Shown here piece by piece: positions 1 to 33,904 of a DNA stretch of 33,904 bases (within the stretch, counting starts at the first letter, position 1; every line of letters begins with the position of its first letter). Origin of the DNA: a virus; IMG/VR virus record IMGVR_UViG_3300020283_000013, positions 1-33,904 of that record. One strand, written 5' to 3'. Position numbers and translations under genes: made by a program. Below the pieces are notes generated by a model. The model saw only the letters and a program-made list of their open reading frames with translations, had not been told where the DNA came from and searched no databases.

Positions 1-356
1 TTTGCCACACTCGCTTTCGCTGTTGCGACATCCTTAAAACCAAGTCCATGAATAGTTCCTTTAGGATCTTCATCAGTGTATAAATCAGAATGTTTTTTTG
101 ACTTTGCAGGTTGCCCTTTTTTACGGGCAATACGAGGATTGGATTCCTCAGTCATTTTCTTCTTTTTACCCGCACAATGTGCTTTCTGACTAAAACCTTT
201 TGGGTTGTTACAATCAATAGACTTTTTATACTTTGCAGACCATCCTTCCTTTACAAGAAAACCATCCTCACGGACAGTATACCCTTCAGGAATAGGTTTA
301 CACTTCTTATCAGTGTTGCAATAGTATTGTCCCTTCTTACAGGAAGTCTTCGCCAT
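1..356 (-). CDS. Cys/Lys-rich hypothetical protein, 3' end cut by window edge
   Basis: This reading frame starts at the ATG at 354-356 and stays open to the window edge (118 codons visible), 8 bases after the gp16 stop. The N-terminal part has spaced cysteines (C6, C13, C19, C49, C61) with the stretches CNTDKKCKPIPEGY and SIDCNNPKGF...HCAG, followed by a Lys-rich linker (KKKK near residue 64). A second part begins around residue 92 (YTDEDPKGTIHGLGFKDVAT). The cysteine spacing could suit a small metal-binding or disulfide-stabilised module, but this is inference. From memory, similar Cys/Lys-rich small proteins recur in T4-like cyanophages; I cannot assign a function. T4 has gene 17 (large terminase) directly after 16, so this gene is an insertion between small terminase and whatever follows off the left edge. 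The frame on the opposite strand here is a shadow. Confidence 0.72.
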   Translation of the reverse strand, partial: MAKTSCKKGQYYCNTDKKCKPIPEGYTVREDGFLVKEGWSAKYKKSIDCNNPKGFSQKAHCAGKKKKMTEESNPRIARKKGQPAKSKKHSDLYTDEDPKGTIHGLGFKDVATAKASVA

Positions 357-364
357 TATACAGA

Positions 365-790
365 CTATTCAGAGCTATTATTATTTAGCAATCCGTCTTT
401 TAACATCTTTGAGAGTTCACTTGTAGAACCAACAAAGAGTGCGTTGTTTGTAACTGTGCCTTGTTTCTTTGGATTATCCTCTTCTATGTCTTTAACTTTT
501 TTATGTAAATCTGCTAACTTATCTGTTGTATCTGCAACACTTTTTATTAATTGTCCAGCAACCTCATATGCTCTTGGACTTGCTGTTTCCCCTGCAACTT
601 CCATAATACCATTGATCGCTTCTTGACCTTTCTCTATAAGTGAATATAAATTACCTCTTGTATAATCATAATCTTTTTTAACTTCATCAACCTTGGTTAC
701 TTCATTTTTTTCTTGTTTTACAATTGCATCCACCTCAACACTACCATCAGTGTTGAAAGTATCATTTAATGAATCGTAACCTTTTTTCAT
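365..790 (-). CDS. 16: Small terminase subunit (T4 gp16-like)
   Basis: The small terminase recognises phage DNA and regulates the gp17 packaging motor at the portal. The 141-aa product matches T4 gp16 (164 aa) over its core when compared by eye: the DYDYTRGN segment corresponds to DYGVVRRN in T4, SPRAYEVAGQLI to SPRHMEVFATLM, KLADLHKKVKDI to ILKLHKDMKDI, and NALFVGSTSELSKML to NATVFMGSPTDLMDEI. The central helical region (roughly residues 42-102) fits the coiled-coil oligomerisation core of the family, and both ends are polar and probably flexible. The start overlaps the upstream stop as ATGA, preceded by an AAGGGTG Shine-Dalgarno. Its place after gp13-gp14-gp15 repeats the T4 order 13-14-15-16. 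Large terminase is not in the window and is expected to the left. Confidence 0.88.
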   Translation of the reverse strand: MKKGYDSLNDTFNTDGSVEVDAIVKQEKNEVTKVDEVKKDYDYTRGNLYSLIEKGQEAINGIMEVAGETASPRAYEVAGQLIKSVADTTDKLADLHKKVKDIEEDNPKKQGTVTNNALFVGSTSELSKMLKDGLLNNNSSE

Positions 791-1368
791 TTTTTATCAC
801 CCTTCTTATATAATTTATTTAATCTGTCCTGTGCATCTTTTATTCTTTTATTTTTTGCAATTATGGTTTTCATTTTTCTAGTCACTATGGGTATTTTATA
901 ATAGTCTAAATCTGGGTCATTACGTTTTTTAGCTTTCATATATTGCATAAGATCACTCTCACCTTCAGGATTAAAATGTGTTTTTTCATATTCGGGAGTT
1001 TTAATACCTTTATTACTTACTCCTCTTGCACTTTTATGCTTTGGTAATCTAAAATTATCAGGATGTGGTTTTATACCAGTTCCTTTTGGTTTTCCAATCG
1101 AGGTTGCACCAGTTATACCCTTAATTGGTTCAGGAGTTGGTTTAATATATCCTTGCCTTACATTTCTTAAATATGCCTTTCTTCGTATAATATCACTTTT
1201 TGGAAATGGTCCTGTACTTACCGTTTTTAAAGCGTTAGGAATTTCTCTTGGTAGTTGATTTGCTTTTCTCAAACTATCTTTAAACAATGATTTTACAACT
1301 TTACTATTGAAAACAGCTTTAGCAATTTTTAATTTACCTTCAGATATAAATTCCTTGTAAGTTTTCAT
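787..1368 (-). CDS. Basic putative internal head protein with capsid-targeting leader
   Basis: The 193-aa protein is strongly basic: I count 48 Lys/Arg against 18 Asp/Glu. It begins MKTYKEFISEGK, nearly identical to the capsid-targeting leader of T4 internal proteins (MKTYQEFIAEA in IPIII). In T4 that leader directs proteins into the prohead and is then removed by protease gp21 after an [IL]-x-E motif. Here I-S-E|G (residues 8-11) fits the cleavage rule. The inference is that the protein is packed in the capsid with the DNA, and possibly injected. The rest has no domain I recognise: Pro/Gly/Lys-rich middle and Lys-rich C-terminus. T4 has no gene between 15 and 16. The start overlaps the gp15 stop by one base (TAATG), with an AGGGG ribosome binding site. 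Alternatively it is a head or neck protein that merely shares the leader. Confidence 0.75.
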   Translation of the reverse strand: MKTYKEFISEGKLKIAKAVFNSKVVKSLFKDSLRKANQLPREIPNALKTVSTGPFPKSDIIRRKAYLRNVRQGYIKPTPEPIKGITGATSIGKPKGTGIKPHPDNFRLPKHKSARGVSNKGIKTPEYEKTHFNPEGESDLMQYMKAKKRNDPDLDYYKIPIVTRKMKTIIAKNKRIKDAQDRLNKLYKKGDKK

Positions 1369-2219
1369 TATATATCTACCCCTCTATTTGGTGCAAACTC
1401 TTTTCCGTCACCAAAGAATGTGCTTGTTTCTGTAAATCCAAAATCATCACCTGGTTCAATAAATGGTGTATCATCAGTATCTATAACACCATCATCGTTA
1501 TAATCTTGTTTTGGTTTAGGTACAACAGTGTATCTCTGCTCTCTTTTTGCAGTTCTTGTATTTGTATCTGAGTAGTAATCCAACTGAACTTTTTTGATAA
1601 GTCCGTCTGGAGTTCTTGCAATGTGATTAAAGAAGAATGTTTTTGCTGTAAATGAAAGTGTATAAATTAGTGCTCTTCTTGTTGCAAAATCACCTTCATA
1701 ATCATCTTGTTGTGCGATGTTTTGAAGAACCATTGGAATATCTCTTTTTTCTCCGATTGATTTTACTAAGTCAATCGATATATTAAAACCTGGTTGAAAA
1801 AACGGTAGTATTTGCTCTAGTATTTGTAATCCATCATCTTGTAATTTTACTAAAATGTTTAAATCAAAACCAAGATTATATGGAACAGGCATGAATACCT
1901 TTTTCATTTTATCACCATCATCACTATCCAATGCCTTGAATGTTTGTGTAATACCTGCTTTTCTTGTAGAGTCATAGGAGATATTTGTAATCTCAAAAGA
2001 CATTCTTGGTAGTGTGATTTGAGTCGCTTTATTTAATTCTGCTTGCTGCGTAATTCTTGCTAAAAACTTTTGTCTTGGTCCATATGCAATTGGAACTTTA
2101 ATATCAGATATAACATTTCCAGCACCATCATCGTGACGAACATGAATATCATTAAACAGTGTGCCAAATGCAATAACTGTCTTTCTTATAATTTCGTGAT
2201 AAAAATAATTGCCTAACAT
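1368..2219 (-). CDS. 15: Tail sheath stabiliser / tail completion protein gp15
   Basis: gp15 forms the ring that caps the tail tube and sheath and joins the tail to the neck. The 283-aa product is close to T4 gp15 in length (272 aa) and aligns by eye. It starts MLGNYFYHEIIRK, versus MFGYFYNSSFRR in T4. LQILEQILPFFQPGFNISI (residues 131-149) matches FQIVEQILPYFQPHFNTTM. GEKRDIPMVLQNIA is followed by the conserved RRALIYTLSF, where T4 has RRRIEWSLTF. The C-terminal tail carries a 12-residue EF-hand-like loop (D239-D250, DYNDDGVIDTDD) that I do not see in T4 gp15. The gene overlaps both neighbours by one base (TAATG), so it is probably translationally coupled between gp14 and the internal-protein candidate. 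Confidence 0.9.
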   Translation of the reverse strand: MLGNYFYHEIIRKTVIAFGTLFNDIHVRHDDGAGNVISDIKVPIAYGPRQKFLARITQQAELNKATQITLPRMSFEITNISYDSTRKAGITQTFKALDSDDGDKMKKVFMPVPYNLGFDLNILVKLQDDGLQILEQILPFFQPGFNISIDLVKSIGEKRDIPMVLQNIAQQDDYEGDFATRRALIYTLSFTAKTFFFNHIARTPDGLIKKVQLDYYSDTNTRTAKREQRYTVVPKPKQDYNDDGVIDTDDTPFIEPGDDFGFTETSTFFGDGKEFAPNRGVDI

Positions 2220-3628
2220 TAGAAACTACCAAATGGATTTGACTCAGTGAAGTCAATGATTAAATCTGCTTCTGATTCAAATATGTCGCCTTCATTATAT
2301 TTATCGTCTGTGTCATCATCGAAATTAGATACGCTGAATAGAGCACCTGATGTAAGACCCTTGATATCTTCACCAGCAAAGAATCCTGTAGTTGTTGTTC
2401 CAATACCGACATTACCTACTTCAAGAATTCCCGTATCAGCATCCCAACTCTTAACTCTTGCCTGTGTTCCAGAACGCATACCTTGAACTATCTCATTGAA
2501 GAAATAAGTACCAATGCCACTGATTGTCTCTGGATCAGCGATTGTAATTGTTGGAGATCCTGTGTATGCTGCACCAGGATTAGATACAAATATTGAATTT
2601 ACTTGATTGAATCCGTTACCAGCATCACCTATCGATGCAATACCAACAGCTCTATCAGAAGCTATACCAGCATTTGGAATTGGAATAGTCACTATGGGAG
2701 CAGTACCGAATCCGATACCATTATCAGTCATAGTAAATCTTATTATACCATTTGATGTAGTGTTAATAGAGCAAGTTGCTGCTGCCCCAGTTCCACCACC
2801 ACCTGATATTGTAATCGTTGGTGGTGTAGTATAGTTTGCACCAGCATTAGTCAACAATATTTTATCTATTGATGTGACATTTGCTATTGAAGTTGTAAAT
2901 GCTACAGCAGTTGCATTATCACCCGTCGATCCGCTAGGTGATGTGCTTATTGAAACAACAGGAGTTCCTGTAAATCCTGAGCCATCATTATTCAAGAATA
3001 TTTCACGAATATATCCAGTTCCAAGTACTGGTGTTGTGGTTGCTGTTCTACCAACACCAACTAATTGAAGGGTTGCAATATAACCCACATCATCAACTTG
3101 TGTATCAATTGCATCGATTGAAGTATCAATGACCTCATCTTCATATTCAAATAATTCACATTTAAGTTTATAAACATAATTACTTCCTAACTGATAGAAA
3201 GGTTCCTCATGTTCTACAAACTTTATTTCAAACAATCTTTGACCTAAAGGAAAAAATACTAAATCACCTTCACGAGGACGAGAAGATAATTCAATATCAT
3301 CATCTGCATCCATAAATGGTGCGATAAATTCTTCAAATCTTTCTTTTGAGATGGTAAGAGTTACTTCATCTCTTAAACTCATACCAAATTTTGTTAATAC
3401 ATCTCCAGCACCTGCATATCCATCATAAGTATCAACATATGCTTCAAGAGAAAAATTATCATCAAATTTTGATGCTGTGACTTCTTCTATAATTGTTGAT
3501 TGATTAACAAACTTTCTAGGTATAAAAGTTATTTCAACACCATAAATTTTAAGATGTTCGTTAATTAAACTCTGGACTAATCTTTGTTCTCCTCTCGAAC
3601 CTTGTAGAAAATGTGGATTTAATGCCAT
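2219..3628 (-). CDS. 14: Neck protein gp14 with large beta-repeat extension
   Basis: gp14 forms, with gp13, the neck that closes the head after packaging and accepts the tail. Residues about 20-165 align by eye with T4 gp14: [14 protein letters not shown] matches [34 protein letters not shown] matches [36 protein letters not shown] matches EGDLIYFPMDNSLFEI, and EPFYQLGSN matches DPFYQLGQN. The T4 protein is 256 aa and this one is 469. The extra C-terminal part (from about residue 190) is Gly/Thr/Ile-rich with four degenerate repeats of about 45 residues, each built around an N-x-G-x-x-[YF]-x-x-x-P-x-[VI]-[ST]-I core, then a VGIGTTTT segment (407-414) and an acidic tail. No cysteine-rich or transmembrane segment is seen. 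It is spaced 6 bases after the gp13 stop. Confidence 0.9.
   Translation of the reverse strand: [469 protein letters not shown]
2531..3010 (-). repeat. Four degenerate protein-level beta repeats in gp14
   Basis: These are protein-level repeats inside gp14, at residues about 207-247, 252-297, 298-340 and 343-366. The cores are [45 protein letters not shown] and [15 protein letters not shown]. Spacing is about 45 residues except the shorter last unit. The same core pattern recurs in gp8, DUF4815 and gp7 in this window. The DNA is too diverged for recent duplication, so the repeats are old or are kept by structure. They are probably small beta modules on the particle surface. Confidence 0.7.
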
Positions 3629-3634
3629 TATTCA

Positions 3635-4474
3635 TCACCCAATGAAGTCTAAAGGAGGTGTCTCATAGTCCATCATCATCCTTGACCTGAGTTCCTCTAA
3701 CTCTCTGACTCCATCATCATATATCTCCCTACCATTTAATTCTATTCCACCAGGTAATTTAGTTCCTCTAAACTTGATTAAGTTCATACCCCACTGTTTT
3801 TTCATTAATGCAACGAAATATCTTTTTACAAATGGATCATTATATACCTGATTATATTCTTCAGGGTCAAGTGCACGAAAACAATCAATTACAATAAAAT
3901 CATCCTTTTGTTGTGCTCCCCAATCAATATCTAAGTATAATCTATCCTGTCTCTGATTAAATCTTATTTGTTTATCAGTTGTAAGTAAAAAATCAATGTC
4001 CTCAAGATATGTTTTAGTCATTGCATATTGCAATAAATTAACAGAATTAAAATAATATAAGTCGTTTAAAAATAATTGATACTTTATACTAAACATTCCA
4101 CCAGAAATAGAACTTGTATCAAACTTGAATATTCTGTTTATACCAACCACATGATCGGGAACTGCTATAAAGTTAGATGTCTCATAAAAATTACTTGATA
4201 CGGTTCCTGCAGTATTCGTTGATATGCCTGTCGTAGTTACTATACCAACACCATCAGTTCCTTTTGCTGAACCTCGATCAATATCTTCTTGTGTTATCTT
4301 ATATTTCAAATACATTCTCTCAATGCCATTGTAATGACGCTCTTGATATAATTGAAGAGTGTCATCAAGTGCATCGTGTATCTGGTCAGTATCAAGGTTT
4401 ATCTCCAATACAGGATAACCCAGTTTACGTAAACCGAAGTTTATAAGTTGTCCTCTACTGTTTGGTGCTGCCAT
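3635..4474 (-). CDS. 13: Neck protein gp13
   Basis: gp13 is the neck component that, with gp14, completes the DNA-filled head and connects portal to tail. The 279-aa product (T4 gp13 is 309 aa) shares the family's N-terminal pattern by eye: GQLINFGLRKLGYPVLEINL and TDQIHDALDDTLQLYQERHY correspond to LKDVILRRLGAPIINVELT and [20 protein letters not shown] in T4. A Gly/Thr-rich loop around residues 70-97 (TDGVGIVTTTGISTNTAGTV) looks inserted and resembles sequence in gp7 and gp14. The C-terminal half has aromatic and charged stretches (FVKRYFVALMKKQWGMNL; YETPPLDFIG at the end). The start lies inside the end of the upstream 64-aa gene (20-base overlap) with a GGAG Shine-Dalgarno at proper spacing, so coupling is likely. 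Confidence 0.88.
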   Translation of the reverse strand: MAAPNSRGQLINFGLRKLGYPVLEINLDTDQIHDALDDTLQLYQERHYNGIERMYLKYKITQEDIDRGSAKGTDGVGIVTTTGISTNTAGTVSSNFYETSNFIAVPDHVVGINRIFKFDTSSISGGMFSIKYQLFLNDLYYFNSVNLLQYAMTKTYLEDIDFLLTTDKQIRFNQRQDRLYLDIDWGAQQKDDFIVIDCFRALDPEEYNQVYNDPFVKRYFVALMKKQWGMNLIKFRGTKLPGGIELNGREIYDDGVRELEELRSRMMMDYETPPLDFIG

Positions 4475-4649
4475 TACTCTCCGTGAGATTTGCGATTTCC
4501 TCTAAAAGTTCATGCTTTTCCTTTTCATAATCATTTTTTAGAGTTTGGAGTTTTGCCTCCAAAAGAACGTTTTGATTTAATGCTGCTGCTAGTTTTGTAT
4601 GATATAAGTTCACTAATACATTAACATCTACTTCACTGTTTTGTTGCAT
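4455..4649 (-). CDS. Small coiled-coil protein in the wac (fibritin) slot
   Basis: The 64-aa protein is mostly alpha-helical by composition. From about residue 10 to 55 it is Leu/Glu/Lys-rich with heptad-like leucines (LVNLYHTKLAAALNQNVLLE, then LQTLKNDYEKEKHELLEEI), which predicts a coiled coil. I do not recognise a family. It is the last gene before gp13, where T4 has wac (fibritin, a coiled-coil trimer on the neck), but it is far shorter than fibritin and no sequence link is visible, so the comparison is positional only. It abuts the upstream 547-aa gene, whose last codons supply its GGAGGA ribosome binding site 9 bases before ATG. It overlaps gp13 by 20 bases. Confidence 0.75.
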   Translation of the reverse strand: MQQNSEVDVNVLVNLYHTKLAAALNQNVLLEAKLQTLKNDYEKEKHELLEEIANLTESNGSTKQ

Positions 4650-6293
4650 TTAGAAAGTTCCTCCATCTAGGGTTGAAGTCCAATGTGGTTTGTTTATATA
4701 GACGTTGGTAGCAGCACCTGGTACAGATGCTAGGTTTGCAATTGCACCACTCTGACCCTCTCTTCTTAGATTATTAGTTGTATTAAATGTTCCCTCTACA
4801 CCTATCAAATTAACAGAATTACTACCTGTTACTGCTGATTCAACCACACCAAAAGCACCTGTGGTATCTTGTTTAACAATATCACCAACTGAAACTGTTA
4901 TAGCAGCACTTAATGAACTCAACGTAACTTTTGTAATCGCAGTTAATACTTGTTTTGAAGTAATGACTGGTGTTTGTGGATTATTTGTAGATCTCTGTAG
5001 ACCAGTATCATCAAACCAAACAACACCACCAGAATTAAAGTCACCTGACTGATAGTAGATACCTTTAATATCTAAGAAACCTCTTGTTCCAGTTACAACA
5101 CTAGCCGATATAGTTGCATCAGGAACATAAGTCCATCTACGACTATTATCACCGTGTGTACCGTGATTGCCTGTTCCAGCACTGCTGGAGGCGATTGAAC
5201 TGTCATCTAGTCCAAAGAAACCATCAGTTGAATTTGCGGTTCCTATACCAGTATTATAAGTAAATCCAAGTCCACGGTCAGTATTAGTATCAGTGGCATG
5301 TACGACTGTTATTTCAGTCTGTGTGCTGATTCCTGCAATCGCTGTTCCTTGGAAAGTAAGAGTCTTAGTTCCAGTATTGACATTAGTAACAGTTGTTATA
5401 CCACTCGCAGAGAAACTTGGGTGTAAAAGTGTATCATCAACTGAGATACCTGTTACTTGATCGACTACGACCTGTGTTGCACCCGATGCCATTGTTGACA
5501 TCACAGTTCTTGTACTTGTAGTGTCACCAACCATCATGATTGGGTCATTAACAGTAGTCTGAGTTGAGTTAACTGTAGTTGTTGTTCCATCAACTTGTAA
5601 GTTACCTTTGATGATAACATCACCTTCATTACTTAATCCATCTGGATATGGGTCAATGAATATTTTGTTATCAGCACCAGCTAATGAAGCAATAATATTA
5701 TTTTGAATTCTAATATTTCCAAGTTTAGAGTTTCCACCTGAAACTATTAAATCTCCATCAACATTGACTTTACTGCTAGTAAATCTTACATTTGCTCCAG
5801 CAAATTTTAATTCATCAGTTCCATCCTCATCATACTCTATAGTTGCATCAGCGGTTGCTGTTCCATCTGCACCTCCACCAAATCCAAGTTTAGTATCATC
5901 GGGAACCATCACCTCACCAGAACCATTTGGATTGAATATTACATCTCCATTATTATTAGTCGAAGATAATGTATTTCCGTCTAAAGTTAAATTATCTACA
6001 TTCCATATGTCTATTTTTCTATCACTATCAAGAATTGCTACTAATCCACCATCTGTATTTCTTGTATTTGTTTGACCTGCTAATTTACCAGGTTCATGTT
6101 CCATCATTGATGTGTAATAATGTCCTGCTATCGGATTGACATTAGCACCATCATCTCCTAAAAATACCCTGTCTTTATATTGATTAACACCGCCAAACTG
6201 ACCTATACCAGTTACGTATGCCATCTCACCCCAATTCAAACTCGCTGGTTTGGCTGTACCAGATGAACGTTTGATTCTAATTATACTAGCCAT
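4650..6293 (-). CDS. Fibre-like virion structural protein
   Basis: The 547-aa protein occupies the place of T4 short tail fibre or fibritin genes (between 8-10 and 13). The N-terminus (IIRIKRSSGTAKPASLNWGE, then MAYVTGIGQ) resembles the short beta N-terminal module of many phage fibre-type proteins that display 'RIKRS...LGELA' sequences. The middle has Asn/Asp/Gly/Thr-rich beta repeats such as NLTLDGNTLSSTNNNGDVIF (101-120) and NLQVDGTTTTVNSTQTTVND (231-250), the latter typical of marine phage fibre-like proteins. There are few charged helices and no signal peptide. It ends ...LDGGTF. The start has a strong GGAGGA site lying in the end of the 76-aa gene. A role in adsorption or as a particle-surface fibre is inferred from composition and position, not from a catalytic motif. 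Confidence 0.75.
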   Translation of the reverse strand: MASIIRIKRSSGTAKPASLNWGEMAYVTGIGQFGGVNQYKDRVFLGDDGANVNPIAGHYYTSMMEHEPGKLAGQTNTRNTDGGLVAILDSDRKIDIWNVDNLTLDGNTLSSTNNNGDVIFNPNGSGEVMVPDDTKLGFGGGADGTATADATIEYDEDGTDELKFAGANVRFTSSKVNVDGDLIVSGGNSKLGNIRIQNNIIASLAGADNKIFIDPYPDGLSNEGDVIIKGNLQVDGTTTTVNSTQTTVNDPIMMVGDTTSTRTVMSTMASGATQVVVDQVTGISVDDTLLHPSFSASGITTVTNVNTGTKTLTFQGTAIAGISTQTEITVVHATDTNTDRGLGFTYNTGIGTANSTDGFFGLDDSSIASSSAGTGNHGTHGDNSRRWTYVPDATISASVVTGTRGFLDIKGIYYQSGDFNSGGVVWFDDTGLQRSTNNPQTPVITSKQVLTAITKVTLSSLSAAITVSVGDIVKQDTTGAFGVVESAVTGSNSVNLIGVEGTFNTTNNLRREGQSGAIANLASVPGAATNVYINKPHWTSTLDGGTF

Positions 6294-6294
6294 T

Positions 6295-6525
6295 TCAGAA
6301 ATTTCCTCCGTTGATGTCTAAATTCTGTGCTGCACCTGGAGTCAACTCCAATGTTGCGTCAAATTTTTTCGTAACTCCATTAAAAACTAGAACCATACCG
6401 TCTTGTAAGGTTCCAGAAATATTCACATCACTTAATTCTGTTAATGAGAGAGTTTGAGCACCTGCCAGAGATGAGATCACCTTTGTGGCATTTTGCTGTC
6501 CTACTCTGACTTTTATATTTGCCAT
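6295..6525 (-). CDS. Small structural-type protein (76 aa)
   Basis: The 76-aa product is short, mostly beta by composition, and has the segment LSLTELSDVNISGTLQDGMV followed by LVFNGVTKKFDATLELT. This 'LSDVNIS...DGMVLVFNG...KF.AT' wording is common in phage fibre-type proteins and small accessory virion proteins. It ends NLDINGGNF, similar to the end of the next gene (LDGGTF). It is the first gene after the late promoter at 6554-6561 and is followed after one spare base by the 547-aa gene, so it probably belongs to the same structural unit. Function is unknown. A fibre tip, connector or small structural subunit is possible. Confidence 0.72.
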   Translation of the reverse strand: MANIKVRVGQQNATKVISSLAGAQTLSLTELSDVNISGTLQDGMVLVFNGVTKKFDATLELTPGAAQNLDINGGNF

Positions 6526-6553
6526 CTAAGTTTAGCAATTCAGATCTAAAAAG

Positions 6554-6561
6554 TATTTATA
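6554..6561 (-). promoter_or_regulatory. T4-type late promoter before the 76-aa gene
   Basis: The minus strand reads TATAAATA here, an exact match to the T4 late promoter consensus recognised by the gp55 sigma factor. It is in the 40-base gap between the stop of the 67-aa gene (6566) and the start of the 76-aa gene (6525), leaving 28 bases to the ATG. It would drive the fibre-like genes and the neck cluster. Confidence 0.8.
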
Positions 6562-6565
6562 TTTA

Positions 6566-6769
6566 CTATGACGTTATCTTTGAAGATAGATCATGTAAAA
6601 GAGATTTTAGTGTTTCAATCTCATTTTTCATACTATCAAGTTCTGCTTTTTTATTAGAATTAAACCTACGGTTAGCGATATAATTTTCGTAACCTATTTT
6701 ATCAGTATTAATAATCGCATTTGTATTTTCATCACGGTATAAATTACCGAAACCTTCTACTGGTATCAT
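6566..6769 (-). CDS. Small coiled-coil hypothetical protein (VEGFGNLYRD type)
   Basis: The 67-aa protein has an N-terminal motif VEGFGNLYRDENTNAIINTD (4-23) followed by a basic segment (NRRFNSNKKAELD) and a C-terminal amphipathic helix with leucine spacing (MKNEIETLKSLLHDL). From memory, small proteins with a '[VG]xxNLYRDxxxxAIINxD' N-terminus plus coiled coil occur in several places in T4-like marine phage genomes, so this looks like a small recurring family. Its role is not known to me. Its start overlaps the 2487-aa stop by 4 bases (ATGA), which suggests coupled translation with that structural gene. It ends just before a late promoter. Confidence 0.75.
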   Translation of the reverse strand: MIPVEGFGNLYRDENTNAIINTDKIGYENYIANRRFNSNKKAELDSMKNEIETLKSLLHDLSSKITS

Positions 6770-9700
6770 GCTAATGCTATTGCCCTAAAGTCTCTTATTC
6801 TAACTGGTTTGCACTCATTAATTTGTGTCATAACAATTTTAATTGTAAAAGCACTAAACTGCTCTAAATTATCAACTGTAAATTGATATTCGTTAAATTC
6901 ATCAAATTTACTGTTTCTAACGAAAGCATCTGCTCTTCCATCGTTATTTGCCTCATCAATAACCACATCACCAAAACCATCACCATCTGTGTCTAGCATA
7001 TTTGCATAACCAGGGAATGCTCTATAAGTAGATGAAACCTCAGATGAATCAGGAGAGAAGAGTCGATAAAATACTCTGAAATCTGCTCCTTCTTCAATAC
7101 TTGCACCAACTAATACTTTAAGTGATGTTGCGGGTTGAGCTAATTCTATTACGTCAGTTACAAATGATGATGCGTGAGGATCATTACGTAATTGATTTGT
7201 GCGAGAGTCAGTTGCATAATTATTAAATCCTATTGGATTGTTAATCTTATTTCTAAGATATATTAATGTTAGATTTTTTAAATCTACGACAGGAGATAGA
7301 TTCACATCAGCAGATGTTAAATTCATATCAAGAATAACAGATTTCTGTTTAGGAAGTCCAGTTAGTTTATCCTCATTTACGGTAGATGCTACTAATCTTG
7401 TATTATCAAAATGAGTAAATTGATTTAAAGCAATAGGTTGAACTCCTTGATCTAAGAATGAAACTTCATTTCCTCCAGCACTAGTTCCACTTATTGTCCT
7501 AACTGATGCAGTAATATCAGTTGTTGTAGATGGTGTAAGGAAATTAACATCTGGTTCAATTGATGAGTATTGATGGTTTTGTGAAATTTTCACTGTATTA
7601 CCACCAAATGCTCTTTCATCTGTAAAACATAGTAATTGCTTATCAGTTCTTGATGTGATAGCTGCTGTGTCTACCTCTAGATAATAGAAATCAATATCAG
7701 ATTCACCCCTAATAGATGCATTAGCAGGAACTGTAATTACTGTATTAATACCAACAAGAGGCATTCCTGCTGCTTCATAAGTTTGAATGTTTGTACCTAC
7801 AGCGTGAGGGACTGCAATAGTATCACCTACACCTCTTACAAGAGAAAGTACATCTGTCCCAACAGTATATTGAACGATTTCATTTTCAATAAGTGCTTGT
7901 CCTGTAGTTGCTGTAATTCCAGCAAATTTTGAAAATGGTGCAGTGTTACCTATAGAAACTGAGGTACTTTCCGCAGTCATTGCTTCAGTAATCGGAACTA
8001 ACAATGTATCTGGTTTGACATCTTTGATTTCAACTTTATTGTTTGCTCCATGATGTGCGTGATTAATCTGTAGTACTTCAAGAACTTTACCTGAGAATAA
8101 TTCACCGTTTTGAACGGAATCACCATTGACTGCAACATTAGATATTACTGCCCTTGTATCATTATTAGTTCCATACTGTACTAGTGCTTCATTATTGGGG
8201 AATTTATCTCCCTGAACATCGGTGAGGAATAAAGTATCAAATGTCGTTGAAATATTTTTAACAGCAAATTTAAATCCAGCACCTCTAATGACTTGAGCGT
8301 TTGAATTATCGACAGTTAAAACATCACCAACCTGATAACCAGATCCTACACCATTAATAGCTACAGCAGTAACTGATTCATTGACTACTGTTAAATTAAC
8401 AGTGCATCCAGTTCCACTTCCAGTAAGAGGTACGGTTGGAACTGCAGTTACACTGCTAAACGAATACCCAACACCACCACTTATTAGATCACCAGCACCA
8501 ACTATAGATCCACCGTGACCTTCAATTATACCAGTTACACTGACATCCTCACTATCTGCTGCTGCACCTGTACTTACTTTTCTTCCTATTGGAAGATTAG
8601 CAACTGTTCTAGTACCAGAACCATCAATAGATACTCTTAACTTTCGAGGTAATGAACGAATTGGATTATGTACGAGTAACTGTGTATTGAAATTACCTGG
8701 TTCAATTGGACTATTATAGAATCTAACAGTACCACTATCAACAAATTTTGCTTTACGAAGTTTAAATGTTAAATCTTGGTTTTGGCTTGCAGTCCATATT
8801 GTACCGTTTTGTGATTTAAATAAACTACCACCAAGATACTGTTTAGATACAACAACATTCTGAACATCTGGTAAATTTGCAGATTTAACAGATTTCTCGC
8901 CCATTGTTGAACACCACATTGTGAACTTATCAGAAGATGGTGCTAAGAATACTAAAGCAAATTCTTCATCTGGTGGTAAAAATATTGGTGACTGGAATTT
9001 GAGTGTAGTTGGTACAGAAGCATCATCAGATACGTTAATATAATCTGGACTTACAACAATTTCAGCATAATCCTGAACTAGTCTTTCTGTAGGAGTACCT
9101 AATTCAACAAATCTTAACTGAACTGTTAATTTAGCACTTGGATCTTTAGATGCAAAGTAAACATCAAATGAAGTTAAGAACGCACCAGTTTCATTCACTC
9201 TGAATGACTGTGCTAAAGGATCTCTTCCTCCTCCTCTTCTTCCACCACCTCTTCTACCTCTTCTCCTTCTTCTTCTACCCCCTCTACGTGTTGCTACTGT
9301 TCTACTGGTAACTTCATTCCTTGTAGTAACAACTATTTCATTTTCCTTCTCTGGAGGACGAGGTGGATTCCTTACCTGTACGATATTATTTGTTTGTGTT
9401 AATACAGTTCCAGTTCCAAGGAATGTTCCAGTACAACTACTTGCTAAAGGAATATCTGATGGTAGTGGTATAGTTCCATCTGCTTGAGATGTTATTTTAA
9501 ATGTTTTTGTTCCAGAAGTGAATAATGTTGGTGGTTTTGGTGTTTGATTTGCATTTCTAAAGAAGAATGATCCAATAACATCTCCCCAATTATCAGAAAG
9601 TAAATTTACATTTGTTACTGATGCAACTGCACCACTTGTTTTTCCTGTTAATTTTGCACCTTTTACAACATATCCAAAATATTTTTCATTATGTGCTAAT

Positions 9701-12700
9701 CCGATACAATCAACATTGAATAATCTTGATGTTGCTGAATATGTTGATGATGGTGCAGGTCTTGATTGATCATATGGATCAATTATATATTTCTCTACAC
9801 TTACACTAGGTGAACCTAACGCTGCAGCAACCTCTGGTCTTGATAAATCACCAAACTTGTGATTTGGTTCCTGAGATCTTAATAAACCTATTTCTACTCC
9901 ATTAAGTTCTACTTTTACATCTTCAAAAACGGTAAAAGTACCAGATGTCATTTGTATTTCAAATAATTTAGGAATAACATCAGGAATTCCACTATCCAAG
10001 AAATGATAATGTCTTGTTAGAGGTTTTAATCCACTAGCAAAGTAAGTAACGTTTCTTGACCTCATAAATGGATCTACTGCACTTTCTACTTTAGTGCTTT
10101 CAATGAAATCTCTTTCCTCCTCATTTCCTTCAAGTACATTTGTAAAACTTCTCTCAACTGTGCGGGTAACTGGTGTTGTTGATCTAGTTGTTGTTCTTGT
10201 TTCATTACCAGTACGAGCTGTAGTTGTAGTTGTAGTTGTTCTACCTCTAACAGATACATCACGAACAATGTTTGATCTCTCTACCCAAGTATTTCCTGTG
10301 GATTCTTTTCTTTCATTATTAATGTAAATTGTTCTCGTCCAGTTGTCTGATGGAGGATCAAGTATGACTAGTCCATGAAAAGCAATAACATTGAATGGGT
10401 TTACATTTTCAGTTGTAGTTGCTTGTGGATTTTCGATCCAATCTACCTCTTCATATGCTAATGTAATTAAATCACCAGTTTTTTGACAATTTGGATCAGA
10501 AAGTTTTAAATTAGAATTTAAATCTGCAGTATTTACATCAATATTGGAATCTAAAGCTAATTCTGGATCCATAGACCAGTAATCTATAGCAGAGTATAAT
10601 TGTTCGTTAGTTACATCTACATCACATCTTGAACCAGTTTCAGGACTAAAATCTATGAAGTCTCTATTTCTAAAATTATAAGCAACAAAACCAGTTTTAA
10701 ATCTATTAAGACCATCTGCATCTCTTACTTGAAATGATGCTGTTTCCAATTCTAAAGCATTGAGAGATGAAATATTTTCAAGATTTTTTATTCTTTTTTC
10801 TAATGAAGCAATATCTCGCATTGTAAATCTGCGATTATCTTTCATTTTTATAAACGCATCTTGTATATCATATAAGTATGGTGGATAAATGATTTCAGCA
10901 ATCTCCATCGCATCAGTATTAACTGACGGTGTAACAGGATTTTCTGCAGACTCCCCCTCTATTACATCTACATTTTCTTCCTGACCTATGATAACTTTAT
11001 CAATTCTACCCACATAATAATCAAATCCCATTATTGAGCTTTCATTAGGAGTAATTACAAAGGGATTAGATGTTTCAAACGATCTACTTGTAAATGCAAA
11101 TGGTGAAACGTTTGTACTATTTCCAAAATCAGAAAGATTGAATGGTTTAACCCTTGGTCGATAATCTATAATATCTGATGCAGCAATTTGACCTGCTAAA
11201 ATAGGAATATCTTTCTTATATCTCTCTGCGGTGTATGAATTAACTGTAAACACATCACCAGATATACCACTTTGAAACTGATCGAATATTATCAATAACT
11301 TTTTAGAGGGTGCTCCTGCATTCGCATTTCTAATAATTTTAGAATAGTCGCAGTATTGTAATTTATGACCCTTATCTAAAGTATAATTAGTTGTTCTATC
11401 AATAAAATTACCAACAGTTACACCTTGTAGAATTGTTTCTATATTTGATTCCTCAAAGTTTATTAATTCACCTACTGTGAATTGATTTCCATTTAAGTAT
11501 ACAAAATCAACAGTATTTGCAGTTCTACTTACAATTTGACCTATCGCACGACTATCTTTACCAATAATTTTTTCACCAACTATAGAATCAGTATTTAATG
11601 CTAATCCTGAAACAAATGTCAGTTTATCTAAAACTGGAGTGTTTGTGTCTTTAGACTCATATATTGCTACTATATTTACAACATCAGGGACATTTAAAGA
11701 TATTTCTTCATCTTCAACTCTCATTCCATAATTAGATGTTGTTGTAAGTCCACTATTAATTGTGTTTACTCTCGATGTTCTAGTTACTTCAAGTGTTTGA
11801 CTTCTGACAAAATCTTTTGTTTTGCTTGTTGTTCCTAATTTTTTAAGTGTTACATTAACAACAGCAGCACCAGTTGCTTTAGATAGACCACTAAAGGTAA
11901 CAGTTTCCCCTCCATTAACAATACTAAACTGGTCATCAGTTAATTTTTCTGTTGTTCCATCTGGATAATGTATTGAATATCTTTCAGCGTCGAATGGTTC
12001 AAAAAATACACTTGTAATACCAACTGAAGTTGTTAATCCAACTGATGAATTAAATGAAATCGTATTATTAGTAATATTTGCTGCTCCACCAGTTATTTGT
12101 TTACTAATAATCAAATTAGAGTCTGCTAGATTTACGTTACTTACATTAGGTTTTGGTAACTCCCCAAAAATTCCTGATTTTTCAAGATTTAATACTCTTG
12201 GAACTTTTACGCTAAATGTGGATGTTGTTGTTTTATTTGTTGAAACTGTTCCACCAACATTAATACCTGCAACACTTGTTGTTGTTCCTAAAGTTAATGT
12301 TTTACCTTCAGTTGATATGTCAATAACTTCATTAAAAACAGGAACTGATGACTTACCATCACTGAATGAAATAATTGAACCTGTTTGTATACCAGCGTTT
12401 CCTGAAAAATTACCATTTACGACAGTAGCAGCAGTACCAACGACATTGATTGTGTCATTCAAAGAAAATCCAGTCAATTGACGATCATATAATACTGTAT
12501 CAGCACTAAAATCAGTCAATAATCCACTGTTAAGTGCATTTGCATCTTGGAATACTGATTTTATATCATCAATCGTATAAAAAACTATTTCTTTTATTGA
12601 TATTTTGTCATTAGACTCTACTTCATCAAGTATTATTTGTTCTCCTCTTATAAATCTACCCGTTGTCTGTGATACAGAAATTTCATTAGCACCTGATGTA

Positions 12701-14229
12701 CCAGCATTTTCAGCAACATATCCAATTGCTCCACTTGAAAGACCTCTTATTCTTGAACCCTGAAGTACTTTTACATTATCAAATTCAGTACATTTTAAAA
12801 TTATAAATGTCTGAATATCGTAAAGATATAAATCAAAACTTGTTGTTTGATCCTTGTAAGTATCATCGGTTAATGAATAATAATAAACTCTTGCTTCACC
12901 TACTTTAGGTCCACTAGCTGCATTGCTATTACCTTTTCTATCACCATGAAGTTGAATGGTATTTGAACTTGACCCACCTATGTTTATATTTGGAACTCCC
13001 TGTGCATTATTAACTCTTATCAAACTACCCATTTCAAATGGTATAGACGCTGAGTTAACTCTAAGTGTTTTTCTTGGTTTGTTAACATCTAATATTATAG
13101 AACCTGGAAGATCTACGTCAAAACCTTTAACATACGCTCTACCTGGTGATATTTTAAGAGCCAATAAATCTTCGTTAGGAATTAATCTATTATCATCAGT
13201 TAATCTATCTGCTGTAAAAAGTCCTTCATTTCCTATCTCATCATTTAAAGATTCTTGAAGTTCAATTCTGAATGGTTCTACTGAATAATCACCTGACTCA
13301 TCGAATGTTCTTTTTGCAAAATACTCTTTTATTTTGCTGTAAACTGAATCATCTTGAAGTCTTTTTATCTCTCCCTCATCTGTTCTCATCAATTCTACAA
13401 AGTTTGTATCTTCGTAGTCTGTTAAAGATTTTTTAGCAAGTTGAACAGAAATTTTGAATCTGTCAGCACCAGGTGCAGCAAAGTTTGTAAAACCTTTTGC
13501 GTTATCATACAAAGATGAATCATCGTTTGAGTTGATTATTTCCTCTGAAACATCAAAACCTACTCTATATGATGGTTGATTATTATATGGATCTAATATT
13601 AAGAGTTGAGAACTTACATCAACAAACGCACCACGAATAAAATATACACCTGTGCTTATACCAAAAGCAGAACCAGTTGCAGTTGCATTATCTGAAACTA
13701 AAGTTAATATTGTTTCTCCAACTGATAATGTTGTATTTCCATAGGTAAGTGGTTCCTCTAATATCAATACTTCACTATCAGGGAAAGCACTACTTTCACC
13801 TGATGTTCCTGATTGAATATATTTGACAAAAATTGTTATTTTTTCTACACCCTCAGCTGGAGGTAATATAAAATTCTTTATTGTTGCAACTATACCTGAA
13901 TTTTGTCCTCTTACTCTTATTCCTTTTCCACCATTAGCTGCGATAATGTCGCTTAAGTAAATTGACACATCAATGCCAAGATGTGTTTCATTTACTTTTG
14001 CAGAAAAATAGGTGCTATCAAGTTCAATGTTACCTGGTATAACCATTGAACCTTCTTTAAATATATGCTTACCGAAAGCCTCAACCTGATTTTGTAAAAG
14101 AGATTGTAAACCAGTTAATTCCCTTGCTTGAACTGGATAACCAGGTTTAAACAATATCTTATAAAATTGATCGGCTTTATCAAAGTCATCAAAATACGGT
14201 GATATATTTAAGTTAGTCTTTTGTGGCAT
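6766..14229 (-). CDS. DUF4815 giant virion structural protein (T4 gene 9-11 slot)
   Basis: The 2487-aa protein begins with a DUF4815-type N-terminus (NISPYFDDFDKADQFYKILF; GYPVQARELTGLQSLLQNQV; GSMVIPGN), a family I know from cyanophage and other phage structural proteins. It follows gp8, where T4 has baseplate genes 9, 10 and 11, so a baseplate, tail-fibre connector or fibre role is inferred. Other visible parts: a Thr/Arg-rich linker (1330-1362), an Arg/Gly tract (1648-1669) directly before DPLAQSF, GxGY-type repeats around 8255-8520, an '[L]xRGxG...HAVGTN' beta module around 7780-7990, an acidic DTDGDGFGD loop (from 2413) and a conserved-looking end (RIRDFRAIALA). No enzyme motif, signal peptide or transmembrane segment is seen. 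It starts 2 bases after the gp8 stop without an obvious Shine-Dalgarno. Confidence 0.85.
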   Translation of the reverse strand: MPQKTNLNISPYFDDFDKADQFYKILFKPGYPVQARELTGLQSLLQNQVEAFGKHIFKEGSMVIPGNIELDSTYFSAKVNETHLGIDVSIYLSDIIAANGGKGIRVRGQNSGIVATIKNFILPPAEGVEKITIFVKYIQSGTSGESSAFPDSEVLILEEPLTYGNTTLSVGETILTLVSDNATATGSAFGISTGVYFIRGAFVDVSSQLLILDPYNNQPSYRVGFDVSEEIINSNDDSSLYDNAKGFTNFAAPGADRFKISVQLAKKSLTDYEDTNFVELMRTDEGEIKRLQDDSVYSKIKEYFAKRTFDESGDYSVEPFRIELQESLNDEIGNEGLFTADRLTDDNRLIPNEDLLALKISPGRAYVKGFDVDLPGSIILDVNKPRKTLRVNSASIPFEMGSLIRVNNAQGVPNINIGGSSSNTIQLHGDRKGNSNAASGPKVGEARVYYYSLTDDTYKDQTTSFDLYLYDIQTFIILKCTEFDNVKVLQGSRIRGLSSGAIGYVAENAGTSGANEISVSQTTGRFIRGEQIILDEVESNDKISIKEIVFYTIDDIKSVFQDANALNSGLLTDFSADTVLYDRQLTGFSLNDTINVVGTAATVVNGNFSGNAGIQTGSIISFSDGKSSVPVFNEVIDISTEGKTLTLGTTTSVAGINVGGTVSTNKTTTSTFSVKVPRVLNLEKSGIFGELPKPNVSNVNLADSNLIISKQITGGAANITNNTISFNSSVGLTTSVGITSVFFEPFDAERYSIHYPDGTTEKLTDDQFSIVNGGETVTFSGLSKATGAAVVNVTLKKLGTTSKTKDFVRSQTLEVTRTSRVNTINSGLTTTSNYGMRVEDEEISLNVPDVVNIVAIYESKDTNTPVLDKLTFVSGLALNTDSIVGEKIIGKDSRAIGQIVSRTANTVDFVYLNGNQFTVGELINFEESNIETILQGVTVGNFIDRTTNYTLDKGHKLQYCDYSKIIRNANAGAPSKKLLIIFDQFQSGISGDVFTVNSYTAERYKKDIPILAGQIAASDIIDYRPRVKPFNLSDFGNSTNVSPFAFTSRSFETSNPFVITPNESSIMGFDYYVGRIDKVIIGQEENVDVIEGESAENPVTPSVNTDAMEIAEIIYPPYLYDIQDAFIKMKDNRRFTMRDIASLEKRIKNLENISSLNALELETASFQVRDADGLNRFKTGFVAYNFRNRDFIDFSPETGSRCDVDVTNEQLYSAIDYWSMDPELALDSNIDVNTADLNSNLKLSDPNCQKTGDLITLAYEEVDWIENPQATTTENVNPFNVIAFHGLVILDPPSDNWTRTIYINNERKESTGNTWVERSNIVRDVSVRGRTTTTTTTARTGNETRTTTRSTTPVTRTVERSFTNVLEGNEEERDFIESTKVESAVDPFMRSRNVTYFASGLKPLTRHYHFLDSGIPDVIPKLFEIQMTSGTFTVFEDVKVELNGVEIGLLRSQEPNHKFGDLSRPEVAAALGSPSVSVEKYIIDPYDQSRPAPSSTYSATSRLFNVDCIGLAHNEKYFGYVVKGAKLTGKTSGAVASVTNVNLLSDNWGDVIGSFFFRNANQTPKPPTLFTSGTKTFKITSQADGTIPLPSDIPLASSCTGTFLGTGTVLTQTNNIVQVRNPPRPPEKENEIVVTTRNEVTSRTVATRRGGRRRRRRGRRGGGRRGGGRDPLAQSFRVNETGAFLTSFDVYFASKDPSAKLTVQLRFVELGTPTERLVQDYAEIVVSPDYINVSDDASVPTTLKFQSPIFLPPDEEFALVFLAPSSDKFTMWCSTMGEKSVKSANLPDVQNVVVSKQYLGGSLFKSQNGTIWTASQNQDLTFKLRKAKFVDSGTVRFYNSPIEPGNFNTQLLVHNPIRSLPRKLRVSIDGSGTRTVANLPIGRKVSTGAAADSEDVSVTGIIEGHGGSIVGAGDLISGGVGYSFSSVTAVPTVPLTGSGTGCTVNLTVVNESVTAVAINGVGSGYQVGDVLTVDNSNAQVIRGAGFKFAVKNISTTFDTLFLTDVQGDKFPNNEALVQYGTNNDTRAVISNVAVNGDSVQNGELFSGKVLEVLQINHAHHGANNKVEIKDVKPDTLLVPITEAMTAESTSVSIGNTAPFSKFAGITATTGQALIENEIVQYTVGTDVLSLVRGVGDTIAVPHAVGTNIQTYEAAGMPLVGINTVITVPANASIRGESDIDFYYLEVDTAAITSRTDKQLLCFTDERAFGGNTVKISQNHQYSSIEPDVNFLTPSTTTDITASVRTISGTSAGGNEVSFLDQGVQPIALNQFTHFDNTRLVASTVNEDKLTGLPKQKSVILDMNLTSADVNLSPVVDLKNLTLIYLRNKINNPIGFNNYATDSRTNQLRNDPHASSFVTDVIELAQPATSLKVLVGASIEEGADFRVFYRLFSPDSSEVSSTYRAFPGYANMLDTDGDGFGDVVIDEANNDGRADAFVRNSKFDEFNEYQFTVDNLEQFSAFTIKIVMTQINECKPVRIRDFRAIALA
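9223..9288 (-). other. Arg/Gly-only tract within the DUF4815 protein
   Basis: Twenty-two consecutive codons (residues 1648-1669) encode only Arg (13) and Gly (9), including six Arg in a row. The tract ends directly at the DPLAQSF segment that opens the next structured region. The plus strand is almost pure pyrimidine here. The reading frame is open on both sides, so this is coded sequence rather than a frameshift. Confidence 0.9.
10144..10242 (-). other. Thr/Arg-rich low-complexity linker in the DUF4815 protein
   Basis: Residues 1330-1362 are dominated by Thr and Arg, starting with Arg then seven Thr and continuing ARTGNETRTTTRSTTPVTR. It separates two structured-looking regions and is probably a flexible, exposed linker. 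Confidence 0.75.
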
Positions 14230-14231
14230 TT

Positions 14232-15830
14232 TTAGAATTCGAGTATGATTTTAATGTCTTCCTTTTGACGAGAATTTCTGACAATTGTAGGTCTATTATC
14301 CAAGTAAATCGTTTCTCCTGACCCTTTATTTATCTCAGTATCAGAAAGACCTGAAATAAAGTTCACACCTAAGTTAATTAATTTGTTACCATCAGGGTTT
14401 GTTGTGATTCCTGAAAAATTTCTAGAAATCGCTCCAGAAAAACTTGTTTCCTGACCTTTAATATCATTTGAACCTGCTGCGGATTCAAAATTGTAGATTC
14501 TACCAGCAGTTGATATACCAGCATAATCCTCATGACTTAAAAATGTGCGGTTAAAATTTAATGATCTATCTCTAAAATATTTTAAAACTTTAGTTTCAGA
14601 ATCAAAAGATGCAACATACGCACTTGCTTGTTTACCAGCGTTTGGAGGTTGAATTAGAACTTGTCTTATCTCCTCACCTACATTTGGTTTTCCAGAAATA
14701 GTATCAAACTTAATTGCTTGTAATGAAGAGAAAGTATTATCAGTATATGTCACTGACGTTCCAACTTTTGTTGGATTTTTTACAATACCAACTTGTGAAA
14801 ATTTTGTATCAATAGGAAAATCTTTTGTTGAATCATCAAATCGAGCATAGATAATTACTTTATCAGTTCCTAATTCAGTGTAAATATCAGAACCATGTCC
14901 TAATTTAGGAGGAATTATTGGAATTAACTTGGCACGGTCAGTAGATGTGGTAACACCGCTACTTAGTGTGCCTAAATCAACAATACCGTAACTATAACCT
15001 GATCCTCCAGAACTTACAGTTACGTTAGTAATAGTTCCATTTACAACATCGACTCTTGCTTTAGCTCCAGTTCCATCACCAACTATGTCTACTTCTTGAC
15101 TCAATCCATTAGCGTAATCTGCTCCAGCTCTGTCAATGTAAACGTGTTTAATTTGATTTAAATTTACAGAAGAATTACCATTTTCACGAACTGATCTAAT
15201 TTGAGAATCTTCACTTGTACCCCAATTATTGGGAACAGTAATGAATTCAGTTGAATCAAATTTAATAATATCACTAGGTGATACGGTAAAAAGATATTTC
15301 CAAACATATCCATCACCACTATTTCCTGCTTTTGATGGTTCTAAATCTGTGAAGGTTGGTTCGTCTTGAGATACGTTTCCAAGTGGTTTATCTCCTGTTG
15401 ATCCATTATCAATACAAATATAAACCTTAAAGTCGGAATTAAGTACGTAGTAGTTCGCATCATATAACCTATTTGCACCTGTTAATGGACTAGGATTTTC
15501 GACACTATAATCATCTCTGTAAATTTCATATCTACTACCTGCTACCCAATCTACTCTTCTTATAATTCTCCTTATATTAGCTGATGATACTTTTTTACCA
15601 TACATCATCGTATCACCTGCATGTCGTCTATATGAAAAACTATCTATAGGTGCTGGAGTTCTAGTGTCCCATCCTAAAGATCTACCATATCCCACTAAAG
15701 TTTCGTCAGGAGTACCTGCTGGATTTGGTAATCCAATAAAAACGTAATATGAATTATTAGTATTTTCTACTGACTCAACAAAATTGTTAGCATTCAGAAT
15801 TCTAAATTGATCAGTAATTATCGCTGACAT
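14232..15830 (-). CDS. 8: Baseplate wedge subunit gp8
   Basis: gp8 is a baseplate wedge component. The 532-aa product (T4 gp8 is 334 aa) matches T4 gp8 by eye at both ends: it starts with a ITDQFRILNANNFVESV segment (VTSKFRTEKMLNFYNSI in T4), carries IRRIIRRVDW (LDAVIPRRDW in T4), has GDGYVWKYLFTVSPSDI (GDGYVWEYLFEIPPDV in T4), and ends SGETIYLDNRPTIV...EDIKIILEF (SGEMIYMENRPPII...EEINILFTF in T4). The extra length lies in the middle, where residues 228-285 form two GxGY-type repeat cores (DRAGADY and SSGGSGYSYG). It has its own late promoter 21 bases upstream of the ATG and is followed after 2 bases by the DUF4815 gene. Confidence 0.92.
   Translation of the reverse strand: MSAIITDQFRILNANNFVESVENTNNSYYVFIGLPNPAGTPDETLVGYGRSLGWDTRTPAPIDSFSYRRHAGDTMMYGKKVSSANIRRIIRRVDWVAGSRYEIYRDDYSVENPSPLTGANRLYDANYYVLNSDFKVYICIDNGSTGDKPLGNVSQDEPTFTDLEPSKAGNSGDGYVWKYLFTVSPSDIIKFDSTEFITVPNNWGTSEDSQIRSVRENGNSSVNLNQIKHVYIDRAGADYANGLSQEVDIVGDGTGAKARVDVVNGTITNVTVSSGGSGYSYGIVDLGTLSSGVTTSTDRAKLIPIIPPKLGHGSDIYTELGTDKVIIYARFDDSTKDFPIDTKFSQVGIVKNPTKVGTSVTYTDNTFSSLQAIKFDTISGKPNVGEEIRQVLIQPPNAGKQASAYVASFDSETKVLKYFRDRSLNFNRTFLSHEDYAGISTAGRIYNFESAAGSNDIKGQETSFSGAISRNFSGITTNPDGNKLINLGVNFISGLSDTEINKGSGETIYLDNRPTIVRNSRQKEDIKIILEF
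14976..15149 (-). repeat. Two GxGY-type repeat cores inserted in gp8
   Basis: Residues 228-285 of gp8 contain IKHVYIDRAGADYANG and, about 36 residues on, ITNVTVSSGGSGYSYG with GTGAKARVDVVNG between them. This matches the module pattern of gp14 and gp7 and is absent from T4 gp8 as I know it. Confidence 0.65.
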
Positions 15831-15851
15831 TGTTAATTAACTTTTTCTTTT

Positions 15852-15859
15852 TATTTATA
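15852..15859 (-). promoter_or_regulatory. T4-type late promoter before gp8
   Basis: The minus strand reads TATAAATA, an exact match to the T4 late consensus, in the 41-base gap between the gp7 stop (15872) and the gp8 ATG (15830). There are 21 bases between box and start codon, so the leader is very short. No strong Shine-Dalgarno is visible in it. Confidence 0.82.
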
Positions 15860-15871
15860 GAGGTAATTGAA

Positions 15872-18800
15872 TCATAATCCAAACACCCTTATTGCACCAG
15901 TTGATCTTAGACCTCTGAGTGAACTTTGTGAGTAGTTCTTTCTCTGAATAGTTGGGAAAGTAGTTAAACCACTATTAACTGTCAAACCAGTCACACCTAT
16001 TGAAATAGGATTATCTGATCTCGTAGCGTTAAATATTCTACCCCAACTAATAACCCCTAATTCAGTGCTTATTCCTGGTGCACTAGGATCGAAATTACCT
16101 GTTTGGGCGATTCCTAAAACTGATGATGAACTATTTGTATGAATGTTACAAGTAATCTCACCGTTAAACGCACCATCATCAGATACTGCATGGACTTTGT
16201 AAATATTATCAACAAATGTTGTTCCTATGGCAACTATTGATGAATCCTGACTGTCAACCGATGTTACAGCTGATCCAACTTTTGTATCTTTTATGAAAAC
16301 TGGATAACCAACAATGATTGGTTTACCTGATATCTGCTCGTCTGATCTAAAGAAGAACTTAAGTGCTAATGGATGACCGCCAGTACCAGTCGTTGTAGTA
16401 ATACCAGTAATAATTCCAGTAAATCCCTCTATATTACTAATCTCTGTAATTTTTTCAGTTTGAAATTCAGGTAAGTCAATTATTACTTGTGGAGGTGTGG
16501 TGCTTGTGTAACCCAATCCTTGATTTACTACATTAATTGCATCTATAGATCCATTATTAATAGTTGCTGTTGCAGTCGCTATGGTATATGCACCAACACT
16601 TCCATCTGATTGTATAAATGTACCAACTCCAGATACAGGTGCAGAAATTTTAACTTCTGCTGTGCCACTATAACCAGAACCAGCGTTAGTTATATCAAAT
16701 GATGTAACGGAACCTGCTGCAGATACGATTGCTGTAGCGGATGCACCAACGTTTATTTCACCAGAAGAAATTAAAGCATCAACACTATTATATGTTAAAT
16801 TATATCTATCTGCTAAAGGAATATGTGTTGTCTTTTCATAGAAGAAAGATCTAACATCATCTACAAAAATTCCATTTAAAGGTGTGCCATCATCACCTGA
16901 ATTTATTGTAAAGTCTCCAATAATTTTAGCAGTTGGATAAATTTGTGGTTCTAATATTTCTCTTGACTTATCTATTTTTTTACCATTTAAAATTATATCA
17001 ACTTTTTGTTTAGTCCATCTAACTGGTTTATCATTATTTTCATCAATACCCTGACCTGTGTAGATATCAGTTTCTACAAGTTTTGCTCCAAGTAATTCTT
17101 TTATAGTTCTTTCATTCCTTTGTGTAGTAGTGAATCCAACAGGGTGTTTAAACACTCTTAGTTCATCACCAACTTTGATTGTTTCTTGTATATCAGCAGT
17201 ATCAATATCTACACCATCTTGACCTTTGTAGAAGAAGATATCTACCTTAGCTTCTGGTCTAGGTGGTTCAATGAAATCAAATGTAGTTCCTCCTTGGAAT
17301 TGATAAGCTTCACCAGGTTTTTGAAGTACACCATTAACAAATATCAATAGAACTGCATTCATATCAATTAGTTGAGATCTTGAATTATTCAAATCTTTTT
17401 CAAAACTTAAAAGTTGTCCGTTGAAGAATAACGGGAATCTCTTACTTATTCCGTCTTGTAAATTCTTTATGGAATCAATAAAATCTATTTCACCGAACTG
17501 TTGTGCTGAAAATCTATCAGTAAAGACTTCAAGTACCTCTAATTCAAATTCTTGAATTGGTTGACTTAAATGTGCTGCAGTAACTAGACCAACTGGTTTA
17601 AATTTATCACCAAGTTTAAATGAATGTCCTGATCTAGCAACAGAGAATTTAGAAATTTCAAAGGTAGTAGAACCAATACCTACAGTTGTGGAAGCAGCAC
17701 TGACCTCAACATCTAGTAATAAATTAGAACCAGTAGCAGTTGTTAAACCAATTCCTCGTCTAGAAACACCAATTACAGGTATATTATCGTAATTTGGTTC
17801 TGGTATTATAATTTCTGGATTTACATAACTTGTACCAGCAGAAACAATTGTAAATGCAAGTGTTCCACCAACACCAACAGAAGCAGTTACAACAGCACCG
17901 CTACCCGCACCTCCACCAACACCTGCGTTTAATGTTATTGTGTTAATAGTAGTTGCACCAATACCAGTTACAATACCTGCAATAGGATCTGAATTTGGGA
18001 AACTAGTTTTTGATACTGCTCTTGGATATGGGTGATCTGAGAAGAAATTATCCTTAGAACACTTAAATACTAATCCACCAGTGTCAATGCCAACTGAATC
18101 ACTTGTTGTGAACGTATGATTTGGAATTGTTAAAATTAATTGACCTGTATGAGAAGTGTATACTGCGTTAGTGGCTGTAAATGAATCACCAGCAAAACTT
18201 CCTTTCTTAATCGAACCGATACCAGAACTTACAAATCTATGTTCGTATGCTTGATCTGTAACTCCAATTGCAACTGAACCACCACGATATCCAGAACCAA
18301 ATGTAAGATCTTCAAAGAACTCGAATGCATGTCCACCACCTTGATATGTGTGTGGAATAGTGCTTGCACCTGCCTGAACTTCAAATGTTCTTTCAGATAC
18401 AATACCTACTAAGAATAATGGTCTCTCGTGGTCTTGGAAGATTGTTGTTGTTACTCCTACATATCCACCACCACCAATTGTTTTAACAGCGTCAGCATCA
18501 GCAGAATCAAATGTGTGAACATACTGGTCACTTGGAGCAGACGCACCAACATTTATTTTAAATGTATTTGTTGTAGCATCACTTACTGTTAGGTATTGGT
18601 TCGCAGCAGGGTCAGTTGCACGAGGATAACAATGAACTGTTGCATTACTATCTTTATCACAAGTGAAGCAAATACCACCAGTTTTAAGAATTACTGCATC
18701 ACCATTTACTAAACCGTGGTTTGCGATTGTTAATACTAAATCACCATTAGCGGGATCGTAAGTTGCATTGGTTACTGTGCCAACTACAGTTTTCGGACAT

Positions 18801-21800
18801 ACAAATTCTAAACCCTTAAGTTTAACTGTATTAGGTCTCTCAAGTGCAAATCCATGAACCTTATCTGTTGTAACTGTAATGATACCTGTAATATTATCAT
18901 ACGCTGCAGTTTGAATGCCAAGATTAAATCCAGATGATGTTGCTATACCAACGACACTTGTTATCCCACCAGTGGCATCTTTAAATGCTTTTACTTTTGC
19001 ACCTTGTAGTGGAGCATATCCCAATCCTGGTGTTGAACCCAATGAAACAATTATTCCACCTCTTGGAACTTGATTCTGATTTATATCAAATTCAGAAACC
19101 ATTTTTTCACCATTTTCCGAAGTGATACCAGTAAACTCTACTGTAGAGATACCAGCAGTTGAATCAGATATAAATTCATAATTATTACCAGCATTATTAA
19201 CTGTCAGTGGAGTCTGGAATATACCATTAATGAATACAACTCCGTTTCCAACACCAACACCTGAATGTGTATTTGCTCCACCGACAGTGAGTGTGTAAGT
19301 CTTGCCGATACCTGTGAAGTTGTCAGATATATCATCAAACAACATATTAGTTGTGTAATCACTTCTTAAGAATGTTCTACCACTAAATTCTGCTTTATCA
19401 AAAGGTTGATTAGTTTCATCTCTTCTGCTACGTGTATTTCCTTTTGGAGGGTCTGAGAAGAATACTTTACTATCAACTATATTAAATGCACCTCTATGCA
19501 ATCTTGCTACATCATTTGCAGTATGTGTTGTCTGAGCTATTCCTAATTGCCCTCTCTCAACCTTAACAACTGGTAAAGTAGCAATACCAGCTGCAACAGA
19601 AGCTGACTCATTTATAATACCTGTGGGAGTGCTTGAAAAACCAACCTCAAGAACTTTTACAAATTCATCATTCAATTTCAAAAATTCACCTGCTTTTATA
19701 GAGCTAATACCACTTAATACAAATTGTGATAATCCAATTCCAACAGTGCTATTATAAGTAAATCCATCAAATACACCTAATGTGTGAGAAATAGATGTAA
19801 ATGTAATTGGTTGTTGAACTACACCATCTAATCCAATCAGAGTTTTAGTTAACTGTTTTGTCATAGCTAACTTATGTGAGTTTCCACTGCCTAGTGAACC
19901 ACTTACTCCAGTAAATGTTACAGCAACACCAGTTGTTATAAATTCAGGTCTTGTATATAATTCAAAATTGTCTTCATCTATAACCTTTGCAAAAACAGTG
20001 CTAGGAAGAATGTCTGTTACGATACCAGAGATATTTTCTGTGGCACCAATTGAAACTGCAGTTCCTGCTACACCTATGAATGTTGAACCAGGTGTATATG
20101 TAAGTTCCTCATTAGTGTTGAAGAAATGACTTGGTAAAGTTATAACATTTGTAATTGTACTAATTGTTCCTACATTAGATGGATTAAATGTTTTGGAATA
20201 TATTGGAACACCATTATTTGTTAATAAGAACTCTTTCTTATCAGCTCTTAAACCACTAGCACCATCATAAGTTGATAAGAATAATTTTTGATCTACAGTG
20301 CCATAAATTAAATTAGGTGGGTTATTACTAAAATCACTATCAGTGTATAATACTTCATTGTATGATTGTACTTCTATTAAAGAATCAAATTCTGCATCTG
20401 GATAAAATCTTAAGTTAATATCATTACCAACTATCTCACCACCAAATGTACCAATACCTGTAGTTGAACCAGCAGATACGAATGGATATTGAATTGTGAG
20501 TATATCATCTAAATCTCTAATTGATATAATTTGATGAACAGCAGATGTCTCACCACAAGAAACTCTTACAAGAGATTTTACTGTACTATCTAAATTTTTA
20601 TTAATTGTATTGTATGTTATTGGATTTGTTGTTCCAGTTGCATACTTCGATTCTAATCTGGCACTTCTTTCTGCACCAACTGGTTGACCCGAAACTAAAA
20701 AGCGATATGTTCCTATACCAGATTCTGTTGAACCTAAACCAACTACATTAGCTCTAACCTCTAATGGATTAATCCTATCATTTTCTATTTGTAATTTTAC
20801 TAAATTATTTTCAACCTTTGCAGTAATGATACCTACAATACTACTACTTAATCCAGATGTTGTATCTACATATGTCTCTGCGATTGTTGTATCAGTCCCA
20901 TCAAAATCAACTATAACCTCACTATAATTAATTTCCTTTGATATAGAGTCCTGAACAAATATATTTGCATAAAGTGAATTAAAATCATAGTCTGGAACCT
21001 CTAATATCGTAGAAGTTACCACACCAACAGTTGTTGTTCCAACTCCTGTATTATGACCCGTCAAATCGATACTTCCAATAGCATTTGTTCCAATACCTGC
21101 TAAATCTGTATTGAATTCAATTTTTAATATTTTTATATTGTGGTCTCTCGAAAATTTTTCAACTGGTTCAAATAATAAATTTTTTGTACCAGTTGTTGTA
21201 ATTTCAGTATTGAAATCGCCTAATTTTTGATTTGTAAAATCGGTTGATTTTTCAAGAATAAATGCATCTTTCTCAGTTGTTAATGTAACTAATTCTGTAA
21301 ATTGAGTATCAACTGTATCTGGATCAATTATTTGAATTAAATAACGTCCTATTTCATCTGTTAAAGGTTCGATGGTTGTAGTGAAACTTTCAAACCCTTC
21401 ACTAGAAAAAGTATCACTAATATCATCATGAAGTAATACTCTATTAGTTTTACATCTAGTAAAGTCAGTCAGTGTTTTATTTTTAAGAGTGAGAAATTTA
21501 GAATTATCATTCCTTGTAGCAAAATCTCTTACTAAATCAAAATTATTAATTGCATCTACTCTTTGTTTATCCTCTATTTCAAGAACATTTGCAACATCTA
21601 AAACAATAGATTGATTTGATTCTGCAGTTTCTCCAATACCAACTGGAATTTTAGATAATACTGAGGTATCAGCAAAATTTTTCAATCCAGATGGATGAGT
21701 AAGACGATTTACGGGATTTACAAAATCATTCCATCCGATTGGACTTTTAATGGTATATGAAAGATTTTGATAATAATCATTATCAGGTATTACTTGATAA

Positions 21801-24800
21801 TCCTCATTTAATTTACCAATATCATCTAACCAACCATATTCTTGTCTGTTTGAAAAATCAGTTTTGAATTTAGCTTGATTATCATTTAAGGATGTAATTT
21901 CAGCTGATACACCACTTAATCGACCTACAATTCTATCACCAACCTTTAATTTAGATTTACCATCTATTTTAATATAATCATTTCTAACCTCACTTATTTT
22001 TAAATCAGTTACTTCATTTCCGATTATAAGTGTTTCATTTAATTCAAATACACCTCTTTTTATAACAGGTTCGATGACTGGTAAATTTTTTCTGTTTATT
22101 AAATTAGCATAACCTGACTGGAAAGTTTTAGCGATACCAGGATTTGTAGTAACACCCGCTAAACTAAATTGTAATATAGACTGAGTTCCAGCAGAATAAT
22201 CTGTAACTTCAAAGAATTGGAAATTGTAATCCTCTGAATTGTATCCTTCCCCTTCGACTATAGTAGATGAAACACTGCCACCCTGTGTTGCTCCTATACC
22301 ACTCTCTCCTACCCTTTGTATACCTTCAATGAAGATTTCATCACCTACTGCAAATGGTTGCTCGTCAAATCCATTTATAGGGGTTTCTAGGAAACAAGTA
22401 ACGACTCCAGAATTACTAGTTATTACAGAATTAATACCTACACCATTTGAGTTGTTTATTGCAACTACTCTATGTACTACTGAATCCAATCCATATATTG
22501 GTGATATTACTTTAACTTCCGATACCTTTTGATTTGGTGCTATTGCTTGTAGAGAAACTTCATCTACAACAGTATTTGAAACGGGATTGAATAAGATCAA
22601 ATCAGGAGCATTTGTATATTCTGATCCACCACTTAATACATCAACTGATTCAATTACATCAAGATTATCAATACCAACAACAGAGGGAATAAATGCCTCT
22701 GGGCTCAAAGTTTTATCAGAAGAATATTCATAACCAATATCTACGATTCTAACTTTTTTAATTCTTCCAATGTCTTTAGAATATGCTTTTAGATTTGCAT
22801 CAGATCCATTTGTACTATTGACTTTTAAAAATTCAGGTAGTTTTTTATAATTAAAACCTCTAGATATAATATTAAAATTCTTTATAGAACCTTCAACTGT
22901 GGTTGCTTCGGTGGAGTATTCTAGTTTTTCACAATCACTATTTGTATATGATAAAAATTCAGGGAATCTGGGAGAGATATCAAAAGTATCATCAGTAACG
23001 TTGAATATTTCATATTCACCATTATATACACTATCAACAAATTTTATTTCAGAATAATTTGATACTTCTGTATCAGCAGTGCTTATAAACCCACCTTTTG
23101 TTAAACCATAGTATAATGTATTAGGTGCAGAATTAGAATATTTAACTTTTAAAGTTGCTCCTGTTGGATCAGTATTATTTGTTCCTATTCCAATTGTACC
23201 TGCAACACCAACATTAAAATTAGTTGAGTCTTGAGAACTAATATATTCATTTGTTAATTCTTTGTCATAAAATAATTTAAAATCAAAACCTGCTAAAGTT
23301 GTACTTGATAATCCAAAACCAAGAACTGAATTTTTAACTACTTCTATCTTGGGGTTAATTAATGCTATTGACTGATTTCCACCAGTGTTAGATACAATGT
23401 CTACTACTCTTACAGGATTTGAATTAATATCAATAATTGTCTCTGCAAGTGAGAATTTGCTCCTACTTATTTTATTAATAAAGTAAGTTCCAGTTGTTAA
23501 ACCAGTAGCTGAACCATCATAAAATATTTTATCACCAGTCTCAAATCCATGATTGGTAATATTAATATGATTAGTTTCAACATTTGAAGCAGTAAATGAT
23601 ATTGGATTTACTAATAATTTTTCATAATTTGAATTATAAATGACTGATACAGTCGTAGTAGTTCCAATCCCTACATTCAGATTTGGTATTACTTCAAGAT
23701 TAATTATATCCTTCTCTACAAGATTATGTGTAGTTGTATTTGCAGCAGATATATTTGTAGATACTCTTGTTGTAATTTGATCTATCGTACCAGTTACCTG
23801 AGTGTGAGTTGGTTCAAAGAAGTAAAGAGATGATGAAATACCAGAGATACTACCTCTTGAGAAGAAGAATAATCCATCGCTAGTGCTACCTATACCCACT
23901 CTTGTGGTTACAAGACCTATATTATCTGGACCTTTGTCAATAACATATACTTTAGTTGAATTTTGTCCTGTAAATGGTAATTTAAATTGTTGTTGTAATG
24001 GATTAGTTGATACATCAAATCTATTTGCTCCATTTCGTTTGTTTAAAATAAGTTCTTGACCTGTGCTAAACGGATGATTTGGAATTCGTATTGTTCTTAT
24101 GGGAATTGAAACTGTTGTTTTTAAATCACCAATAAATGTATCAACATCTATCGCACCACCAACAGTAGTTCCTACTCCAACTGATTGAGCTGGATTAAAA
24201 TAAACTAACTCATTTAATTGTGATTCAAATCTAGTTGTTTTTACAGGTAATGTTATACTATTATTTAAAATATCGACATTACTTCCAGCAGTATGAGCTG
24301 CTCCAACATTTCTAAAAACTCTAATAACGTTATTTCCTTCAAAAACGTTTAAAACTCTGACTATTTCTTCATTTGTTGCATCTCCTGAAGCAATTCTTAT
24401 AGAAGAACCTATTGCTACCGTGGGTATACTTGATACAGTTATATCTTCAATGAGTCCTGCTGAAGCTGATTGCATTGTTGATAAAAGTGTAATTCTAGAT
24501 GTGCTTACACCTACTTTAAATGTGTCTGTTAAATTTACTATTGAAGTGCTTAAACCTGATATTGATACACAGGTTTGATCCTTTATATCCAACAATGGGA
24601 AGAAGCTAGCCTTAACTCGATTTTTATCTAACCACTCAAAAACTGCTCCTTCATAAGAAGATATTGATGTGTCTATTCTTGATATTCCAATACCTACTAT
24701 TTCACTAACTTCTGCTCTAAATCCAGTTCCATTAGTCTCTTCATCATTAAATTCAGTTAAATCTCCAACTTTGTAATTTTGCCCTGAATTTAATATTGTA

Positions 24801-27800
24801 ATTCCATCAACACTACCCTTGGTAACAGATTCAATTTTTGAAATTTGTCTTATTTCTTCATATGACTCTACAATAAAATCACTACCAGCAAATTTTTCAT
24901 CAACAGCATAAGGGAATGTATTTCTTCTTATATCTGTGCTATTGAAATCAAAATCATGATTTAGTATTTTATTTTCTGTAATTAGTGGAGAACGATAAGT
25001 ATTTCCTATAAAATAGGGATATTCTCCCTCAAGTTTATTAGTTTGAGTCCCTAATCCAACAGTTGTAAAGTATGCATATACTCCATTAGGAAATTCTGGT
25101 GTTTTTCCAAATCTTCCGTTATGGATATCCAAATCACCTGACTCGTCAAATACATAATCTTCAACAAAGAATCCACCAGCGTATCCGTTTGGGCGATTAT
25201 TTACACTATTTGGATTTAAAATATATGATGACTCTATTATCTTTAGAGGAGAGTTTATATCATCTGGATCTGAATAACCAAAAGGACCATAAATTGGATT
25301 ACCATCATAAGCCCAACCTATAATTGGAGAGTGTCCTGTAATTTGATTAAATTCACCATTAGCAAGTAGACTGAAAGTTTCTTCAAATCTACTAGCTATT
25401 TCTTGCGAATAACCTACGATACTAAATCTTAAAGTGTCATTTTTTGTTGATAAGAAGGAATCACCAAACCTACTAGCATTATTTAAAGTTAAAGATCTAA
25501 CCCTTGCATTGAATTTAGCATTTTTACCTCTTGAAAATGCCCTTACCTCAGTAGTTGCTGAATCATATCCTATACCAGTGTTTAGAACTTTTGCTTGTAT
25601 TACTTCACCATTTTCAATAATAGGTCTTATAACAGCACCTCTTCCTACTCCAGTCGATGTTACCTGAATGTCAGGTGCTGAATTATACTCACTACCTCTA
25701 TTAGTGACTGCAACACTTTCAATTCTACCGTTTACGATGATAGGTTTGAATTCAGCATTTTTTCCATTCTCAACTAAAACATTAGGTGTAACTTCTTTAT
25801 CAAGTATTTCAGAACCATAATTTGTTCCTTCTTCATACAAATATCCACCTAAAATTTTACCAGTAACAATTGGTGTGATGACTAAATCTCCTGTTACAGT
25901 TGAACCATATGAAACATTAATGTTAACTTTAATTTTTGGATATTCAAATATTTGTAGTCCTTGTCCTACTGATTCAAAATTTACATATTTACCTCTATCA
26001 TAATCCTCTGTGGACGTTGCACCCACACCTGCATTTGCCAACTGAAAGGAATCATCAGTTAATTTTCTGACAATATATGATGTTGTTGTAGATAAACCTT
26101 GTATTGCTGTTGTCTCTGCTGAATATTCAATAATCTCTCCACTATTAAATCCATGATTCTTGAAATTGATTGTGTTTAATGATGTGGATATTCCAGATGT
26201 TTTAACTCTTAATTTGCGGTGAGTATATCCAGATCCCTGCTCTATTACTTTAACTGCAACTAATGTATTTCTTCTTTCAGTTCTAAATCTATGAATACCA
26301 CTTGCAGTGGTGTCTGATGAAAGTCCAACTGTATTGATACCTGTTGCACCAAATAATGCGTCCGCTGCTGTATTGAATAACCTAACAGTTGATGTATTTA
26401 CAGATCTAATATAATAAGGATCTCCATCAGAAAGTGTCCCTGAAGACGTATTTGTTGATTCGTATGCAGTTCCTATACCTAAAGGTGCGTTCCCATTTGA
26501 ATTATAGTAAATGAGTTGTCCATTTTCTAAATTATGTCTAGTTGTAAAGGTAATTGTTTCATCTTGAATGTCAACTCCACCGTTAAAAAATATATCTCTA
26601 CTATCAAACTCTAAAAATCTATTTCTTTCACCTAAAACAGGTTTTAATATACATCCAGAACCATTACCTCCAGTTAACGAAATGTTTGAAATATCTTTGA
26701 TATCAAAATCTTGTGGGTCAACAAGACAATCTACCACTTTACCTTGAATTATTGGTTCTATTTTTGCATCAATACCACCTGCTAAGTTTGACTCAACATT
26801 TATTACTGGTGGATTTATTACGTCATAACCATCACCTTCGTTTATTAAATCAACAGATGTGAGAGGACCATAAAAAATTTGATTGTCTGAAATTGGAGAA
26901 CGAATTTGCACTCCATTTATTAACATACCAATATCATTAAATGGTGTTTCTTGTTCTGATGGAACAACTAAATTTTGACTTAAAGGAAATTTTCTTAATA
27001 TTTTATCAGGTTCTAATGAACGACTTGCATGTTTTTTTAAAATAAATTTATGAGTATCAGAGGTTGTTGTACCAATACCAACTTGCACCGTAGATGCAGT
27101 GCCTATTTGAGAAATGGATTCATATAATTTTATTTTTGTTATTTTAGAATTGGAGTTAGGGATTACTGGATCTATGTAATATGTCCTACCATTTTCTAAT
27201 CCTGACAATGGCACATCATCTGTTTCATAAATTATTTCATCACCCTGAATAAATTTAATATCTCTTTGTTTTATTGGAAAATTTATAAAACTATACTTTT
27301 CAGTAAAAATATTATATCCATCAAATTTAGTAGTATCACTACCATCCGAAAAAGTTTCTTCTACAACATTAGTTGTAATTGGATAACTTGGAAGTGAATT
27401 AGAGGCAACATATCCAAATTTGTTATCATCAACGTATACAGATAACGTGTCTGCTATAATATTCCCATTACCCTCTTTGAGAGGTACACCTGTGCTTGAT
27501 GCTTTATTATCAGATCTACGAATATCATATAATTGGTTTGGAAGTTGAGTAAAATTTGATATATTTCCTGCGGTGAAGGAGTGTGTAGCTGAGGTTATAG
27601 ATTTTACATCACCAGATCCTACTCTTGCATTCTCATTTCTCTTAAGAATTTCAAAATTATCACCCTCCTTTAAATATGCTTTGTCAATCGGTGTCTGTAA
27701 TTGAAATTCAGCACTTGAAATGCCAACTTGAAATCTTGTACGAGTATTATAAATCCAAGAATTAGCAAAAATTTGTTTATAATTTTCACCATCATTTTCT

Positions 27801-29095
27801 ATTTTTTCACCTACATTTTTTACAAATATATTTTCATCTTCATTTACTAAGTTAACATCTGTTACTGGAATCAAATCTGATATTACACCTGTGATTCTTA
27901 AATCTACTCTTTTAGATAAATCTCCATTTTCAAATCCAAATATTGTTTCATCGTCTCTAATATCATCACCAGTATTAATACCAACGTTTATGCCACTACA
28001 TCCAAAGAACTGATTTATTGATTTTGAAGTGTAATTTATTGATGTATTTTTTCCACTAATAAGAGTGCCTGTTGCACCAAATCCAACAGTTGAATCTACA
28101 TCTATTATCGTTCCACCTGCGTGTATTCCATTAATTAATTTTGTTTTGCCAGGCACTTTAAATATGCCTTGAATTAAATCTCTATCACTAAAACCTACAA
28201 ATAAAGCAATCTTATAATAATTCCTTCCCTCTCTTTTTATAATTTCAACTTCTGATACTGATGCACTAGTTGAAGTATCAGTTGATTTAAATATTGTCTG
28301 ACCTGTTAAGTTTTGAGGTTCACCACTACCAATAACATCAGCTACAATGACCTCACGACGTATGAATTCAGCACCAGATGGTTTAATTAAATTACCTTCT
28401 AAGTCAATAACTTTTGCATCAACTCCATATAATACTTTAAATAATATATTTACTGATTCTTCAATACCTTTAGATTGATAGAATGAACGAGAAAATTTTA
28501 TGAAGTTTCCTATATCTAAATCACTGGTAAAATCATTATTTTCTAAACCAGGTAAAAATGTTTTTTTAAGTTTTTTAAAAAACTCTTGTAAAAACAGAAC
28601 AGATAAATTTGTTAATGTTGATCCGTTAGAGTGTGATGCTGCTGATGTTTCATTAAATTTTAAATGCTCTTGATTTATATTAAGGAGTGAGGAGGAGATA
28701 CCTACATTATATCCTGTTACACCACTAAAACCACGAATACATCCAGTAAATGTAGTGGATGTTATTCCTGTATATGATATAATTTCATCATCAATTTTAA
28801 ATAGACCATACTCATTTGGAAATCCTTTTGTACTAGGTACAGTAATTGTATCATCAGTAGATGAAATATCTGATGAAATAGTTGTTTTACCAACAATGAC
28901 TTCGGGGACTAAATTATCTGGTTTTAAATACTGATCGAAATTAGTTATTAAATCAGAAGGACCTCCTTGAAATTCTTGTGAAATATAATATTGCTTTAAA
29001 AACTCTGTTGCATTAGGAAAATCAGATACCACAAACTCTGGTAACTGATTTTCAATAATTTTATTGACTTGTATTCTTTTGTCAAATTGTGACAT
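15872..29095 (-). CDS. 7: Giant baseplate wedge protein, gp7 homologue with YHYH domain
   Basis: The 4407-aa protein sits between gp6 and gp8, the place of T4 gp7 (1032 aa). Near its N-terminus, residues about 165-275 match the late part of T4 gp7 by eye: RSFYQSKGIEESVNILFKVL is RSYDFYSTKGIEASYKFLFKVL in T4, and LTGQTIFKSTDTSTSASVSE is LVGQTIYTATGRCNVTYIER. The rest is modular and beta-rich. It has a YHYH-type domain (about 1250-1370: GHSPIIGWAYDGNPIYGP, NGVYAYFTT, YPYFIGNTYRS), several GxGY repeats, copies of an 'ExxxYTG...RG...HxxG' module, two CxKDxxxxxHxYPRA repeats, FINGVLQxP modules near the C-terminus, and many VG[IV]G[TS]T turns. The full frame is open without frameshift. It starts 3 bases after the gp6 stop with an AGAGGAAA site. 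It probably forms an enlarged baseplate wedge or periphery that carries surface modules. Confidence 0.87.
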   Translation of the reverse strand: MSQFDKRIQVNKIIENQLPEFVVSDFPNATEFLKQYYISQEFQGGPSDLITNFDQYLKPDNLVPEVIVGKTTISSDISSTDDTITVPSTKGFPNEYGLFKIDDEIISYTGITSTTFTGCIRGFSGVTGYNVGISSSLLNINQEHLKFNETSAASHSNGSTLTNLSVLFLQEFFKKLKKTFLPGLENNDFTSDLDIGNFIKFSRSFYQSKGIEESVNILFKVLYGVDAKVIDLEGNLIKPSGAEFIRREVIVADVIGSGEPQNLTGQTIFKSTDTSTSASVSEVEIIKREGRNYYKIALFVGFSDRDLIQGIFKVPGKTKLINGIHAGGTIIDVDSTVGFGATGTLISGKNTSINYTSKSINQFFGCSGINVGINTGDDIRDDETIFGFENGDLSKRVDLRITGVISDLIPVTDVNLVNEDENIFVKNVGEKIENDGENYKQIFANSWIYNTRTRFQVGISSAEFQLQTPIDKAYLKEGDNFEILKRNENARVGSGDVKSITSATHSFTAGNISNFTQLPNQLYDIRRSDNKASSTGVPLKEGNGNIIADTLSVYVDDNKFGYVASNSLPSYPITTNVVEETFSDGSDTTKFDGYNIFTEKYSFINFPIKQRDIKFIQGDEIIYETDDVPLSGLENGRTYYIDPVIPNSNSKITKIKLYESISQIGTASTVQVGIGTTTSDTHKFILKKHASRSLEPDKILRKFPLSQNLVVPSEQETPFNDIGMLINGVQIRSPISDNQIFYGPLTSVDLINEGDGYDVINPPVINVESNLAGGIDAKIEPIIQGKVVDCLVDPQDFDIKDISNISLTGGNGSGCILKPVLGERNRFLEFDSRDIFFNGGVDIQDETITFTTRHNLENGQLIYYNSNGNAPLGIGTAYESTNTSSGTLSDGDPYYIRSVNTSTVRLFNTAADALFGATGINTVGLSSDTTASGIHRFRTERRNTLVAVKVIEQGSGYTHRKLRVKTSGISTSLNTINFKNHGFNSGEIIEYSAETTAIQGLSTTTSYIVRKLTDDSFQLANAGVGATSTEDYDRGKYVNFESVGQGLQIFEYPKIKVNINVSYGSTVTGDLVITPIVTGKILGGYLYEEGTNYGSEILDKEVTPNVLVENGKNAEFKPIIVNGRIESVAVTNRGSEYNSAPDIQVTSTGVGRGAVIRPIIENGEVIQAKVLNTGIGYDSATTEVRAFSRGKNAKFNARVRSLTLNNASRFGDSFLSTKNDTLRFSIVGYSQEIASRFEETFSLLANGEFNQITGHSPIIGWAYDGNPIYGPFGYSDPDDINSPLKIIESSYILNPNSVNNRPNGYAGGFFVEDYVFDESGDLDIHNGRFGKTPEFPNGVYAYFTTVGLGTQTNKLEGEYPYFIGNTYRSPLITENKILNHDFDFNSTDIRRNTFPYAVDEKFAGSDFIVESYEEIRQISKIESVTKGSVDGITILNSGQNYKVGDLTEFNDEETNGTGFRAEVSEIVGIGISRIDTSISSYEGAVFEWLDKNRVKASFFPLLDIKDQTCVSISGLSTSIVNLTDTFKVGVSTSRITLLSTMQSASAGLIEDITVSSIPTVAIGSSIRIASGDATNEEIVRVLNVFEGNNVIRVFRNVGAAHTAGSNVDILNNSITLPVKTTRFESQLNELVYFNPAQSVGVGTTVGGAIDVDTFIGDLKTTVSIPIRTIRIPNHPFSTGQELILNKRNGANRFDVSTNPLQQQFKLPFTGQNSTKVYVIDKGPDNIGLVTTRVGIGSTSDGLFFFSRGSISGISSSLYFFEPTHTQVTGTIDQITTRVSTNISAANTTTHNLVEKDIINLEVIPNLNVGIGTTTTVSVIYNSNYEKLLVNPISFTASNVETNHINITNHGFETGDKIFYDGSATGLTTGTYFINKISRSKFSLAETIIDINSNPVRVVDIVSNTGGNQSIALINPKIEVVKNSVLGFGLSSTTLAGFDFKLFYDKELTNEYISSQDSTNFNVGVAGTIGIGTNNTDPTGATLKVKYSNSAPNTLYYGLTKGGFISTADTEVSNYSEIKFVDSVYNGEYEIFNVTDDTFDISPRFPEFLSYTNSDCEKLEYSTEATTVEGSIKNFNIISRGFNYKKLPEFLKVNSTNGSDANLKAYSKDIGRIKKVRIVDIGYEYSSDKTLSPEAFIPSVVGIDNLDVIESVDVLSGGSEYTNAPDLILFNPVSNTVVDEVSLQAIAPNQKVSEVKVISPIYGLDSVVHRVVAINNSNGVGINSVITSNSGVVTCFLETPINGFDEQPFAVGDEIFIEGIQRVGESGIGATQGGSVSSTIVEGEGYNSEDYNFQFFEVTDYSAGTQSILQFSLAGVTTNPGIAKTFQSGYANLINRKNLPVIEPVIKRGVFELNETLIIGNEVTDLKISEVRNDYIKIDGKSKLKVGDRIVGRLSGVSAEITSLNDNQAKFKTDFSNRQEYGWLDDIGKLNEDYQVIPDNDYYQNLSYTIKSPIGWNDFVNPVNRLTHPSGLKNFADTSVLSKIPVGIGETAESNQSIVLDVANVLEIEDKQRVDAINNFDLVRDFATRNDNSKFLTLKNKTLTDFTRCKTNRVLLHDDISDTFSSEGFESFTTTIEPLTDEIGRYLIQIIDPDTVDTQFTELVTLTTEKDAFILEKSTDFTNQKLGDFNTEITTTGTKNLLFEPVEKFSRDHNIKILKIEFNTDLAGIGTNAIGSIDLTGHNTGVGTTTVGVVTSTILEVPDYDFNSLYANIFVQDSISKEINYSEVIVDFDGTDTTIAETYVDTTSGLSSSIVGIITAKVENNLVKLQIENDRINPLEVRANVVGLGSTESGIGTYRFLVSGQPVGAERSARLESKYATGTTNPITYNTINKNLDSTVKSLVRVSCGETSAVHQIISIRDLDDILTIQYPFVSAGSTTGIGTFGGEIVGNDINLRFYPDAEFDSLIEVQSYNEVLYTDSDFSNNPPNLIYGTVDQKLFLSTYDGASGLRADKKEFLLTNNGVPIYSKTFNPSNVGTISTITNVITLPSHFFNTNEELTYTPGSTFIGVAGTAVSIGATENISGIVTDILPSTVFAKVIDEDNFELYTRPEFITTGVAVTFTGVSGSLGSGNSHKLAMTKQLTKTLIGLDGVVQQPITFTSISHTLGVFDGFTYNSTVGIGLSQFVLSGISSIKAGEFLKLNDEFVKVLEVGFSSTPTGIINESASVAAGIATLPVVKVERGQLGIAQTTHTANDVARLHRGAFNIVDSKVFFSDPPKGNTRSRRDETNQPFDKAEFSGRTFLRSDYTTNMLFDDISDNFTGIGKTYTLTVGGANTHSGVGVGNGVVFINGIFQTPLTVNNAGNNYEFISDSTAGISTVEFTGITSENGEKMVSEFDINQNQVPRGGIIVSLGSTPGLGYAPLQGAKVKAFKDATGGITSVVGIATSSGFNLGIQTAAYDNITGIITVTTDKVHGFALERPNTVKLKGLEFVCPKTVVGTVTNATYDPANGDLVLTIANHGLVNGDAVILKTGGICFTCDKDSNATVHCYPRATDPAANQYLTVSDATTNTFKINVGASAPSDQYVHTFDSADADAVKTIGGGGYVGVTTTIFQDHERPLFLVGIVSERTFEVQAGASTIPHTYQGGGHAFEFFEDLTFGSGYRGGSVAIGVTDQAYEHRFVSSGIGSIKKGSFAGDSFTATNAVYTSHTGQLILTIPNHTFTTSDSVGIDTGGLVFKCSKDNFFSDHPYPRAVSKTSFPNSDPIAGIVTGIGATTINTITLNAGVGGGAGSGAVVTASVGVGGTLAFTIVSAGTSYVNPEIIIPEPNYDNIPVIGVSRRGIGLTTATGSNLLLDVEVSAASTTVGIGSTTFEISKFSVARSGHSFKLGDKFKPVGLVTAAHLSQPIQEFELEVLEVFTDRFSAQQFGEIDFIDSIKNLQDGISKRFPLFFNGQLLSFEKDLNNSRSQLIDMNAVLLIFVNGVLQKPGEAYQFQGGTTFDFIEPPRPEAKVDIFFYKGQDGVDIDTADIQETIKVGDELRVFKHPVGFTTTQRNERTIKELLGAKLVETDIYTGQGIDENNDKPVRWTKQKVDIILNGKKIDKSREILEPQIYPTAKIIGDFTINSGDDGTPLNGIFVDDVRSFFYEKTTHIPLADRYNLTYNSVDALISSGEINVGASATAIVSAAGSVTSFDITNAGSGYSGTAEVKISAPVSGVGTFIQSDGSVGAYTIATATATINNGSIDAINVVNQGLGYTSTTPPQVIIDLPEFQTEKITEISNIEGFTGIITGITTTTGTGGHPLALKFFFRSDEQISGKPIIVGYPVFIKDTKVGSAVTSVDSQDSSIVAIGTTFVDNIYKVHAVSDDGAFNGEITCNIHTNSSSSVLGIAQTGNFDPSAPGISTELGVISWGRIFNATRSDNPISIGVTGLTVNSGLTTFPTIQRKNYSQSSLRGLRSTGAIRVFGL
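18000..18775 (-). repeat. Two copies of a CxKD...YPRA repeat inside giant gp7
   Basis: Two segments about 600 bases apart follow the same order: NATYDPANGDLVLTIANHGL then GGICFTCDKDSNATVHCYPR (upstream copy, about 18615-18775), and NAVYTSHTGQLILTIPNHTF then GGLVFKCSKDNFFSDHPYPR (about 18005-18170). Conserved positions are the Asn-Ala-x-Tyr opening, L-x-L-T-I, a Cys-x-Lys-Asp, a His and the YPRA ending. Boundaries are approximate. Confidence 0.75.
24985..25340 (-). other. YHYH-type domain inside giant gp7
   Basis: The translated segments GHSPIIGWAYDGNPIYGP, LDIHNGRFGKTPEFPNGVYA, YFTT and YPYFIGNTYRSP occur in the order and spacing of the YHYH domain family. The name-giving YHYH residues are replaced by YAYF here, so a histidine-based metal or catalytic site is unlikely to be intact. 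Confidence 0.7.
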
Positions 29096-29098
29096 AAA

Positions 29099-31045
29099 TT
29101 ATTTCCTCTCTAAAGTTCCATTAGAGTAACTTGATGTATAGTAATCTCTCTGGAATACGACTCCTGAAACATCCTCTCCTGATGCAATTACGTCCTTCAC
29201 AGTATTTATTGTGCTTTTTGATACGTTGAAATTGAGATATAAATCCTTAAGACCAACAACATCATTCGATTCTGGGAACGCTTGTATCTCAATAATATTG
29301 TTTTGGCTAACGGTAGATGTAATATTAATTGTATTCAATATAACTTCTCCATGTTTATAGTCCACTATACCAGCTTCTTTAACTAAAATTTGTTGTTGAT
29401 TTTTTTCATTCTTAGTTACTACACTTAATATTCCTTTCATACTACCATCTAGATTACCAGATGCATCTTTATTTGGTATATCAGTTAGATAAGCAATGTT
29501 AGAAAATCCATTGATTGTAAAACCTGTACTTTTTATATTATATCCTGCAGGTTTAATATTAAATTGGTTTCCAAAACATAATTCATACTGTGCGAATTGA
29601 TTAAGTAATGCTTTTAAATCTCTTCTTATGATAACTTTAGTAATATTAGATGTAATTCCATTATCAATACGGTCAATTAATGTGCTAATTTTACTATATT
29701 TAAATCGTCCACCAAATTTATTAATTTCAACATTTGATGCATATTCATTTAGAGCATTAATTATATTTGTTCTCAAACCAGAAGAAGAATTTATTTGAGA
29801 TGGATTATAATATATGTTTGACTCTATCTCCACATATAGTAGTTTTAAATCAATAATCTCAGAATTAATACCAGCGATAGCGTAATTCTTCAATTTATTT
29901 TTAATTTGATTTTTATCAAAATCTGATACGAAAGTGCCATTTTTTGGTTTAATACTTATCTGCACTTTACCGAATTGTGGTGGACTTAACTCCTCTCCAC
30001 CAACAACAGCAACAGATTCAGCAGCAGGATATATCGTACCAATTATTGCCTCATAATCCCTTGGTGTTACTGCCCTGTATTGTGCTGAGTAAATTCTTGG
30101 AGCAAAATACTTAATTGACTGCACATCTTCAACTTCAGCACCATTAGAAGCATTAGAGACAGTAGTTATACTGATGGGACTACTTGGTGTAAAGAATGTA
30201 TCGTCACTCTTTGCAAATGAACCTTGGAAACTAAAACTTGCAGCACCATTTCCAGTTTCTCCATCAGTTACAATATACTGTGCTGTAATTAAAGTACCAC
30301 CTTCTAATTTTTTACCGAAGAACCCGTCACCAAATAATATTTCATACTTCTCATCTTGAACTTCTTGTGCTAGAAATATTTCTGAGTGTTTATTAATATT
30401 CAATATATTATCAATCATACTATATTTTCTTCCAAGTCCAACATCCCCAACCCCTTTTACATAAACACGTAAAGTTGAACTATCGATATTTGGACTATCG
30501 ATAATATATCTTTGATCTTGTGAATTATCTACACGATAAACTCTCTGAAGTAAAGTTCCTTCATAAACATTGATAGGATCATCAAATACAGCAAAGGAAG
30601 TTCCTCCTCTATCCTCTACTCTACTAGATGTAATAGAATCTGATGTTGAAAATCTATATGTGGTATTCTCAGCATTACCAACACAAACAAGTCCTGGACG
30701 AAGGGTTAAAAACTTTGTAGTGGCATCAGATGTTGTTCCGACATCTATGTCATTTATTTTAATTTGAGCTACTGCAGCGGTTTTTGAACGGGGTACATAT
30801 CCAATATTTCTTGCAAGGGATACAACATTCTCTCTTATTGTTGCAGAATCTAAAAATGATTCGTTTGCAACTAAATTTGCGTTAAATGCATTAATGTAAG
30901 TATTATAGGCAAGCGTATCTATTAAAACTGAGAAGTTAGAACCTTCAAAATCAAAACCACTAAAATTTGAATTTGAACGTAAAAAATCTTTTATCTGTGC
31001 TTTGATTTCATCAAAGTCTAAACTTGTAAACTGAGTAAAAGGCAT
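29099..31045 (-). CDS. 6: Baseplate wedge subunit gp6
   Basis: gp6 forms the backbone of the baseplate wedge and is related to the baseplate J family. The 648-aa product has the usual length (T4 gp6 is 660 aa). Visible family features are the N-terminal FSVLIDTLAYNTYINAFNAN, LVANESFLDSATIRENVVSL and ARNIGYVPRSK segments, and RAVTPRDYEAIIGTIYPAAE around residues 320-345, which is typical of baseplate J-like proteins. No signal peptide or transmembrane segment is seen. It follows gp25 after 1 base and its last codons (LERK) contain the AGAGGAAA site for gp7. In T4, gene 25 is not next to gene 6. The 25-6 pairing here resembles the gp25-gpJ pairing in simpler myovirus baseplate operons. Confidence 0.92.
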   Translation of the reverse strand: MPFTQFTSLDFDEIKAQIKDFLRSNSNFSGFDFEGSNFSVLIDTLAYNTYINAFNANLVANESFLDSATIRENVVSLARNIGYVPRSKTAAVAQIKINDIDVGTTSDATTKFLTLRPGLVCVGNAENTTYRFSTSDSITSSRVEDRGGTSFAVFDDPINVYEGTLLQRVYRVDNSQDQRYIIDSPNIDSSTLRVYVKGVGDVGLGRKYSMIDNILNINKHSEIFLAQEVQDEKYEILFGDGFFGKKLEGGTLITAQYIVTDGETGNGAASFSFQGSFAKSDDTFFTPSSPISITTVSNASNGAEVEDVQSIKYFAPRIYSAQYRAVTPRDYEAIIGTIYPAAESVAVVGGEELSPPQFGKVQISIKPKNGTFVSDFDKNQIKNKLKNYAIAGINSEIIDLKLLYVEIESNIYYNPSQINSSSGLRTNIINALNEYASNVEINKFGGRFKYSKISTLIDRIDNGITSNITKVIIRRDLKALLNQFAQYELCFGNQFNIKPAGYNIKSTGFTINGFSNIAYLTDIPNKDASGNLDGSMKGILSVVTKNEKNQQQILVKEAGIVDYKHGEVILNTINITSTVSQNNIIEIQAFPESNDVVGLKDLYLNFNVSKSTINTVKDVIASGEDVSGVVFQRDYYTSSYSNGTLERK

Positions 31046-31046
31046 A

Positions 31047-31448
31047 TTATCTCGTTGGTTCTAAAATAAAGGAGAATGACTGTGTTGGAGCATTAATTCC
31101 CACGATATCAAAAAAGACTTTAACATCAAAATTATTATTGTCTGGGTCTGACTGTGCCTCAACCTGAACATTAGCAACTCTTGGTTCATAATTTTCAATT
31201 GTTTCTACAATTTGATCTTGTATTGTAACAATAGTGCCACGACTATAATTCTGAAATAAAGAACTTCTTATTTCAGTGCCGATTAAAGATTCAAAAAATC
31301 TTTCTGTTGGCATCGTTTCAACCAAATTTCTTACAGATCTTACAATTGCCCTCTCATTCGCAAGCACAGGAAGGTCTTTCGTCACTGGATGAGGTGAAAA
31401 AGACAGACTTATATCCTTAAATGATCTTGATTTGCGTAAAATCGACAT
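31047..31448 (-). CDS. 25: Baseplate wedge subunit gp25
   Basis: gp25 is a small wedge protein close to the tail sheath start; the family (GPW_gp25) is widespread in contractile tails. The 133-aa product has the usual length (T4 gp25 is 132 aa). Visible are the NERAIVRSVRNLVETMPTER segment, FFESLIGTEIRSSLFQNYS, and the C-terminal VKVFFDIVGINAPTQSFSFI region typical of the family. It is the first gene after a late promoter (TATAAATA 18 bases before the ATG) and starts the baseplate operon. The leader has no strong Shine-Dalgarno. Confidence 0.92.
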   Translation of the reverse strand: MSILRKSRSFKDISLSFSPHPVTKDLPVLANERAIVRSVRNLVETMPTERFFESLIGTEIRSSLFQNYSRGTIVTIQDQIVETIENYEPRVANVQVEAQSDPDNNNFDVKVFFDIVGINAPTQSFSFILEPTR

Positions 31449-31466
31449 TATAAACGCTTTTAGATT

Positions 31467-31474
31467 TATTTATA
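31467..31474 (-). promoter_or_regulatory. T4-type late promoter before gp25
   Basis: The minus strand reads TATAAATA followed by AA, in the 28-base gap between the speD stop (31477) and the gp25 ATG (31448). It is an exact late consensus and separates the speD operon from the baseplate operon. Confidence 0.83.
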
Positions 31475-31476
31475 CC

Positions 31477-31827
31477 CTATCTCGCATAATCTTTCATCAC
31501 ATAATCATTACTATCAAAATATTCAAGTACCCAATAAGCAACAGAACGAGGATTTTTTGCTCCACAAGTAAAAATATCGAACGCAACGCAGTTTTTTTCT
31601 GGCCAAGAGTGGCATGAGAGGTGACTTTCACCTAAAGTTACGGTGCAAGTCACTCCATAAGGTTCAAATTGATGTGTGTAGGTGTTTAAAACCTCTAAAC
31701 CTTCAGTTTTACAAGCACTAACGCATATTTTTTCGATTTTATCCCTATCATTTAGTTTTTCAAAGGGTACATTATACACTTCAACAAGTAAATGTGTACC
31801 CATATGGGCATTTTTTACCTGTTTCAT
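31477..31827 (-). CDS. speD: S-adenosylmethionine decarboxylase proenzyme, SpeD
   Basis: SpeD decarboxylates S-adenosylmethionine to supply aminopropyl groups for spermidine. The enzyme self-cleaves to make a pyruvoyl cofactor. The 116-aa product is of the short prokaryotic class 1b type. The cleavage motif ESHLSCHSWPE gives Glu67-Ser68 as the cut site, with His73 and Cys88 (FTCG) at the +5 and +20 spacing seen between Ser63, His68 and Cys83 of the Thermotoga enzyme. All key residues are present, so it should be able to process itself. Phage SpeD homologues are known from T4-like cyanophages. Some members of the wider family have changed substrate to arginine or ornithine, which cannot be excluded here. 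It overlaps the upstream gene by 4 bases (ATGA). A start at Met9 is also possible. Confidence 0.93.
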   Translation of the reverse strand: MKQVKNAHMGTHLLVEVYNVPFEKLNDRDKIEKICVSACKTEGLEVLNTYTHQFEPYGVTCTVTLGESHLSCHSWPEKNCVAFDIFTCGAKNPRSVAYWVLEYFDSNDYVMKDYAR

Positions 31828-32513
31828 CCTAATTCTGGTTCAAATGGTTTCCTTTCTTCAGTATTTTTCCTTTCTTTTGCTGTTTTCCAGAAATAATTCT
31901 CTTCTGAACCGAGTCCCATTCGGTCATGACCGTTCTCTACTTGATAATATACTGTTGAAACCTTAAAATCGGGAACTTTAGGTGTTTCTGGAGTGATACT
32001 ATTGTCATAAATCCTCATTCTGTTGTTAGGATAGAGACAATATTGCCCATTATCAAGTTCAATGATGTTATGAGACTTGTGTTCAGCAGGAATTTCACTG
32101 GTTGAGTAGTCAATTGCGTCAACATCAGAGTGATAATTATCTAAAGTGCAGACATATGTGCCAGTTTGAGTTCCAAAATCTCTTGTATAGACCTCATAAT
32201 GCATTGATCCAATAAATTGCTTCTGAACTGCAACGATTCCATAGTCCATACAGTTCCAAAATTGCAAATTATGTAGTGTCATATCAGGATCAGGTGTCTT
32301 TGGTTGAGACAAAAATGCTGAAATTGGCAATTTATCAAACATTGCAGCATATTCTGGTAAATATGTTTCAAAATAGAAGGCACGACCTGGCATACTCTTT
32401 GCACTTACCCAAACACCTTTCTCAAATTCACCATGACCACTCTTATGGTCGGTTAAGTATTCTTTTCTTACCCATACATCAATTGCAGGTAAGTTTGTAA
32501 TTAATGTGCTCAT
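31824..32513 (-). CDS. Hypothetical protein upstream of speD (229 aa)
   Basis: I do not recognise the family. The 229-aa protein is soluble by composition, with many aromatic residues (FWNCMDYGIVAV, FYFETYLPEY) and a central segment NIIELDNGQYCLYPNNRMRI then YDNSITPETP. The C-terminus is charged (WKTAKERKNTEERKPFEPEL). There is no signal peptide, transmembrane helix or obvious catalytic motif. It lies 2 bases after the SET gene stop and overlaps speD by 4 bases, so it is co-translated with both. From memory, proteins with this central segment occur in T4-like cyanophages, but I cannot name a function. A link with polyamine metabolism is only a guess from position. Confidence 0.8.
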   Translation of the reverse strand: MSTLITNLPAIDVWVRKEYLTDHKSGHGEFEKGVWVSAKSMPGRAFYFETYLPEYAAMFDKLPISAFLSQPKTPDPDMTLHNLQFWNCMDYGIVAVQKQFIGSMHYEVYTRDFGTQTGTYVCTLDNYHSDVDAIDYSTSEIPAEHKSHNIIELDNGQYCLYPNNRMRIYDNSITPETPKVPDFKVSTVYYQVENGHDRMGLGSEENYFWKTAKERKNTEERKPFEPELG

Positions 32514-32515
32514 AA

Positions 32516-32956
32516 TTAATTTTCGTTAAGTTCCCAATCTCTTTCATCGGGTCGATAATATGATGTAAGTTCTTCACCTTCTTGAATATCTCGTATCGCA
32601 AAGAACTCGTGTGTTTTTCGATCCCAAAATAAATTTGGAGTATGCGAATGATTTATATAATATTCAGTATACAGCATATTCAACGGAACGTCCAGTATGT
32701 ATGACTCAGTTTCTGGATTATACATACACATTCTTTCTACAAACTGCTCAATCTTAGTACCAACAAGTTTTTCAACCTTTTCCCAATGAATTTCATGATT
32801 TGGAAAATGATTCCAGTATTTTTTATCATAAAGAATTTCATCTTGTTTGATATCTCTCAAAGCAAAAACACCAACTCCTGCTCCCTCAATTAAACTTGGT
32901 TGTAAGCAGGTTTTGATGTCTTGTATCGATGAAATCATATCATCGTAACTATACAT
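32516..32956 (-). CDS. SET-domain protein, putative lysine methyltransferase
   Basis: SET-domain proteins transfer a methyl group from S-adenosylmethionine to lysine side chains. Counting from the Met at 32956, the 146-aa product has GAGVGVFAL (25-33), the S-adenosylmethionine-binding NHSHTPN (102-108, matching NHSxxPN), and the closing GEELTSYY (127-134, usually GEELTxDY, so Asp is Tyr here). There is no post-SET cysteine cluster, and the domain is close to the minimum size. I chose this start because GGGAG lies 10 bases upstream and it begins just after the 110-aa stop. The longer frame to 33049 would overlap that membrane gene by 89 bases. The target is unknown; host or phage ribosomal, DNA-binding or virion proteins are all possible. 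Confidence 0.82.
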   Translation of the reverse strand: MYSYDDMISSIQDIKTCLQPSLIEGAGVGVFALRDIKQDEILYDKKYWNHFPNHEIHWEKVEKLVGTKIEQFVERMCMYNPETESYILDVPLNMLYTEYYINHSHTPNLFWDRKTHEFFAIRDIQEGEELTSYYRPDERDWELNEN

Positions 32957-32960
32957 TACA

Positions 32961-33293
32961 TTACTGCTCCCACTTACCTTTTGTTTCCCATTCGATATAT
33001 TTCTTATTTCTCTCTTCCATATAATCCCAGAACCATTGGTTTGGGTCATCTGCGTAACTCACTTTTGGTTTTTTCTCTGTTTTTATATATTCAAGATTCT
33101 TCGATATCTCATCACGAATAATCCAATCGATATGTTTTGTGACCTGACCGAGTAACTGCTCCTCAAAAAGAGGACTCTTCATATATGCAAATACCAAGAG
33201 TCCACTTCCAAAAGTTATGTTTGAAATAATCAGAGCAGTGACAGCAATCCATCTTGTTCTAATTCGACTTGCTGTTCTCTCCAACTCATTCAT
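32961..33293 (-). CDS. Single-pass membrane protein (110 aa)
   Basis: The 110-aa protein has one clear hydrophobic segment, residues about 15-38 (WIAVTALIISNITFGSGLLV), preceded by basic residues (RTASRIRTR). By the positive-inside rule the short N-terminus is in the cytoplasm and the larger C-terminal domain (Lys/Glu/Trp-rich, DDPNQWFWDYMEERNKKYI) would be on the far side of the membrane. No lipobox or enzyme motif is seen. It overlaps the 48-aa gene as ATGA, with AGAGG at proper spacing, and ends just before the SET gene. A holin role is not excluded, but a single segment with a long tail is not diagnostic. Confidence 0.78.
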   Translation of the reverse strand: MNELERTASRIRTRWIAVTALIISNITFGSGLLVFAYMKSPLFEEQLLGQVTKHIDWIIRDEISKNLEYIKTEKKPKVSYADDPNQWFWDYMEERNKKYIEWETKGKWEQ

Positions 33294-33436
33294 CTTCCCT
33301 GACCTCTGTATCTTTTACGAGCCGAGTTACGGGACGTAGCGGAGTATTTCGAGTGTTTTCCCCGCCCTTGACGAGTTTTTTTGGGTCTTGACTCAGTAAT
33401 ATAAGCACTACCCATCATTCCTGTTTTTCTAGCCAT
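33290..33436 (-). CDS. Very basic 48-aa conserved-type protein
   Basis: The frame runs from the ATG at 33434-33436 to a TGA overlapping the next start (ATGA). The product starts MARKTGMMGSAYITESRPKK and ends SARKRYRGQGR, with Lys/Arg scattered throughout and almost no acidic residues. A ribosome binding site GAGGAA lies 10 bases upstream, inside the end of the preceding gene. It resembles small basic hypothetical proteins that I recall from T4-like cyanophages ('MARK.G..GSAY', 'SARKRYRGQG'), so it is likely a real gene. Nucleic acid binding is plausible from charge only. Confidence 0.78.
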   Translation of the reverse strand: MARKTGMMGSAYITESRPKKTRQGRGKHSKYSATSRNSARKRYRGQGR

Positions 33437-33632
33437 TATTTAAAGGTTCCTCAATATAAGGTTCATAAGTGATATCTTTTGATGTGAGTGTCTTATTGTA
33501 GTAACACTCAACTGCAAGGTCTTCCATAATGTCAAAGAGTTCTGATTCTGATACATTCCAGAAGATAACCTTGCCTTTACGGAGAACGTTGTAACGGTCT
33601 CCTACTTTCTTTTCTTTTTGCGGTTTTCCCAT
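33429..33632 (-). CDS. Conserved-type hypothetical protein (67 aa)
   Basis: The reading frame is open from 33665, but I take the Met at 33632 (MGKPQKEKKVGDRYNVLRKG) because the longer form would run 64 bases into the upstream micro-membrane gene. The product has a compact GDRYNVLRKGKVIFWNVSES segment followed by ELFDIMEDLA, a pattern I recall from small cyanophage hypothetical proteins. No known function, membrane segment or catalytic motif is seen. It overlaps the 30-aa gene by 31 bases and the 48-aa gene by 8. Neither candidate start has a strong Shine-Dalgarno, so coupling to the upstream gene is likely. Confidence 0.75.
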   Translation of the reverse strand: MGKPQKEKKVGDRYNVLRKGKVIFWNVSESELFDIMEDLAVECYYNKTLTSKDITYEPYIEEPLNNG

Positions 33633-33694
33633 TTGTTGAATACAAAAAGTCCGATTGCTACCCATATTAAAATTGTAAATCCGTAATTTCCCAT
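33602..33694 (-). CDS. Micro-membrane protein (30 aa)
   Basis: The frame runs from the ATG at 33692-33694 to TAG at 33602-33604. Residues about 4-20 (YGFTILIWVAIGLFVFN) form one hydrophobic segment, followed by a basic cytoplasmic-type tail (KWENRKKKRK). It starts 1 base after the stop of the 25-aa gene and its end overlaps the 67-aa gene by 31 bases. The hydrophobic-then-basic pattern is unlikely by chance, but it is short, so confidence is moderate. Confidence 0.6.
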   Translation of the reverse strand: MGNYGFTILIWVAIGLFVFNKWENRKKKRK

Positions 33695-33695
33695 G

Positions 33696-33773
33696 TTAAG
33701 AATGTGGATCGTAATACCGTAACAACAAGTATAATATAGCCATTATCAGTAATATTGAGATAATTGCAATCAT
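33696..33773 (-). CDS. Micro-membrane protein (25 aa)
   Basis: The frame runs from the ATG at 33771-33773 to TAA at 33696-33698. Nearly the whole peptide (MIAIISILLIMAILYLLLRY) is one hydrophobic helix with a short polar end (YDPHS). Its start overlaps the glycosyltransferase stop by one base (TAATG), as for other coupled pairs in this window. It is probably a translated micro-membrane peptide, but no family can be named. Confidence 0.55.
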   Translation of the reverse strand: MIAIISILLIMAILYLLLRYYDPHS

Positions 33774-33904
33774 TAGATTATCCTTGTCTTTTCGTGTCCG
33801 ACTCTGACCTGTGGGTCACACCAGATTTCAAATCCTGCTTCTTTTGCATCGAGGCAGAATGATACATCTTCACCGCACATGTCTTGAACTTCTCCTGATT
33901 CAAA
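33773..33904 (-). CDS. Glycosyltransferase-like protein, C-terminal end only
   Basis: The frame is open from the right window edge to TAA at 33773-33775 (43 residues). It contains GEDVSFCLDAKEAGFEIWCD then PQVRVGHEKTRII. The GED-x-x-[FL]-C-x-[RD]-A-x-x-x-G pattern followed by a 'xxVxH' segment is typical of the C-terminal acceptor-site region of GT-A fold (family 2) glycosyltransferases, where the Glu-Asp pair lies near the catalytic base and the His can bind metal. Only the end is present, so substrate cannot be inferred. Confidence 0.65.
   Translation of the reverse strand, partial: FESGEVQDMCGEDVSFCLDAKEAGFEIWCDPQVRVGHEKTRII

Follow-up and report, generated by a model that had tools for sequence, protein, structure and literature searches.

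Gene X, encoded on the minus strand at positions 787-1368 of the window (the whole stretch of 33,904 bases analysed here), very likely specifies an internal head protein of the T4 type, which would be targeted to the head core, cut by gp21 after Glu10, packed with the DNA and probably injected. As part of the same reading, and with the same confidence, the gp15|gp16 junction is best explained as a site at which phages of this group acquire, lose and exchange cargo genes. In the mechanism that we propose, X would be expressed late alongside its neighbours, its first ten residues would act as a capsid targeting sequence (CTS) that docks it into the prohead scaffold core, and gp21 would cut after Ile8-Ser9-Glu10, giving a free 183-residue chain of pI 10.4. 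This mature chain would remain in the head, associate with the packaged DNA and probably be ejected with it. In T4, the internal protein IPI acts by blocking a restriction enzyme, and the phage requires IPIII on strain ECOR17 (PMC3012670, PMC9391042).

Gene X, its neighbours and its leader

The window corresponds exactly to the record IMGVR_UViG_3300020283_000013, a linear virus fragment. Its gp15 shows 75% identity to gp15 of Prochlorococcus phage P-SSM2, and its gp16 shows 63% identity to the proteins of P-SSM2 and of the marine virus AG-345-F15; the source is a T4-like phage close to P-SSM2 (Kyanoviridae). The fragment also carries speD, listed in PMC3037559 among the sporadic cyanobacterial-type genes of cyanophages. 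The host is likely a marine bacterium and, unlike that of T4, probably a cyanobacterium. No gp21 was found among the genes identified in the 33.9 kb fragment; gp21 is annotated in P-SSM2, the nearest named phage. The features referred to below are as follows.

787-1368, minus strand: gene X, candidate CTS-bearing basic internal head protein, 193 aa, ATG start, beginning MKTYKEFISEGKLK
1339-1368, minus strand: putative capsid targeting and cleavage leader of X, spanning residues 1-10 (MKTYKEFISE), with Glu10 as the last residue before the predicted cut; invariant across four aligned rows (three distinct sequences), assigned from the T4 leaders and the T4 rule
790-1338, minus strand: mature part of X, residues 11-193, pI 10.4, helices predicted at both ends and a low-confidence middle
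1368-2219, minus strand: gp15 tail sheath stabiliser, upstream of X (PF16724, E 3.4e-86)
365-790, minus strand: gp16 small terminase, downstream of X (phrog_445, E 1.9e-52)
3-356, minus strand: beginning of another possible cargo gene, which runs off the record; V-K-E|G before a basic domain (WSAKYKKSIDC)
31477-31827 and 32516-33049, minus strand: speD (S-adenosylmethionine decarboxylase, by PF02675) and a SET-domain protein, adjoining baseplate genes

The first-pass annotation had described an ORF starting MKTYKEFISEG between gp15 and gp16, with a basic mature part devoid of known domains, at a place where T4 has no gene. The ORF translation and the Pfam and PHROGs matches of the neighbours bear out the position and the start, the T4 genome indeed lacks a gene between 15 and 16, and X has no Pfam match at E 1. 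The protein contains 48 Lys/Arg (36 Lys, 12 Arg) and 18 Asp/Glu, with a pI of 10.3 and neither Cys nor Trp. Since gene X overlaps gp15 by one base (TAATG) and gp16 by four (ATGA), it is probably translated together with both.

The T4 leaders (NC_000866) read MKTYQEFIAEA in ipII and ipIII and MKTFKEFTSTT in ipI. Eight of the first ten residues of X equal those of ipII and ipIII, including positions 4, 7, 8 and 10, the differences being residues 5 and 9. For T4 IPIII, the first ten residues are reported to be enough for head entry; mutations indicate that targeting depends on residues 4 and 7 and processing on residues 8 and 10, while gp21 cleaves after L/I-X-E (PMC9026906). X keeps Tyr4, Phe7, Ile8 and Glu10, that is, the targeting and processing residues, in all three distinct sequences, and its leader ends in a putative gp21-type site, I8-S9-E10. 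Relatives of X on three IMG/VR contigs (100, 84 and 82% identity) keep all ten leader residues, while the residue that follows varies (Gly here, Lys in L002, Ser in L003), so that Glu10 is the conserved part and the Gly11 of the site proposed in the first-pass annotation (I-S-E|G) holds for the source phage only. By eye, fitting sites can be found near the starts of P-SSM2 gp21 (IISE|G) and gp23 (FLSE|A).

X shares with T4 IPI, IPII and IPIII a small size, a basic character and the L/I-x-E cut rule and, with those encoded by ipII and ipIII, the ten-residue CTS with Tyr4, Phe7, Ile8 and Glu10; at 193 aa it is also exactly as long as the ipIII product. In contrast, the mature parts are not recognisably related, and the T4 genes lie near e or 57B instead of between gp15 and gp16.

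The gp15|gp16 junction in relatives

We surveyed the best 80 of 294 IMG/VR gp15 relatives of the window, in 78 of which gp16 was visible. In 67 of the 78, gp15 and gp16 abut (gaps of -1 in 47, +2 in 14 and -4 in 6). The other 11 carry an insert of 146-210 aa, strongly basic, and all 11 inserts have a CTS-like start, nine with the strict motif and two with a variant. The strict motif (M..[FYL]..[FY][ILVM].E) had been fixed beforehand, and we scanned with it the 1117 ORFs of 60 aa or longer in the 527 kb of these loci. Ten ORFs matched. Nine were inside the gp15|gp16 slot; the remaining one (L223) begins some 420 bases past gp15, roughly one gp16 length, and by eye resembles the SAM-lyase cluster described below.

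The slot proteins form three families: X (3 loci), proteins starting MKTFK[QE]LQE (2, which fail the strict motif) and proteins starting MKS[YF][TA]QFIKE (6, three of them identical). Behind the leader, blastp detected no significant similarity among the three families, and the X profile reached only E 0.067 against L191 in a set of 11 sequences, a value short of significance. The 11 filled loci are related by descent, so the independent events number about three. Among more distant relatives, beyond the best 80, the slot of P-SSM2 and AG-345-F15 is occupied by a DUF6321 protein that has no CTS at its N-terminus, and AG-345-L05 has no such protein there. The P-SSM2 protein, PSSM2_123, thus shares the position of X but, unlike X, lacks the N-terminal CTS and has hydrophobic-x-E sites within the chain. 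The T4-type tag on X, together with other tagged proteins at the same spot in close relatives, makes it very probable that X is DNA-packed cargo.

The leader in IMG/VR and in virion proteomes

A search of IMG/VR for the pattern MKT[FY]KEF[IM], with the last codon given as ATN and Glu10 outside the pattern, matched at least 119 stretches. Against at least 119 matches for the leader pattern with Glu10, one scramble, built from the same codons minus the free codon preceding the last Glu, gave 0. The 119 listed loci yielded 126 leaders and 112 unique proteins, from which we took the 111 of at least 40 aa (one 20-aa ORF was left out) and clustered them by the part behind the leader. Among the matches listed, 59 cargo clusters carry the leader, and 42 of the 59 cluster representatives have Glu10 although the pattern did not include it. 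An [ILM]xE site near the leader is present in 53 of the 59 listed representatives, against a mean of 15.1 and a maximum of 26 in 500 shuffles; of the 17 representatives without Glu10, 11 carry an [ILM]xE further on and the other 6 lack one altogether. Net positive charge was found in 52 of the 59 representatives listed. Judged from these patterns, the leader resemblance of X is beyond chance.

X itself is among these loci (L097, the same contig as L003). Several leader genes occur in the Klebsiella T4-like phage Marfa (L111), so the tag is not confined to marine phages. A T4 core gene lies within the stretch (mean 8.8 kb) at 85 of the 119 listed loci, a raw count without a background rate. We scanned 26 leader-gene records chosen among the longer contigs of the 119 listed loci, and gp21 (PF03420) was present in 14 of them, including 9 of the 11 of at least 90 kb, and in 0 of 14 control genomes.

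Cyanophage virion proteomes provided an outside test of the leader. For S-CREM2, 52 virion proteins have been reported (PMC10665884). The motifs were written before the N-termini of its 219 ORFs were known to us, except that a SAM hydrolase was already known to align near the leader. The relaxed motif matched 7 of the 219 ORFs, 4 of them in the virion (p 0.057); with [ILM]xE added it matched 5, 4 in the virion (p 0.012), and the strict motif matched one, which is in the virion (p 0.24). The virion proteins with the leader are the SAM hydrolase, an APH-like kinase, a cytidylyltransferase and ORF13. In S-SCSM1, where by our own count 48 of 282 CDS are flagged as virion proteins in the record (45 as published, PMC9602691), the Glu10 form of the motif matched two annotated CDS, an NMNAT flagged as virion and ORF30 (106 aa), which is unflagged; one more match falls within a CDS. 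Taking both phages together, 5 of 7 leader proteins are in virions (p 0.006), with the qualification that the Glu10 form used here was fixed after the S-CREM2 result and that S-SCSM1 alone (1 of 2) is insignificant.

The leader-bearing virion proteins of the two phages share a CTS-like start with a hydrophobic residue at position 4, Phe7, Leu8 and Glu10; three of the four from S-CREM2 and the one from S-SCSM1 are annotated enzymes, whereas X has no known domain. The authors of both studies consider that such virion enzymes could be left over from purification (PMC10665884, PMC9602691). The cytidylyltransferase type also bears the leader in P-SSM2 (MKSFSQFLTE), where it is annotated as T4-GC190, a protein reported in S-SM1 virions (PMC3037559). 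Overall, the virion proteomes give modest backing to the leader as a packaging tag. The T4-type targeting and cleavage leader claimed by the first-pass annotation is accordingly supported strongly by the sequence and the T4 mutational data, and modestly by these two proteomes.

The S-CREM2 paper (PMC10665884) was searched for the terms targeting, propeptide, leader and cleavage, and none of them occurs in it. In ORF12 of S-CREM2 (7704-10313, L161), which encodes a Cas9-like virion protein, a stretch resembling a CTS (RFASFMAE|A) lies some 18 residues from the N-terminus, which may reflect a misannotated start or an internal tag.

The mature part of X and other candidate cargo

Four PHROGs match X weakly (E 0.08-0.25), all starting at residue 1, one of them being phrog_3499, "internal head protein" (E 0.12); for the mature part of X, this weak match is the extent of the similarity detected to the T4 internal proteins. 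The best match among PDB sequences was likewise weak (E 0.17). A scan of IMG/VR with the mature alignment returned the same three short contigs only, GTDB genomes contained no relatives, and tblastn found none in named phages at E 1. The description of X as a new internal head protein holds as far as class membership goes; relatives of its mature part are confined to three short contigs, one of them identical. The AlphaFold2 model, computed from four alignment rows, had a mean pLDDT of 59.5 and a pTM of 0.23, values too low to serve for a fold search. For the injected anti-host factor or DNA organiser suggested by the first-pass annotation, X thus offers neither a recognised domain nor a confident fold. 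IPI is an inhibitor of GmrSD; comparison of mature X with IPI gave no significant family match in Pfam or PHROGs, the model of X being poor (pLDDT 59.5).

The dN/dS of X is 0.33-0.51 (three pairs) against 0.06-0.12 for gp15, and X is thus under purifying selection, looser than that on gp15. Its dS is only 0.18-0.32, two- to several-fold below the 0.64-1.57 of gp13-gp16 in the same phages (gp16 from one pair only). The lower dS, in comparisons of the window with L002 and L003, suggests a more recent transfer of X among these phages, and compositional bias could contribute to it.

With 36 Lys and 12 Arg and a mature pI of 10.4, X could serve inside the head to condense the packaged DNA or, as a counter-ion, to neutralise its phosphates, and have no specific host target. 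The slot occupants other than X are likewise basic, and lysines of T4 internal proteins are described as touching DNA phosphates (PMC3012670); the dN/dS values and the conserved stretches of the mature part, seen in three distinct sequences, suggest more than bulk charge. We consider a role limited to charge possible, if somewhat doubtful, and condensation as such is compatible with X being an internal head protein. It is unlikely that X is instead a head-core assembly factor, comparable to T4 gp67, gp68 or IPIII in its assembly role, whose leader docks in the scaffold and which has no effect on the host. T4 IPIII does affect head assembly (PMC9026906) and X sits among tail, neck and terminase genes, but 67 of the 78 loci (best 80 of 294) have no gene in the slot and the other 11 hold three families that show no significant similarity, a distribution that does not fit a core assembly factor, though it would still suit a dispensable helper. 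That the likeness of the leader is coincidental and X serves the neck or the terminase as an accessory protein between gp15 and gp16, as its position and the gene overlaps would allow, is very improbable given the empty scramble control and the same survey, in which every filled slot carries a CTS-like protein from one of three families.

Beyond X, the largest leader cluster (33 of the 111 proteins listed) has a representative, L013:1441-2151, that matches S-AdoMet_lyase (PF23780, E 2.4e-17). PSSM2_114 of P-SSM2 (L005:14694-15203), with the leader MRTFQEFLQLCE, matches the same model at E 8.9e-8, and such SAM-lyase-like leader proteins in marine T4-like phages are candidate packaged anti-restriction enzymes. 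The Pfam scan covered 20 of the 59 cluster representatives.

We give about even odds to a broader reading, in which T4-like cyanophages practise modular effector delivery, with a short N-terminal tag and gp21-diced internal hydrophobic-x-E sites loading unrelated proteins and the gp15|gp16 junction acting as a cargo bay for gene exchange. The cargo would then comprise SAM lyases, ADP-ribosyltransferases, nucleotidyltransferases, lysins and small basic proteins like X. For T4 relatives, a possible use of the CTS to take in varied proteins is already on record (PMC9026906). In the full-text literature, within a scope that excludes most subscription journals, none of the matches listed connects the T4 CTS with cargo of cyanophages. 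A readable packaging tag would allow packaged enzymes (SAM hydrolase, kinase, NMNAT) to be separated from purification leftovers in a way that can be tested from sequence, and it singles out proteins of marine T4-like phages as candidates for injection.

The internal sites were examined by eye and without a control. Counting distinct sequences, hydrophobic-x-E precedes the domain in 5 of 5 WSxKYKKSID and 8 of 8 KDACY proteins, in 6 of 6 EKCW proteins (counting Phe), in 9 of 12 DUF6321-like proteins and in 3 of 7 LHKWF-like proteins (two clearly unrelated matches left out). Similar domains stand both behind the N-terminal leader (L024, L053, L055) and behind internal sites (window 3-356 and P-SSM2). 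These cyanophage polyproteins look as if diced by gp21, although this was read into them post hoc and the sequences are few and related.

Several further proteins were noted. Proteins composed of small basic domains, DUF6321 among them, in which hydrophobic-x-E often stands before the domain, are encoded at window 3-356 (minus strand), L005:20844-21659, L006:6843-7832, L007:6434-8467, L065, L090 and L123. The leader proteins L016:6037-6813, L046:3578-3997 and L115:10627-11037 match ART-PolyVal, DPBB and GNAT models. Finally, PSSM2_211 (L157:44737-46458), of 573 aa and without a Pfam match, starts MKSLSQFIIE and is a further candidate cargo protein.

Follow-up and report, generated by a model that had tools for sequence, protein, structure and literature searches.

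A SET-domain gene carried as optional cargo by T4-like cyanophages probably encodes a stand-alone methyltransferase

A gene on a 33.9-kb virus fragment (IMG/VR record IMGVR_UViG_3300020283_000013, 33,904 nucleotides, referred to as a whole as the window) probably encodes a stand-alone class V (SET) methyltransferase dependent on S-adenosylmethionine (SAM), which T4-like cyanophages carry as optional cargo and which would likely methylate lysines of proteins in late infection. A phage SET-domain methyltransferase in an accessory slot of the late region had already been proposed in a sequence-only reading of this DNA, and the proposal is well supported by Pfam matches, family alignments, gene context and a fold model. 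We infer that the enzyme is catalytically active, that lysine is its acceptor and that it acts late.

Results and Discussion

Searches with Pfam and PHROG profiles identified T4-like neck, sheath and baseplate genes in the window. The closest annotated DNA relatives, 198 records, are mostly Synechococcus phages (169 records) and Prochlorococcus phages (16 records), and the window is therefore a fragment of a T4-like cyanophage. Judged from these phage relatives, the host would be a cyanobacterium. Within the baseplate region, one open reading frame of 4407 aa takes up 15872-29095 (-), and its counterpart at the same place is labeled 'YHYH domain-containing protein' in phage Sf-CH1b and 'baseplate wedge initiator' in RN05-S.

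The SET open reading frame occupies exactly positions 32516-32956 (-), stop codon included, and encodes 146 aa from an ATG start that is backed by homologues aligning from the first residue. A profile search against the SET family, which the sequence-only reading had named as a check, gave a match to PF00856 far beyond chance (7.3e-13, 49.3 bits versus a cut-off of 22.4, profile positions 1-104 of 105). The same protein had no significant PHROG cover, and the NCBIfam search gave no match. The motifs GAGVGVF (residues 25-31), NHSHTPN (102-108) and GEELTSYY (127-134) are present, and the first two are intact as had been claimed. The claim that only the final Asp of the GEELTxDY motif is altered also holds, the end of the motif reading S-Y-Y versus x-D-Y in many SET domains, with the catalytic-type tyrosine, Tyr134, retained. 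Solved enzymes also differ from one another at the Asp position. Human KMT5B reads GEEISCYYG, and because it has Tyr-Tyr at the same place, the change from Asp to Tyr is not alarming. The domain is minimal, having neither the post-SET Cys cluster nor a separate substrate-recognition domain.

The small size of the domain, the replaced Asp and the missing post-SET region would fit a catalytically dead fold kept for binding, for example of SAM or of a protein. We consider this very improbable, since the residues of the SAM site and of the Tyr site are conserved across 41 phage sequences and the Tyr-Tyr pair is natural in KMT5B. Invariant in this alignment are T16, L18, P20, S21, G27, G29, F31, I36, D39, Y99, Y100, N102, H103, S104 and N108, while conservation is 90% or higher at P107, Y133 and Y134 and in a P-x-E-R-x-W tail.

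With moderate confidence (mean pLDDT 70, pTM 0.57), the AF2 model predicts that the protein has the SET fold. In a Foldseek search of the PDB, SET domains are found all through the top list (best E 1e-06). VIA-align gave similar Z scores for PRC2/EZH2 (10.3), vSET (10.1), SMYD3 (10.0), SETD7 (9.9) and MLL, and the model superimposes on vSET over 70 residues at 1.7 A. At Z of 8 or higher there were 162 of 680 chains, and among the matches listed all are SET proteins. Among viral models, the Foldseek matches were SET proteins, some from giant viruses and others from uncultured Caudovirales; the latter (UniProt A0A6J5L8Y2, A0A6J5P3I3, A0A6J5SSB1 and A0A6J5PTS6) are phage-encoded and have the SET fold, with E down to 4e-07 at about 15-23% identity to the window protein. 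The profile of the phage family had its nearest solved structures among KMT2-type lysine methyltransferases (KMT2C, 5.7e-06). KMT5B and KMT2C share the fold and the motifs of the phage protein, but they are multi-domain chromatin enzymes.

The SET gene of the window belongs to a known, already annotated kind of phage protein. Seven Synechococcus phage records of the isolate collection have a relative at 35-37% identity; the annotation reads SET lysine methyltransferase for one of these and methyltransferase for two. Synechococcus phages Sf-CH1b, RN05-S, RB11-B, S-B05, S-B43 and SynMITS9220M01 have members of the same family, aligned over 86-95% of the query; Sf-CH1b (PV340850) is the record labeled 'SET domain-containing protein-lysine N-methyltransferase', and RN05-S and RB11-B are those labeled 'methyltransferase'. 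At about 122-124 aa, the proteins of the isolates are shorter than the window type, in which the N-terminal and middle segments are longer. A scan of IMG/VR for close relatives gave nine loci, and an alignment-based scan gave at least 160 stretches that encode SET relatives, 80 of which were retained for analysis. PF00856 was matched by each of the 10 proteins in the first family alignment. With relatives in isolates and in at least 160 IMG/VR stretches, and with similar phage proteins annotated as SET proteins, the gene is not a lone oddity. Its implied rarity in phages was overstated, SET genes being already annotated in Caudovirales.

Over 15 pairs, the dN/dS ratio of the SET gene is 0.05-0.26 (about 0.09 versus the nearest relative), and the gene is therefore under purifying selection. 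Distant relatives were found in a 636-kb uncultured phage and on a Priestia plasmid, and among 14 control genomes only Methanosarcina acetivorans had a SET match. In 84,980 genomes the best cellular matches were scattered MAGs (Patescibacteria, Magasanikbacteria and others; top two 32-34%). No cyanobacterial title was present among the closest of these, as searched with two pattern seeds that may miss divergent homologues, and these matches lend no support to an origin of the gene from the host.

In nearly all loci that have the SET gene, the order is a glycosyltransferase-like gene, in some cases small ORFs, phrog_516, in some cases another ORF, SET, phrog_3704, in some cases speD or other genes, gp25 and gp6. 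In the three isolate Synechococcus phage records that were inspected, SET likewise has phrog_516 and phrog_3704 on its two sides. In the window, phrog_516 (33290-33436 (-), 48 aa, rich in Lys and Arg, PHROG 1.1e-21) forms the upstream flank of the slot, and phrog_3704 (31824-32513 (-), 229 aa, PHROG 1.4e-112) the downstream flank. phrog_516 was found in 443 phage records; the C-terminal half is strongly conserved, and a function label is absent. From two scans for phrog_3704, 103 of 156 loci have phrog_516 and phrog_3704 and no SET gene; prevalence figures of this kind are unreliable, the loci having been sampled by similarity to phages with SET. In many of the loci without SET the two flanking genes abut, with only a stop codon or a few bases between them, and SET is thus a cargo gene inserted between two conserved genes.

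When SET presence was mapped onto a phrog_3704 tree (96 non-redundant proteins), it required six changes, three of which are forced by well-supported branches, compared with about 31 for shuffled labels. The SET gene is optional cargo, gained and lost at one fixed slot with at least six changes of presence. A 110-aa ORF (32961-33293 (-)), whose N-terminal part includes a hydrophobic stretch, lies between phrog_516 and SET in the window. Homologues of this ORF are also present at the same place in two loci without SET (L113 and L114), so it is a separate cargo and the slot accepts more than one cargo gene.

The gene for SAM decarboxylase, speD (31477-31827 (-); Pfam 1.5e-31, NCBIfam TIGR03330), had been put forward as a meaningful neighbor of SET. 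It is in the same gene run, upstream of the gp25 baseplate wedge gene that anchors the context (31047-31448 (-); Pfam GPW_gp25, phrog_261), but phrog_3704 lies between it and SET. Across 93 non-redundant loci, speD was present in 12 of 41 with SET versus 18 of 52 without (Fisher p=0.66). The proposed link thus finds no support, and a coupling of the two genes by a shared SAM economy was rejected for lack of association.

The neighbor that does accompany SET is phrog_3704, which was alongside it in 81 of the 83 SET loci examined. In the window its start follows the SET stop codon by 2 nt, and the two coding regions overlap in many relatives. Such constancy may suggest that the two are a dedicated pair in which the phrog_3704 protein serves the enzyme as target or guide, and one of the two exceptions is L024, which is truncated by the end of its contig. 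The order of the pair is reversed in three contigs (L049, L055 and L056), and in two of these, read in detail, it is still together, away from the usual baseplate slot and beside nrdA/nrdB-like genes. This hints that the two genes travel together, but it could be a single event, and in the usual slot the two genes may simply have been inherited side by side. Against a dedicated pair, phrog_3704 is common without SET (the 103 loci above), so it does not need SET; the other exception, L023, has SET with no phrog_3704 in view; and phrog_3704 lysines do not vary with the presence of SET. In the tree-based comparison of its lysine columns with SET presence no signal was found, the independent changes being too few. 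On balance we regard a dedicated pair as unlikely; were a methylated protein its product, it would fall under the favored reading as a special case.

At L023:1957-2364 (+), outside the usual slot, the SET relative has as neighbors a 199-aa ORF and a gene that is clamp-like (gp45-like). At L049:3286-4345 (+), ribonucleotide-reductase-like genes enclose the reversed phrog_3704 and SET genes, and an ORF upstream of these appears to be homing-endonuclease-like.

The labels of phrog_3704 differ by record (PurM, ferredoxin, transcriptional regulator, virion structural protein) and look like annotation errors passed on between records for a protein that is conserved in cyanophages. It had no Pfam or NCBIfam match, and an identity as a true PurM or ferredoxin was rejected for want of such support. 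The phrog_3704 model (pLDDT 60) has a weak likeness to tandem Tudor barrels (UHRF1, SETDB1, 53BP1), but at Foldseek E 0.02, rmsd above 13 and best Z 6.5 this is within chance for barrel folds, and a tandem Tudor reader was rejected. That SET and phrog_3704 form a phage methyl-writer system with a dedicated partner, possibly a reader of methyl-lysine, is extremely unlikely.

Among SET enzymes, most of those characterized methylate lysines of proteins, and this is the likeliest activity predicted for the phage enzyme. At least one bacterial SET-fold enzyme, BurB of Burkholderia thailandensis, is a methionine S-methyltransferase of 172 aa that acts on free methionine (PMC12542666). The phage protein could likewise be a small-molecule methyltransferase, acting on methionine or another metabolite as the product of an auxiliary metabolic gene and not as a protein modifier; metabolic genes are common cargo of cyanophages. 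The C-terminal motif region of BurB is similar to that of the phage protein and, compared at equal lengths (fragment residues 7-43 to chain residues 91-127), matches it about as well as KMT5B does (E 0.23 vs 0.28). BurB is longer and a tetramer, and its whole-protein similarity to the phage protein is not significant (E 0.95). The best profile-level matches are protein lysine methyltransferases, with BurB absent at E<=0.01, no other step of S-methylmethionine or DMSP metabolism was recognized among the identified neighbors, and speD is not linked to SET. We regard a BurB-type function as unlikely.

For the favored protein lysine methyltransferase, SAM would bind where the GxGxG strand and the NHSxxPN pseudoknot make up a pocket, as in other SET enzymes. 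The substrate lysine would enter from the face opposite SAM, and Tyr134 may help to line it up for direct methyl transfer. The role would be to methylate one or more lysines on a protein made or hijacked in late infection. The lysines of phrog_516 are equally conserved with and without SET, with no change tied to its presence, which gives no support to phrog_516 as the substrate.

Another virus-encoded SET domain of minimal size is vSET of Paramecium bursaria chlorella virus 1 (PBCV-1). To our knowledge, cyanobacteria are without nucleosomal histones, so the target of the phage enzyme cannot equal that of vSET. The latter methylates K27 of histone H3 of its eukaryotic host (PMC4023394). Bacterial proteins that are modulated by lysine methylation include Synechocystis pilin and EF-Tu (PMC4023394).

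Concluding remarks

Among the papers searched, neither a study of cyanophage SET-domain proteins nor one that pairs a SET domain with an auxiliary metabolic gene was found; the functional work on viral SET enzymes that we met concerns viruses of eukaryotes. Given its conservation, the selection on it and its repeated gain or loss at a single site, the cyanophage gene is probably important in some infections. The contrast between presence and absence, together with culturable Synechococcus phages that carry SET, makes its function directly testable. Should the activity be BurB-like, the gene would count as a new metabolic gene, connected to organosulfur chemistry. If the enzyme methylates a host protein, lysine methylation would be a means by which the phage takes over its host.
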